From: Synechococcus sp. UW140
GTDB taxonomy: Bacteria > Cyanobacteriota > Cyanobacteriia > PCC-6307 > Cyanobiaceae
Length of the DNA: 64,000 nt
Direction of reading: 5' to 3'
Assembly: GCA_945877115.1 (NCBI GenBank)
Contig: CAMCQR010000001.1
Span: 1 to 64,000, forward strand
How positions within the stretch are numbered: the first letter of the stretch is position 1; every line of letters begins with the position of its first letter. This document shows positions 1 to 64,000 of the stretch, one piece after another. The notes beneath the pieces are model-generated. The model saw only the letters and a list, made by a program, of their open reading frames with translations, was not told the origin of the DNA and did not search any database. The position numbers and the translations under genes were made by a program.

Positions 1-1316
1 GGGGGCGGCGGAGCATGGCCCTTGCCAATCCTGGACCGGGCCAGAAGGGCCATGCCAAAGGCCGCGGTGGCATCGGCGCGCTGCAGCACTGGGCGCCCAA
101 GGGCCCGTTCTCGCATTCGCCGCCATTGGGGATTGCGGGCACCGCCGCCCAGGCTGATCACCCGCTTTACAGGTGGGGCCCCAAGGGCTTCGAGGCGTTG
201 CCAACCGGCGACTTCAATGGCCGTCAGTCCCTCCAGCAGGGCTTGGAGGTAAACGGCGTCGCTGATGGGTCTGGGTTCGAGTTGGGGCACCAGTTCCGGG
301 TCGTCAATGGGAAAGCGATCTCCCTTCGCTGTCAGGGGACGCAGGGTGAGTCCCGTTGGACGTCCCGGATCGATCTGACGACTGAGCTCTTTAAGGTCAT
401 TTGCCGAGAAAAACTGCAGCAGGATTCCGGCGCCGGCATTGGAGGCTCCCCCCGCGAGCCAGCGTCCAGCGAGTCGGTGACAACTGATGCCGGGTCCCCA
501 TAGCGGCTCGGATACAAATTGCTTTAACACCAAGGTTGTGCCCAACACCGTGATGCCGTCCCCTGGCTGGGGGGAGGCGGCAAGAACGCCGGCATTGGCG
601 TCCGTGCTGCCTGCCACCACCCAACACTCCCTGCCCAGGCCGGATCGCTGGGACGCCTCTTCAGACACCCTGCCGGGGCAGGAGCCGCTGGGGATGATCT
701 GGGGTAGCGCCGCGGCCCAAGGCTGTTCGCCGATGCGGCCGCCCCAGCGATTTTCGATGAGGTCCCAGCCCAGGCGCAGATTGTTGCCTTCCTCCCCCCA
801 GCGCCAGTTCCCCAGCAACCAGCCCATCAGCCAGTCCGCTTGATGGCGCAATCGAAAACCAGGATCGCTCCAGGGGAGTCCGGCCGATTGCATCAGTTGG
901 AGTGCCCTGGCCAAGCTGCCGTTGGCCGAGGCCGCTGGACCGTCTTGGGCCAGGGCCAAGGCGGTGGCTGCTTGCTCAGGACAGCAATGGTGGTAGGCGA
1001 GGGCTAGCCCTGCCGATCCCTTGAGCAGGGTGCCATCCTCATGGCAAAGCAGCAGGGTGCCTGAGGTCCCGGCCACTGCAATCGCTGCGACCTGGGCACG
1101 CCACGGGAGGGGCCATTGCTGGATCAAGGCCAGAAATCCTTGCCGCCAGGCCTCAGGACTGGTGAAAAGACCGGGGTAGGGGCTGCTGATTTCACTCACC
1201 AAATCCCCGGAGGCGTCGACAAGGGCGAGGCGCAGACCGCTGCTACCCAGGTCAACGCCAATGGTCAGAGGCGGGATGGGCCTTGGCGCTCCCTCAGCCG
1301 TGGACGGAAGCGGCAC
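1..1316 (-). CDS. FGGY-family carbohydrate kinase, truncated by left window edge
   Basis: Manual minus-strand translation gives a continuous frame ...[30 protein letters not shown]...[25 protein letters not shown]...[24 protein letters not shown]..., typical FGGY kinase motifs. No ATG start; GTG/TTG near 1314-1319 would overlap the metK 3' end. Absent from the ORF track. Confidence 0.8.
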
Positions 1317-2553
1317 CAAGGCTGGCCGTGGCCTGCTTGAGTTCCGCGGCGATGGTGTCCACGTTTTCCCAGGGGAGGTCAAGGTCGCTGCGACCGAAGT
1401 GGCCGTAGGCGGCAACGTCCTGGTAGAAGCGACCACCCCGTTGACTTGGCAGTTGGCGGAGGCCAAACGTGTTGATGATGGCGCCGGGCCGCAGGTCAAA
1501 GCGTTCCTGAACCAGGGCGGTTAGATCGGCGTTACTGATGATGCCCGTGCCAAAACTTTCGACCAGGATGCTCACGGGACGTGCCACACCAATGGCATAG
1601 CTGAGCTGGACTTCCACTTTGCGGGCTAATCCAGCGGCCACCAGTGCTTTGGCGACGTAACGGGCGGCATAGGCGGCAGAGCGGTCCACCTTGGTGGGAT
1701 CCTTGCCTGAGAAAGCGCCACCTCCATGGCGGGCGTAGCCGCCATAGGTATCCACGATGATCTTGCGACCGGTCAGTCCGGCATCCCCCTGGGGACCTCC
1801 CACCACAAACTTACCGGTGGGATTCACCAGAAAGCGGGTTGAATCTGGATGGGGCTTGAGCTTGAGATCGGCGGTGGCAGGTTCGACGACGTGGAGCCAG
1901 AGATCCGCAGAGATGCGATCCCTGAGGGCCTTTTCTTCGCTGATGCCGTCGATTTCAGCCGTGTGCTGGGTGGAGATCAAGATCGTGTCGATCGCCACCG
2001 GTTGGTCATTTTCATAAACCACACTCACCTGGGTCTTGCCGTCAGGGAGGAGGTAGTTCAACAGGCCGTCATGGCGTACTTGGGCCAACTGACGGGCCAG
2101 GCGGTGGGCCAGGCTGATCGGCAGCGGCATCAGTTCGGGGGTCTCGTCGCAGGCGTAGCCAAACATGATTCCCTGGTCGCCAGCTCCGACCTTGTCTAGG
2201 GGGTCTCCCTCGTGGTCATCGGCTTCGTCGACCCCCTGGGCGATATCGGGAGACTGCTGGTCGAGGGCGATCAGCACGGCGCAGCTTTTGGCATCGAAGC
2301 CGCCAGCCCGGGCCCCCGAATAGCCGATTTTCTCGATGACACCGCGCACCAAGTTGTTGAAGTCAACTCTGGCTTTCGTGGTTACTTCTCCGGTGATGAG
2401 GCAAAGACCTGTATTGACGACGGTCTCGCAGGCCACCCGACTCTCGGGATCCTGGGCCAGAAGGGCGTCAAGCACGGCATCGCTGATCTGATCACAGATC
2501 TTGTCCGGATGCCCTTCAGTGACGGATTCGGAGGTGAAGACGTAGTGGCTCAT
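1294..2553 (-). CDS. metK: S-adenosylmethionine synthase
   Basis: 419 aa; [70 protein letters not shown]. Confidence 0.97.
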
Positions 2554-2642
2554 TCCGGGGGGAAAGGTTAAGGGCCGACATTATGTCCTCCTAGGCTACT
2601 TCGGGCGTAAGGATGGACACGCTGCCAGTCGGGCTGAGGTTT

Positions 2643-3440
2643 TCAGGGGCCAGGGGTCAGGCTGAGCTGGTCCCAGTGGGTGAGGTGGAGGAAGCTGGGA
2701 TCAAGGTCCAGGGGCCGTCGCCAGCCAGAGGAGTAGCCCAGGATGATGCTGACACCAGCGGCTCTGGCCATGCACAGGTCGCTGTTGGCATCGCCAATCA
2801 GGGCGCATTCAGAAGGGGACACCCCAAGCCGTTGGCAAAGGCCATGAACCGCATCTGGATCCGGTTTGCGGGGGTGGTGGTCCGCGCTCCAGATGCCTTG
2901 AACCAAGGAACTGAGTCCGTGCTGGCCCAGGAAAGCCTGAATCCCTTTTTGATGGTCGTTACTGATGACGGCGCAAAGGACACCGTGGGAATGCAGGTCT
3001 TGCAACAGTTCAACCAGCCCCTCGGTGGGTTGGGGTCTGGGGATCGATTCTTCTTCGTGGAGTCGATCCGTGATGGCAAAGACCTTTTCGGCGGTGGCTA
3101 GAGCTTCGGGCCAACCCAAGCCGACTTGGGTCAGGGCAGTAGCGGTGCTGATCAGGTTGTGATCTTTGGCGGCAACCGCCGTAAGACCCGCCGGGTGAAG
3201 TCCGTGGTTGGGGATCAGCCCGTAGGCACGGTGAAGAAGATCTTTTAGTTCTTCGGATCGCCCCATGGCTGCCAAGCCGACGGTTTGATCCAAACAATGC
3301 AGGATTCGGGATTCCGCAAGGGCCGTCAGCATGGGCTCGCTATGGCTCATGGTGCCGTCCTTGTCGAAAAGCACCGCTCTGATCGGCCTTGCCTCGCCTG
3401 GGCGAGGCAGGCCCTGACCCCTAAGGTTCAGGTAGATCAT
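2643..3440 (-). CDS. HAD-family hydrolase (phosphatase-like)
   Basis: VLFDKDGTM motif, CAVISND, KPDPDAVHGLCQRLGV...IGDANSDLCMARAAGV. Confidence 0.85.
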   Translation of the reverse strand: MIYLNLRGQGLPRPGEARPIRAVLFDKDGTMSHSEPMLTALAESRILHCLDQTVGLAAMGRSEELKDLLHRAYGLIPNHGLHPAGLTAVAAKDHNLISTATALTQVGLGWPEALATAEKVFAITDRLHEEESIPRPQPTEGLVELLQDLHSHGVLCAVISNDHQKGIQAFLGQHGLSSLVQGIWSADHHPRKPDPDAVHGLCQRLGVSPSECALIGDANSDLCMARAAGVSIILGYSSGWRRPLDLDPSFLHLTHWDQLSLTPGP

Positions 3441-3473
3441 TGTTGCTATTAGCCCAGGTCGATGGGGATTAGA

Positions 3474-4577
3474 TCAATCCTCATCAATAGACTCGGAATC
3501 AACCGCCATCGACTCTCCATCTTCGGCCTGCTCAAGCAACATTTGCTTGTAGCGAGCAGCCATTTCCTCTGCTTTTTCAAAGACCTTTTGGGGATCGGTG
3601 AGCATGTCACCGGGCTCAGGTTCCAGCGCCTTGGTGGAGAGTGAGATGCGACCCCGTTCAGCATCCAGATCAATGATCATGACCTTCATTTGGTCATTGA
3701 CATTGAGCACTGTGTGGGGAGTCTCGATGTGCTCATGGCTGATTTCGGATATGTGCAGCAGTCCGCTGACACCGCCGATGTCAATGAAGGCACCATAGGG
3801 TTTGATGCCGCGCACGGTGCCAAGTACAACTTCACCAACTTCGAGTCGGTTCATCTTGCGCTCAACCAAGGCGCGACGATGGCTGAGCACCAAACGGTTG
3901 CGCTCTTCATCTACCTCGAGGAATTTAAGTGGCAGGAAATCGGCAACAAGTTCTTCTTTCGCTTTGCGAGTGCTGATGTGGCTGCCTGGAATGAACCCCC
4001 TCAACCCTTCAACGCGAACCAAGGCCCCACCACGGTTGGTCGCGAAGACTTCGCTGTAGATCGTGGCGTCTTCTTTCTGAAGCTGTCGGACCCGCTCCCA
4101 AGCACGTTGGTATTCAATGCGTCGAACGGAAAGAGTAAGTTGCCCATCTTCATTCTCTTCGCTGAGGATGAAGAACTCTCGAATTTCCCCCGGTTCCAGA
4201 ACATCTGAAAGGTGTTCCACCCGGTTGATCGAAACCTCTTGTAGAGGCATGAAGGCAGCAGTTTTGGCCCCAATATCAATCATGGCGCCTTTCGACTCAA
4301 GGGCGAAAACTGTGCCGTTGACGACGTCGCCAGGTTTGAAATTATAATCGTACTTACTCAGTAATGCAGCAAATTCATCCAGGGTGAAGCCTACGGCTTC
4401 CATGTCCTGTTTGGATTTGCGACTGCTGGAATGGTCGGCCGTGGGGACGGCCTCCGGAACCTCAAATTGAACCTCCTCTTCGCCGTTTTCGTCGAGGAAG
4501 TCGATTTCTGCCAGAGAGCCTGGGGATGCGGCGTTGACTTGAATCTGGTTCGGTTCGGAGGTCGTTGTAGCAGTCAT
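3474..4577 (-). CDS. rpsA: 30S ribosomal protein S1
   Basis: Three S1 repeats (GDVVNGTVFALESKGAMIDIGAK; ALVRVEGLRGFIPGSHIS; GEVVLGTVRGIKPYGAFIDIGGVSGLLHISEIS). Confidence 0.95.
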   Translation of the reverse strand: MTATTTSEPNQIQVNAASPGSLAEIDFLDENGEEEVQFEVPEAVPTADHSSSRKSKQDMEAVGFTLDEFAALLSKYDYNFKPGDVVNGTVFALESKGAMIDIGAKTAAFMPLQEVSINRVEHLSDVLEPGEIREFFILSEENEDGQLTLSVRRIEYQRAWERVRQLQKEDATIYSEVFATNRGGALVRVEGLRGFIPGSHISTRKAKEELVADFLPLKFLEVDEERNRLVLSHRRALVERKMNRLEVGEVVLGTVRGIKPYGAFIDIGGVSGLLHISEISHEHIETPHTVLNVNDQMKVMIIDLDAERGRISLSTKALEPEPGDMLTDPQKVFEKAEEMAARYKQMLLEQAEDGESMAVDSESIDED

Positions 4578-4679
4578 CGTAGAATGGCGGTCTGCCTGGG
4601 GCAGTACGAAGGGAGTTGCCTTGCCGCCAGCAAGACAACAGCTCGAAATTCTAACAAGCGACCTTGACCGCTTACGGCA

Positions 4680-5177
4680 TCAAGGCACTGCTGCAAGCGT
4701 TGCCCTGGTCTTACCGCGATTGGGTTTGGTCTCACCGAGGACTTCAAGGGCAGAGACGAAATCGCTCACACTCTTGAATTGACGGTAAACCGAAGCGAAC
4801 CTCACGTAGGCCACATCACTCATCTCCCTTAACTGCTGTAAAACCATTTCGCCAATTTCGTTGCTACTCACCTCACGTCCAGCTCGTTGCTGCAGGGAAA
4901 TCTCAATTTCATCGACGACCAACTCCAGGCTTGTCGGTGCCAGACCTGTTTTTTCGCAAGCCCGAAGCAAACCGTGCAACAGCTTCGATCGGTTGAATGT
5001 TTCGCGATGGCCATTGCGTTTGAGCACCGTGATAGGAACGGTTTCAACCCGTTCGTAAGTGGTGAAGCGGAAGTCACAGTTCAGGCATTCGCGCCGCCGC
5101 CGCACGCTGCGTCCAGAATCTGCGGCCCGAGATTCCAGTACGCGACTATCGGTGTGTTGGCAGGAAGGGCATTGCAT
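4680..5177 (-). CDS. nrdR: transcriptional repressor NrdR
   Basis: [20 protein letters not shown]...[17 protein letters not shown] zinc ribbon and ATP-cone. Confidence 0.95.
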
Positions 5178-5254
5178 GCCCGTGAACTCCAATTGTTATT
5201 CAATCTTAGACAGGTCTGTACAGATTGAACAGCCCCCCGCTTCCATCCACAACA

Positions 5255-5277
5255 AAAAAAGCCCCTTTAGGGGCTTT
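5255..5277 (-). terminator. intrinsic terminator downstream of psbB-psbT
   Basis: AAAGCCCC TTTA GGGGCTTT hairpin; on the minus strand it is followed by a T-run (AAAAAAA on +). Confidence 0.8.
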
Positions 5278-5302
5278 GGGGATGGACATTTGTCCTGAAT
5301 GA

Positions 5303-5398
5303 TCATTTACCGATCTTCGGGGGATCGCGAAATGCGATGGCAAAGAACAGAGTAGAAATGGCCAAGGCCAGGATCAGGATGTAGGCAAAGCTTTCCAT
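5303..5398 (-). CDS. psbT: photosystem II protein T
   Basis: Manual translation [31 protein letters not shown], 31 aa, directly downstream of psbB. Confidence 0.95.
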
Positions 5399-5422
5399 GG
5401 AGTGTCCTCGGGTGTCCTGGGG

Positions 5423-6982
5423 TCAGCTGAGTGTGCTTCCTGCCGGAGGGACAAAGCCCTCAGGCAAGCGACGGGTTGAACGGTCTCCGAGCTTCTCAAA
5501 GAGCCCGAATTCGACTTGCTCGCCGAGGTCGGGATCGATGCCGGCAAAAACATCACGGTAGAGGGTGCGGGCCCCATGCCAGATGTGCCCAAAGAAGAAG
5601 AGCAGGGCGAAGGTGGCATGACCGAACGTAAACCAACCTCTTGGGGAACTCCGGAAGGTTCCGTCGGAGTGGTATTTCTCACGATCGAATTCAAAAGCTT
5701 CGCCTAGTTGGGCCTTGCGGGCCAGCCTCTTGACATCAGCGGGGTCTTTGAAGGTTTGGCCGTTGAGGGCACCGCCGTAGACCGTTGCCGTGACGCCCTG
5801 CTGCTCAAATGAATATTTGGCTTCAGCACGACGGAAAGGAATGTCGGCCCGAACCGTGCCCTCTTTGTCCTGGAGAACAATTGGGAAGTTCTCAAAGAAG
5901 TTGGGCAGTCGTCGCACTTCAATGTCTCGACCATCCTTGTCTTGGAAGGCAATGTGACCGATCCATCCAGTGGGGAGTCCGTCACCATTCACCATCGGAC
6001 CCACCCGGAATAGCCCTCCCTTGGCAGGGCTATTACCGACGTAATCGTAGAAAGCCAGTTTTTCAGGAATGGAAGCCCAGGCCTCTTCATTCGTGGCACC
6101 GTTATCAAGGGCCGTTTGGACTCTACGATTGATCTCGGTTTTGAAATAGCTCTGATCCCACTGATAACGAGTCGGACCAAAAAGTTCAATGGGGGTTGCT
6201 GCAGCGCCGTACCACATGGTACCGGCCACAATGAAAGCTGCAAAGAAAACGGCGGCAATCGCACTTGCCAAAACCGTTTCGATGTTTCCCATCCTGAGGG
6301 CCTTGTAGAGCCTTTCGGGGGGGCGAGTCGTGATGTGGAAGATGCCAGCGATAATGCCGACGATGCCAGCAGCAATGTGGTGGGCAACGATTCCACCAGG
6401 GTTAAACGGATTAAATCCTTCGGGTCCCCAAGAGGGTTGAACCTTTTCCAGGTGACCCGTGATTCCGTAAGGGTCCGAAACCCACATCCCCGGTCCAAAA
6501 ACGCCTGTGAGGTGGAACGCCCCGAAGCCGAAGCAGCCAAGGCCAGCAAGTAAGAGGTGAATTCCGAAGATCTTGGGAAGATCCAAGGCTGGTTCCCCGG
6601 TGCGGGGGTCTTGCCAGATCTCCAAATCCCAGTAGGTCCAATGCCAGATGGCCGCCAAGAACAACAGACCACTGAAAACAATGTGGGCTGCAGCGACGCC
6701 CTCAAAGCTCCAGAAGCCGGGATCGACTCCTGTTGCTCCGGTGATGTTCCAGCCGCTCCAACTTCCAGTGACCCCTAGGCGGGCCATAAAAGGCATCACA
6801 AACATGCCCTGACGCCACATGGGGTTCAGGACCGGATCGGAAGGATCGAAAATGGCCAGTTCGTAGAGAGCCATGGAGCCGGCCCAGCCGGCAACCAGAG
6901 CGGTGTGCATAAGGTGCACGGCCAGCAAGCGGCCCGGGTCGTTGATGACGACCGTGTGCACCCTGTACCAGGGCAATCCCAT
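5423..6982 (-). CDS. psbB: photosystem II CP47
   Basis: [62 protein letters not shown]; the ORF extends upstream but the canonical start is MGLPWYR. Confidence 0.98.
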
Positions 6983-7108
6983 GGGGGTGAGGTCTGGGTG
7001 TGCAAGTGATGGTAGTAGTTGCCGACCTCCTCCAGAGCGCACCGGTTACGGACCGAAACGGGGACCGCAACGCCAGCTACCGGCAAAATGTGGGTTTGGA
7101 GCCAGGTC

Positions 7109-7570
7109 ATGCCGGTGATTCGTTTTGTCCGTGAAGGCAGGGACGTCGAGTGTTACCCCGGTGAAAACCTCAGGGAAGTGGCACTCAGGGAGGGGATCGA
7201 GATCTACGGACTTAAGGGAAAACTGGGCAATTGCGGGGGCTGCGGCCAGTGCATCACGTGTCTCGTGGATGTCGATGGGGCCGATCCCCTCGCCTTGACA
7301 CCATGCACACCTGTCGAAGAACAAAAGCTTCGCCGTCGCCCTTCGAGCTGGCGATTGGCTTGCCAAGCCCTGGTTCAAGGTTCGCTGGTGGTATTGACGC
7401 GTCCGCAGGTTGGTTTGCAGGATCGGGAAGGGATTCTGGCCCGGGCCCTGGAAACGCCCCTGCCCCCTGGCCCCTTGGCCTGGCCGGAGCCTGAGCCCCA
7501 AGCCGACCTTGTGGCAGACGGGGAAGGGGATGGCGATTCCACAACGAGCGATGAAGCTGAAGTGTGCTAG
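7109..7570 (+). CDS. 2Fe-2S ferredoxin-like protein with acidic/proline-rich C-terminal extension
   Basis: MPVIRFVREGRDVECYPGENLREVALREGIEIYGLKGKLGNCGGCGQCITCLVDVDG...RLACQAL. Confidence 0.85.
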   Translation: MPVIRFVREGRDVECYPGENLREVALREGIEIYGLKGKLGNCGGCGQCITCLVDVDGADPLALTPCTPVEEQKLRRRPSSWRLACQALVQGSLVVLTRPQVGLQDREGILARALETPLPPGPLAWPEPEPQADLVADGEGDGDSTTSDEAEVC

Positions 7571-7612
7571 GTCGGGCGGCGGTGATACCGTCTGAGCAAA
7601 TTCTGCATTGCC

Positions 7613-7720
7613 ATGGAAACCAACGATCTCGGTTTCGTTGCCAGCCTTCTTTTTGTTTTGGTGCCGGCTGTTTTCCTAATCGTTCTTTACATACAGACCA
7701 GCAGTCGCCAAGGAGGCTGA
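7613..7720 (+). CDS. psbM: photosystem II protein M
   Basis: Manual translation [35 protein letters not shown], 35 aa. Confidence 0.95.
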
Positions 7721-7730
7721 ACCCTGGTAA

Positions 7731-8636
7731 CTAACTTGTCGCGCCTGAAGGGAGCCGGTTCGATTCCGGCTCCCTCACTAGGAGAACTGGTGCTGGGGCA
7801 TGGACTCGGATGTAATCACTGACCGAACTGCCCAGTAGACGATCCAAATCCACCAAAGCCTTGGCTACGAGCGGACGGCGATCCTGGGAGGCTATGACCA
7901 CCAGGTCGGCTTTGATTTCCTCGGCTGTCTGACAAACCGTTCTGCCAATGTCACCGCTGCGGTGAATGGGTTTCATCTCAACCCCTAGGGCCCTGGCTCT
8001 TTGTACCGCTTTCTCCAAGATGTCATCCGCCTGGCTGCGGCCTCCTCTCGATGGGCTCAGATCTTGGCGTGCAACATGGATTCCCGTTAGGGAGCCGCCA
8101 GGGATAGCCGCCACCAATTCACAGGCCAACCGGATGGCGTCATCGCCGACACCAGTGCCATCAATGGTCACCAGAACACGGTTGATAGCCCTTACATAGA
8201 GGTCGTCCCTGACCAAAAGCATCGGCCGGGTGGACAACTGAAACACGTACTGGCTAGCACTGTTGGCCAGAATGGATTGCAATCTGCCGAGGCCCCTGGA
8301 ACCCATCACAATCAGATCAGCATTCACTTCTTCGGCGACCGCCAACAGCGTTTGCTTGGTGTCTCCTTCCCTCACGATGGTTGTCACTTCTGCATGGACC
8401 AGTCCCATGCGATCGACAGCCTCGTTGAGGAGGATTGTGGCCTGATTGCGGTGGTCTTTGAGGTTGTCGCCTCCTTGTTCGTTGACCACATGCAGAAGGT
8501 TGATCCTTGCCTGGCGGCAGGGGGGGATGGCCCGCAGCATGCGCACCATTTCTTCAACGTTGCCTTTGCCTGAATCGGCGATCAGAAGATTGCGGAACAC
8601 GGTGGGAAGTTTGGCTCTTGGCAGCCTATGGCTCAA
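7731..8636 (-). CDS. universal stress protein, two UspA domains
   Basis: NLLIADSGKGNVEEMVRML...ADLIVMGSRGLGRLQSILANSASQYVFQ...ADLVVIASQDRRP...VLLVRE. Confidence 0.85.
   Translation of the reverse strand: MSHRLPRAKLPTVFRNLLIADSGKGNVEEMVRMLRAIPPCRQARINLLHVVNEQGGDNLKDHRNQATILLNEAVDRMGLVHAEVTTIVREGDTKQTLLAVAEEVNADLIVMGSRGLGRLQSILANSASQYVFQLSTRPMLLVRDDLYVRAINRVLVTIDGTGVGDDAIRLACELVAAIPGGSLTGIHVARQDLSPSRGGRSQADDILEKAVQRARALGVEMKPIHRSGDIGRTVCQTAEEIKADLVVIASQDRRPLVAKALVDLDRLLGSSVSDYIRVHAPAPVLLVREPESNRLPSGATS
7749..7775. other. perfect 10-bp hairpin with tRNA T-arm-like loop
   Basis: AGGGAGCCGG TTCGATT CCGGCTCCCT at the 3' end of the usp ORF, downstream of psbM; no U-tract. Confidence 0.6.
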
Positions 8637-8679
8637 TCTGTTTCTCTTGCCTTAAGTCGTTTTAATTCAAGCTTCAGCC

Positions 8680-9144
8680 ATGCCACCTGCGGATCGTTGC
8701 CAACCTGCCCAGCCCTGGTGCCTCCAGCGCCGCGTGCTTCCCCAGCACACCGACCATGCCGGTGTCATGTGGCATGGCGCTTATGTGGCCTGGCTTGAGG
8801 AGGGGCGAGTGGAGGCACTGGCCTGTGTGGGCGTGGATTATGCCGAGCTTTCCAGCCGAGGCCTGGAGATGCCTGTGGTGTCCTTAGGGATCGATTACCG
8901 CAAGCCTCTGCAGCACGGAGACCAGGTGACGCTCCTCAGTGAGGTTCTGGAATTTCAGGGGGTGAAGCTGCCCTGGGCCTGTCGGTTTATGGGTCCGGAT
9001 GGTCGGTTGGTGGCCTTGGCTCGGGTCGAGCTGGTTTTGGTGAGCTGTCCAATTGGCAAGTTGCCGAGGGTGCTGCGCCGTTATCCGGATGATCTCGGCT
9101 CTGCCGTGGCCCGATTGCAGGCGGGACCAGGGGCAGGGATATAG
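8680..9144 (+). CDS. 4HBT-fold acyl-CoA thioesterase family protein
   Basis: HTDHAGVMWHGAYVAWLEEGRVEAL, VVSLGIDYRKPLQHGDQVTL. Confidence 0.8.
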   Translation: MPPADRCQPAQPWCLQRRVLPQHTDHAGVMWHGAYVAWLEEGRVEALACVGVDYAELSSRGLEMPVVSLGIDYRKPLQHGDQVTLLSEVLEFQGVKLPWACRFMGPDGRLVALARVELVLVSCPIGKLPRVLRRYPDDLGSAVARLQAGPGAGI

Positions 9145-9287
9145 TATGGATGTACTGGTGAGTGGGTGCTTTGGGGCGGTTTATCCCTGGGTTTGAGGTG
9201 GGCTCTGGGTCAGTTGCGGCTTCTGGCTGGACTCCGGCCAGTGCGGGTGGGGCTACTTCGTGTTTTTTAGGTGCTGGAAGGGATCCC

Positions 9288-10454
9288 ATGGCGGTCCATC
9301 AGCATCGCCCTTGGTCCAGGGAGCGACGCCTGTGGTGGCTCCTCTGGTCGGGTTGCCCTGGCGTCGGCTCTGTGCGTTTGCACACCCTGGACAGGGCGTT
9401 TGTGTCCTTGGCTGCGGCATGGCGTGCACCCTGGGAAGTTCTGGCGCGTCTGCCGGGGTGGCATGGGGGCCTGGAAGAACCCCTAGACAACTATCGCCGC
9501 CGCTGGGGGGAGGAGGATCCCCTGCCGGCCTGGTCCCGCCAGTGTGGCGGCGGGGTTGGGGTGCTTTTGCCTGGTGATGCACCCTGGCCACCGGCCATGA
9601 AACACCTGGCACGCCCTCCCCTGGCCCTTTATTGGAAAGGTCGCGGTTCCCTCTGGACCTCTCTCCAACGACCCCAGGCCGTGGCCGTGGTCGGTACCCG
9701 TCGGGCCTCAGACCATGGTTTGTTGATGGCCCGCCGACTGGGCGCCGTGTTGGCGGAGGCGGGTTGGCCCGTCGTTAGCGGTCTGGCGGAGGGAATCGAT
9801 GGGGCCGTTCATCGAGGCTGCCTTGAGGCAGGCGGGGTTCCGGTCGGTGTCCTCGGCACCCCCTTGGAACGGGTCTATCCCCGTCACCACGCTTCGCTTC
9901 AGGCCCAGGTTGGTGCCCAGGGATTACTCGTTACCGAACTTCCCCCTGGATGCCGGGTTCAGGCAGGCCACTTCGCCAGTCGCAACAGGTTGCAGGTGGC
10001 CCTCGCTGCGGCCCTTGTGGTTGTGGAGTGTCCCGAACGCAGTGGCGCCCTCTTATCGGCCGAGTTGGCCTGGAAACACGAGTTGCCCATCTGGGTGGTT
10101 CCGGCCGATGCAGGAAAGACCTCTGCCATGGGCAGCAACCGTCTCCTGGTGCAGGGAGCCACACCCCTCCTCACCCCCTCCGACCTCATCGCATCAATTG
10201 GCGAAGGACCCTTGCCGTCTATCAGCAGGGCGCTTCCCTCGGCTCCAATGGAGGCTAATTATCCCTCGGGTTCGGCAACCGCCATGGCGTCCAAGCGCCA
10301 AGCCCTACTCGGGGCCCTTGGCAGTGGTGCAAACCTTGAGCAGCTTAGTTTCGACCTTGGTTGGTCCTGCCAAGACATCACAGCAACCTTGCTTGAGTTG
10401 GAATTGGCTGGACTGGTGCTGGCCCAGCCTGGGCTCCGCTGGCGCTTGTGTTGA
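9288..10454 (+). CDS. dprA: DNA-processing protein DprA
   Basis: VAVVGTRRASDHGLLMARRLGAVLAEAGWPVVSGLAEGIDGAVHRGCLEAGGVPVGVLGTPLERVYPRHHASL; likely start MAVHQHRPWS. Confidence 0.9.
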   Translation: MAVHQHRPWSRERRLWWLLWSGCPGVGSVRLHTLDRAFVSLAAAWRAPWEVLARLPGWHGGLEEPLDNYRRRWGEEDPLPAWSRQCGGGVGVLLPGDAPWPPAMKHLARPPLALYWKGRGSLWTSLQRPQAVAVVGTRRASDHGLLMARRLGAVLAEAGWPVVSGLAEGIDGAVHRGCLEAGGVPVGVLGTPLERVYPRHHASLQAQVGAQGLLVTELPPGCRVQAGHFASRNRLQVALAAALVVVECPERSGALLSAELAWKHELPIWVVPADAGKTSAMGSNRLLVQGATPLLTPSDLIASIGEGPLPSISRALPSAPMEANYPSGSATAMASKRQALLGALGSGANLEQLSFDLGWSCQDITATLLELELAGLVLAQPGLRWRLC

Positions 10455-10481
10455 AAACCGCAGGCACGCCAATTTTTTAGA

Positions 10482-11477
10482 GTGGCTGCCATGGATATCG
10501 TTGATCGATCCAAGCCCGCCGCTCTTCTGCCCCTCAAGGGGGATGCAGCCCAAGGGTCTTTGGGGACGGAAACGATCCGTGGTGATGATCTCCTGGCCTG
10601 GCGCCGTGGATTGCTGCGCCTTGGTGGTGGGGCCGTCGATTTGGATTGGCTGATTGAGATGGCCGGCGGTCTCAGTTGGAGCCAACTGCAGTCGGTTCAT
10701 CTCCACCCAGAACGGTCGTACAGGCTGGCTGCCTCCCTGGAGGCGATTCAAACCCTATGGAACCAGCACCTGCAGACGGCTGCGCCCCTTCAATATTTAG
10801 TCGGATTGTGCCCCTGGCGTGATCTCGAACTGGAAGTTGGCCCGGGAGTTTTGATACCGCGCCAGGAAACCGAACTCTTGGTGGAGCTGGCCTTGTCGTT
10901 GATCCCGGCTGCGGACCACCATCGATCCCCCTTGGTTTGGCTGGACCTTGGTACGGGTTCCGGATGTCTTGCTGTGGCGCTGGCCCTTGCCTTTCCTGGG
11001 AGTGCGGGATGGGCCGTGGATTGCAGTGATCTGGCCCTGGCCAGGACGAAGACCAACCTGGAGCGCCACGGTTGCCGAGATTCCGTTCGTCTTCTAAAGA
11101 GTCATTGGTGGCAATCTCTCGATGTTTTACAGGGTGAGTTGGATCTGATCGTGACCAACCCTCCCTACATCCCGACTTCCCTTTTGGTGACTTTGGATCC
11201 GGTGGTGCGTCAACACGAACCCTGGTTGGCTCTCGATGGGGGGGAAGATGGCTTGGACGCAATCCGCACGATTGTGGCGGAGGCCAAGACTTACCTGGCC
11301 CAAGGAGGGATATTGCTGATGGAACACCACCATGATCAAAGCGCAGCTGTGATCGAACTTCTGGTTTCAGCGGGTCTCGCCCATCCCCAGGCCCACCGAG
11401 ATCTGGAAGGTATCTGGCGTTTTGCATCCGCGCGGCAAGCCGCCACCCCCTCGATGCAATCCAGCAACCCCACGTGA
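10482..11477 (+). CDS. prmC: peptide chain release factor N5-glutamine methyltransferase
   Basis: VGPGVLIPRQETELLVE, LDLGTGSGCLAVALAL, IVTNPPYIP. Confidence 0.93.
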   Translation: MAAMDIVDRSKPAALLPLKGDAAQGSLGTETIRGDDLLAWRRGLLRLGGGAVDLDWLIEMAGGLSWSQLQSVHLHPERSYRLAASLEAIQTLWNQHLQTAAPLQYLVGLCPWRDLELEVGPGVLIPRQETELLVELALSLIPAADHHRSPLVWLDLGTGSGCLAVALALAFPGSAGWAVDCSDLALARTKTNLERHGCRDSVRLLKSHWWQSLDVLQGELDLIVTNPPYIPTSLLVTLDPVVRQHEPWLALDGGEDGLDAIRTIVAEAKTYLAQGGILLMEHHHDQSAAVIELLVSAGLAHPQAHRDLEGIWRFASARQAATPSMQSSNPT

Positions 11478-12025
11478 TGGTGGCTCTCGCCGCTGTCGAT
11501 CTTGTTTCCACAGTGATGCGCGGTGAAGCTGTGATGTTCCCAACGGATACTCTTCCCGCACTGGCGTCTCATCCTTTCTCGGCGCAGCGGCTCTGGGACC
11601 TCAAGGCCCGGCCGTCCCATAAACCCCTGATCTTGATGGGGGCCAATCTGGAACAACTCCTTGCCGTGTTGGCGGTTCCCTGGCAAGACGCTTGGTTGCA
11701 ACAGGCAGCGACTTGCTGGCCAGGGGCATGCACCCTCGTGCTTCCAGTGGCAGGTCCCCTTGCTGACGCGTTGAATCCTGGGGGATGCAGCCTTGGCTTG
11801 CGGGTTCCTGCCTGTCCGATGGCCCAGCAGTTTCTCGATCACTGCGGACCTATGGCGACCACCAGCGTCAACCAATCCGGCGAACCTCCTGCCCACGATG
11901 ACGTCACGGCCCGCTTGGTGTTTCCGCACTTGCCCCTGTTAGCCCCCCTCCCTTGGCCCGTCTCTTCCGGTCAGCCCAGTCGTGTGCTTATTTGGAGAGA
12001 AAATGATTGGCAGCGCCTCCGCTGA
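11474..12025 (+). CDS. tsaC: YrdC/Sua5 L-threonylcarbamoyladenylate synthase
   Basis: GEAVMFPTDTLPALASHPFSAQRLWDLKARPSHKPL, LRVPACPMAQQFLDHCGPMATTSVNQSGEP. Confidence 0.85.
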   Translation: MMVALAAVDLVSTVMRGEAVMFPTDTLPALASHPFSAQRLWDLKARPSHKPLILMGANLEQLLAVLAVPWQDAWLQQAATCWPGACTLVLPVAGPLADALNPGGCSLGLRVPACPMAQQFLDHCGPMATTSVNQSGEPPAHDDVTARLVFPHLPLLAPLPWPVSSGQPSRVLIWRENDWQRLR

Positions 12026-12273
12026 AGCCAGCGGCCCAGTCCGGCTTTGTTTCACTAAGCCTTGATTGGGAGGGCGCCTCTCTGAAATCGAGGGGTTTTG
12101 TGCAACTTGTCGCTTTACTGGTCCTTATTACCTTGGCGGTTAGCCACTGGTTGGTGGAGCCAATCGTGCTGCTGTTGCAACCTTTTTTTGTACTGAGCTG
12201 GATGCCTTGGGCTTTCCTTGGAGCAGGTTTGTGGTTGCTGGCTGGTGACGATCCCCCCAATTCAGGTCCCTGA
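12007..12273 (+). CDS. small predicted membrane protein, unknown function
   Basis: 88 aa with two hydrophobic segments (FVQLVALLVLITLAVSHWLVEPIVLLL; FVLSWMPWAFLGAGLWLLAG). Confidence 0.55.
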   Translation: MAAPPLKPAAQSGFVSLSLDWEGASLKSRGFVQLVALLVLITLAVSHWLVEPIVLLLQPFFVLSWMPWAFLGAGLWLLAGDDPPNSGP

Positions 12274-13860
12274 GCGAGGTTTGGAGACAGGCAAGAAGCG
12301 GAACCAGTAGAGGTCGTCAATGCGGCCGAGCCGTTTAGGGGGCTTGCCCTGGCGCTGAACTGTGAGCAGATCCGGGCGGCCCGCCAACAGGTTCAGGCCC
12401 TTGCCGAGGGGAATCTTGCGCTGGCCCTGGAAGTTTTCAGTCAGGAGGGGCCGATCGTTGGCATCCCGCACCTCCAGCCAGGTGGGTTCGGAAGCCCGCA
12501 GGATCAACGCTTCGGCTGCTGGGTCATGAACTTGGCCGAGGGCAGGCTGAGGGGCCATCGGTCGGGCCGCAATCCTGGCGGGTTGCCGATAGGAAGGTTG
12601 CAAGGTAGAGAAGAAGGTGGGGATCCCCAGGGACTCCCACATCGAGACGCTTGCTGGGGGTTTGGTACCCACCGGTTGGGAACGTTTCGGTTGGCTCAAG
12701 CTGGCTGATATCGCGCTGATGGGAGTAAAACGGTGCCAACCAAGGTCATCGATGCTGCCGAGGCGCTTGGGGACGGCTTGGTCGATGGCGACGCTGACGG
12801 CATCGGCGCGGCCGGAGAGCACCTCCAGGCCCTTGCCCAAGGGGAAGCGGCGCTGACCGTTGAGTAGACCGGCAAAGATGGCGTCCCCGTTGATTCCTCG
12901 CACTTCGATCCAGCTGGGTTCTCTGGACTGGACGATGAGCGTCGGGGCAACAGAGCGGTTAGGTGAAGGGGATGGGAGGGTGCCCTGGGCCGTCGAGGTA
13001 GCAGTGCTACGGCTGGCCTGAACGAGGTGGGATTCCGTTGGCTTGATGGTCTGCCAATCGACCGCATCAATGCTGCCCAGGCGTCGGGGCGGGGTGCCGG
13101 GGAGCTGGACTGTAATGAGATCGGGGCGTCCTGCCAATAGGCGCAGGCCCTTGCCAAGGGGAATCCGGCGCTGTCCCTGGAAGGTCTCGGCCATCAGCGG
13201 CTGATCGTCGGCGTCGTGGACTTCCAGCCAGGTGGGGGCTGAAGCCGTGAGGATTAACTCGCCCGGGGCGGCCATCGATATTCGAGCCGGTGGCTTGGGG
13301 TGGGTCGGCGCAAGGGTTGCGGACGCCGGGGGGTTGGCCGTCTGGCCCCCTCCAGCCATCGGTGCGTTGAGTAGTCCCTCGCGGGCGCTCAGGGTCGGGA
13401 TCGACCCTTCGGTTTTGGCCTTTGACCCCACCGAGGCCTTGGCAAGGCTTGGACTTAAATGACGCACCCAGCTGGCCAGGGGACCGAGAGTAGCCAGCAG
13501 AAGAATGGATGCCGCACTTGCCAGGCCAATGGGGAGGAGGATTTTGTTGCGGCCGCTGCGAACGACGGAGGTGTCGGGCGTTGGCCTGGGTTGGGCTGCC
13601 GTAGGCGCGTCAGTGGTTGCCGGCAGACTTGGGCGTTGGGGCTGATGGGCGGCGGGCAAGGCTCGATCAAGCTTCTCGCGCAGTCCCTCCCCTTCCTGAT
13701 TGAGGGCTCGATTGCGATCGCGAATGGGGCGGAGACGCTCTTCGAATTTGCGCTCGTACAGTTCGGGCAGATCCCTTAACAAAGATTGGTAGTTGGAGAG
13801 TTGATTCCGCGCTGCCTCCAACTCTTCCAGGGTCGAGAGATAGTCGTCCTGGTTCTCCAT
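12262..13860 (-). CDS. coiled-coil/TM protein with three RodZ-C (DUF4115)-like repeats
   Basis: N-terminal coiled-coil (ENQDDYLSTLEELEAARNQLSNYQSLL), one TM (KILLPIGLASAASILLLATLGPLASWV), then three repeats of PTWLEVxDAxDxPLxxExFQGQRxIPLGKGLxLLAGRPDLxTVQxxGxPPxRLGxIDxxxW. Confidence 0.75.
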   Translation of the reverse strand: MENQDDYLSTLEELEAARNQLSNYQSLLRDLPELYERKFEERLRPIRDRNRALNQEGEGLREKLDRALPAAHQPQRPSLPATTDAPTAAQPRPTPDTSVVRSGRNKILLPIGLASAASILLLATLGPLASWVRHLSPSLAKASVGSKAKTEGSIPTLSAREGLLNAPMAGGGQTANPPASATLAPTHPKPPARISMAAPGELILTASAPTWLEVHDADDQPLMAETFQGQRRIPLGKGLRLLAGRPDLITVQLPGTPPRRLGSIDAVDWQTIKPTESHLVQASRSTATSTAQGTLPSPSPNRSVAPTLIVQSREPSWIEVRGINGDAIFAGLLNGQRRFPLGKGLEVLSGRADAVSVAIDQAVPKRLGSIDDLGWHRFTPISAISASLSQPKRSQPVGTKPPASVSMWESLGIPTFFSTLQPSYRQPARIAARPMAPQPALGQVHDPAAEALILRASEPTWLEVRDANDRPLLTENFQGQRKIPLGKGLNLLAGRPDLLTVQRQGKPPKRLGRIDDLYWFRFLPVSKPRSGT

Positions 13861-13924
13861 GTTTATTTTGCAGTGATTCACTTTCTCAGAAGCAGCCAAT
13901 CTGGCAAGCCCCCAAGTGGCTATT

Positions 13925-14190
13925 CTAATCCTAAATCCGTTGGCCCCTCTCGCCGGGTCATGGGGCTGATCGGCTCCAACTGGACGATGTTGCCGCTCCG
14001 GCTGGCTTTGATGAACGCTTCGGTGATCACCTCGCTACGCCAGCGCCTGGGGTGGCGAGGTCATCGTTGAGGTTTCGCCGTAGCGTCGTCGCTCCACGCC
14101 TAAGCGTTCTCCGACCGTCGTCAGTCGCATGGCATCCACATCAGCGATGGCTCTCAGCTCCACCTCAGCCATGGAGGGCATCTCTATTAC
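13925..14190 (-). pseudogene. possible remnant of a Gfo/Idh/MocA-family oxidoreductase
   Basis: Manual minus translation: AEVELRAIADVDAMRLTTVGERLGVERRRYGETS (N-terminal-like), stop/frameshift, then WRSEVITEAFIKASRSGNIVQLEPISPMTRREGPTDLGLE* (C-terminal-like). Confidence 0.35.
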
Positions 14191-14228
14191 CACCCGTGAT
14201 CGAAAACCCCATCAAGGGGCTGGAAGGA

Positions 14229-14300
14229 AGCCGGCTAACGGATTTGAACCGATGGCCTTCGCTTTACAAAAGCGCTGCTCTACCGCTGAGCTAAGCCGGC
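14229..14300 (-). tRNA. tRNA-Thr (anticodon TGT)
   Basis: Reverse complement GCCGGCTTAGCTCAGCGGTAGAGCAGCGCTTTTGTAAAGCGAAGGCCATCGGTTCAAATCCGTTAGCCGGCT; acceptor GCCGGCT/AGCCGGC, T-arm TTCAAAT. Confidence 0.92.
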
Positions 14301-14322
14301 CGCTGAAATCTGCATATCCAGC

Positions 14323-14559
14323 TTAGGACCGCGCCAGGGCCCAGACAAGCAGTTCGCAACGCTGGCGACATCCGCTCTTCTCCAACATGCTGGAGACATG
14401 GCTTTCGACGGTTCGTGGGCTGAGGACTAAGGCCGACGCGATCGCCCGATTGCCCATGCCCTGAATTAAGAGGCCTAGGACCCGGCGTTCCGCAGGGGTC
14501 ATGCCCATCAGACCGTTGTTAGCGTGATCAAGTCCATGGGGGGGTAGCGGAGGGGGCAT
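14323..14559 (-). CDS. stand-alone LuxR-type HTH regulator (no receiver domain)
   Basis: MTPAERRVLGLLIQGMGNRAIASALVLSPRTVESHVSSMLEKSGC, GerE/LuxR HTH signature. Confidence 0.85.
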   Translation of the reverse strand: MPPPLPPHGLDHANNGLMGMTPAERRVLGLLIQGMGNRAIASALVLSPRTVESHVSSMLEKSGCRQRCELLVWALARS

Positions 14560-14601
14560 GGTCTTCGGCTGAATCCAGAAGTCCAGGGTTCCCCCTTTCG
14601 G

Positions 14602-15024
14602 TCATGGGGATGGTGACGGATCATTGGCAGGATCCTGGACATCCATCACCTCGGAGCTTTGGGATGGGATGGGTAAAGGGATTTCCGACGTACCACCTGG
14701 CGCAAGCAGATCAGAGTCGCTTGGGTTGCTAGTTGTCCTGGTTTCCAGGGATGGGCTGGTCAGGGGGCGGGCACGGCGGATCGGCAGATTGGCGACCAAG
14801 GCCGTCACCCTGTCCTCGGTGGCCAAGCTGACATCGCCACTTTCGATGTCAATCTCGACATATTTCTGCACCACCTCAAGAATCTCCCGACGCATGCGCT
14901 CGAGCAGCTCGGGATTGAGATCACTGCGATCGTGGGCCAACACCAACTGCAGACGTTCGCGGGCCGTGGTGGCACTGGGCTTATGCAGGCCCAGCAGGTG
15001 TTGAAGGAAGTCGAACAAGGCCAT
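14602..15024 (-). CDS. minE: cell division topological specificity factor MinE
   Basis: [39 protein letters not shown], adjacent to minD. Confidence 0.95.
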
Positions 15025-15029
15025 GCCGC

Positions 15030-15854
15030 TCAGAAAAGGCCAGTTGTTCTGCGAATCTTGCCCATCAGGCGGGCCCTGAGGCCCCGGCGTTCGCGGGACG
15101 GGTCGATCAGGGGCACCTCTTCGCCCCGAAGCCGGCGCGCCACATTCATGTAGGCCCGACCGGCGGGGGAAAGGGACCCATTGAGGGTGAGGGGCTCACC
15201 CCGATTGGTGGAGGTGATCACCTGCTCGTCTTCAAGCACCAGTCCCAACAAGGGCAGGGCAAGAATGTCGGTGACATCGTTGACGCCCAGCATTTCCTGG
15301 TTGGCCACCATCTTGGGGCGAACCCGGTTGAGAACCATCTGCACCGGCGCCACCCCCTGGGTATTCAGCAGACCGATCACGCGATCCGCGTCCCGAACCG
15401 CAGCCATCTCCGGGGTGGTAATGACGATCGCTTCCCTGGCGGCGGCGGCGGCATTGCGAAAGCCGGTTTCAATCCCCGCTGGGCAGTCGATCAACACAAA
15501 GTTGGCCCGTTCCGCGACCATCCCGACGATTTTCTTCATATCGTCGGAGGTCAACCAGTCGAGCATGCGCGCGTTGCCGGCGGGAAGCAGCGAGAGGTTC
15601 GGCTCCTGTTTGTGCTTCACCAACGCCTGCTCCAACCGACAGGTTTCTTCAAGCACGTCTTGGGCGTTATAGACAATGCGATTCTCCAGACCCAGCAGCA
15701 GGTCGAGATTGCGCAGACCGAAGTCAGCGTCCAGAACCACGGTGGTCTCACCGAGTCGGGCCAGGGCAATGCCCAGGTTCGCCGTGAGGGTTGTCTTGCC
15801 GACCCCTCCCTTGCCGGAACAGATCAGGATGACGCGAGCGGGGGTAGCTGTCAC
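15030..15854 (-). CDS. minD: septum site-determining protein MinD
   Basis: [28 protein letters not shown] deviant Walker A; C-terminal amphipathic tail. Confidence 0.97.
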
Positions 15855-16573
15855 TGGGCACTGGGGCTGGATCCCACGTTAAGCCCCTGGGAAGGCATCC
15901 CTTGGAGGGGCCAGCGTGGAGATGCAGGATCGATGCGAATTTCGCCGTTCTCAAGTCGGGCTTCTTCGCAAAGGCCCGCAGCGGGGACTTCATCCGGTCC
16001 CCGAGCCACGGCCCCGGCAATACGAAGTTGGAGCGGACGCATCTGCAGGGCGACGATGGTTGCCTGATCATCACCAAGTCGGCCGGCATGGGCCACCCCC
16101 CGCAGACGGCCCCAGACCAGCACGTGGCCAACCGCACTAATCTGGGCTCCGGGATTCACATCCCCCAGCACCAAGAGCGAGCCATCGGCCTGGAGATGCT
16201 CTCCAGAGCGCAAGGTCCCCTGGTGCACGGTCAGGGCGGGGATGGTGGGCGCCGCTTTGGGGGGATGCTGTAACTCACCTGTGTTCGGCCCCAAGTGGAG
16301 CCCGAGGGAGGCGGCCGCCACGCGGGTTTCCGGGTGATCAGCCTGCAGTTGAACCAGGGTCAGCCCCTGTTGGGTCAAAAGGCTTTGGAGGGCCTCCAGG
16401 TCGGGAAGCCGCAGCCGCCAGTCGCCGCAGATCAGGTTCAACGGGCCTTGGATGGCGCCCAGGCTGAGGGCCTGTCTGACCTCCTCCAACAGGGGGCCAG
16501 CCTTCTGGGGGGGAGGCAGCCTCAGCAGATGGGGGTGCTGGGGATCGCTCGTAATGCAGAGGGCCGCCGCCAT
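15851..16573 (-). CDS. minC: septum site-determining protein MinC
   Basis: TLRSGEHLQADGSLLVLGDVNPGAQISAVGHVLVWGRLRGVAHAG; upstream of minD. Start taken at MAAALCIT. Confidence 0.9.
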   Translation of the reverse strand: MAAALCITSDPQHPHLLRLPPPQKAGPLLEEVRQALSLGAIQGPLNLICGDWRLRLPDLEALQSLLTQQGLTLVQLQADHPETRVAAASLGLHLGPNTGELQHPPKAAPTIPALTVHQGTLRSGEHLQADGSLLVLGDVNPGAQISAVGHVLVWGRLRGVAHAGRLGDDQATIVALQMRPLQLRIAGAVARGPDEVPAAGLCEEARLENGEIRIDPASPRWPLQGMPSQGLNVGSSPSAQ

Positions 16574-16599
16574 GGCTGCAGGGCTCAAGGACTTGGACT

Positions 16600-17898
16600 T
16601 TAATTGGTACTGGCGTGATGAATCCTTTGGGCCCCCTCCCCCCTCGCCACCCACTCCCGCACTAGGTAGGCCAGGGGGGGGCTCAGGTTCGGTGGGTGGA
16701 TCAGCCAGGCGATCTCTTCGCTTTGACTGAGCACCCTGACCAATTCGGAGCGCTGTTCGAGGGCCAGCAACCGCTGGCCATCCCAGAGGCGCAGGCCTCC
16801 TTTGTAGGGGTGGTAACCCCGGCTATGGCGCTGTTGCAGGCCGCAGCAACCGTCAGGTGCCAGGCCGGCGGCAGCCGCAAGCGTGCGGGCCTCAGCCAAT
16901 AGCTCCAGACGTTCTGGAGAGCTCAATTCGCTTACATCAATGGCCCGTAAGAGCCGGCGATCGACCAGGCGGGCACAGGGTTCTGCCAACTCCGCCGGAC
17001 CCTCCTGGCGCCAGCGTTCCAGGTGGTACCCGGTGACGATGTCGTCATTGGCCAGATAGGTGTCCAGGTCGAGATTCTGCGGGTCCCAGAGCCAGCGGGC
17101 CATGGTCCTGTCAGCCCACACTCGCTGGGGTCCCAATCGCCTGGCGACCTGGATAGTGTGGTTCAGCAGCCAATTGCAGACCCCATTGAGCCGGTGGTTG
17201 TAAACGCTGCGATACATCAGTTGGCGCACGACCAGGTAGTGCTCCACCGCTGGCAGCCCCTTGGGGTGTAATGCCAGGCTGCCATCCGGCGCCAGGGTGA
17301 GGCTGGCCAGAATCCGCTGCAGATCGAGATGGCCGAAACAGGTGCCGGTGCTGTAACTGTCGCGCAGCAGATAATCGAGCCGATCACAGTCAAGTTGGCT
17401 GCTTACTAGGGCTCCGATCGCCGCAGGCTGGGTTTGGCCGGTCTCCAACAGGGTGGCGACCGCCTCAGCTAGCCCGGGCCTGGTAGCTTCCAACCGGCTC
17501 CTCAGGTCGGGATGCTCCCTCGCCAGTCGGGCCGACCAGGCCTCATGCCGCAGCCCGTACATGTCCTCGCCGCTATGGCTCAGGGGGGCATGCCCCACGT
17601 CGTGGAGTAAAGCCGCTGCATAGAGCAAGGGCCGCTGCGAGGCCAGGTCGCTTTGGAGGGTTTCGAGTTGGTTGAGGGCCAGGCGCGCCAGATGCAGCAC
17701 CCCTAGGGAGTGGGTGAAGCGACTGGATTCGGCGCCGTGAAAGGTGAGGAACGCGGGACCGAGTTGGCGGATGCGTCGCAGCCGCTGGAAAGGAGCTGTG
17801 TCGATCAGATCCATGGCCATGGCTTCGGCCGGATCCTGCCGATCCAGACGGATGGCTCCATGGAGGGGGTCGTGGTAGGTGCGGCGCCCTAAGGCCAT
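16600..17898 (-). CDS. HD-domain phosphohydrolase
   Basis: YHDPLHGAIRLD, FQRLRRIRQLG, SRFTHSLGVLHLARLAL, LLHDVGHAPLSHSGE. Confidence 0.9.
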   Translation of the reverse strand: MALGRRTYHDPLHGAIRLDRQDPAEAMAMDLIDTAPFQRLRRIRQLGPAFLTFHGAESSRFTHSLGVLHLARLALNQLETLQSDLASQRPLLYAAALLHDVGHAPLSHSGEDMYGLRHEAWSARLAREHPDLRSRLEATRPGLAEAVATLLETGQTQPAAIGALVSSQLDCDRLDYLLRDSYSTGTCFGHLDLQRILASLTLAPDGSLALHPKGLPAVEHYLVVRQLMYRSVYNHRLNGVCNWLLNHTIQVARRLGPQRVWADRTMARWLWDPQNLDLDTYLANDDIVTGYHLERWRQEGPAELAEPCARLVDRRLLRAIDVSELSSPERLELLAEARTLAAAAGLAPDGCCGLQQRHSRGYHPYKGGLRLWDGQRLLALEQRSELVRVLSQSEEIAWLIHPPNLSPPLAYLVREWVARGEGAQRIHHASTN

Positions 17899-17899
17899 A

Positions 17900-19279
17900 T
17901 CAGTTCGCCCCGCTCTCAGGAGCCAGTTGTTCGGTGAGAAGGCGCTGGGCCTCCCCCAGCCAAGTGTCGTTGGTGCCCCCTGGAGTCAAGGGCTCGGGCT
18001 GGGCCAGGAGGTGATCAGGTGTCAGACCCAGAGCCTGGATCTCCCGACCCAGAGGGGTGCGATAGCGGGCGACACTGACGGCGAGGCCACTGCCATCGCC
18101 CAGCGAAATCAGCGTCTGAATCAGGCCCTTGCCGAAGCTGCGGCTGCCGACCAGGGAGGAACGGCCCGCATCCTGGAGGGCCCCGGCCAGGATTTCACTG
18201 GCACTGGCACTGCCTCCGTTGATGAGGGTCAGCAGGGGGCCGCTGTAGAGGGCGCCGGCGTTGGCCGATTGTTGCGCATTGATTCCCCCCCGGTCCTGGG
18301 TTTCGACGATTCCCTTGTTGTCGAGGAGGCTGTTCGCCACTGCCACTCCGGCGCTGACCAGTCCGCCGGAATTGTTACGTAGATCCAAGATGACCCCATC
18401 AACGGGGGCTGCGTCCACCCAGGATCCTTCCCCTTGGCCGGCAAAGCGACGCAGCCAGAGGTCGGTGAGCTCCGGAACCGGTTCGCTGAACTGGGTAATG
18501 CGGAGATAGCCCAGACGATGACCTGGTCGAATCAGGACCTGGCCGCGCACGGGCTGTAAATCCACTTGGCGCCGTTCAAGCACCACCTCCTTTTGGCTGC
18601 CCTTGGTCGTGGCCAGCGTCACCACAACGTCGGTTCCAGCATTCCCCCGTAGCCGGGCTGCGGATCCTTCCAGGCCCAGTTCAAGGCTGGAAGTGCCGTC
18701 GATGGCCAGTACTTCGGTGCCCGGCTGGATATGGGCTTCACTGGCGGGTGAGTCATCCAGGGGGGCGATGACAACCACATGTTGGTCGACGGCTCGCAGG
18801 CCCAGTTGCAGCCCGACCCCACTCACCGTTCCCTGGGTGGTGGCCCGCAGGGCCCCGTAGTCGCTGGGCCGGAGCAGCCTTGTGTAGGAATCACCGAGGG
18901 GCGCCAGCATCGCCTCAATGGCCCTGTAGGCATCGGTCGAACTGTTGATGGACTTTTCCAGGGCCTCCTGCCGCAAGCGCCGCCAATGCACCTGTTCCAG
19001 CTGGTCGGGGTCCCAATAGCTCTGGTTGACGAGACGCCAGGCCTCAACCACAAGCTGCTGGGCATCGTTGAGCGCCAGGACACTGGGGACAGGTAGGGGT
19101 CCGCCCAGCAGCGTGCTGACAACGAGAGCGCCTGTGAGCAGGATGCCTAGCAGGGTTTGACCCAGATGCCCCTGGGGCCGCTGCCGGGGGCGAGGCAGGC
19201 TGGCGCTGGGGTCCGCTGGCGAGAGGGGATGGCCCGGATGGATCACGGGGGGGGCAGCACGATCGGTAGACTCTGACAA
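17900..19279 (-). CDS. ctpA: S41 C-terminal processing peptidase
   Basis: PDZ plus [61 protein letters not shown]. Confidence 0.93.
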
Positions 19280-19296
19280 CCCAAGCCCATCGCTGC

Positions 19297-19971
19297 ATGG
19301 CGAATTCCTCCCCCGCCGGCAAATCCACGCCGGTGTTCGATTGGTTCAACGAACGGTTGGATCTCCAAGATGTTGTCGACGACATCGCCACCAAGTATGT
19401 GCCGCCCCACGTCAACATCTTTTATTGCCTGGGCGGCATCACCCTCACCTGCTTCCTGATTCAGTTCGCCAGCGGGTTTGCGATGACGTTTTATTACAAA
19501 CCCACGGTGGCAGAGGCCTATTCTTCTGTCCAGTACCTGATGACCGACGTCAGTTTCGGTTGGTTGATTCGCTCCGTCCATCGCTGGAGCGCCAGCATGA
19601 TGGTTCTGATGTTGATTCTCCATGTGTTCCGGGTCTATCTCACAGGCGGGTTCAAGCGCCCCCGGGAACTTACTTGGGTCACTGGAGTGACCATGGCTGT
19701 GATCACTGTTTCGTTCGGTGTTACAGGCTATTCCTTGCCCTGGGATCAAGTCGGTTATTGGGCTGTAAAAATTGTCTCCGGTGTGCCTGCCGCTTTACCA
19801 GTGGTGGGCGATTTTATGGTTGAGCTTTTACGAGGTGGAGAGAGTGTCGGTCAGTCCACCCTCACCCGCTTTTATAGCCTCCACACTTTTGTTCTGCCCT
19901 GGTTGCTAGCTGTGTTCATGCTCATGCACTTCCTGATGATCAGGAAGCAAGGCATTTCTGGACCCCTCTGA
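19297..19971 (+). CDS. petB: cytochrome b6
   Basis: [42 protein letters not shown], heme-ligand histidines in [13 protein letters not shown] / [13 protein letters not shown]. Confidence 0.98.
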
Positions 19972-20047
19972 CCCAAGGAACGCTGGTTCAAACAAGGCTT
20001 TCCTTAAGTTCACTTGTTCTCCTCCTCCACTCCCCCGCCATTAGGCC

Positions 20048-20530
20048 ATGTCTTTCGTCAAAAAGCCTGATCTCAACGATCCCGCCCTGCGGGCAAAATT
20101 GGCCAAAGGCATGGGCCATAACTACTACGGAGAGCCGGCGTGGCCTAACGATCTCCTATATATGTTCCCTGTGACGATCCTTGGGACAATTGCTTGTATC
20201 GTTGGCCTAGCTGTTTTGGACCCTGCAATGCTAGGCGACAAGGCTGATCCTTTTGCTACTCCCCTAGAAATCCTTCCCGAATGGTATCTTTATCCTGTAT
20301 TTCAGATTCTTAGGGTTGTCCCCAATAAATTGCTGGGCATTGCCTTGCAAACCATGGTGCCTTTGGGGCTCATGCTAATTCCATTCATAGAGAGCTTCAA
20401 CAAGTTTCAAAATCCCTTTCGCAGGCCAGTTGCTATGACTGTATTCTTATTTGGTACTGCTGTCACCATCTATTTAGGTATTGGTGCTGCCCTGCCAATT
20501 GATAAATCCCTCACTCTTGGATTGTTCTAG
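20048..20530 (+). CDS. petD: cytochrome b6f subunit IV
   Basis: [46 protein letters not shown]. Confidence 0.98.
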
Positions 20531-20579
20531 TTAATCTTTTGAAAGAACCATAATCTGGTTAAATTAAATTAATTTCAAT

Positions 20580-20612
20580 CCTCCTGCCAATCAGCTTGGT
20601 GGGAGGTTTTTA
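20580..20612 (+). terminator. intrinsic terminator after petBD
   Basis: CCTCCTGCCAA TCAGC TTGGTGGGAGG followed by TTTTT (two G-U pairs). Confidence 0.85.
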
Positions 20613-20727
20613 TTTGAGATGCTTGCTGTTCGATTATGGTTTTTGCTGATGGACGGTCGATCGGCAAGCCTTCTCATGGAAAGGGCTCTTTCCCTGTTAG
20701 CATTGGTTACGATCAGCAGGTGTCTTT

Positions 20728-21690
20728 TTGCTCACTCAATCCCGGCGTCCTGGGACGCATGTCGACTCGGGGACGACCCCAGCATCTGCGTCTGGCCAGG
20801 CTATAGGGGAAGAATTCACCGGACCTGAGATTAATTCAGGGTTTATCCTTGCCACAATCCCCTATGCGATGGTGCATCTTGCCTGTCTTGGGGTTTTTTG
20901 GACAGGCATCAGCTTTGATGCTGTTTTAATATGTTTTTTGGCTTATGTCGTGAGGATGTTTGGAGTAACAGCTGGATATCATCGTTATTTCGCCCATCGG
21001 GCTTTTAAAACCAGCCGACCCTTCCAGTTTGTCCTTGCCCTCTTAGCTACAAGTTCGGCCCAGCTTGGTCCACTTTGGTGGGCCGCCACCCATCGCCACC
21101 ACCACAGCAGCTCGGATACGGTTCAAGATCCCCACTCGCCTAAGCACCATGGTGTTCTGTGGTCCCATATGGGATGGTTTTTGCACCCTAATCATCGCAA
21201 GGCCAATCATAATGCGATCCGTGATTATGCAAAATTTCCGGAACTTGTTTTTATTGATAAATGGTCGTTGATTGCTCCGACTGTCTTGGCATTCTTCATG
21301 TATGGTCTTGGCTATCTACTTGAGCAGCTAGGCAGGCCCACAACCCCCATGCAAATGTTGATCTGGGGTTTCTTTGTCTCTACAGTGCTTCTTTACCACG
21401 GTACCTATACGATTAATTCTTTTTCCCATCTTTTTGGCACCCAGCGCTTTGTGACTGGCGACGACAGTCGTAACAACCCTTTGTTGGCCCTGATTACCCT
21501 CGGAGAAGGTTGGCACAACAATCATCACCATTACCAATCCAGTTGTCGCCAGGGCTTTTATTGGTGGGAAATTGATATCACTTTTATAACCCTTTCCCTG
21601 CTTTCTAGTCTTGGCCTCGTATGGGATCTGCGGCCTGTACCAGCTTCTGTTTATGCCGAGGCTGAAGTGCCCAAAAAACTTAATGTGTGA
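20728..21690 (+). CDS. delta-9-type fatty acid desaturase
   Basis: Histidine boxes GYHRYFAHR, HRHHHSSSD, EGWHNNHHHY; start uncertain. Confidence 0.9.
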   Translation: MLTQSRRPGTHVDSGTTPASASGQAIGEEFTGPEINSGFILATIPYAMVHLACLGVFWTGISFDAVLICFLAYVVRMFGVTAGYHRYFAHRAFKTSRPFQFVLALLATSSAQLGPLWWAATHRHHHSSSDTVQDPHSPKHHGVLWSHMGWFLHPNHRKANHNAIRDYAKFPELVFIDKWSLIAPTVLAFFMYGLGYLLEQLGRPTTPMQMLIWGFFVSTVLLYHGTYTINSFSHLFGTQRFVTGDDSRNNPLLALITLGEGWHNNHHHYQSSCRQGFYWWEIDITFITLSLLSSLGLVWDLRPVPASVYAEAEVPKKLNV

Positions 21691-22337
21691 TTGATCTTTA
21701 TTGTGAACGCGTCGATTCTGGCCTCTGGAGTGAACCCCTCAATGCCATCACCAACCTTGCCTTTGTAGCTGCGGGCTTGGCGATGGTACGTCACATTGAG
21801 CGATGGAACCACGGCAATGATCGCGGTGCGTTAGCGCTTATCGTCTTGATGGTAGCCATCGGCATTGGTAGTGGGTTGTTTCATACCTATGCGAATTCCG
21901 CGGCCCAGTTGGCAGATGTACTGCCGCTTCTGTTATTTCAGTTGGTTTTTTTAGGCCTCTATCTACGCCGAAACTTGGGGATCGCCCATGGGGCTACCAT
22001 TACAATGGTGGCCGTGTTTCTGGTTCTCTGTCTAGTGGCACGCGGTTGGCCGCAGCTTCTGAATGGCTCCCTGGCCTATGCCCCCGCATGGACAGCCTTG
22101 GTGCTGTTAGGAATTCACCAAGGGCGACGGGGCCATGGTCCAGTTTTGTTGCTCTGGGCGGCAGGGTTGTTTTTTCTGTCCCTCACATTCCGAAGCCTGG
22201 ATTTGGCCCTGTGTGCTTCATTTCCCCACGGCACCCATTTTTTGTGGCACATCCTGAACAGCTTGGTCTTGGTGTTGTGCACCTTGTCCGTGCTGCCAGC
22301 CCAGGGGCGTTACCATCGCTACGGCCGGCTGCGATGA
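21687..22337 (+). CDS. ceramidase-like (CREST superfamily) membrane protein
   Basis: DLYCERVDSGLWSEPLNAITNLAFVAAG...GIGSGLFHTYANSAAQLADVLPLLLFQ, multi-TM; ATG-overlap with the desaturase. Confidence 0.7.
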   Translation: MIDLYCERVDSGLWSEPLNAITNLAFVAAGLAMVRHIERWNHGNDRGALALIVLMVAIGIGSGLFHTYANSAAQLADVLPLLLFQLVFLGLYLRRNLGIAHGATITMVAVFLVLCLVARGWPQLLNGSLAYAPAWTALVLLGIHQGRRGHGPVLLLWAAGLFFLSLTFRSLDLALCASFPHGTHFLWHILNSLVLVLCTLSVLPAQGRYHRYGRLR

Positions 22338-22395
22338 TATCTCGTCTAGGCGATTTGGGCCTCGGGTCCGTTGCTGGACTTCTGCCGCTCTGGTT

Positions 22396-23271
22396 ATGAC
22401 CAGCTCCTTGACCATCACAACCCAGCTCGGTCAGGAGGGCCTAGGCCAGCAGCCTTGGTGGGTCGAACAGTGGATGGAGCTGATTCATTCGTTTCGCTAT
22501 AAGAAACGCCTTGAGCGTGCCTGGACCTATGCGCGGGAGGGCAACGTGCTTTCGATCCGCTTTGAAGGTCGCCGGGTCCATGCACGTGTCCAAGGGTCGG
22601 ACAAGGATCCTTATAAGGTCAAACTATGGCTTGATGTTCTCAATGATGAGGACTGGGGCTATGTGCTTGAGGCTCTTAGCCAGAAGGCGCGTTGGTCGGC
22701 CCAGCTTTTGGCGGGCATTATGCCCCAGGATATTGAGAGGGCTTTCGCTGCCAGTGGGAAGCGTCTGTTTCCATTTAAATTGCAAGAGGTACGCAGTGAA
22801 TGCAGTTGTCCTGATAAGGCTAATCCTTGTAAACATATCAGTGCTGTTTACTACCTCATGGGCGATCGCTTCAGTGAGGACCCCTTTGTGTTATTCCAGT
22901 TGCGCGGCCGTACCCGCGACCAGTTGTTGGGGGAGTTGGCCGAAAGGCGTCGCGCCGGGGCGAACCAGGCTGTCGTCCTAGCCCCCCACCCCGCCCATCC
23001 AGCCATCCTCGATCCAATGCGCTGGTGGCGTTATGACGCGCCGTTGGATCCTGATCTGGTGGTGATTACGCCAGCCCTTGAAGGCGAATCGGGGCTCGAT
23101 GGGGCCGGACCCCTGCCCTTGGCCGAAGATCACCGCTTTGATGAGGCCAACCGCCTGTTCCTGGAACGGCTCCAAGCCCAGGGCATGGCCATGGGGCAGC
23201 TGGCCATGGCCCGGGCCATGACTGCTGGCGCTGAGCCGGCTCCCGATGGGCAGGGGACCAGTGGTCCCTGA
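22396..23271 (+). CDS. SWIM zinc-finger protein
   Basis: ECSCPDKANPCKHISAVYYLMGDRFSEDPFVLFQLRGR (CxC...CxH). Confidence 0.88.
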   Translation: MTSSLTITTQLGQEGLGQQPWWVEQWMELIHSFRYKKRLERAWTYAREGNVLSIRFEGRRVHARVQGSDKDPYKVKLWLDVLNDEDWGYVLEALSQKARWSAQLLAGIMPQDIERAFAASGKRLFPFKLQEVRSECSCPDKANPCKHISAVYYLMGDRFSEDPFVLFQLRGRTRDQLLGELAERRRAGANQAVVLAPHPAHPAILDPMRWWRYDAPLDPDLVVITPALEGESGLDGAGPLPLAEDHRFDEANRLFLERLQAQGMAMGQLAMARAMTAGAEPAPDGQGTSGP

Positions 23272-23740
23272 GGAGCCGCCCTGGCTCAGGGAAGGGGGTC
23301 TTCGCCTTGCTGCAACGATCTTGGCTGACCATCAACGTCTCTTTGGCAGGGCGCTACTGGCCAGGAGCCATACCTGGTCCGCGCGCCAGGCCGCCCAAGA
23401 ACTGTTTGGGGCAACGCCGGTGGTGCTCGCCCACGATGGCGGCAGCGATCCCCGCCTGATCTATGCCAATGCCGCTGCGCTTCGCCTTTGGGATCGTCCC
23501 TGGGCCTCCATGGTTGGCATGCCCTCTCGTCTGACGGCAGAGCCGTTGGAACGTCAGGCCCGGCAAGGGGCCCTTGACCTGGCTCGCCGCCAGGAGGCCA
23601 TCGCCAACTACGCCGGTGTTCGGGTCAACCGTCAGGGCCGCCGCTTCCGCATTGAGGGGGCCCGGCTTTGGACCCTGCAGGAGGGCTTCGGTCAGCCCTT
23701 GGGCCAGGCGGCCTGTTTCGAGAGCTGGTGGTGGCTGTAG
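23246..23740 (+). CDS. MEKHLA-domain protein
   Basis: ATPVVLAHDGGSDPRLIYANAAALRLWDRPWASMVGMPSRLTAEPLERQARQGALDLARRQ...RRFRIEGARLWTL. Confidence 0.75.
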   Translation: MGRGPVVPEEPPWLREGGLRLAATILADHQRLFGRALLARSHTWSARQAAQELFGATPVVLAHDGGSDPRLIYANAAALRLWDRPWASMVGMPSRLTAEPLERQARQGALDLARRQEAIANYAGVRVNRQGRRFRIEGARLWTLQEGFGQPLGQAACFESWWWL

Positions 23741-23815
23741 GTAGGCCCGACCCCAGTCGGACCCAGGGCCCCGTTGCCCTGCCTAAAGTTGTTATCAATC
23801 CGTGCATGTCCGCCG

Positions 23816-25591
23816 ATGACAGCCGCACCCGTTGATTCCGGCGCAGCATTCGCCTTGGAGGCACCGATTCCACGCCTCAGCCTGCAGAGCGAAACCATCG
23901 CTGCGGACACCACCACGATTCGCTCCCTTGACTGGGAACGGAGTCGCTTTGATATTGAATTTGGCCTTCGCAACGGCACCACTTACAACGCCTTTTTGGT
24001 GCGGGGCGAGCGCACGGCCCTGATCGACACCAGCCATCTCAAATTCCAGAGCACCTGGTTGCCGCTGCTGGAGGAGCAGATCGATCCCAAACAAATTGAT
24101 TATTTAATTGTTTCCCATACCGAGCCCGACCATTCCGGCTTGATTGGAGATCTGATTGATCGAAACCCCGAAATTGAAATTGTTGCCTCCAAGGTGGCGA
24201 TCCAGTTCCTCGAAAACCAGGTGCACCGACCCTTCCGCAGCCGGGCCATCAAGACGGGTGAAGTCCTTGATCTGGGCATCAACAGCAATAGCGGAACGGC
24301 CCACCGATTTGAATTTCTCAGTGCACCCAATCTGCATTGGCCAGATACAATCTTTTCCTACGATCACGGCACCGGAGTGCTCTTCACCTGTGATGCCTTC
24401 GGTCTGCACTACTGCAGCGACGATCTCTATGACCTCAATCCCGGCGCCATCGCTCCGGATTTTCGTTTTTATTATGACTGCCTGATGGGCCCCAATGCCC
24501 GCAGTGTGCTGCAGGCTCTTAAGCGCATGGAAGCGTTACCACCGATCCAGATGATTGCTGTGGGGCACGGACCCCTGCTGCGGGATCACTTGTCGTTGTG
24601 GGTGGAGGATTATCGCGAGTGGAGTAGCCAACGCAGTGGTGGGGAGGCCTACGTAGCGGTTTGCTATCTCAGCCAGGTCGGTTTTTGCGATCGTCTCAGC
24701 CAGGCCATTGCCCGTGGCATTGGCAAGGCGGAGGTGCAAGTGCAATTGGTGGATCTGCGGGCCACGGATGCCCAGGAGCTGGCGGCCTTGGTTGGCGAAG
24801 CGGCCGCCGTGGTGGTTCCCACTTGGCCCACAGCCCCCGATGCCGATCTGCAAGCCGCCATTGGCACCCTGCTGGCGGCCCTCAAAGCCAAGCAATGGGT
24901 GGGGTGCTACGACGCCTTCAGCGGCAACGATGAGGCCATTGACACCGTGGCCAGCCAGTTACGCAGCATGGGCCAGCCTGAGGCCTTCGCGCCCCTGCGG
25001 ATTCGCCAGGTGCCCAATGCCGCCGATTACCAGCGCTGCGAGGAGACCGGCACGGACCTGGGTCAGATGCTGAGCCGTGAGAAAACGATTGCCGCGATGA
25101 AATCCATCGATGGTGATCTGGATAAGGCCATGGGTCGGCTGTCCGGAGGGCTTTACGTCGTCACGGCTCGGGAAGCGGAAGGGCAACGCAGTGGCGCCAT
25201 GGTGGCCAGCTGGGTCAGCCAGGCCAGCTTCGAGCCGCCGGGGATCACCGTCGCCGTGGCCAAAGATCGGGCGATTGAGGCCTTGATGCAGGTGGGAGAT
25301 CGCTTTGTCCTCAATGTCCTGCGAGAGGACAACCACCAGCCCATGCTGCGCCATTTCCTGCGCCGCTTCCCCCCCGGGGCCGACCGCTTTGCGGGCATCA
25401 ACACCCTTGATGGGGTGGCGGCCGGCGGACCTGTCCTCGGGGATGCCTTGGCCTACCTGGGTTGCGTGGTGGCCCAGCGGCTCGAGGGTCCAGACCACTG
25501 GATCATCTATGCGTTGGTGGAGCAGGGCAATGTGGCGGACACCGACGCCGCCACGGCGGTGCATCACCGCAAGGTGGGAAATCACTATTAA
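23816..25591 (+). CDS. flv3: flavodiiron protein Flv3-type (canonical diiron ligands)
   Basis: LIVSHTEPDHSG (HxExDH), flavodoxin-like domain, C-terminal flavin reductase domain (GAMVASWVSQASFEPPGITVAVAKDRAIE). Confidence 0.85.
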   Translation: MTAAPVDSGAAFALEAPIPRLSLQSETIAADTTTIRSLDWERSRFDIEFGLRNGTTYNAFLVRGERTALIDTSHLKFQSTWLPLLEEQIDPKQIDYLIVSHTEPDHSGLIGDLIDRNPEIEIVASKVAIQFLENQVHRPFRSRAIKTGEVLDLGINSNSGTAHRFEFLSAPNLHWPDTIFSYDHGTGVLFTCDAFGLHYCSDDLYDLNPGAIAPDFRFYYDCLMGPNARSVLQALKRMEALPPIQMIAVGHGPLLRDHLSLWVEDYREWSSQRSGGEAYVAVCYLSQVGFCDRLSQAIARGIGKAEVQVQLVDLRATDAQELAALVGEAAAVVVPTWPTAPDADLQAAIGTLLAALKAKQWVGCYDAFSGNDEAIDTVASQLRSMGQPEAFAPLRIRQVPNAADYQRCEETGTDLGQMLSREKTIAAMKSIDGDLDKAMGRLSGGLYVVTAREAEGQRSGAMVASWVSQASFEPPGITVAVAKDRAIEALMQVGDRFVLNVLREDNHQPMLRHFLRRFPPGADRFAGINTLDGVAAGGPVLGDALAYLGCVVAQRLEGPDHWIIYALVEQGNVADTDAATAVHHRKVGNHY

Positions 25592-25642
25592 TCGCTCCGC
25601 TGCCGATAGGCTGCGTTTCCTTCTGCCTTCGGCCCTGGTCTG

Positions 25643-27505
25643 ATGGTGGTTACCCCCAATCCCACCGCTCCGGGCCCGGCTTCGCCCATTGCGGTTAACG
25701 AAACCGATGGCCGCCGGGTTATTCGCCTGGCGATTGATCCTGGCTTCACCTGCCTGAGGGGGCTGAGCCCCAAACGCCTGCGCTTTGAAGTCGAGTACGG
25801 GCTGGAGCGGGGCACCTCTGCCAATAGTTTCCTGTTCGATGCCGGCGTTAACGCCGCCGGCCAGTCGGTGCCGCCCGTGCTGGTTCATCCCCTGGGGGCT
25901 TCATTCGCCGAGCCCTTTCTGGCTGAGTTGGCCACCTTGGTCAGTCCCGAGGCTGCGCTCAAGGTGGTGGTCGGTCATGTCAACCCCAATCGGGTCACGC
26001 TCTTGCGCCTGCTGGCCAGCCGCTGGCCAGCCCTGATGTTGGTGGCCTCCAATGCCGGCGCCCGACTCCTGGGGGACCTCTGGGACCAGCGTTCACCCAC
26101 CGCCAGCGATGGTGCTGACGAAGCGGGTCCACCGCTGCCTCCCATCGATGTGGTGAAGCACGAGGTGAGCCGTGAGTTGGCTGGAGGCCACATGCTCACC
26201 TTGATTCCGGCGCCCACGCCCCGCTGGCCTGGGGCGTTAATGGCTTTGGAGGACCGGTCGGGACTGTTGATGAGCGGCAAGTTCTTTTCCGCCCATCTCT
26301 GCATCGAGACGTTTGCTGAGGCCCATCGGGGCAGCAGCGAGGAGGACCGGCGTTATTTCTATGACTGCCTCATGGCCCCCATGGCCCGCTCGGTGGAGGT
26401 GGTATTGGATCGCCTGGAGGGTTTGCCCTTGCGGGGCATCGCCCCGGGTCATGGCCCCGCCATCACCGAAAGCTGGCGCAGCCTTTTAGCCGACTATCGC
26501 CGTTGGGGGACGACCCTGCAGCAGGCGCGGCGATCGGTGGCCCTGCTGTTCGCCAGTGCCTATGGCAACACCGCCGCGATTGCGGATGCCCTGGCCCAGG
26601 GGGTCGCTAAAACGGGGGTGCGGGTGGAGAGCATCAACTGTGAATTTGCCCCTTCGGAGCAATTGATCGAGGCCATTCGCAGCTGCGATGCCCTGCTCAT
26701 TGGCTCGCCCACCCTCGGAGGTCATGCGCCAACACCCATTGTTTCCGCCCTGGGCACGGTGTTGGCGGAGGGCGACCGCAGCAAACCCGTTGGTGTGTTC
26801 GGCAGCTATGGCTGGAGCGGTGAGGCCATCGATCTGCTGGAGTCCAAGCTGCGGGATGGTGGATTTACCTTCGCCTTCGCGCCGATTCGGGTGCGGTTCA
26901 GTCCTGATGCCGCCACCCTGCGTACCTTGGATGAGACCGGCACCAGTCTGGGTCGACGCCTACAGGAGGAGCAGCGACGCAGCCAGCGCCGCAGTGGCGG
27001 TGGGCTGAGTGACAGTCGCAGCGATCCCGCCATCCAGGCCCTGGGCCGGGTCATCGGCAGCCTGTGTGTGCTCACGGCCCGCAAGGGGGAAGGGGCCTCG
27101 GCCCTCAGTGGTGCCATGGTGGCCAGCTGGGTCAGCCAGGCCAGTTTTTCGCCTCCGGGCTTCACGGTGGCCGTGGCCAAGGACCGGGCCGTGGAAGGTC
27201 TGTTGCACGTGGGCGATCGTTGCGCCCTCAATATCCTGGCGGCAGGTCGCGAAACCGGGCCGATGAAGCAGTTCCTGCAGTCTTTTCCCCCGGGAGCTGA
27301 TCGCTTCGCGGGACTGGAACTTCAGGCAAGCCCAGGCGGCCAGCCGATCCTGCCCGAGGCCCTGGCCTGGCTGGAGGCCCAGGTGACGGCGCGGATGGAA
27401 TGCGGCGACCACTGGATCCTCTACGCCCAGGTGAACAATGGCGCCGTGCTGGATCCTTCTGGCACCACGGCGGTGCATCAGCGCCGATTCGGGGTGAATT
27501 ACTGA
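25643..27505 (+). CDS. flv1: flavodiiron protein Flv1-type (non-canonical diiron site)
   Basis: Same three-domain architecture; VVVGHVNPNRVTLL replaces HxExDH; SGAMVASWVSQASFSPPGFTVAVAKDRAVE. Confidence 0.82.
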   Translation: MVVTPNPTAPGPASPIAVNETDGRRVIRLAIDPGFTCLRGLSPKRLRFEVEYGLERGTSANSFLFDAGVNAAGQSVPPVLVHPLGASFAEPFLAELATLVSPEAALKVVVGHVNPNRVTLLRLLASRWPALMLVASNAGARLLGDLWDQRSPTASDGADEAGPPLPPIDVVKHEVSRELAGGHMLTLIPAPTPRWPGALMALEDRSGLLMSGKFFSAHLCIETFAEAHRGSSEEDRRYFYDCLMAPMARSVEVVLDRLEGLPLRGIAPGHGPAITESWRSLLADYRRWGTTLQQARRSVALLFASAYGNTAAIADALAQGVAKTGVRVESINCEFAPSEQLIEAIRSCDALLIGSPTLGGHAPTPIVSALGTVLAEGDRSKPVGVFGSYGWSGEAIDLLESKLRDGGFTFAFAPIRVRFSPDAATLRTLDETGTSLGRRLQEEQRRSQRRSGGGLSDSRSDPAIQALGRVIGSLCVLTARKGEGASALSGAMVASWVSQASFSPPGFTVAVAKDRAVEGLLHVGDRCALNILAAGRETGPMKQFLQSFPPGADRFAGLELQASPGGQPILPEALAWLEAQVTARMECGDHWILYAQVNNGAVLDPSGTTAVHQRRFGVNY

Positions 27506-27521
27506 AGCGGCCCCACCCAGC

Positions 27522-28448
27522 TCAGAATCTGAGGGTTACCCCTGCACCCACATGATTTACCCAGCCGGCCATGCCGACCTGGGTGTTGTAGGTCGGTTGC
27601 CAATGGGCGAACAGCACGGTGCGGGAGCTGAGCGGGTAGGTCAGCTCAATCTCACCGCCCCAGTCAACTCTTCCCCCAAGCCCTGAATAGCTGCCCGGGT
27701 TGTAAAAACGCGGCCCCGCATCCATGGTGAGGTTGAGTTGATCCACGTTGAAACCCAGGCCCAAGCGGGTATCGGTGTAGTTGCCGAGGTAGGTGCCGGT
27801 GGAATCCCAGCCGTTGCGGTTTTCCACCGCCAGAAAGAGGCCGTCGGCAATGGTCTCAAGCCCATCGCCCAGCGCGAAGTTCACATCACCGTCACCTAGC
27901 GCCAGGGTGCCGGCCAGCGAGAGCTGCTGGCGCAGGCCGCGCACATCTTCACCCTGACTGGACGTGATCAGGTAGGGCATCCACTCGGCGCTCAGTTCGA
28001 GCCGGCGTGTCGGCTGGTACACCAGCTGCAGCCGGCCCTTGATGTCGGTGCGGCGCCAGTTCGAGCCCGGCAGCCCGTGGTGGTCGTGCTCCTCCTCCTC
28101 GCCTGCCGGTTCCACCTGGCCATAGAAATGCTCGGCCTCACCCCACACGAAGGCCGGGCCCAGTTCCATCTCGATGGCAAACACGCCACCGTTGTTGAGA
28201 CCCCACTCCAGCACCGTGCCCAACTGGGCATCGATGGCGTAGTGGCGGGGCTGGCCCTCGATGTTGTTCTCAAAGCCGCCGTGGCCCTCGATCGTGATCA
28301 ATGGCAGCACGCGGAACTGGCCCGGAGCCACCCGGCCGGCCTGGCCATCACCGCCATGGCTCAGGGCAGGTGCGCTGGAGAGCAGCAGGAGCCCTGCCAG
28401 GCTTGAGCTGAGCGGCCAGCGGAAGCGACAGGAGAACGGAAAAGCCAT
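27522..28448 (-). CDS. predicted secreted/outer-membrane beta-barrel protein with His/Glu-rich loop, linked to znuA
   Basis: Signal peptide (MAFPFSCRFRWPLSSSLAGLLLLSSAPALS), alternating amphipathic strands, terminal ...GAGVTLRF, loop EPAGEEEEHDHHGLPG. Confidence 0.65.
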   Translation of the reverse strand: MAFPFSCRFRWPLSSSLAGLLLLSSAPALSHGGDGQAGRVAPGQFRVLPLITIEGHGGFENNIEGQPRHYAIDAQLGTVLEWGLNNGGVFAIEMELGPAFVWGEAEHFYGQVEPAGEEEEHDHHGLPGSNWRRTDIKGRLQLVYQPTRRLELSAEWMPYLITSSQGEDVRGLRQQLSLAGTLALGDGDVNFALGDGLETIADGLFLAVENRNGWDSTGTYLGNYTDTRLGLGFNVDQLNLTMDAGPRFYNPGSYSGLGGRVDWGGEIELTYPLSSRTVLFAHWQPTYNTQVGMAGWVNHVGAGVTLRF

Positions 28449-28547
28449 GACGCGATTGCGGATGAAGGGACGACGGGGTGGAGGGATTCACTGAAAGCTG
28501 GAAGATCGAGGCGAAGAGCGCTGCCAAGCCGAGGTGCGCCGCAGCAC

Positions 28548-29537
28548 TCAGCGAATTGCCGCCCAGCGGCGCGCCAGTTGCTGGCCACCGGCCCGGTCGC
28601 AGCTGCCGCCCTGACCCTCCACGAAGGTGCAGACATTGGCGATGAAGGTCTCGACGTAAGTGGCCTTGGCTGCCAGGCCATCGGCAACGAGGGCCACGGA
28701 ATTGATGGGAACTCCGCTGCGCTGGGAGATGCGCCGGAGTGTCTTCGAGGGCGGAAGTCGATCGGGGAAAATGACGCGGACTCCCGAGCGCTTCAACGCA
28801 TCACTCACCTGATTAAGTCCCTGCGGCCGCATTAGGCCGGCGGTACTGAAGGATTCAATCACCGCCAACTCCCGTATGCCGTAGCGACGGGCGAAGCTGA
28901 GGAAGGCACGATGGCCGCTGGCCAGCACCCGGCTAGAAGGGGGCAGCGTCGCGATCTGTCGAGCGGTCCAGGCATCGAGATCGGTGAGCACCAGAGCGGC
29001 CTGTTGGCTTCGGGAGCGCAGCCGGCTGTCCTGGTCGGTGAAGGGAGCCAGGCGTTCCGCGATCAGCCGCACCATCGCGGCTCCATGGCGGGGGTCATGC
29101 CAGACATGGGGGTCCCTCACACCGCCGGCACCCTCGAAGCTGGGGCTGTTCGGCACCGCCAGCTCCGCCACCGCCACCTGGGGACGACGCCCCTGCACCT
29201 TGCTGAGGGCGGGGGTGAGGCCATAGCCATTCACCAAAACCAAATCGGACTGGGCCAGAACCTGGCGATCGCTGGGCCGCAGCGCCGCCTGGTGAGGGTC
29301 CTGGCTGGCTGGCAAAAGGCAGACCACCGTGATCAGCCCGTCCGCCAGGGTGCGGGTGAGGTCGCAGAGCACGCCGTCCGCAGCAACGACGGTGGCCGCC
29401 CGGGCAGGGGGAGGCGGCAGCAGCAAGGCGGCGCCCAGAAGGAGGGTGGCCAGCCATGGCCTGGAGATGGGGGTTCGCCGGCCCTCAACGTGGAACCCCC
29501 TGAAACCGGAGCACTGGCGAGGTGACAGCCGAGACAT
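28548..29537 (-). CDS. znuA: zinc ABC transporter substrate-binding protein
   Basis: TVVCLLPASQDPHQAALRPSDRQVLAQSDLVLVNG, DPHVWHDPRHGAAMVRLIAERLAP, SGHRAFLSFARRYGI. Confidence 0.9.
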   Translation of the reverse strand: MSRLSPRQCSGFRGFHVEGRRTPISRPWLATLLLGAALLLPPPPARAATVVAADGVLCDLTRTLADGLITVVCLLPASQDPHQAALRPSDRQVLAQSDLVLVNGYGLTPALSKVQGRRPQVAVAELAVPNSPSFEGAGGVRDPHVWHDPRHGAAMVRLIAERLAPFTDQDSRLRSRSQQAALVLTDLDAWTARQIATLPPSSRVLASGHRAFLSFARRYGIRELAVIESFSTAGLMRPQGLNQVSDALKRSGVRVIFPDRLPPSKTLRRISQRSGVPINSVALVADGLAAKATYVETFIANVCTFVEGQGGSCDRAGGQQLARRWAAIR

Positions 29538-29560
29538 ATGCCGAATAGCAATTGCTCAAA

Positions 29561-29575
29561 TGATAACCATTCCCA
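29561..29575. promoter_or_regulatory. candidate Zur-box-like imperfect palindrome
   Basis: TGATAACCATTCCCA between divergent znuA and znuC; only the left half fits a TGATAAT-N-ATTATCA-type site well. Confidence 0.35.
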
Positions 29576-29699
29576 CCGTCGACGGCCTTAGGCTTTTATC
29601 GCTTCGATCCCTACGGCGGTCTTTGGCCGCCTTGCCCTCTGCCCGGAAGCCCATTCCGCGTGCTTCCCCATCGCAGCGCAATCCCGACCAGCCTTACCG

Positions 29700-30374
29700 A
29701 TGCTTCAGGTTCAGGGCGTCAGTTACTGCTATCCAGGCAAGCTTTCCCCCACGGTTCTGGCGGAGGTGAGTTTCAGCCTCGGGCCCGGCAGCCTCACGGC
29801 GCTGCTCGGGCCGAATGGCGCCGGTAAATCCACCCTGCTGAAACTGCTGCTCGGCCAGCTCACCCCAAGCCTGGGAAATCTGCTCTGGAATGGCCAGGCC
29901 ATGGCCCCTCGTCGGCCTCGGCTGGCCCTTGTTCCACAGCGGAGCGCCATCCAGTGGCAGATGCCTATTACCGTCCGGGATCTCGTGGCTCTCGGTACCC
30001 TGGCTAGTGCCGCGCCGGAACCGCTGCTTGATATCGCCGAGGTTCTGCAGTCCATGGGTTTGGCCTCCCTGGCGGAAACGCGTCTTTCCCAGCTCTCCGG
30101 GGGGCAGCAGCAGCGGGCCCTGCTGGCTCGGGCCCTTCTCCAGAAGGCTGAACTGCTGCTTCTCGATGAACCCTTCACCTACCTGGATCCACCGACCCGC
30201 CAGCTGCTGCTGGCGGTACTGCGCCAGCAGGCCGCCCAGGGTTGCATCGTGCTGGTGAGTAGCCATGACTGGGGTGATTCCCTGCTCGGGTACGACCGAG
30301 TGCTTCTACTGGATACAACGCTTCTCGCGGATGACCGGCCTGATCACGTCCTAGAGCGGTTGCAGCGGCCATGA
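29700..30374 (+). CDS. znuC: zinc ABC transporter ATP-binding protein
   Basis: LLGPNGAGKSTLLKLLLGQL, LSGGQQQRALLARALLQKAELLLLDEPF. Confidence 0.92.
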   Translation: MLQVQGVSYCYPGKLSPTVLAEVSFSLGPGSLTALLGPNGAGKSTLLKLLLGQLTPSLGNLLWNGQAMAPRRPRLALVPQRSAIQWQMPITVRDLVALGTLASAAPEPLLDIAEVLQSMGLASLAETRLSQLSGGQQQRALLARALLQKAELLLLDEPFTYLDPPTRQLLLAVLRQQAAQGCIVLVSSHDWGDSLLGYDRVLLLDTTLLADDRPDHVLERLQRP

Positions 30375-31186
30375 GTCCAGACCCGATCACGATTGCCTGG
30401 TGGCTTCTACCACTGCTGATGGCCCTGTTGACCGGAGCCATGGGCGGCGTGGTCGGCCCACTTCTGGTGGTGAGACGCAGGGTGCTGCACAGCAACCTGA
30501 TCGCCCATGCCGTGCTGCCGGGTGTCGCCTTGGCAATGGCGGCGGGAATCGACCCCCTGCTGGGAGGGCTGGCCAGTGGATTAAGCGTCACCTGGCTAGC
30601 GGAGCGTCTCAGCAGCCGTCACCTCCTGGAGGATACGGGCCAGGAAGTAGTAGCCAATACGCTGCTCGCCGCCAGCCTGGGGCTAGGGGTCCTGCTGATC
30701 CAGGCCCTAGATGGCGACGTGGACCTCAACAGCCTCCTGTTCGGCGATCTGCTAACCGTCGGCCCGGTTGAATTGTTGCGGGCCGGGATCGCCCTCGGCA
30801 TGCTGCTGGTTCTGGTCCGCAGCCGCTATAAGCACCTTGTGTTTCTGGCCATGGATCCGGAAGGGGCCGCGGCTGCAGGGCTGCCGGTAAAACGGCTGCA
30901 GCAGCTGCTCAGCCTCGCCACCACACTCGTGATTGTGAGCGGTATGGCCGCTGTGGGTCTTATCCTTTCAATTGCCCTTTACGGTGCGCCGGCCCTAATC
31001 GGCATGCGTACATCGACAAGCCTGGCAGGCGCCATGGCGAGGTCGGCCATCATCGGCGTGACGGTGACGGTGGGTGGTTTCTGGCTCGCCATGCTGGTCA
31101 ACAGCCCCCCTGGCCCCGTGATCGCCTGTCTGTGCGTACCGCTGCTGCTGGTATCCTCGGCGTCTCTCCATCGGGGCGTGCGCTGA
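30371..31186 (+). CDS. znuB: zinc ABC transporter permease
   Basis: Hydrophobic permease: LTGAMGGVVGPLLVVRRRVLHSNLIAHAVLPGVALA; overlaps the znuC stop. Confidence 0.92.
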   Translation: MSPDPITIAWWLLPLLMALLTGAMGGVVGPLLVVRRRVLHSNLIAHAVLPGVALAMAAGIDPLLGGLASGLSVTWLAERLSSRHLLEDTGQEVVANTLLAASLGLGVLLIQALDGDVDLNSLLFGDLLTVGPVELLRAGIALGMLLVLVRSRYKHLVFLAMDPEGAAAAGLPVKRLQQLLSLATTLVIVSGMAAVGLILSIALYGAPALIGMRTSTSLAGAMARSAIIGVTVTVGGFWLAMLVNSPPGPVIACLCVPLLLVSSASLHRGVR

Positions 31187-31409
31187 CTATGTGCCTTAAG
31201 GCTAGTAGATACTGATTTGACGATGTCCAGCAGGTTAGAGCAAGATCAATAATGAGAGTTATGGTCGAGACTTTATCAGCCCGGTGCCATTCACAGAACT
31301 TTTAGAAAACAACAGTTAGCTTGACTTGGGAATGCAGGAATCGAACCATTGAATCGGCGGCAACTCAAAAAAATCGGTGCATCATCAAGCTGCCTGGGGC
31401 GGGGTGGGT

Positions 31410-31420
31410 CCCCCCCCCCC
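31410..31420. repeat. C11 homopolymer tract
   Basis: GGGGCGGGGTGGGT followed by 11 consecutive C. Confidence 0.85.
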
Positions 31421-31588
31421 TCCGGCGCCTTGGAAAGACAGCACCAGGGTGGCCCAATGCTCAGGCCGGACGGGGCGGCTGCGACGGGAGTGGCGGATAC
31501 CGAAGGGCACTCGAATCACATTGGTGCCTTCGATGCGTTGAATTCCGTCTCCGTTTCCTGGGCCGATGGGGTTCATGGGCAGTTGCGC

Positions 31589-31598
31589 GGGGGGGGGG
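31589..31598. repeat. G10 homopolymer tract
   Basis: GCGC followed by 10 consecutive G. Confidence 0.85.
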
Positions 31599-31674
31599 CG
31601 GTGGAGGCGATCAAGGGCCCAACTTGGTGACAAATATGCGGCATTCGTTTGGCAATGAGAAGCCCTTTGGCCAA

Positions 31675-34641
31675 TTAGGAGGCCACTTCCGCAACTGACA
31701 TTTCTGCCACCGTGGGGCAGGTGCAGACCAGGTTGCGATCGCCGAAGGCGTTATCGATACGGGCTACGGCCGGCCACACTTTGCCATCGAGCTGTTTCTC
31801 GCCTGCCGGAAAACCGGCTTGGCTGCGGCTGTAGGGACGGTCCCAGCTGTCGGCCGTGACGGCAGCCAACGTATGGGGCGCTCGCTTGAGAGGGTTGTTG
31901 AGGGGATCGGCTTGACCTGATTCCAGGGCCGCTGCTTCTTCCCGAATGTGGATCATGGCGTTGCAGAAGCGATCCAACTCAGCCAAGGACTCGCTCTCGG
32001 TCGGTTCGACCATCATCGTTCCTCCTACGGGCCAACTAACGGTTGGCGCGTGGAACCCGTAATCCATCAGGCGCTTGGCCACGTCATCCACCTCCAGGCC
32101 GCAGCTGCGTTTGAGGGGACGCAGGTCGAGGATGCATTCGTGGGCCACCCGGCCATTGGCACCTTTGTAGAGCACCGGGAAATGGGGATCCAAGCGCTCG
32201 GCAATCAGGTTGGCTGACAGCAGGGCAACCTGGCTGGCGGTACGTAGGCCCAGTCCCCCCATCATGCGGATGTACATCCAACTGATCGGCAGGATGCCGG
32301 CACTGCCCCAGGGGGCCGCAGACACCGGTCCGATCGCTTGGTCGCTCCCGGATCCGGCTTCGCCTGGACCGACGAGGGGATGGCCCGGCAGGAAGGGCAC
32401 CAGGTGGGCGGCGACAGCGATGGGTCCCACCCCCGGCCCGCCGCCCCCGTGGGGGATGCAGAACGTCTTATGGAGATTGAGGTGGCAGACATCGGCGCCG
32501 TAGAGGCCAGGTTTGCACAGACCCACCTGGGCATTGAGGTTGGCGCCATCGAGATACACCTGGCCGCCCTGTTCGTGCACCACGTCGCAGAGGTGGCGGA
32601 TGCTGGTTTCAAACACGCCGTGGGTGGAGGGGTAGGTCACCATCAACGCCGCCAGGTCGTTCGCGTGGATCCTGGCCTTGGCCTCCAGGTCGGCCGCGTC
32701 AATATTGCCGTCTTCATCGCATTGAATCGCCACAACCCGCATCCCAGCCATCACGGCACTGGCCGGATTGGTGCCGTGGGCGCTGGTGGGGATCAAACAG
32801 ATGCGACGGTGGCCCTCCCCGCGGCTTTGATGCCAGGCCCGAATCACCATCAACCCGGCGTATTCGCCCTGGGATCCGGCATTGGGCTGCAGGGAAACTC
32901 CGGCAAAGCCGGTAATCGCCGCCAGCCATTGCTCCAGATCGGCCACCAAGCGGGTGTAACCCTGGCTTTGGTCGGAGGGCGCGAAGGGATGCATTTGGCC
33001 GAAGGCTGGCCAACTGACGGGCACCATTTCGGCCGCCGCGTTTAGTTTCATGGTGCAGCTACCCAAGGGGATCATGCCGTGCACCAGGGATAAATCCTTG
33101 CTGGCCAGTCGTTGGATGTAACGCAGCAGCTCGGTTTCGCTGTGATAGCGGTGGAAGGCGGTTTGGCCCAGCCAGGGGCCATGGCGGAGTGGCAACTCGG
33201 GCAGTAGCTCTGCGAGCGGGCTGGCGGCGGCGCTGGCCAGGGTCAGTTCCAGGGTGGTAGTCGCCCGTTCCGCCTGGGCGGGGTCATCGGCCAGGGCGCT
33301 AATGAGGCGATGAAGTTCCCCTGCCGTGGTCAGTTCATCGAGACTGATGGCCAGGCTTGCTGGATCGCCATCGCCCCTCAGGCCACGGCGCAGGTTGAAT
33401 CCTGCCGTGAGGGCGCGCTGCCGCAGGGTTTCAGCCCGGGGGGTGCGCAGGGCCACGGTGTCGAATCCCGGTCCGACTTCGCTGGCAAGACCTAGTTCAG
33501 CCAGGGCGGCCACCAGGGCCCGACGCCCCTCCAGCACCGTCCGGGAGATGGCGCCCAGGCCCTCGGGGCCGTGGTGGACGGCGTAAAAACTGGCCATGAC
33601 CGCCAGCAGTACCTGGGCGGTGCAGATGTTGCTTGTGGCCTTGTCGCGGCGAATGTGTTGCTCCCGGGTCTGCAGCGCCAGGCGCAGGGCTGGGTTGCCT
33701 TCGGCATCGCGGGACTGGCCCACCAATCTCCCCGGGATGTGGCGCTTGTAGTCGTCGCTGGTGGCGAAGAAGGCGGCATGGGGGCCCCCGAAGCCCATCG
33801 GCACACCGAAGCGCTGCAGGCTGCCGATAGCGATGTCGGCCCCCATGGAGCCAACGGGCGCCAGCAGCACTTGGGCCAGTGGATCGATCGCCACCGTGGT
33901 GATGATCCCAGCGCTCCGGGCCGCGGCAAGTAGGGGGCAGGGGTCCCATAGGCCCCCGGCGGTGCCGGGCAGTTGCAGCAGCAGGCCGAACGCATCGTCC
34001 GGCAGATCGGATCCCCCAAGTCCTTCGGCGCAGCGGAGGGCCAGATCCGCGGACGGGATCAGTTCCAGTTCGATGTCGAGGGGTTCGGCTCTGGTGCGCA
34101 ACACCGCCAGGGTCTGGGGCAACACCTCCTCATCGACCAGAAAGCGACGGGCTCCACTGCGGCGGCTCACCGCCAGCGCCATAGCCATGGCTTCTGCCGC
34201 TGCGGTGGCCTCATCCAGTAGCGAGGCATTGGCAATCGGTAAACCGGTGAGTTCGCTCACCAGGGTCTGGAAGTTGAGCAGGGCTTCCAGCCGTCCTTGG
34301 GCGATCTCGGCTTGATAGGGGGTGTAGGCGGTGTACCAGCAGGGGTTTTCGAGAACGTGGCGCTGGATCAGGGCCGGAGTGGCGGTGCCGTGGTAACCCA
34401 GTCCGATCAGACTCCGACAAGGTCGGTTGGCGGCGGCGATCTGGGCTAGCTCGGCCAGGGCCTCGGCCTCGTCACAGGCGGCTGGTAAACCTTCTGCGGC
34501 GACCGCTTGGGGCAGCAGGATTTCTGCCGGTACGATTTGAGCCGCCAAGGCTTCGAGGGAATCAAGCCCCAGCTCATCGAGCATCTGCCGTTGTTCGTCG
34601 GGCCCAGGACCCAGGTGCCGTACGAGAAACGCAGCGCTCAC
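31675..34641 (-). CDS. gcvP: glycine dehydrogenase (decarboxylating), P protein
   Basis: 988 aa; [49 protein letters not shown]. Confidence 0.98.
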
Positions 34642-34752
34642 AGGCGTTCAATCAAGAGCTGGGATCCTAAGGAAATCGATGGAGGGTTGGTCTGGTCTCG
34701 TGTCGCTTCGCCAGCAATAACCCAAGGCCAGCTCGGACTCATCGCCGGTCCA

Positions 34753-35142
34753 TCAGTGGCCATCCACTTTCCCTTGATAAGTGGCGGCATCCATCAGGGT
34801 GTCAATTTCACTGACGTCGCTGGGCACCAGTACCAGCAACCAGCCTTCGCCGTAGGGGTCGTTCTGCAACTCTTCGGGATTGGCCAGCACGGCCTCATTG
34901 CGCGCTTGCACCGTCCCTGTGATCGGCGCCACCAGCTCTTCCACGGCCTTGACCGACTCCACCGTGCCAAAACTTTGTCCCTGGGTCACGGCAGCTCCCA
35001 CCTCGGGAAGCTCCACAAAGACGATATCGCCGAGTTGATCCACGGCGAAGGCACTGATGCCGACCCGGGCCAGATCGCCTTCGGGACGGGTGTATTCGTG
35101 GCTGTCGGAGTAACGGCAGTCGGTGGGGAAGGAGAGCGCCAT
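34753..35142 (-). CDS. gcvH: glycine cleavage system H protein
   Basis: YSDSHEYTRPEGDLARVGISAFAVDQLGDIVFVELPEVGAAVTQGQSFGTVESVKAVEELVAPITG. Confidence 0.97.
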   Translation of the reverse strand: MALSFPTDCRYSDSHEYTRPEGDLARVGISAFAVDQLGDIVFVELPEVGAAVTQGQSFGTVESVKAVEELVAPITGTVQARNEAVLANPEELQNDPYGEGWLLVLVPSDVSEIDTLMDAATYQGKVDGH

Positions 35143-35203
35143 GTCCGGGGCGGGGATGGGGGGGCCGGGTCACTCTGACAGGGGTTCTGTCGGCTTGGGC
35201 TGA

Positions 35204-36493
35204 TCAATCGCCCCTGCCAACCCCCTCCGCCAGGCCGGGCAGGGCCCGCTCGAGGGCCAAGGCGGTGTGAGCATGGTGGCTGCCCCCCTGGCTGAACAAC
35301 ACGAAGGGCTCCCTCAGGGGCGCGTCAGCTGAGAATTCGCTGGTGCTCCCGTCGATGAAGGTGCCTCCCGCCATCACCAGGTCGCTGGCGTAGCCGGGCA
35401 TGGGCGCGGGAACGGGGTCGAGATAGGAGCCCACCGGCGAGGCCGACTGGAAGGCCCGACACACTGCTTTGAGGGCATCAGCGTTGCCGAGCCGCACTGC
35501 CTGGATGACGTCGCTGCGTCTCGCACCGGGCTTGGGACTGACGGCATAGCCGAGATTGGCGAATACGGTGGCGACCAGTTCGGCGCCGATGAGAGCCTCA
35601 GCCACCATCTGAGGTGCCAGGAATAACCCTTGAAACAACAGGCGGTTGAGGTCGAAGCTGGTGCCCCCCTCACTGCCGATGCCTGGCGCCGTAAGGCGGC
35701 AGCAGGCCTGTTCCACCAGCTGGCGATGGCCGGCTACATAACCGCCTGCGGGGGCGATGGTGCCCCCCAGGTTCTTAATTAAGGAGCCTGCGATCAGATC
35801 GGCGCCCACGGCGGTGGGCTCCAGGTCCTGCACCAGTTCTCCGTAGCAGTTGTCCACGAAACAAAGGCAGTCGGGCTGGAGAGCCTTGACCCTTTCGCAC
35901 AGCCGACCGATGGCCCGCACCCCGAGGGAGGGTCGCCAGCTGTAGCCGCAACTCCGCTGGATCAGCACCATGCGGGTGGGGATCGACAGGGCCGTGTCCA
36001 GCTCTGCTTCATTTACCAGGCCAGCCGGGGTGAGCGGCAGTTCGTCGTAGACGATGCCGAATTCCGCCAACGAACCCATGCCACTGCCCCGCAGCCCGAT
36101 GACCTCTTCCAGGGTGTCGTAGGGACGGCCAGTGAGGGCCAGCAGTCGGTCGCCGGGGCGCAGCACCCCGAAGAGGGCGGCGGTGATGGCGTGGGTGCCA
36201 CTGACGAATTGCAGTCGCACGGCGGCGGCCTCAGCCTGGAGCACCCTGGCAAAGACCCGATCCAGGGTGTCGCGGCCCTGGTCGCCATGGCCGTAGCCGC
36301 TCACCGAGGCGAAGTGTTGGGTTCCGACCCGCTCGGCTGCCATGGCTTCCAGCACCGAGGCCAGCCGCGGACGTACCGCAGCCGTATGGGTCCGGACCAG
36401 GGGGGCGATCTGCTCCAGGGCTGTGGCGACTTGATCACGGGCCCAACGGGTGGACAACGGCAGAAGGCGGAGGGGGCCATCTTGCCGCTGCAA
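35204..36493 (-). CDS. aluminum resistance / methionine gamma-lyase-like PLP protein
   Basis: QHFASVSGYGHGDQGRDTLDRVFARVLQAEAAAVRLQFVSGTHAI, LIAGSLIKNLGGTIAPAGGYVAG. Confidence 0.88.
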   Translation of the reverse strand: MQRQDGPLRLLPLSTRWARDQVATALEQIAPLVRTHTAAVRPRLASVLEAMAAERVGTQHFASVSGYGHGDQGRDTLDRVFARVLQAEAAAVRLQFVSGTHAITAALFGVLRPGDRLLALTGRPYDTLEEVIGLRGSGMGSLAEFGIVYDELPLTPAGLVNEAELDTALSIPTRMVLIQRSCGYSWRPSLGVRAIGRLCERVKALQPDCLCFVDNCYGELVQDLEPTAVGADLIAGSLIKNLGGTIAPAGGYVAGHRQLVEQACCRLTAPGIGSEGGTSFDLNRLLFQGLFLAPQMVAEALIGAELVATVFANLGYAVSPKPGARRSDVIQAVRLGNADALKAVCRAFQSASPVGSYLDPVPAPMPGYASDLVMAGGTFIDGSTSEFSADAPLREPFVLFSQGGSHHAHTALALERALPGLAEGVGRGD

Positions 36494-36504
36494 GGCCGGA
36501 GCCT

Positions 36505-37296
36505 TTACCCCGCAGCCAGTTCGCGGCGGATCGCGGTGGCCAGATCAGCCCCTTCCTCGGGCCGGCTGAGGGCGGTTACGGCCCCGGAGTGGGCGCGATG
36601 CCGCAGGAGATCTAGGAAGCGTTCTGGCCCCAGTTCCGCCTCCCCCTTTCCCCCCAGCTGGGCGAGGGTGCGCCGTAGATCAGGTAACTCCGCCTCGAGG
36701 TCTGTGGCGCCGTACTCCTGCTGGCCGGCCATGACGGCGGCAAAGCGGTCGCGCCGACCGCGCCGTCCCACGGGATAGGCCGCCAGCAGCTCGTCTCGGC
36801 ACTGGCGCCAGGGACGCCCAGCCGTCAATAAGTCCGCCAATGCCGCCGAGAGTGGGGCGGCCTCCTCGTCCCGGATCGAGAGGTTAAAAGCTGGAGGTGC
36901 CGGCCGCAGACCCACGAACACCTCCAGCAGATCGCCGGCCCCCAGGACCCCGCCCTGGGGGTCCTGCACCGCATCGGCGCCCGTCGCCAGGGCTTCGATC
37001 AGGTCAGGGTGGCCGGCCAGCACAGTCTGGAGGTGGTTTGGGTCGAGACGGCCTGCGGGCGCTTGTTCGGCCAGCCAGCGGTTGATGCCCCCCAGGGCCA
37101 AAAACACCTCAGGCCCAGGGGAGGCCAGTTTGCCGTTACGCAGCATCGAGAGCTGAGAATTGTGGACGCGCCCCAAATCGAAGTGTTCCGCGAGGGAGGG
37201 GAGCACCTTGTGGGACCAGCCGTTACGGGCATGCCAGATGCGAATCAGATGCGAAAAGGCGACACGTCCAGATGCGATTTCTTCTCGGTATCCCAT
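36505..37296 (-). CDS. hypothetical protein with HTH-like N-terminus
   Basis: 263-aa ORF, FSHLIRIWHARNGWSHKVLPSLAEHFDLGRVHNSQLSMLRNGKLASPGPEVFLALGGINRWL; no family recognised. Confidence 0.7.
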   Translation of the reverse strand: MGYREEIASGRVAFSHLIRIWHARNGWSHKVLPSLAEHFDLGRVHNSQLSMLRNGKLASPGPEVFLALGGINRWLAEQAPAGRLDPNHLQTVLAGHPDLIEALATGADAVQDPQGGVLGAGDLLEVFVGLRPAPPAFNLSIRDEEAAPLSAALADLLTAGRPWRQCRDELLAAYPVGRRGRRDRFAAVMAGQQEYGATDLEAELPDLRRTLAQLGGKGEAELGPERFLDLLRHRAHSGAVTALSRPEEGADLATAIRRELAAG

Positions 37297-37349
37297 TTGA
37301 TATGAATCCGTACTGCTATCATTCTAGCTTCCGTTCCTTTCCCGCCTTT

Positions 37350-38297
37350 ATGGTCGATGCCGCTCGCTCCCGAATCGCCGCCGGGCCCCAGGCGCGCCAT
37401 ACCCGGAGAGTCGCCAAAATAAGTCTGGATCCTGACCGCGCCCAGGCCCTGCGTACCGGGCCTGGCAAGGGGTCTGGGGCCCGCTGGGGCGTCATCCTTT
37501 ACATGGCGGCGGTCCATGGTCTGGCCTTGGTGGCCCTGCTGCCACGGTTCTGGAGCTGGCAGGCACTGGTCACCCTGCTGATCCTGTACTGGATCACTGC
37601 TTGCCTGGGGGTCACCCTGGGTTATCACCGTCTTCTCAGCCATCGCTCCTTCCGGGTCCCCCATTGGTTGGAGCGGGTTCTGGCCACATGCGGAGCCCTC
37701 AGCTGCCAGCACGGCCCCATTGACTGGGTCGGGTTGCATCGTCACCACCACAAATTTTCCGACACGGCCGTCGACCACCACGACAGCAACCTGGGATTTT
37801 GGTGGTCCCACATGGGTTGGATGCTGGTCGGGGTTCCTGCCCTTGCCGCCGTGCCCTCCTTGACGGGGGATCTCGCGGTCGACCCCTATTACCGGTGGTT
37901 GAACCGTTGGTTCCTTTCCCTGCAGCTGGTCCTTGGGATTTTCCTTTACTGGGTTGGCAGCGTCACGGGTGTGGGTGGTTGGTCCCTGGTGTTATGGGGG
38001 ATTCCCCTGCGCCTGGCGATCGTTTATCAGTGCACCTGGCTGGTGAATTCGGCCACCCATCGTTGGGGCCAGGTCAGCCACGACAGCGGTGACCACTCCA
38101 AGAACAACCCCTGGGTTGCCGCGCTCACCTTTGGTGAGGGTTGGCATAACAACCACCACGCCTTTCCCCATTCCGCACGCCATGGCGTCGACAAGGGACA
38201 GATCGATTTGACCTGGGAGCACATTCGGCTGTTGCAGGCCCTGGGTCTCGCCAGTCACGTGCGCTTGCCCCGGGCCATTGTGCGGGGCAAGCGTTGA
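37350..38297 (+). CDS. desC: acyl-lipid delta-9 desaturase
   Basis: GYHRLLSHRSF, HRHHHKFSD, EGWHNNHHAFPHSARHG; start taken at MVDAARSR. Confidence 0.88.
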   Translation: MVDAARSRIAAGPQARHTRRVAKISLDPDRAQALRTGPGKGSGARWGVILYMAAVHGLALVALLPRFWSWQALVTLLILYWITACLGVTLGYHRLLSHRSFRVPHWLERVLATCGALSCQHGPIDWVGLHRHHHKFSDTAVDHHDSNLGFWWSHMGWMLVGVPALAAVPSLTGDLAVDPYYRWLNRWFLSLQLVLGIFLYWVGSVTGVGGWSLVLWGIPLRLAIVYQCTWLVNSATHRWGQVSHDSGDHSKNNPWVAALTFGEGWHNNHHAFPHSARHGVDKGQIDLTWEHIRLLQALGLASHVRLPRAIVRGKR

Positions 38298-38358
38298 GGG
38301 GGCCTGCCGGTAGCGTATGGTTAAAAAACGTCCAGTCCAGGTTTCAGGTTTCGTCGTC

Positions 38359-38817
38359 ATGGCCAAGCGCGTACAGGTTGTTCTCAGTGAAGATGTACTC
38401 AGTCTTGGCAAAAACGGGGACCTTGTTGACGTAGCCCCTGGTTACGCCCGCAATTTTTTGGTGCCCTCCGGTAAGGCTGTCCCAGTGACAGCCGCCGTTC
38501 TGCGCCAGGTCGAGCACCGTCGCTCTAAGGAGGCGGAGCGCCAGGCCGCCTTTAAGGCTGAAGCGGATGCCCTCAGAACCGCCCTCAGCACCATCGGCCG
38601 TTTCGTCGTTAAGAAGCAGACCGGTGGCGATGATGTGCTGTTCGGCACTGTGACCAATGGTGATGTGGCTGATGCCATTGAAGCGGCTACCCAGAAAGCC
38701 GTCGAGCGCCGTGACATCACCGTCCCTGACATTCACCGCACAGGTTCCTACAAAGTGATGGTTAAGTTGCATCCCGAGGTAATTGCAGAGCTCAACCTCG
38801 AAGTCGTCAGCTTTTAA
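38359..38817 (+). CDS. rplI: 50S ribosomal protein L9
   Basis: [40 protein letters not shown]. Confidence 0.96.
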
Positions 38818-38921
38818 TAGCGGTCCTCAGGGTCCAAAGCTAAACAACAAACCAGGACCATACTTAGCGGATTTTTTGATTCAGCTTTGACAGTATTCGC
38901 ATTACGAACACAGATTGCCCA

Positions 38922-38961
38922 GTCAGGCCCTGAACGAACCAGCTTTCGTTCAGGGCCTGAC
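38922..38961. terminator. perfect 17-bp hairpin, probable terminator of rplI
   Basis: GTCAGGCCCTGAACGAA CCAGCT TTCGTTCAGGGCCTGAC followed by TTGATTTTC. Confidence 0.75.
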
Positions 38962-39138
38962 TTGATTTTCACGATCGGCTTGCTTCTGGACCATGGCTTC
39001 CTGGGGTGGCTTGGGACCCTTCCTAAACCGACATCAACCGAATCCAAACTCTACCTGTAGCGTCCATGCCGGTGGATCCGCCGATCCGTTCGCGAGAATT
39101 CCACCCTTGGGCTCAACCCTCCGTCGTCGTCCGCAAGA

Positions 39139-40563
39139 TTGGCCATGGTCACCCTTCCCTTGAGCGACACTGGCGCCCCCGAGGTTCCCACCCCCCGACC
39201 GAGACGGGGCGGGGAACCTCGGGGCGAAGGTGGCGGCTTTGAAGCCACTCCCGATGGCTTGCCCCCCCAGAATTTGGAGGCCGAAGAGGCGGTGCTGGGG
39301 GGCATCCTGCTGGACCCGGATGCCATTGGCCGGGTGGCTGACGTTCTCCAGCCTGAGGCTTTTTACCTTGGATCCCACCGGGAGATCTACCGCACGGCTT
39401 TGATGCTTCATAGCCAGGGCAAGCCCACGGATCTCACCGCCATGGCGGCCTGGCTGGCTGACACAGGTCACCTGGAAAAGGTGGGAGGCAGCGCCCGCCT
39501 GGTGGAACTGGTGGAGCGCACTCTCAGCACAGCCTCCATTGACCAGGTGGCGCGCCTTGTGATGGATAAATACCTCAGGCGCCAGCTGATTCGCTCGGGT
39601 AACGAGGTCATTCGTCTCGGCTTCGATCAGAGCAAACCCATGGAGCAAGTGCTCGACGAGGCCGAACAGAAGATCTTTGCCATCAGCCAGGAAAAGCCGA
39701 GCGTGGGCCTGACTCCCACCGCCGAGATCCTTACGAGCACCTTCAACGAAATCGAGAGCCGCTCCCTTGGCACAGCCGTTGCCGGCATACCGGTGAACTT
39801 CTACGACCTCGATGCCATCACCCAGGGCCTGCAGCGCAGCGATTTGATCATCGTGGCGGGGCGGCCCGCCATGGGAAAAACCTCGATCGTGCTCAACATC
39901 GCCAAAAACGTGGCCCAGTTGCACCAGCTGCCGGTTGCTGTGTTCAGTCTGGAAATGAGTAAGGAGCAACTCACCTATCGCCTGTTGTCGATGGAGGTGG
40001 GCATCGAAAGCGGCCGACTCCGCACCGGACGTCTCCAACCCGAGGAATGGCCCTTGCTAGGCAACGCCATCAGCAGCCTCAGTCAGCTGCCGTTGTTTCT
40101 GGATGACAAACCCAACGCCGGCGTGTTGGAGATGCGCTCCCTTTGTCGGCGTCTGATGGCTGAAACCGGCAAGGAATTGGGACTGGTGATGATCGACTAC
40201 CTGCAGCTGATGGAAGGATCGACCCCCGATAACCGGGTGCAGGAGCTCTCGCGCATTACTCGTGGCCTCAAGGGCATGGCCCGCGAACTGAATGTGCCCG
40301 TGATGGCCCTTTCCCAGCTCAGTCGTGGTGTGGAGGCCCGCACCAATAAACGGCCCATGCTCAGTGATCTGCGTGAATCGGGCTCGATTGAACAGGATGC
40401 CGATCTGGTGTTGATGATCTACCGCGATGAGTATTACAACCCCGAGACGGCCGACCGCGGCATCACCGAAGTGATCGTGACCAAGCACCGCAATGGCCCG
40501 GTTGGCACAGTCAAATTGCTGTTTGAACCCCAGTTCACGCGCTTCAGGAACCTGGCTGCTTGA
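39139..40563 (+). CDS. dnaB: replicative DNA helicase DnaB (no intein)
   Basis: PPQNLEAEEAVLGGILLDPDAIG, IIVAGRPAMGKTSIVLNIAKN, VMIDYLQLM, LSDLRESGSIEQDADLVLMIYRDEYY. Confidence 0.97.
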   Translation: MAMVTLPLSDTGAPEVPTPRPRRGGEPRGEGGGFEATPDGLPPQNLEAEEAVLGGILLDPDAIGRVADVLQPEAFYLGSHREIYRTALMLHSQGKPTDLTAMAAWLADTGHLEKVGGSARLVELVERTLSTASIDQVARLVMDKYLRRQLIRSGNEVIRLGFDQSKPMEQVLDEAEQKIFAISQEKPSVGLTPTAEILTSTFNEIESRSLGTAVAGIPVNFYDLDAITQGLQRSDLIIVAGRPAMGKTSIVLNIAKNVAQLHQLPVAVFSLEMSKEQLTYRLLSMEVGIESGRLRTGRLQPEEWPLLGNAISSLSQLPLFLDDKPNAGVLEMRSLCRRLMAETGKELGLVMIDYLQLMEGSTPDNRVQELSRITRGLKGMARELNVPVMALSQLSRGVEARTNKRPMLSDLRESGSIEQDADLVLMIYRDEYYNPETADRGITEVIVTKHRNGPVGTVKLLFEPQFTRFRNLAA

Positions 40564-40946
40564 ACCCTTCAGGGTGAGGGGGGAGGGTGATCTGCTAGAT
40601 TCAATTCTTGTGCCGAAGTTCTGTGCCCGTCCGCTAGCCGGGCCTCCAGTCGCGACACAAGAATCGTCCGTGGTGGCGGTTCTCCAGGCCAGTACGGGCA
40701 AGTGTTTCGGCACCCCACCGTCGGGAAACTGCAATCGGATGACCAGGGATAACCCCCGGGCCCGCCTCAAGCAAGTCCCAGCCCACTGACTTCGCTCGCT
40801 AGCCCCCAGTCCCGGATTCCATCCAGGACCGTTCTGCGATTCACGATTTCAGATCCCTGCCATTCCTGGGCAATTTCGGTTGCCTGAGGGCTAGCCCGAT
40901 TTCGGGTTTGCTATGGCTTTTCCAGCTAGCTTAGTTCCCTGTTCCC
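40564..40946 (+). other. non-coding leader/intergenic with several inverted repeats upstream of rplC
   Basis: ATTCTTGTG (40604-40612) pairs with CACAAGAAT (40656-40664), enclosing GCCCG/CGGGC (40625-40629/40639-40643); CCCGATTTCGGG (40895-40906). No convincing ORF. Confidence 0.4.
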
Positions 40947-41594
40947 ATGTCCGTAGGCATTCTCGGGAAGAAGTTGGGTATGTCCCAGTTCTTCGACGAC
41001 GAAGGCAGATCCATCCCGGTCACCGTGATCGAGGCGGGTCCCTGCCGCATCACCCAGATCAAGAACGACGCCACCGACGGATACTCCGCCGTTCAGGTCG
41101 GTTTTGGCGAAATCCGCGACAAGCTTGTCAACAAGCCTGCCAAGGGACATTTGGTCCGTTCTGGTAACGATCCGCTGCGCCATCTGCGGGAGTACCGAGT
41201 GGCCAGCGTTGAAGGTCTTGAATTGGGTGGGGCGATCACCGTGTCCGCCTTCGAGCCCGGCCAGAAGATTGATGTCAGTGGTGACACCATGGGTCGCGGC
41301 TTTTCCGGTTTTCAGAAACGCCATGGCTTCAGCCGTGGTCCGATGACCCACGGTTCCAAGAACCACCGCGAACCTGGGTCCATCGGCGCCGGCACGACCC
41401 CTGGCCGTGTCTATCCCGGCAAGCGGATGGCCGGTCGCTACGGCGGCAAGCAGATCACCACCCGCGGACTCACCATCCTCAAAGTGGACACCGAGCACAA
41501 TTTGCTCGTGGTCAAGGGTTCCGTTCCCGGCAAGCCGGGCGCCCTGCTCAACATCCGCCCGGCCAAGCGGGTGGGCTTCAACGCCGCGTCCTGA
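40947..41594 (+). CDS. rplC: 50S ribosomal protein L3
   Basis: [33 protein letters not shown]. Confidence 0.97.
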
Positions 41595-41605
41595 GGAGAA
41601 TCACC

Positions 41606-42241
41606 ATGGCTAACTGTGTAGTACGTGATTGGCAGGGCAAGGAAAGTGGCCAGGCCTCCCTCGACCTCAAGGTTGCACGGGAGACTTCCGCCGTTGATCT
41701 CTTGCATCGCGCCGTCGTGCGCCAGCTCGCTAACGCCCGTCAGGGCACTGCGAGCACCCTCACCCGCGCTGAGGTGGCCGGTGGTGGCCGTAAGCCCTAC
41801 AAACAGAAGGGCACCGGCCGGGCCCGCCAAGGGTCCATCCGCACCCCGCTGCGTCCCGGTGGTGGCATCGTTTTCGGTCCCAAACCCCGCTCTTACGCCC
41901 TGGCGATGAATCGCAAGGAGCGTCGCCTGGCCCTGCGTACCGCCCTGATGAGCCGCGTTGCGGACATCACCGTGGTCAAAGGCTTTGCCCAGGGGCTGGA
42001 AGTCCCCAAGACCCGCGAAATCACCGCGGCCCTGCAGCGATTCGGTATTGCTGCTGATGCCAAGGTCCTGTTGGTGATTGATGGAGCCTCTGAGGAAGTG
42101 CGCCTTTCGGTACGCAACCTTGAGAAGGTCAAGTTGATCGCAGCCGACCAGCTCAATGTCTTCGACTTGCTCAACGCCTCCAAGCTGGTGTTGAACGAAG
42201 AAGCACTTGCCAAGATCCAGGAGGTTTACGGAGATGGCTGA
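41606..42241 (+). CDS. rplD: 50S ribosomal protein L4
   Basis: [37 protein letters not shown]. Confidence 0.97.
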
Positions 42242-42536
42242 ACGTTTCACCGGTCGGTTGGCGGATGTGATTCGTCGCCCACTGATCACCGAGAAGGCCA
42301 CCCGGGCCCTCGACCTGAATCAATACACCTTTGAGGTGGATCATCGGGCGGCCAAGCCCGACATCAAAGCTGCTGTTGAAACTCTCTTTGACGTCAAGGT
42401 CATTGGGATCAGCACCATGAATCCCCCCCGTCGTTCTCGACGTGTGGGTCGCTTCGCCGGCAAACGCGCACAAGTCAAAAAGGCTGTGGTGCGTCTAGCC
42501 GAAGGCAGCTCCATCCAGTTGTTCCCTGAGTCCTGA
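42234..42536 (+). CDS. rplW: 50S ribosomal protein L23
   Basis: [36 protein letters not shown]. Confidence 0.97.
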
Positions 42537-42550
42537 GGGTCTGAATCGTC

Positions 42551-43414
42551 ATGGCAATCCGTAACTACAGACCCACCAGTCCCGGCACCCGCACCCTGGT
42601 GGTCACTGACTTCAGTGAAATCACTGGTCGCGGTCGCGAGCGTGGCCTTGTTGTCGCAAAGCATCGCCGCAAGGGTCGCAATAATCGCGGCGTCATCACT
42701 TGTCGCCATCGTGGTGGTGGACATAAGCGCCTCTACCGTCTGGTGGATTTTCGCCGCGATAAGCACGGCGTTCAGGCCCGTGTCGCTGCCATTCATTACG
42801 ACCCCCATCGCAACGCTCGCCTGGCGCTGCTTTATTACAGCGATGGTGAAAAACGTTATATTTTGGCCCCTGCTCGCATTGCTGTCGGCCAAACAGTCAT
42901 CTCCGGCCCGGATAGCCCGATTGAGATCGGCAACGCCCTTCCCCTCTCCGCCATTCCACTTGGCTCCAGCGTCCATAACGTCGAGCTCTATGCCGGTCGT
43001 GGTGGACAAATGGTCCGCACGGCAGGGGCCAGTGCCCAAGTCGTGGCCAAGGAAGGGGACTATGTCGCCCTCAAGCTGCCTTCGACGGAAGTCCGTCTGA
43101 TTCGTCGGGAGTGCTACGCCACCCTGGGCGAGGTCGGTAATGCCGAACAACGCAACACCAGCCTCGGCAAGGCTGGCCGCAAGCGCTGGCTCGGTCGCCG
43201 CCCGGAAGTACGAGGCAGTGTCATGAACCCTTGCGATCACCCCCATGGTGGTGGCGAAGGTCGCGCTCCGATCGGACGTTCTGGTCCTGTGACCCCCTGG
43301 GGCAAGCCCGCCCTTGGCCTCAAGACCCGTAAGCGGAACAAGCCCAGCAACCGCTTTGTGCTCCGCAAACGTCGCCGCACCTCCAAGCGGAGCCGTGGTG
43401 GACGGGACGCTTGA
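42551..43414 (+). CDS. rplB: 50S ribosomal protein L2
   Basis: [60 protein letters not shown]. Confidence 0.98.
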
Positions 43415-43449
43415 TGAATTATTTCGCTCCGTTGTACGCCTGATCCACC

Positions 43450-43725
43450 ATGGGACGCTCACTCAAAAAAGGACCGTTTGTCGCCGACAGCCTGCTTCGC
43501 AAGCTCGAGAAGCAAAACACCGACGATGACAAATCCGTGATCAAAACCTGGTCACGGGCCTCCACCATCCTGCCGATGATGATTGGCCACACCATTGCCG
43601 TTCACAACGGCAAGGCCCACGTTCCGGTCTACGTGACCGAGCAGATGGTGGGCCACAAACTGGGCGAATTCGCCCCGACCCGCACCTTCCGCGGTCACAC
43701 CAAGGACAAGAAGGGAGGACGTTGA
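43450..43725 (+). CDS. rpsS: 30S ribosomal protein S19
   Basis: [21 protein letters not shown]. Confidence 0.97.
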
Positions 43726-43729
43726 TCCA

Positions 43730-44080
43730 ATGGCCAACACCACAACTGCCCAAGCCCACGGCCGCTACATTCGCGGTTCCGTCTCCAAGGTTCGGCGCGT
43801 GCTCGACCAGATCAGAGGTCGTACCTATCGCGATGCCCTGATCATGCTCGAGTTCATGCCTTACCGCTCCACAGGACCGATTACCAAAGTTCTCCGTTCT
43901 GCGGTGGCGAATGCCGAGCACAACCTCGGTCTTGACCCATCCACCTTGATCATCAGCCAGGCCATTGCCGACATGGGGCCTTCCCTGAAGCGCTTCCGTC
44001 CACGCGCCCAGGGCCGCGCCTACGCCATCAAGAAACAGACCTGCCACATCAGCATTGCTGTGGCGTCTCCTTCCGCCTGA
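43730..44080 (+). CDS. rplV: 50S ribosomal protein L22
   Basis: [38 protein letters not shown]. Confidence 0.96.
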
Positions 44081-44099
44081 CCCCCGAGGACACCGACCG

Positions 44100-44828
44100 A
44101 TGGGACACAAAATCCATCCAACCGGCCTGCGCCTGGGGATCACCCAGGAACACCGCTCCCGCTGGTACGCCCCAAGCCGCACCTATCCGACCCTTCTTCA
44201 GGAGGATGACCGGATTCGCAAGTTCATCCACAAGAAATATGCTGCTGCTGGTATCAGCGATGTGCTGATTGCCCGTAAGGCCGACCAACTTGAGGTTGAA
44301 CTCAAGACCGCCCGACCTGGTGTTCTTGTCGGACGCCAAGGCAGCGGCATCGAAGAATTACGCACTGGCATTCAGGCCACCCTCAAAGATGCGTCCCGCC
44401 AAGTGCGGATCAACGTTGTTGAGGTGGAACGGGTCGACGCCGACGCCTATTTGCTGGCCGAGTACATCGCCCAACAGCTGGAAAAGCGGGTTGCCTTCCG
44501 CCGTGTCATGCGCATGGCTGTGCAGCGTGCCCAGCGCGCTGGAGTGCTTGGTCTCAAGATCCAGGTGGGCGGACGTCTTAACGGCGCCGAAATTGCCCGG
44601 ACCGAATGGACTCGTGAGGGTCGAGTTCCCTTGCACACCCTTCGGGCCGACATCGATTACGCCACTAAGGTGGCCACCACCACCTATGGCGTTCTTGGCA
44701 TCAAGGTGTGGGTATTTAAAGGAGAGGTGCTTCCTGGTCAGCAAGAACAGCTGCCCACTGGCGGAGCCCCCAAGCGCCGAGCTAGTCGCCGGCCCCAACA
44801 ATTCGAAGATCGCTCCAACGAGGAGTGA
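44100..44828 (+). CDS. rpsC: 30S ribosomal protein S3
   Basis: [36 protein letters not shown]. Confidence 0.97.
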
Positions 44829-44841
44829 GGGAAGCTGAACC

Positions 44842-45351
44842 ATGCTGAGTCCACGTCGCGTCAAATTCCGCAAGCAACAGCGAGGCCGCATGCGCGGCAT
44901 CGCTACCCGCGGTAACACCATCGCCTTTGGCGAATTCGCTCTTCAGGCCCAGGAATGTGGCTGGATCACTTCCCGCCAAATTGAAGCCAGCCGGCGGGCC
45001 ATGACCCGTTATGTCAAACGGGGCGGCAAGATCTGGATCCGGATCTTTCCCGATAAGCCTGTCACCATGCGCGCTGCCGAAACTCGGATGGGTTCCGGTA
45101 AGGGAAACCCAGAGTTCTGGGTGGCAGTGATTAAACCCGGTCGGATTCTCTTTGAGATGGGTGGTCCCGAAATTACCGAGGCTATCGCTAAAGAGGCCAT
45201 GCGCCTGGCGCAGTACAAGCTGCCCATTAAGACCAAGTTCCTCGCTCTTGCCGACCAGTCGGTCGAGCTGGTAGCCGAGGAAAACGTCGACGTTGCGGTC
45301 ATCCCCGTGGCTGATTTGTCGCCGTCCCATGCCCTCGCCCTGGAGTCCTGA
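44842..45351 (+). CDS. rplP: 50S ribosomal protein L16
   Basis: [36 protein letters not shown]. Confidence 0.97.
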
Positions 45352-45353
45352 CC

Positions 45354-45563
45354 ATGGCCCGCCCCACGATCGTCGAGGTGCGCAACCTCACCGATACCCA
45401 GATCATCGAAGGCATTGACGGCGTTCGTCGTCAACTCTTCGACCTCCGTTTCCAGCGGGCCACCCGCCGCCTGGAACATCCGCACCGCTTCAAGGAGGCC
45501 CGCATCAAGCTGGCTCACCTGCTAACGGTGCAGCAGGAGCGCCAGCGCTCCACCGCCTCCTGA
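45354..45563 (+). CDS. rpmC: 50S ribosomal protein L29
   Basis: [39 protein letters not shown]; position between rplP and rpsQ. Confidence 0.94.
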
Positions 45564-45577
45564 ACCTCTCCATTCCC

Positions 45578-45826
45578 ATGGCACTCAAGGAAAGGATCGG
45601 CACCGTCGTCAGCGACAAGATGGACAAAACGGTGGTGGTTGCGGTGGAAAACCGCTTTCCCCACCCCATCTACCTGAAGACTGTTAGCCGCACCACCCGC
45701 TACAAGGCCCACGACGAAGCCAACAATTGCCGCGTCGGCGATCGGGTCCGCATCACTGAAACCAGGCCCCTCAGTCGCACCAAGCGCTGGATGGTGGCTG
45801 AGGTGATTTCCCCCACCGCTTCTTGA
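45578..45826 (+). CDS. rpsQ: 30S ribosomal protein S17
   Basis: [36 protein letters not shown]. Confidence 0.96.
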
Positions 45827-45839
45827 GGAGGACCTTCGC

Positions 45840-46205
45840 ATGATTCAACAGGAAACCTACCTCAACGTTGCTGATAACAGCGGCGCCAAACGGATTCAAT
45901 GCATCCGCGTGCTCGGTACCAACCGTCGTTACGCCCACGTAGGTGACATTATTGTCGCCGCTGTGAAAGATGCCATGCCCAACATGGGTGTGAAGAAGTC
46001 CGATGTAGTCAAGGCTGTGGTTGTTCGTACCCGAGCCACCCTGCGTCGTGACACCGGCAACTCGATTCGGTTTGACGACAACGCGGCAGTCATCCTCGCT
46101 AACGACAACAATCCCAAGGGCACTCGAGTTTTTGGACCCGTGGCCCGCGAACTGCGTGAGCGCAATTTTACCAAAATTGTTTCGCTTGCTCCGGAGGTGA
46201 TCTGA
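45840..46205 (+). CDS. rplN: 50S ribosomal protein L14
   Basis: [26 protein letters not shown]. Confidence 0.97.
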
Positions 46206-46206
46206 G

Positions 46207-46563
46207 ATGGCTGCCACAACTCCTAGGGCTAAACCAACAGTGCGCATCAAGATGCGCATCAAAAAAGGGGATACCGTCCAGGTGATCACCGGTAAGGACA
46301 AGGGAAAGACCGGTGAGGTTCTGCGGACCCTTCCCTACGAAAATCGCGTGATTGTGCAAGGTGTCAACCTGCGCACCCGCCACGTTAAGCCAACCCAGGA
46401 AGGTGAGTCTGGGCGCATTCTCACCGAGGAAGCGTCCCTGCATGCTTCCAATGTGATGCTTTATTCCTCAACAAATAACGTGGCTAGCCGCGTTGGAATT
46501 GTTGTGGAGAAGGACGGCACCAAAAAACGCCGTCTTAAGAAGACAGGTGAACTTCTAGATTGA
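46207..46563 (+). CDS. rplX: 50S ribosomal protein L24
   Basis: [38 protein letters not shown]. Confidence 0.97.
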
Positions 46564-46663
46564 ATCCGGCTATTGACCCTCCGGTTTCTTCCTCGAACCA
46601 GCCCTTCTTTCCTTTTGCCTGTCCGCCTTCTGACCACGTCCAGAAGCGCAACCCCATCCCCCT

Positions 46664-47203
46664 ATGTCACTGAAACAGCGCTACCGGGAGACGATCCAGC
46701 CCAAGTTGCTGAAGGATCTCGATCTCTCCAATGTTCACGAGGTCCCCAAGGTTCTCAAGGTCACCGTCAACCGGGGTCTGGGTGAAGCTGCCCAGAATGC
46801 AAAGTCTTTGGAAGCCTCCATTACTGAACTGGCCACCATCACAGGTCAGAAGGTCGTGGTGACCCGAGCCAAAAAGGCCATCGCCGGTTTCAAGATTCGC
46901 CAGGGTATGCCCATCGGTGTCACTGTTACCCTTAGGGGAGAACGGATGTACGCCTTCCTGGAGCGTCTGATACATCTAGCCTTGCCTCGCATTCGTGACT
47001 TTCGGGGTGTAAGTCCAAAGAGTTTTGATGGCCGGGGTAACTACACCCTGGGCATCCGCGAACAGATCATCTTCCCTGAGATTTCATTTGACCAGATCGA
47101 CGCCATCCGGGGCATGGACGTAACGATCGTGACCAGCGCCCGTAACGACGATGAGGGCCGGGCCCTCCTCCGCGAAATGGGGATGCCGTTCCGCAGCAAC
47201 TGA
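46664..47203 (+). CDS. rplE: 50S ribosomal protein L5
   Basis: [42 protein letters not shown]. Confidence 0.97.
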
Positions 47204-47223
47204 GCCCTCTTCCGGACACGACC

Positions 47224-47625
47224 ATGGCAAACCACGACCCGATTTCTGACATGCTCACCCGCATCCGCAATGCGAGTGAGAAGCGCCACGAGAACACTCG
47301 CGTACCTTCTTCCCGACTCTGCCGCAGCATCGCCCAGGTGCTCCAGCATGAAGGCTTCATTGCCAACATCTCCGAGGAAGGCGAAGGTGTGCGCAAAGAA
47401 TTAGTGCTTGAACTCAAGTACAGCGGAAAACATCGCCAGCCCACCATCCGCCGCATGCAGCGGGTGAGTAAGCCCGGTCTGCGCATTTACAAAAGCACTC
47501 GCCAGTTGCCCAAGGTCCTTGGCGGCCTTGGGGTTGCGATCATCTCCACATCGAGGGGGGTGATGAGTGACCGCGATGCCCGTAAGCAGGGTGTCGGCGG
47601 CGAAGTGCTTTGCTACGTCTTTTGA
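47224..47625 (+). CDS. rpsH: 30S ribosomal protein S8
   Basis: [31 protein letters not shown]. Confidence 0.97.
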
Positions 47626-47643
47626 TCTAGGGAGAACAGTTCC

Positions 47644-48183
47644 ATGTCTCGTATCGGCAAAGCCCCCATTCCCATTCCCGACAAGGTTTCCGTTGGTATT
47701 GACGGTTTGGCCGTCACTGTCAAGGGCCCCAAGGGCGAATTGCGGCGCACCCTTCCTGATGGCGTAACCGTCGTTCAGGAGGGCTCCACGGTTCAGGTTA
47801 ATCCTGTCAATACCAGCCGCCGCTCCCGTGAGCGACATGGCCTCAGTCGTACCCTTGTCGCCAACATGGTGGAAGGTGTGAGCCAGGGGTACATCCGCAA
47901 ACTGGAAATTGTTGGCGTGGGCTATCGCGCCCAGGTTCAGGGACGAAAGTTGGTTGTTAGTGCTGGCTACAGCCACCCTGTCGAGATGTTGCCCCCTGAG
48001 GGCATCACCTTCGCCGTCGAGAACAACACTACTGTCCTGGTTTCCGGGGCGGATAAGGAACTTGTCGGTAACGAGGCGGCTAAGGTTCGCGCCATTCGTC
48101 CGCCGGAGCCCTATAAGGGCAAGGGCATCAAATACGAAGGTGAGCGAATCCTTCGCAAGGCGGGTAAGACCGGCAAGAAATGA
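47644..48183 (+). CDS. rplF: 50S ribosomal protein L6
   Basis: [38 protein letters not shown]. Confidence 0.97.
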
Positions 48184-48215
48184 GCTCGGCTCCAGCTTTC
48201 ATAACCTGAATCCCC

Positions 48216-48581
48216 ATGTCCACTCTCTCCCGCAAACTTCAGACCCAGAAGCGCCATCGCCGTCTGCGTCGCCATCTGTCCGGCACCTCCGATCGTCCCC
48301 GGCTTGCCGTGTTTCGGTCCAACAATCACATCTACGCCCAAGTCATCGACGACGACGCCCAGAGCACCCTTTGCTCGGCTTCAAGCCTCGATAAGGATCT
48401 GCGTACGTCCCTCGCCGTCGGGGCCACTTGTGAAGCCTCCGTGGCTGTGGGCCAGCTTGTAGCCAAGCGTGCCCTTTCCAAGGGCATCCAGCAGGTGGTC
48501 TTCGATCGCGGCGGCAACCTGTACCACGGCAGGGTCAAGGCCCTCGCCGATGCCGCCCGGGAAGCGGGCCTTCAGTTCTGA
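48216..48581 (+). CDS. rplR: 50S ribosomal protein L18
   Basis: [34 protein letters not shown]. Confidence 0.97.
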
Positions 48582-48595
48582 CTCCTCCGCTCACC

Positions 48596-49249
48596 ATGAC
48601 CGAAACCAACGAACAAGTTCAGTCCGGCGACATCCCTGCCGCCGCGGATGTGCCTAGCGCCGAGGGCCAGGAACGTCGAGGCCAAGGCCGCGGTGACGGC
48701 AAAGCCGGTGGCGGTGATCGTCGCGGCCAACGCCGAGGCGGTGACCGCCGCGGTGGCCAGGAGCGTGATTCCGAATGGCAGGAGCGGGTCGTTCAAATTC
48801 GACGTGTGTCCAAAACCGTCAAGGGCGGCAAGAAGATGAGCTTCCGGGCCATCGTCGTCGTTGGCAATGAACGTGGCCAGGTGGGTGTTGGGGTCGGTAA
48901 GGCTGGTGATGTGATCGGTGCCGTCCGTAAGGGTGTTGCCGATGGCAAAAAACACCTTGTCAAGGTGCCCCTCACGCGCACTAGCTCAGTACCAACCGAA
49001 AGCCGTGGGCGTGATGGCGCAGCGAGCGTCCTTATTCGTCCCGCCGCTCCGGGTACTGGCGTTATTGCTGGTGGTTCAATTCGCACGGTTCTTGAACTGG
49101 CGGGTATCAAGAACGTTCTAGCCAAGCGCCTTGGATCCAAGACCCCCCTGAACAATGCCCGTGCTGCCATGGAAGCCCTAGGGGCCCTGCGTACCCACAA
49201 GGAGACTGCCAAAGAACGTGGTATTTCTCTAGAACAGATCTACTCCTGA
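48596..49249 (+). CDS. rpsE: 30S ribosomal protein S5
   Basis: [47 protein letters not shown]. Confidence 0.97.
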
Positions 49250-49270
49250 GCCCATTGCTGGAGCATCACG

Positions 49271-49729
49271 ATGACATCCTCTTTCTCCCTCAACACTCTC
49301 AAGCCCCAACCAGGTTCCCGCCGCCGCAAACTGCGTAAAGGTCGGGGCATCGCTGCCGGCCAAGGTGCCAGTTGTGGTTTCGGCATGCGGGGCCAAAAGT
49401 CCCGTTCTGGTCGTCCTGTTCGCCCCGGTTTTGAGGGTGGCCAGATGCCCCTTTATCGTCGAATCCCCAAGCTCAAGCATTTTGAGCTTGTGAATCCGGT
49501 TTATTACACTGTGATTAACGTCGGTCGACTGGCTGATCTATCTGCAGGATCCACAGTCACGATGGATTCCCTTGTCAAAGACGGTCTAGTAACAAGTCCG
49601 AAGTATCCGCTCAAGGTGCTTGGTAGCGGCGATCTGTCGGTCAAGCTCAACGTGCAGGCCGCAGCCTTCACTGTTGGAGCTCGGGCCAAGATTGAGGCTG
49701 CTGGTGGTTCCTGTGAAGTTACCGACTGA
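49271..49729 (+). CDS. rplO: 50S ribosomal protein L15
   Basis: [40 protein letters not shown]. Confidence 0.97.
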
Positions 49730-49792
49730 TAACTGTTTGTCGAATGGCTTATCTGTTATCCGTCTGATCTGCTCTCCCATCCCTTCACCGCC

Positions 49793-51112
49793 ATGGTTCT
49801 CAGTCGGGGTCGCAATCCAGGCGCCACTGAAATTCTCACCCAGCTCATTCAGGCCAAAGGTCTGCGGGACAGAGTTCTGCTGACTCTTGGTCTTTTGCTA
49901 CTGGTTCGTTTGGGGGTCTACATCCCTGTTCCTGGGATTGATCGGGTCGCCTTTCAACAATTTTTGGCGCGTGGTGGCCAACTGATTGGTTTTCTTGACA
50001 TCTTTACAGGGGGCGGCATCTCAACCATCGGTATTTTTGGTTTGGGCATTCTTCCATTTATTAATGCCTCGATCATTATCCAATTGCTGACCGCCGCTCT
50101 GCCTAGTCTGGAAGACCTTCAGAAGAATGAGGGTGAAGCAGGCCGCCGAAGGATCGCCCAAATCACTCGATTCGTTGCCCTTGGCTGGGGCATGATTCAG
50201 AGTCTTGTATTTGCTCTCATTCTCCGCCAGTACGCTCTTCCGGGCTTGCCAGATTGGTTGTTTGTCCTTCAAACCACTTTGGCTCTGGTTACGGGTTCCA
50301 TGGTTGTGATGTGGATTAGCGAAGTGATTACAGAGCGTGGGATTGGCCAGGGAGCATCACTTGTTATTTTTCTTAATATAGTTGCTACTCTCCCTAGGGC
50401 TCTCGGCTCGACAATACAGTTGGCTCAGAGTGGAGATCGAAGCACTGTCACAGGGATTTTGATCCTCTTGCTTATCTTTTTGTTTACAATTGTCGGAATC
50501 ATCCTTGTTCAGGAAGGTAGCCGAAGGCTTCCGATTATTAGTGCTAAACGTCAAGTTGGTGGCGTGGGTGTACTGGCAGCACGACAAAGCTATTTACCCT
50601 TAAAACTCAATGCAGGTGGAGTAATGCCGATTATCTTTGCATCTGCCATGTTATTTCTACCTCTTACGATAGCCAATTTTACTTCAAACCCTTTGCTCAT
50701 CCGCTTTGCCGGTTATTTGAATCCTAACAGCAGTCTTCCATGGATTTATGCAGTAGTATATTTTGGTCTAATCCTTGGTTTTTCGTACTTTTACGCCTCT
50801 CTTACGGTAAACCCTCTTGATATTGCCACTAATTTGAAGCGCACTGGTGTTGCTATACCAGGTGTTAGACCTGGATCAGCAACAGCGACTTATCTTAGTG
50901 ATGTTGGTAATCGTTTAACTTTGTTAGGCGGATTATTTCTTGGCGCGGTTGCAATTATTCCATCTGCTGTTGAAGGTGCCATTCAGGTCCGAACCTTTCA
51001 AGGGATCGGAGCGACCTCACTGTTGATTTTAGTTGGTGTCGCTATTGATACCGCAAAGCAGGTTCAGACCTACGTCATCTCCCAAAGATACGAAGGAATT
51101 GTACGAGGCTGA
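49793..51112 (+). CDS. secY: preprotein translocase subunit SecY
   Basis: LRDRVLLTLGLLLLVRLGVYIPVPGID, IGIFGLGILPFINASIIIQLLT, multi-TM. Confidence 0.97.
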   Translation: MVLSRGRNPGATEILTQLIQAKGLRDRVLLTLGLLLLVRLGVYIPVPGIDRVAFQQFLARGGQLIGFLDIFTGGGISTIGIFGLGILPFINASIIIQLLTAALPSLEDLQKNEGEAGRRRIAQITRFVALGWGMIQSLVFALILRQYALPGLPDWLFVLQTTLALVTGSMVVMWISEVITERGIGQGASLVIFLNIVATLPRALGSTIQLAQSGDRSTVTGILILLLIFLFTIVGIILVQEGSRRLPIISAKRQVGGVGVLAARQSYLPLKLNAGGVMPIIFASAMLFLPLTIANFTSNPLLIRFAGYLNPNSSLPWIYAVVYFGLILGFSYFYASLTVNPLDIATNLKRTGVAIPGVRPGSATATYLSDVGNRLTLLGGLFLGAVAIIPSAVEGAIQVRTFQGIGATSLLILVGVAIDTAKQVQTYVISQRYEGIVRG

Positions 51113-51158
51113 ATTAGCTTTTATTTTTCTGTTTGGCCTCAAGGTTGTAATTCCAACA

Positions 51159-51710
51159 ATGAAACAACGTCTCCTTTTCCTCGGTCCTCCTGGGGCTGGT
51201 AAGGGTACCCAGGCTCAGCTCCTGGCTTCTGAGAATCGGTTAATGCACCTCTCAACGGGCGATCTGCTCCGTGCTGAAGTTCTTGCTGGTACCGAACTCG
51301 GCCAGCAAGCCGAAGCGGTAATGGCCCGGGGCGAGCTTGTCAGTGATGCCCTTGTGCTTGCCATCGTTCGCCACCGCCTTGAAACCCATTCCCAAGGTTG
51401 GTTGTTGGATGGATTCCCCCGTAATCTTGGCCAAGCCACGGCCCTAGATTCCCTGCTGTTTCAGCTCAACCAATCCATTGAATTGGTGCTCCTGATGGCA
51501 CTCCCTGATGAGATTCTCGTCCAGCGCATGCTGTCGCGCGGCCGTGCTGATGACACCGAAGCTGTTATTCGTCACCGTCTTGAGGTTTACCGTCAACAGA
51601 CGGCTCCCTTGATCGAGCATTACCAACAGCTCGGACTGCTGCTGTCCGTGGATGCAGCCGGAACGGTCGACGAGGTTTCTGACAGCATCAGACGATCTGT
51701 CGGCAGCTGA
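51159..51710 (+). CDS. adk: adenylate kinase
   Basis: MKQRLLFLGPPGAGKGTQAQLLASENRLMHLSTGDLLRAEV. Confidence 0.96.
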   Translation: MKQRLLFLGPPGAGKGTQAQLLASENRLMHLSTGDLLRAEVLAGTELGQQAEAVMARGELVSDALVLAIVRHRLETHSQGWLLDGFPRNLGQATALDSLLFQLNQSIELVLLMALPDEILVQRMLSRGRADDTEAVIRHRLEVYRQQTAPLIEHYQQLGLLLSVDAAGTVDEVSDSIRRSVGS

Positions 51711-51752
51711 TGTGTTAGTATTTTTGTTTGTGAAATCGGAGTCTCGCCGGCC

Positions 51753-51866
51753 ATGAAGGTGCGTGCCTCAGTCAAGCGGATGTGCGACAAATGTCGAGTC
51801 ATCCGTCGTCATGGTCGGGTAATGGTCATCTGCACCAACCCCAAGCACAAGCAGCGACAAGGCTGA
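51753..51866 (+). CDS. rpmJ: 50S ribosomal protein L36
   Basis: Manual translation [37 protein letters not shown]; too short for the ORF track. Confidence 0.97.
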
Positions 51867-51940
51867 TCTGCTCCTGATACTCCAGTCATCCCTTCGGGTG
51901 TGACCTCACATTCCCACAAATCCTTCGAATTCTTTCGCCA

Positions 51941-52306
51941 GTGGCACGGATAGCCGGTGTTGACATCCCCCGCGACAAGCGGATCGAGATTTCTCTGACC
52001 TATGTCTATGGCATAGGCCTCACTCGGGCGAAGAAGATTCTTGCCAAGGCCGGTGTCAGCCCCGATATCCGGGTCAAGGACCTCAGCGATGCAGATGTTC
52101 AGAAACTCCGCGGAGCTGCTGAAACATTCACTTTGGAAGGGGACCTTCGTCGGGAGGAGGGCATGGCCCTCAAGCGACTCCAAGACATCGGCTGTTTGCG
52201 TGGCCGTCGTCACCGCATGGGTCTGCCTGTCCGAGGACAACGGACTCGTACCAATGCACGCACCCGCCGTGGTGCTCGCAAGACCGTCGCCGGCAAGAAG
52301 AAGTAG
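51941..52306 (+). CDS. rpsM: 30S ribosomal protein S13 (GTG start)
   Basis: [34 protein letters not shown]. Confidence 0.97.
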
Positions 52307-52384
52307 GTCACTAAGACCCAGCATCAGTCGCCCTTCCCCCCAACCTTTCTCCCGACCCCATTCCTGCCCTGCAGGCCAAAAGCC

Positions 52385-52777
52385 ATGGCGAAGCCAGCCA
52401 AAAAAACAGGCCCTAAAAAGGCTAAGCGCAACGTTCCCAATGGAGTTGCTCACATTCAAAGCACTTTTAATAACACCATCGTGTCGATTACCGACACGGC
52501 GGGCGAGGTGATCAGTTGGTCTTCAGCCGGAGCCAGTGGCTTCAAAGGAGCTCGTAAAGGGACCCCGTTCGCGGCCCAAACTGCCGCTGAGGCTGCCGGT
52601 CGCCGCGCCCTTGAGCAAGGGATGCGCCAAATTGAGGTGTTGGTTCGTGGGCCTGGTTCAGGGCGTGAAACCGCGATCCGAGCCCTTCAGGTTGCCGGCC
52701 TTGAAATCACCTTGATTCGGGATGTCACCCCCTTGCCACACAACGGCTGCCGTCGTCCCAAGCGACGTCGCGTCTGA
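52385..52777 (+). CDS. rpsK: 30S ribosomal protein S11
   Basis: [51 protein letters not shown]. Confidence 0.97.
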
Positions 52778-52811
52778 CGCTTGATTCTGTTTTACCCCTG
52801 CCATTCATACC

Positions 52812-53750
52812 GTGTTGCAATACCAGATCGATCGCGTTGACCATCAGGTTGCCGACGACCGTTCCCAAATTGGCGTTTTCCTGATCGGTCCCCTGGACAA
52901 AGGTCAGGCCACAACTCTCGGGACTTCCCTTCGCCGCATCCTGATTGGCGGTTTAGAAGGTAGTGCGATCACCGCCGTCCGTATCGCCGGTGTGAACCAC
53001 GAATACGCCACTGTTCCTGGTGTCAGAGAAGATGTCCTTGACATTCTTCTTAATTGCAAGTCTGTTCCGGTCAATAGTCGCAGCCGTGAGGTAGAGATTG
53101 GCCGTTTAGTAGTCAATGGACCCGCCACTGTGACTGCTTCCCATCTGCAGTTTTCATCTCAGGTTCAGGTCATCGATGCCGATCGACCGATCGCGACAGT
53201 TGCTGAAGGCCATAGTCTTGAGATGGAAGTCCACGTTGAAAGAGGAATTGGCTATCGACCTGTCGATCGCCACAATGAAGAGACTAGCGCCATTGATCTA
53301 CTCCAGATTGATGCTGTCTTTATGCCTATTCGTCGGGTTAATTACAGTGTTGATGAAACTGCCGTCGGAGAAGGCGGTTCAGCTCGTGAACGCCTGAGGC
53401 TTGAGATTGAAACGAATGGCAGCATTTCTCCCGATGACGCCATGGCCCAAGCTGCGAACCAGTTGATATCCCTTTTCCAACCTCTTGCGACTCTTACCAC
53501 AACCGAAGATCCTGGGCTTGAGCCTGAAACTACAGCTGAGGCCCAAATCCCCCTTGAGGAATTAAATCTTTCAGTAAGGGCTTACAACTGTCTTAAGCGT
53601 GCTCAAGTCAACTCTGTTTCAGACTTGATGGGCTTCAGTTATGAAGACCTTCTTGAGATTAAGAACTTTGGTTCAAAGTCTGCTGATGAGGTGATCGAAG
53701 CCCTTGAGCGTATCGGTATCTCACTCCCCCAAAGCCGTACAACGGCCTAA
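52812..53750 (+). CDS. rpoA: RNA polymerase alpha subunit (GTG start)
   Basis: [33 protein letters not shown]; alpha-[38 protein letters not shown]. Confidence 0.97.
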
Positions 53751-53781
53751 AGGCTGCTTACCCTTCTCACCCTTTATCGTC

Positions 53782-54132
53782 ATGCGCCACCAGTGCCGCG
53801 TCCCCCTGCTTGGACGACCCGCAGACCAACGCAAAGCCTTGCTTCGGGGTCTTACGACCCAATTGATTCGCGAAGGTCGTGTCACCACCACCAAGGCCCG
53901 TGCCAAGGCCCTTCGTGATCAAGCCGAACGCATGATTACCCTGGCTAAGGAAGGAAGTCTTGCATCAAGGCGCCTAGCGATTGGCTACATCTACGATAAG
54001 CAACTCGTTCACGCTCTTTTCGATAAGGTGCCCGACCGCTACGGCGATAGAAACGGTGGTTACACAAGGATTATTCGTACCGTACCCCGTCGTGGCGACA
54101 ACGCTGAGATGGCAATCATAGAGTTGGTCTGA
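53782..54132 (+). CDS. rplQ: 50S ribosomal protein L17
   Basis: [42 protein letters not shown]. Confidence 0.97.
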
Positions 54133-54956
54133 ATCACCCCCGTCGCATTGCCCTCTGCTTTCAGTACGATGGCAGTCCTTTTTCAGGTTGGCAACGCCAA
54201 TCCAATGCTTCCTCTGTGCAATCTACATTGGAGGATATTTTGGATCAATTAGAGTCCGGTGTGCGCCATTCTGTTGTCGCTGCCGGCAGGACTGATGCCG
54301 GAGTCCATGCTGCGGCTCAAGTGGCCCATTTTGATTCCGTGGGTCCAATTCCTTCCCATCGTTGGCCTGCAGCGCTCAACGGTCGTTTGCCGCAAACGAT
54401 TCGCGTCCGTGCAGCTGCTGAGGTCTCCAGCACATGGCATGCTTGTTATAATGCACAATACCGGCGCTATAGATATACAATCTATAATGCACAAACTGCT
54501 AATCTTTTTCTTGCTCATTGGAGCTGGCATCGATATAAAAAAAGATTGGACGAACACTTGATGGCGGCTGCCCTCGCAGATATTGTTGGCGAGCACGATT
54601 TTTCTGCTTTTCAAAAGGCAGGTAGTCACCGAGCCCATTCCCGCACAACCGTCCAGGACGTGAGTCTGGTTCGCCAGGGGGATTTGTTGGTTGTGGAAAT
54701 TCAGGCCAGCGGATTTCTTTATGGTATGGTCCGTTTATTGATGGGGCAGATTGTTGCCGTTGGTGAGGGTTCTCTTTCCCTGGATAACTTTATAAGCCGT
54801 TGGCGCAGGCGAGCCCGCCATGAAGTCCGCGAGGCAGCACCTCCTAAGGGCCTGTGTCTTCTTCGGGTCGGCTATCCAACGGTGATCTTTCCGCCTGGTC
54901 TATGGTATGATAGTCAACCGAGATTTCTTCTCGACTCGCACGATAAGGCGATTTAG
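54129..54956 (+). CDS. truA: tRNA pseudouridine38-40 synthase, apparent CTG start overlapping rplQ stop
   Basis: Manual in-frame extension: (L)[63 protein letters not shown]; the conserved YDGxxFxGWQ motif lies upstream of the ORF-track start at 54216. Confidence 0.85.
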
Positions 54957-54991
54957 GCTTTTGCCTGACTATCCTTTGCCGGCGAGCCTGT

Positions 54992-55048
54992 TTCCTTGAG
55001 CCTGCGTGGCCCAAGGAAGCCTTTGGGTCTTTCAGGCTCATGGGCCAC
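54992..55048 (+). promoter_or_regulatory. candidate alternately pairing leader upstream of rplM
   Basis: Hairpin TTCCTTGAGCC(54992-55002)/GGCCCAAGGAA(55008-55018) competes with TGAGCCT(54997-55003)/AGGCTCA(55034-55040) and GTGGCCCA(55006-55013)/TGGGCCAC(55041-55048). Confidence 0.45.
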
Positions 55049-55231
55049 TTCATCCCAGCCTGGCTGTGTCTGCATGCCAGCCGAGCAGCATCGGCTTGGT
55101 GATCAGTTATGGTCAGAGATTGATTTGAGCCGTAGGCGGCAAGTCCTGCCCGGCCCATGGTTTTGGAAAACGGGTTACCTGACCCGATCCACATCCTTTT
55201 CCTGATGCCCCAACGGGCCCACTCTGGCGCC

Positions 55232-55684
55232 ATGAACAAGACCCCTCAACCCTCTGCCGAATCTCTGGACCGTCAATGGTTTGTAGTGGATGCGGCTGAC
55301 CAAACTCTCGGACGCCTAGCCAGTGAGGTGGCTCAGGTTCTGCGGGGCAAGAACAAGCCCACCTTCACGCCCCACATGGATACGGGCGATTTTGTCGTCA
55401 TCATCAACGCTGAGAAGATTCGTGTCAGCGGCAACAAGCCCACTCAGAAGGTTTATCGACGCCATTCGGGTCGTCCTGGTGGCATGAAGACCGAGACTTT
55501 TGCCCATCTTCAGGCCCGTCTCCCTGAGCGCATCGTTGAGAAGGCGATCAAGGGCATGCTTCCCCACAACGCTCTCGGTCGCCAGCTCTTCCGCAAGCTT
55601 AAGGTTTATCGAGGCGCTGAGCATCCTCATGCCGCCCAGCAGCCCCAGATCCTCGCCCTCAATCCTTCCGCGTCAGCCCAATGA
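55232..55684 (+). CDS. rplM: 50S ribosomal protein L13
   Basis: [49 protein letters not shown]. Confidence 0.97.
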
Positions 55685-56088
55685 CCAGTTCATCCAACCG
55701 CGTTGTGTACTGGGGAACGGGACGCCGTAAAACCGCCGTTGCCCGCGTTCGCGTCGTTCCTGGATCCGGTGCTGTCACCATTAATGGCCGTCCTGGTGAC
55801 AACTATCTCAATTACAACCCTGTCTATCTTGCTTCGGTCAAGGCCCCTCTTCAGACCCTTGGTCTCGAGTCCCAGTATGACCTTCTTGTTAATGTCCGGG
55901 GCGGTGGCCTGACAGGTCAAGCCGATGCCATTAAGCAAGGAGCGGCTCGGGCCCTTTGCGACCTGTCTCCAGATAACCGCAAGCCCCTTAAGGCTGAGGG
56001 TCATCTCAGCCGCGACCCGCGAGCCAAGGAACGTCGCAAATACGGACTCAAGAAAGCCCGTAAGGCACCTCAGTTCTCTAAACGCTAG
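55681..56088 (+). CDS. rpsI: 30S ribosomal protein S9
   Basis: [35 protein letters not shown]; ...[16 protein letters not shown]. Confidence 0.97.
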
Positions 56089-56115
56089 TTTTCTCCCCAT
56101 CTCAGCGCAACAGCC

Positions 56116-56370
56116 ATGCCAAAGGCCGACATCCATCCCACTTGGTTTCCAGATGCCAAGGTCATCTGTAACGGTGAGGTGATCATGACCACCGGTTCCA
56201 CCAAACCCGAGATCCATGTGGATGTCTGGAGTGGTAACCACCCTTTCTACACTGGGACCCAGAAGATCCTTGACACTGAAGGTCGGGTTGACCGCTTCAT
56301 GCGTAAGTACGGCATGGGAGGCTCGGAATCCTCACCTCCAGCAGTCAAAACACCTCCTGTCTCGGCCTGA
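56116..56370 (+). CDS. rpmE: 50S ribosomal protein L31
   Basis: [61 protein letters not shown]. Confidence 0.96.
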
Positions 56371-56390
56371 TCTTCAGGTTTCCTTGTAGC

Positions 56391-56420
56391 AGCCGGCTGC
56401 CTTGTGTAGCCGGCTTTTTT
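56391..56420 (+). terminator. intrinsic terminator after rpmE
   Basis: AGCCGGCT ... AGCCGGCT followed by a T-run. Confidence 0.82.
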
Positions 56421-56447
56421 CTTGTATCCAGAATCAAAGGCCCGCCC

Positions 56448-57563
56448 ATGGATTCAGACCTTCTTAGTGAACGATTGGAAACGACCTGTCGCACGTTTGA
56501 AGCCCTGGAGCGTCAATTGGCCGATCCTTCTCTCGCGACGAATCCAAGCCAGCTGCAAGCCCTCGCCAAGGAGAGGGCCAAGCTTGAGCCGATGGTCCTT
56601 GATTATCAGAAAATGCTCCGATTGAAGTCGGAGCAAATCCAGGCTCGCGATCTTTTGCGTCAATATCGAGGCGATCCTTCCGGCCATGAGTTGCTTGAGT
56701 TGGCTGCCGATGAAATCGACATCCTGGAACAGGAGTTGGTTGGCTTGCGCCAGAGACTTTTATTGGCCATGGTTCCTTCCGACCCTCGAGATGAGCGAAG
56801 TGTCATGTTGGAGATTCGTGCAGGAGCCGGTGGCGATGAAGCGGCTCTTTGGGCCGGCGATCTGGCCCGTATGTATGAGCGTTATGCCCAGAGTAGGGGT
56901 TGGATAGCCCAGCACTTAACTGTATCGGAGTCGGATCTGGGCGGGTATCGTGAACTGATTCTGGCGATCCGAGGCGAAGGTGTCTATAGCCAGTTGAAAT
57001 TTGAGGCTGGAGTGCATCGTGTCCAGCGGGTTCCGGCCACCGAGTCCCAAGGTCGCGTCCACACTTCGACGGCCACCGTGGCTGTGATGCCTGAAGTGGA
57101 TCCTGTGGAAGTGCAGATTGAGCCTGGAGATTTGGAGATCAGCACAGCCAGATCGGGCGGGGCAGGGGGGCAAAATGTTAATAAGGTTGAGACGGCTGTG
57201 GACCTTTTGCACAAACCAACCGGGATTCGGGTCTTCTGTACCCAGGAGCGTAGTCAACTGCAGAATCGCGAGCGGGCCCTTGAGATTCTTCGGGCTAAGC
57301 TTTATGATCGGGAATTAGCTTTAGCTAATGCTGCCGAGAGTTCGGCACGGCGTGCCCAGGTGGGAAGTGGTGATCGAAGTGAAAAGATTCGAACCTATAA
57401 CTACAAGGATAATCGCGCTACTGATCACCGCCTTAATAGACATTTTGCGCTCGATACTGTGCTTACCGGTCAGCTTCAGGAACCCATTGAGGCCTGCATC
57501 GTGGCTGAACAGAGTCGCCAGTTAGAGGCCCTTGCCCGTGAGGCGATGGGAGTTGACGGATGA
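56448..57563 (+). CDS. prfA: peptide chain release factor 1
   Basis: [64 protein letters not shown] (GGQ). Confidence 0.97.
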
Positions 57564-57580
57564 TGCAGTGGATTTGGAAT

Positions 57581-58081
57581 TTACTCGTCAATTAGATATT
57601 TAGCCCACTGTTTGTTCCTGCCGGCACGAATCTGGCGATTGGCTTCGAAGCTGAGGCTGCTCAGCGGCCGATGGGGGGCGCGAAGCAATGCCATGCCGGC
57701 TTCCCGGGGTGTGCGGTTACCCTTGCGAACATTACAAGGAAGGCAAGCGGTAGTTACATTATCCCAACTGTTGTTACCACCACGGCTGCGAGGCTGAACA
57801 TGGTCGATCGAGAGCTTTTCTCCGTTATAACCGCAGTATTGACATGCGTGACCGTCGCGCTGGAAAATGTTTCGCCGAGTCAGCGGCAGTTGGCGGTAGG
57901 GAACACGAACGAATTGACGCAGCCGGATCACGGTGGGTCGCATTTGATCTGGCCGCAACAAAGATGTTGGGTCGTGTTCAAGCCCTTCCGCCTTGCCTTT
58001 CAACAACATCACCACCGCACGCTTCCAAGTGGTGATGTTGAGGGGCTCGTAGGAAGCATTCAGAACGAGAACATGGCCCAT
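57581..58081 (-). CDS. HNH endonuclease
   Basis: RDGHACQYCGYNGEKLSIDHVQPRSRGGNNSWDNVTTACLPCNVRKGNRTP. Confidence 0.92.
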   Translation of the reverse strand: MGHVLVLNASYEPLNITTWKRAVVMLLKGKAEGLEHDPTSLLRPDQMRPTVIRLRQFVRVPYRQLPLTRRNIFQRDGHACQYCGYNGEKLSIDHVQPRSRGGNNSWDNVTTACLPCNVRKGNRTPREAGMALLRAPHRPLSSLSFEANRQIRAGRNKQWAKYLIDE

Positions 58082-58179
58082 GCCAGCCCCCTAGGCAATT
58101 TAAATCCTAACCACGGTCTTGCAGGATGGTGGTGTGCTTTGTCACAAGGCCTTCCCAATCTTCCCCAGGTTCGACTCCA

Positions 58180-60666
58180 ATGGCGATGACCCTGCCCCGA
58201 GGACTTGATTTGGCCCGAATCCTCGGTGCCGACTTGCGCGATGCCGCCCCTGACATTGCGATTGATCGTGTAGTGATTGATTCGCGCCGGGTCCAGCCAG
58301 GGGATCTTTTTGTGGCCCTCAAAGGGCGGCACCAGGATGGCCATAACTACGTGCCAGCGGCCTTGGGGGCTGGGGCGGCTCTCGTGCTCGTGGCCCGTGG
58401 GATGGGTTGGATCGACGACGTGCCTCGGCTTGTGGTCGAGGACCCCTTGCTGGCCCTGCAGAAGCTCGCGGCCTGGTATCGCAGCAACTATCTTCCCCAG
58501 GTGGTTGCGATCACCGGTAGCAATGGCAAGACAGTGGTCAAGGACGCCCTTGCCGCCTGCTTGACAGCTCGTTTCCGGGTGGCGGCCAGCCCGGGAAGCT
58601 GGAACAGCCAGGTGGGAGTGCCCTTGGCCGTTCTAGGTGCTCCGCCTGGAAGTCAGATTGGTGTGTTTGAAGCCGGGGTCTCGGCCCCAGGAGAAATGGA
58701 GGCCATCGAGGCCATCCTGCGTCCTGATTACGGCGTACTTGTGAATGTGGGACTTGCCCATTTCGCCGCCTTCGGGAGTCGCCAGGCGATTGCCCGCGAA
58801 AAGATGGTTCTCTTCCGTCATCTCCCCGCTTCCCATTGGTTGATCGCCCCGGCTGACCCCCTGCTTGAGGACCTGCCCCTGGCCTGCGAGCGGGTCCATC
58901 CCGGCAAGGACTGGCCCCGGCTGATCGCGCGTCGTCCCACCGCTACCGGTTTTGCCCTCAATCTGCAATTTGCGGATCAGCAGTTGACATTGCCGGTGCG
59001 GACCCGTTCCCTGCCCTTGGTCGAGGATCTCCTGATTGCGATGACGGCCGCCCTGCGCTTGGGCCTGGATCCCACGCACATCGTTGGCGCCCTTGAGGAC
59101 TACGGCTTTGGGCCGACCCGCATGGAGACCTGGAGCACACCTGAGGGAATCACCATCATCAACGACACCGCCAGCAGTGATCCCCTTTCGGTCCAGGCGG
59201 CCCTGGATACCGTCGCCGCGACCCCGAGCACCGGCCATCGGCGCCTGTTTGTTTTTGGGGGCATGGCTGATCTCGGTGCCCAGGAACACCGCGAGCATGG
59301 CTTGATAGGTCGGGTCGCCGCCGAGCGGGGCTTCACGCACCTGTTGCTGTTGCCCCACACCGCCAGTGGTTCCACCTGTGCTGGCTGGTTGTCGTTGCGT
59401 CCAGAGGCCTCGCTTCTCCAAGTGCCTGATTGGCAGGGTCTGCGGCACCAAGTCCGGGAACTGGCCCAAGCCGGGGACCTGGTGTTGATGAAGGCAGCGG
59501 CTGCTGAGGGACTTGAGGTCACGGCGACAGCCATCTGGGAATCCATGGCGCCCCGGAGGCTGTTCATTGATCTGGGCGCCATCCGGGAAAATGTGGCTCG
59601 CTTCCGAGCCCTTTCGGGCCCCAGGGTGGCCATCCTGGCCGTTCTCAAGGCCTGGGCTTACGGCACTGAATTGCCTCGGCTGGCGCTTGCCTTGCAGGCA
59701 AGCGGGGTGGATTGGATCGGTGTCTCTACGGCTGATGAGGGCGCGCTGGCCCGTCGTGCCGGAATCCGGCTACCGATCCTGGTCATGCTGATGGACCGGG
59801 AGGAGGTCGACAAGGTCGTGCGCTACGGCCTCACCCCTGTTGTTTACTCGCTTCCCTTGGCTCGGTCCCTGGTCGAGACGCTCCGGGACATGGGGGCCGA
59901 GTGTGACGTGCACCTCGAAGTGGATACGGGGATGGGGCGTCTTGGCGTGTCTCCCGAAGAGGCTTTGGCGACGGCCCGACTCTTGCGCGGCTCTGGGGTG
60001 GTGCGCCTACGGGGTGTGATGACCCATCTCGCCGGGGCCGACGATCCGGCCGCTGATCGCCATAGCGATCAGCAATTGACCCGTTTTGATCAGGTTGTGG
60101 CAGCCATCCGGTCCGAAGGGGATGAACCCCTTTGCATTCATGCCGCCGCCACCTCCGCCGCCGTTCGTTTCCCAGGGGCTCGCTACGACATGGTCCGGTT
60201 AGGCCTGGGGTTGTTCGGTATCGCCCCTTCGTGTGAAGTGGCTGAGGCTATTGAACTGGAGCAGGCGCTGGCCTTTGTGAGTCGCCTTGCCCAGGTGGCC
60301 ATGTGGCCCCGCGGTCAACGGGTGGGTTACAACGGCTCCTACGTCGTTGACCAAGAGAAGCAGAGAATTGGCATCGTGGCGGCCGGATACAACGATGGCG
60401 TTCCCTGGCGGCTGTCGAATGCGGGTGCGGTTCTGGTTCAGGGCCAGACAGCCCGGATCCTGGGCAGGGTGTCGATGGATTCGATGGCAGTCGATCTGAC
60501 GGCTGTACCCGATGCGGCCGTGGGGGATGAAGTGCTGATTTTTGGAAGTCACCAGGGCCAGGTCCTCCGACCCGAAGAAGTGGCCGCCCGTGCTGGCAGC
60601 ATTCCCTACGAGCTGCTTGTCAATGTCGACAGCAGGAGGGTGCAGCGCATCTTCCGCAACGACTGA
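58180..60666 (+). CDS. bifunctional MurF-type ligase / alanine racemase fusion
   Basis: N-half Mur ligase: VVAITGSNGKTVVKDAL, SPGSWNSQVGVPLAVLGA, GVFEAGVSAPGEM, NVGLAHFAAFGS. C-half (from ~59549) Alr: RRLFIDLGAIRENVARF, AVLKAWAYG (PLP Lys), VDTGMGRLGV, GYNGSY, GRVSMDSMAVDLT. One uninterrupted frame. Confidence 0.9.
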   Translation: MAMTLPRGLDLARILGADLRDAAPDIAIDRVVIDSRRVQPGDLFVALKGRHQDGHNYVPAALGAGAALVLVARGMGWIDDVPRLVVEDPLLALQKLAAWYRSNYLPQVVAITGSNGKTVVKDALAACLTARFRVAASPGSWNSQVGVPLAVLGAPPGSQIGVFEAGVSAPGEMEAIEAILRPDYGVLVNVGLAHFAAFGSRQAIAREKMVLFRHLPASHWLIAPADPLLEDLPLACERVHPGKDWPRLIARRPTATGFALNLQFADQQLTLPVRTRSLPLVEDLLIAMTAALRLGLDPTHIVGALEDYGFGPTRMETWSTPEGITIINDTASSDPLSVQAALDTVAATPSTGHRRLFVFGGMADLGAQEHREHGLIGRVAAERGFTHLLLLPHTASGSTCAGWLSLRPEASLLQVPDWQGLRHQVRELAQAGDLVLMKAAAAEGLEVTATAIWESMAPRRLFIDLGAIRENVARFRALSGPRVAILAVLKAWAYGTELPRLALALQASGVDWIGVSTADEGALARRAGIRLPILVMLMDREEVDKVVRYGLTPVVYSLPLARSLVETLRDMGAECDVHLEVDTGMGRLGVSPEEALATARLLRGSGVVRLRGVMTHLAGADDPAADRHSDQQLTRFDQVVAAIRSEGDEPLCIHAAATSAAVRFPGARYDMVRLGLGLFGIAPSCEVAEAIELEQALAFVSRLAQVAMWPRGQRVGYNGSYVVDQEKQRIGIVAAGYNDGVPWRLSNAGAVLVQGQTARILGRVSMDSMAVDLTAVPDAAVGDEVLIFGSHQGQVLRPEEVAARAGSIPYELLVNVDSRRVQRIFRND

Positions 60667-60719
60667 GGGGAGCGAAGCGGCAGCAGCGGTGGCCGTTCAG
60701 GTACAGTTCCATTGCCATT

Positions 60720-60808
60720 GGAGAGGTGGCTGAGTGGTCGAAAGCGGCTCCCTGCTAAGGAGTTACAGGAGGCAACTTCTGTCGAGGGTTCGAATCCCTC
60801 CCTCTCCG
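60720..60808 (+). tRNA. tRNA-Ser (anticodon GCT)
   Basis: GGAGAGGTGGCTGAGTGGTCGAAAGCGGCTCCCTGCTAAGGAGTTACAGGAGGCAACTTCTGTCGAGGGTTCGAATCCCTCCCTCTCCG; long variable arm. Confidence 0.96.
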
Positions 60809-60843
60809 TTGCCCCACACCGATGGCGTTGAGCTCATGGGTTG

Positions 60844-61761
60844 TTAGGTGATGAGTCTGCCGGCGATTTCCGGCAGCAACCTTTTGTAATTTGCGGAGCG
60901 TTCATCTTCGCTCAGGACAATCAGAATCATCGGAGTCCCTGCTTCAGTTTCCACATAGGCGGCTTCGTGTCTTGCCTCACCCATCCAGCTTGATTTGCCC
61001 CAAATCCGGGCCTTGTGCCCAAGGGCTGCGGCTGCAAAGCCAGTCACCTCTTTGGTCTCAGCTGGGTTCGCGCACCTTTCCTCCGAGGGTTGCTCAAGCA
61101 GGCTTTGCAGCCTGCGACATGCGGGCGGCGAGATGAGGGATCCGGCCATCACAGCCTCCAACAACCTGGCCAGGCCGTCAGTGCTCAGGAGGTTGCGGTT
61201 GCTTTGATCGGCGCTGTGGAAGTCCTGCTCACGGCCGTAGGTTCCATCCACCCAGGTTTTCTGACAGGCCTTCCAACCCACCAGCTCGGGCCAGCCAAGG
61301 CTCTCAAGCCAGTGGTTCACCAGTTCTCGTTGGGTCTTCCATTGGTTGTAACAATCCTGGGGGAGGGACGGCCCGCTGGTGGTGCCGCTTAGGAGATCCA
61401 CAATCAAGCCGGTGGCCCAATGCGCTGAGGTCGAAGGACGAACCATGGCTGCCATGGCCCTCCTTAATTCCGGTTCATCTCTCAATAACTGACGTTGCAA
61501 CCAGGCCTCACAGGCCACCAGATAGGTGAGATTGACGAGGCTGGCCGGCTCCCGCAGTTGGCTTCCCCGCCAGCCCGCTCCCGCTCCCGCTGCGGCCCCT
61601 AGGGCTAAGGCCTCGTGGGTCTCTCGGTCGCGCAGGGATTCGGCATAGCGCAGCCAGGTGATGGATATCCGGGCCCCCAGTCCAGGCCTGCCCTCCTGTT
61701 CCAGGGCACGGACCAGATCCGCGAGCCTCTGGCCCATGGCCGGATCCGCGCTGTAGAACGC
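60844..61761 (-). CDS. serine hydrolase / class A beta-lactamase-like protein with degenerate catalytic motifs
   Basis: Likely start MAFYSADPAMGQRLADLV; SQLREPASLVNLTYLVACEAWL; AAMVRPSTSAHWATGLIVDLLSGTTSGPSLP; WGKSSWMGEARHEAAYVET. Confidence 0.7.
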   Translation of the reverse strand, partial: AFYSADPAMGQRLADLVRALEQEGRPGLGARISITWLRYAESLRDRETHEALALGAAAGAGAGWRGSQLREPASLVNLTYLVACEAWLQRQLLRDEPELRRAMAAMVRPSTSAHWATGLIVDLLSGTTSGPSLPQDCYNQWKTQRELVNHWLESLGWPELVGWKACQKTWVDGTYGREQDFHSADQSNRNLLSTDGLARLLEAVMAGSLISPPACRRLQSLLEQPSEERCANPAETKEVTGFAAAALGHKARIWGKSSWMGEARHEAAYVETEAGTPMILIVLSEDERSANYKRLLPEIAGRLIT

Positions 61762-61798
61762 CATGATATTTGGCCCATCAGCGATGAAGAGATTAGAC

Positions 61799-62539
61799 AT
61801 GCGCGGTTCAATGCCCATGCTTGCCAGTGGAGCGATCTGGCAAATCAGCGAACCCCTGTCCGGCTGGAGTCGCCCGCAGGGCGATGCGCTGGCCACCGAA
61901 TTGGCAGTGGGTCGCCGGTTGCGGCTGCTTGAACCGGCCCCCTATCCACCACGAGAATCAGGGAGCTTGCGTTGGCGGGTGCGCCTGCTGGAGGATGGTT
62001 ATCCCTGCTGGTTAGATGCCCAGGCGCTGTTAAGCCATGGTCAACCCTCTGAGTCTCCGCTGCTGCCCCGCTTGGACCGCAGCACCATCCACGATCGCTT
62101 ACCCCAGGTGTTGAGCATCGCCTTGGAGGCCTTGGCGCAAAAGAACTGTTATCGATGGGGAGGCACGATTGGCCCAAACTACGACTGCTCAGGGTTGGTT
62201 CAGTGGGCCTATTCCCAGGCAGGCATCTGGTTGCCGCGGGATGCCTATCTTCAGGAACGCTTCTGTCGGCCTGTGGCAGTGCGTCCTGACGTTGTGAATC
62301 TTCTGCAGAGTGGCGACCTGATTTTCTTCGGGTCGCCGCAACGCTGCACCCATGTGGGGTTGCATCTGGGCCAGGGCCGCTATCTGCACAGTTCCGGCCG
62401 TGAGCATGGCCGCAATGGATTGGGGGTGGACGATCTGTTCTTTTCGAACCACGATTCAGTGGCCTGCCACTACAGGGCTGAATTGCGGGGAGCCGGTCGG
62501 GTCATGCATAGCCATGACGGCAGTCCCTTGCCCCCTTAA
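61799..62539 (+). CDS. NlpC/P60 peptidoglycan endopeptidase
   Basis: YRWGGTIGPNYDCSGLVQWAYSQAGIWLPRDAYLQ; LLQSGDLIFFGSPQRCTHVGLHLGQGRYLHSSG (C-H-H triad). Confidence 0.9.
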   Translation: MRGSMPMLASGAIWQISEPLSGWSRPQGDALATELAVGRRLRLLEPAPYPPRESGSLRWRVRLLEDGYPCWLDAQALLSHGQPSESPLLPRLDRSTIHDRLPQVLSIALEALAQKNCYRWGGTIGPNYDCSGLVQWAYSQAGIWLPRDAYLQERFCRPVAVRPDVVNLLQSGDLIFFGSPQRCTHVGLHLGQGRYLHSSGREHGRNGLGVDDLFFSNHDSVACHYRAELRGAGRVMHSHDGSPLPP

Positions 62540-62571
62540 GGTCGGGTTCCACCCAACGTCAAACGGTTGCC

Positions 62572-63606
62572 ATGGCGGATCCAGTGCTTACCGCCGCCTG
62601 TCCATCCTCAGCCCCGGTGACTGCGTTGACGGCAGGGGAGCCCTCGGGCCTGCCGGAACTTTCCGTTGTTGTACCTCTTTACAACGAAGAGGGGAGTCTC
62701 TCCCAACTGGTTAATCAATTACTGAATGCACTGCGCCCCCTTGGTCAACGCTTTGAGCTAATTCTGGTTGACGATGGTTCTAAGGATGGAACGCCAGCTT
62801 TGCTACGGGACATCGTCAACCAGGTCCCTGAACTTGTAGCTGTTTTGCTACGCCGAAATTACGGCCAAACGGCGGCTATGGCTGCCGGCTTTGATGTCAG
62901 TAGAGCCCCTGTGATTGTGACCCTTGATGGTGATCTTCAAAATGATCCGGCTGATATCCCCCTGCTTCTTGAGCGCCTTGATCAGGGCTATGACCTGGTC
63001 AGTGGCTGGCGTCACCAGCGTCAGGATGCAGCCCTCTCAAGGTTGCTGCCTTCGTTGTTGGCGAATCGCTTGATTGCCAGAGTCACCGGAGTGAAATTGC
63101 ACGACTATGGCTGCTCACTCAAGGCCTACCGCCGTGAAGTGGTTGCCGATATGAATCTTTACGGTGAGCTGCACCGTTTTTTGCCGGCGCTCGCATTTAT
63201 TGAAGGGGCTAGGATTGGTGAGGTTAAAGTTAATCATCATCCGAGGCGTTATGGGCAAAGTAAGTATGGAATAGATCGTACTTTTCGCGTTTTAATGGAT
63301 TTGCTTACGGTCTGGTTCATGAAGCGCTTCTTGACACGGCCCATGCATGTTTTTGGATTTGTCGGTCTGTTGACCATGGGCATTGGTTTGCTGATTGCCC
63401 TAGGGCTGGTGGTTCAGAAACTGATGTTTGGGACCGATATCGGCTCGAGGCCACTGCTGTTGATGGCCGTTCTTGCGATCCTCAGCGGTGTGCAGCTATT
63501 TTGTTTCGGTCTTCTTGCTGAAATGCAGATGCGTACTTATCACGAAAGTCAGGGCCGACCTATCTACCGCACTCGGGCGACCTTGCGCGGTAAAGCTGCG
63601 GCATAA
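62572..63606 (+). CDS. family 2 glycosyltransferase (GtrB/DPM-like)
   Basis: LSVVVPLYNEEGSLSQLVNQLL, LILVDDGSKDGT, VTLDGDLQNDPADIPLL, two C-terminal TM segments. Confidence 0.92.
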   Translation: MADPVLTAACPSSAPVTALTAGEPSGLPELSVVVPLYNEEGSLSQLVNQLLNALRPLGQRFELILVDDGSKDGTPALLRDIVNQVPELVAVLLRRNYGQTAAMAAGFDVSRAPVIVTLDGDLQNDPADIPLLLERLDQGYDLVSGWRHQRQDAALSRLLPSLLANRLIARVTGVKLHDYGCSLKAYRREVVADMNLYGELHRFLPALAFIEGARIGEVKVNHHPRRYGQSKYGIDRTFRVLMDLLTVWFMKRFLTRPMHVFGFVGLLTMGIGLLIALGLVVQKLMFGTDIGSRPLLLMAVLAILSGVQLFCFGLLAEMQMRTYHESQGRPIYRTRATLRGKAAA

Positions 63607-63791
63607 ACCATTGGTGTTTCTCGAGTCAGCACGGGTTCATCCTTGAAAAGGCCACTTCGGCTGATTAGCTCAACTTTTATGTCGTCGCCCCAGCCGTCCT
63701 GCAGGCAGGCATCCAGGTGTTCGTACAGTGCCTGCGGTTGTTCTGGCCTAAGCCATGACTGGAGAATTCGCAGCTGCCTGGTTGCCGTCAA
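63564..63791 (-). CDS. short hypothetical ORF antisense to the GT tail and psaI 5' end
   Basis: 75 aa MTATRQLRILQSWLRPEQPQALYEHLDACLQDGWGDDIKVELISRSGLFKDEPVLTRETPMVYAAALPRKVARVR; protein-like composition but overlaps genes on the other strand. Confidence 0.4.
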   Translation of the reverse strand: MTATRQLRILQSWLRPEQPQALYEHLDACLQDGWGDDIKVELISRSGLFKDEPVLTRETPMVYAAALPRKVARVR

Positions 63792-63871
63792 TGCTTGTGC
63801 CTTTGGTGGGCATCCTTGCCCCTGCCGTGGCCATGGCTCTGCTGTTCAACGTGATTGAGGCCCGCGACTGA
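63755..63871 (+). CDS. psaI: photosystem I subunit VIII
   Basis: Manual translation MTGEFAAAWLPSMLVPLVGILAPAVAMALLFNVIEARD*, 38 aa, directly upstream of psaL. Confidence 0.9.
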   Translation: MTGEFAAAWLPSMLVPLVGILAPAVAMALLFNVIEARD

Positions 63872-63940
63872 GGCCCTCAACGGTCTCAGCCTCCTCTCTC
63901 GCTACGCCTTTTTGAATCCCACGCCGCCTCAGCCCGTCCC

Positions 63941-64000
63941 ATGACCGTGACTCCTGTCGCCGACCCCACTGTCGGCAATCTGGCCACACCGGTGAACAGC
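63941..64000 (+). CDS. psaL: photosystem I subunit XI (partial, runs off window)
   Basis: MTVTPVADPTVGNLATPVNS..., canonical PsaL N-terminus. Confidence 0.88.
   Translation, partial: MTVTPVADPTVGNLATPVNS

Follow-up and report, generated by a model that had tools for sequence, protein, structure and literature searches.

The closest described relative of the gene analysed here is the MurF–Alr fusion of Bacteroidota, curated as PRK11930 (NF008897). The gene lies in a 64,000-nucleotide stretch of Synechococcus sp. UW140 DNA, referred to below as the window, and PRK11930 is its top NCBIfam match, over almost the full model length. The two share domain order, overall length (828 aa for the gene, 822 for the model) and a linker-poor junction. 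They differ in that the cyanobacterial protein is only 27–29% identical and scores 589 bits, compared with a cut-off of 804 and 1327 bits for a Bacteroidota member. It also lacks the adenine-site Asn and the Tyr-Asn of the C-terminal loop in its MurF half, as well as Asn203 and Arg290 in its Alr half, and it coexists with a separate MurF. The protein is a variant of the already known MurF–Alr fusion; because its score is below the cut-off, we file it as PRK11930-like rather than as a member of the curated family.

Four further comparisons are useful. With MurF (TIGR01143) the fusion has in common the three Mur domains, the P-loop and the metal-site residues, but it scores 286 bits, just under the cut-off of 288.6, and residues universal in the MurFs compared are missing. 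With Alr (TIGR00492) the whole fusion reaches 278.5 bits (cut-off, 168) and keeps the catalytic Lys and Tyr, Arg136 and Arg219; it differs by N203A, R290W and the motif KAWAYG in every copy checked, and by the attached ligase half. The MurE–MurF fusion (PRK11929) likewise joins MurF to another enzyme of the pathway, but there the partner is a ligase and not a racemase, and our fusion scores 260 of 1023 bits. MurT, the partner of GatD, is a Mur-ligase fold that acts jointly with a second enzyme, but MurT has no UDP-binding domain and retains the adenine asparagines (PMC6085368, PMC6113224).

In the open-licence literature searched, we found no paper on a MurF–Alr fusion in cyanobacteria and no study of the reason for MurF and Alr being fused. 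In in-situ xenologous gene displacement, a foreign gene of the same role enters the slot of a resident gene. The present case departs from this scheme in three ways: the newcomer brings an extra domain, the locus is essential, and exchange has happened several times within Cyanobiaceae.

The fusion gene and its distribution

The plus-strand frame from 58126 to 60666 is uninterrupted over 846 codons, with the stop ending at 60666. By homology, the gene starts at the ATG at 58180 (828 codons) or the one at 58186 (826 codons); an in-frame ATG also lies upstream at 58126. The gene and its two halves are as follows.

58180–60666, plus strand: MurF–Alr fusion gene of 828 aa, based on the open frame, its Pfam and NCBIfam domains and the homologues seen in 26 genomes
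58180–59556, plus strand: MurF half, residues 1–459 (UDP-binding, central ATPase and C-terminal domains)
59557–60666, plus strand: Alr half, residues 460–828, and the stop (Ala_racemase_N and Ala_racemase_C)

The Pfam domains Mur_ligase, Mur_ligase_M, Mur_ligase_C, Ala_racemase_N and Ala_racemase_C follow one another in this order, every one above its cut-off, which gives the PRK11930 architecture of MurF followed by Alr in a single chain. An earlier sequence-only reading of the window had described one MurF–Alr frame of about 828 codons. This frame is real, as judged from its Pfam domains and from the presence of the same fusion in 26 of the 400 Cyanobiaceae genomes searched, and the motifs quoted in that reading (TGSNGKT, KAWAYG, VDTGMGRLGV, GYNGSY, GRVSMDSM, and NDTASSDP replacing NDAYNANP) are all present. 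The N-terminal half was correctly called a MurF-type ligase: MurF models score highest, which rules out another Mur ligase family (MurC, MurD or MurE). An AlphaFold2 model of the fusion was discarded (four sequences of about 90% identity; mean pLDDT, 43; pTM, 0.33).

The 26 genomes belong to three genera, one of which, g37, has the fusion in 4 of 13 genomes. A sample of 386 genomes across the phylum contained the fusion in three only, all of them Cyanobiaceae.

The window genome has a separate canonical murF, which lies on a different contig, scores 335 bits and has the motif DETYNASP, and a search of this genome for a second alr found none besides the fusion, so that of the two possible stand-alone genes raised in the sequence-only reading, murF is present and alr is absent. 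A separate murF was seen in nearly all fusion genomes, the exceptions (G005 and G036) being incomplete assemblies. In G036 the fusion is also 24 residues short in the stretch from the adenine-site motif to the hinge Arg, probably through an assembly fault. Ala_racemase_C occurs exactly once per genome in all 32 genomes checked. A D-amino-acid aminotransferase, considered as a second source of D-alanine, gave sub-cut-off matches only and was rejected. Since neither such an aminotransferase over cut-off nor another alr was found, the fusion appears to be the only recognisable source of D-alanine, a component from which the cell wall is built.

Residues and likely function of the two halves

The residues that bear on function are found in these motifs.

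58513–58533, plus strand: P-loop TGSNGKT, intact, kept in 20 of 20 fusions
59002–59028, plus strand: TRSLPLVED, replacing the adenine-site motif H-N-x-x-N; the equivalent of E. coli N285 is Asp
59161–59184, plus strand: NDTASSDP, replacing (D/N)DxYNANP in the C-terminal loop; Tyr-Asn lost, Asp kept
59491–59505, plus strand: KAAAA, replacing KGSR towards the end of the MurF half (seen in the alignment; variable among fusions)
59647–59664, plus strand: KAWAYG, the PLP-lysine motif (KA(D/N)AYG and the like in others)
60139–60153, plus strand: HAAAT; the Asn203 equivalent is Ala (0 of 60 other Alr sequences)
60385–60408, plus strand: GYNDGVPW; entryway Tyr284 kept, the Arg290 equivalent is Trp (0 of 60 other Alr sequences)

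Residues K111, N136, E158, H188, K202, R316 and D331 of MurF (E. coli numbering) are kept in all 20 aligned fusions; the conserved features comprise the P-loop, Mg-site Glu, His, carbamoyl-Lys, acceptor Asn, hinge Arg and loop Asp. In the same 20 proteins, N285 is replaced by Asp, Y333 by Ala, and N334 by Ser or Ala, whereas all 32 other MurFs, Bacteroidota fusions included, have Asn at 285 and 334 and an aromatic residue at 333. H281 is lost as well, and is absent from the Bacteroidota fusions too. The loop Tyr-Asn is likewise gone from further fusions beyond the aligned 20, the deep-branching G491 and G469 reading NDAASSDP. We dropped the loss of KGSR as a main argument, as deep-branching fusions retain KGPR. 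In MurT, the asparagines corresponding to the MurF adenine site lie at the adenine, the N267Y form of S. aureus MurT is inactive, and an acidic residue of a C-terminal-domain loop is located at the ribose (PMC6113224, PMC6085368); these roles were transferred to the MurF half by motif.

The MurF half evolves with a dN/dS of 0.11–0.19, mostly higher than that of the Alr half, and in typical fusion pairs is 61% identical, compared with 72% for the Alr half. Given these dN/dS values the MurF half is not decaying: it is under purifying selection, and its altered residues are conserved.

The Alr half keeps the catalytic Lys and Tyr265 and the equivalents of Arg136, Arg219, Tyr284 and Tyr354. N203A and R290W are present in 20 of 20 fusions and in further copies, and in none of 60 other Alr sequences. 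Neither Asn203 nor Arg290 is known to be required for racemisation. Arg290 belongs to the middle layer of the Alr entryway, which is described as highly conserved (PMC3146814, PMC3245724). Substrate access to the Alr half, and perhaps its specificity, may differ from those of other racemases.

These observations modify what had been read from the sequence in three respects. The suspicion that the MurF half may not be an ordinary ligase is strengthened by the loss of the adenine-site Asn and the loop Tyr-Asn in all 20 fusions. A role in linking D-Ala synthesis to the addition of D-Ala-D-Ala is now less likely, since the MurF half has lost conserved ATP-site and C-terminal-loop residues and a canonical MurF is present. 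The Alr half, described as complete, does have its domains and catalytic residues, but Ala and Trp stand where all 60 other Alr sequences have the equivalents of Asn203 and Arg290.

Our best reading is that a working racemase is fused to a substrate-binding pseudo-MurF. The Alr half, with its active-site entryway remodelled, would supply all of the cell's D-alanine. The MurF half would no longer ligate in the usual way, but would probably still bind UDP-MurNAc-peptide and nucleotide phosphates and give the racemase an integral domain for structure or for sensing substrate. D-Ala-D-Ala addition would be left to the separate canonical MurF. Two points count against a pseudo-ligase: the catalytic apparatus of the MurF half is largely intact, and other changes might make up for Asn-to-Asp or for the altered loop. 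MurD-type ligases are not known to carry Tyr-Asn in their loop, which we also count against this reading, as we do the mapping of residue roles from MurT by motif.

The main rival is a bifunctional enzyme: the MurF half would itself ligate, alongside the canonical MurF and supplied directly with D-alanine, possibly with a changed nucleotide or peptide preference (GTP for ATP, or another dipeptide). The seven features kept in 20 of 20 copies and the strong purifying selection are what such an enzyme would show, and the conservation of the altered motifs is as expected for a changed rather than a dying site. We nevertheless consider it unlikely, though worth keeping in view, as the adenine-site Asn, the loop aromatic residue and the loop Asn are lost in every copy while being invariant in the 32 other MurFs, Bacteroidota fusions among them, and the same genomes encode a canonical MurF.

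Less probable still is a MurF half that acts as a passive scaffold, needed for folding or oligomerisation only, which the Alr half cannot lose. The faster evolution of the MurF half, in both identity and dN/dS, would fit such a role, but its substrate- and phosphate-binding motifs are invariant over 20 copies, and a mere scaffold would have no need of them.

Origin of the two halves

The MurF half falls into one clade with the Bacteroidota MurF–Alr fusions (support 99/95), in a tree that includes four Bacteroidota sequences and in which both stems are very long (~2.4 changes per column). A first quick MurF tree, which had left the Bacteroidota link unsettled, was superseded by this more careful one, which resolved it. 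Grouping of the MurF half with native cyanobacterial MurF was rejected (p_AU 0.003). The MurF half and the Bacteroidota fusions have the signatures NSQ, FEAG.S and EK..LF in common, and the PRK11930 profile gives 247 bits for the MurF half and 113 bits for native MurF. The MurF half is, with moderate firmness, foreign and would derive from a PRK11930-like fusion.

The place of the Alr half is less clear. In the Alr tree the fusion branches apart from a clade that unites the Bacteroidota fusions with native cyanobacterial Alr, but AU tests uphold no firm place: a clade with the Bacteroidota fusions, though absent from the best tree, is not rejected (p_AU 0.44), and a clade with native Cyanobiaceae Alr is borderline (p_AU 0.059). 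PRK11930 scores the Alr half at 332 bits and the general Alr model at 282; for native Alr the order is reversed (267 and 348). Identity to the native alr of sister genomes is about 34%, no closer than to other cyanobacteria.

The Bacteroidetes-like signatures noted in the sequence-only reading are borne out by the tree and by the rejection of a native origin, the MurF half joining the PRK11930-type fusions in the gene tree. Taken separately, both halves lean to PRK11930 by profile, but the tree place of the Alr half is not firm. That reading had left the choice between horizontal acquisition and convergence; the MurF half is most likely foreign, and convergence is unlikely on the MurF evidence. 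A Bacteroidota donor is not established, given the great length of both stems, the lack of a firm place for the Alr half, and sampling that did not extend to other phyla.

Could the fusion have been born within Cyanobiaceae, from a murF copy joined to the resident alr and then diverging fast? It does occupy the native alr slot (see below), and the clade with native Alr is not formally rejected. We consider this origin very unlikely, as a native place for the MurF half is rejected and this half joins the Bacteroidota fusions, the Alr half is no nearer to the alr of sister genomes than to that of other cyanobacteria, and both halves lean toward PRK11930.

A scan of genome contigs for a donor, based on a single query sequence, returned near copies only, and three scans of viral contigs returned weak Alr-like matches only and no MurF–Alr fusion. 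In a plasmid search, full-length MurF–Alr fusions came solely from Bacteroidota. Four of these plasmid fusions (L065, L066, L067 and L068) are flagged at 34–37% identity by a resistance predictor as 'vanT gene in vanG cluster'; this label is probably false, as they look like ordinary housekeeping fusions.

Replacement and exchange at the alr slot

The fusion is flanked in the window by the following features.

56448–57563, plus strand: prfA, conserved upstream neighbour of the slot
57581–58081, minus strand: conserved HNH endonuclease-domain gene at the 5' edge of the swapped segment
60719–60809, plus strand: conserved tRNA-Ser(gct) at the 3' edge of the swapped segment (64 of 64 loci)
60844–61806, minus strand: beta-lactamase-fold gene (Beta-lactamase2), conserved downstream neighbour
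61763–62539, plus strand: NlpC/P60 gene, conserved downstream neighbour

The order at this locus is prfA–HNH–X–tRNA-Ser–β-lactamase-like–NlpC, where X is either a standalone alr or the fusion. Relatives without the fusion have a standalone alr between the HNH gene and the beta-lactamase-like gene, and the fusion fills the same interval. Among 64 genomes, 39 have a standalone alr, 25 the fusion, and none has both. The arrangement prfA–HNH–alr is also found in G046, which belongs to another family of the same class. In all 64 loci, tRNA-Ser(gct) lies directly 3' of the racemase gene and forms the 3' edge of the exchanged segment. The HNH gene borders the segment in 64 of 64 loci, whichever version sits there.

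A sequencing, assembly or frame error, or contamination, as the source of the fusion is excluded: the window genome is indeed an assembly of 185 contigs, but the same fusion occurs in 26 of the 400 Cyanobiaceae genomes, including G019 (one contig) and G519 (two contigs), and its flanks are cyanobacterial and syntenic.

Some variation surrounds the slot. Four genomes carry ~1.5 to 5 kb of extra DNA beside it: G030 and G026 between prfA and the HNH gene, G033 and G031 on the downstream side of the fusion. The block of beta-lactamase-like, NlpC and glycosyltransferase genes that follows the slot has the opposite orientation in G166 and G217 to that in the other genomes. Elsewhere in the window, at 54120–54216 on the plus strand, the frame of truA is intact; its N-terminal stretch has no in-frame ATG, GTG or TTG, and its start may be a rare codon.

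Replacement of alr by the fusion at the same place is firmly established. The two versions differ in origin, occupy the same slot between related flanks, and the fusion never occurs with the resident gene, as in in-situ xenologous replacement. The fusion is probably a foreign allele that has replaced the ancestral standalone alr in its own slot, leaving two interchangeable versions of an essential locus.

The exchange of the two versions among close relatives is equally firm. Slot state changes about seven times on a tree of 12 marker proteins, five of the changes being forced by well-supported branches; the markers come from the ribosomal-protein/prfA region, lie beside the slot and may be exchanged along with it. 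The gene tree nests the g37 fusions within those of genus g1, beside G019 (support 99), in conflict with the species tree. The sister genomes G570 (fusion) and G554 (alr) are 96% identical over 12.7 kb up to the start of the HNH gene, lose similarity across the racemase gene, and resume it from an identical tRNA onward. G519 and G482 show the same pattern, with flank matches of about 90% and 85%. Near-identical sister genomes thus differ at the racemase segment alone. Homologous recombination would bring about the exchange, within conserved flanks formed by prfA/HNH 5' of the gene and by tRNA-Ser(gct) 3' of it. The sequence-only reading had overlooked that the fusion sits in the ancestral alr slot, that alr was replaced outright, and that swapping was repeated within Cyanobiaceae.

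If the MurF half is a pseudo-ligase, it might sense UDP-MurNAc-tripeptide and set the activity of the reshaped racemase, a feedback on D-Ala supply, so that regulated and unregulated racemases would be traded among picocyanobacteria via the tRNA-Ser and HNH/prfA flanks; we offer this as a tentative suggestion that is more likely to be wrong than right.

An essential cell-wall gene that exists in two very different versions in one slot, swapped among relatives, amounts to a natural experiment, in which sister genomes differ at one gene. The fusion makes it testable whether a Mur-ligase fold can become the control domain of a racemase, and why these two enzymes should be fused at all.
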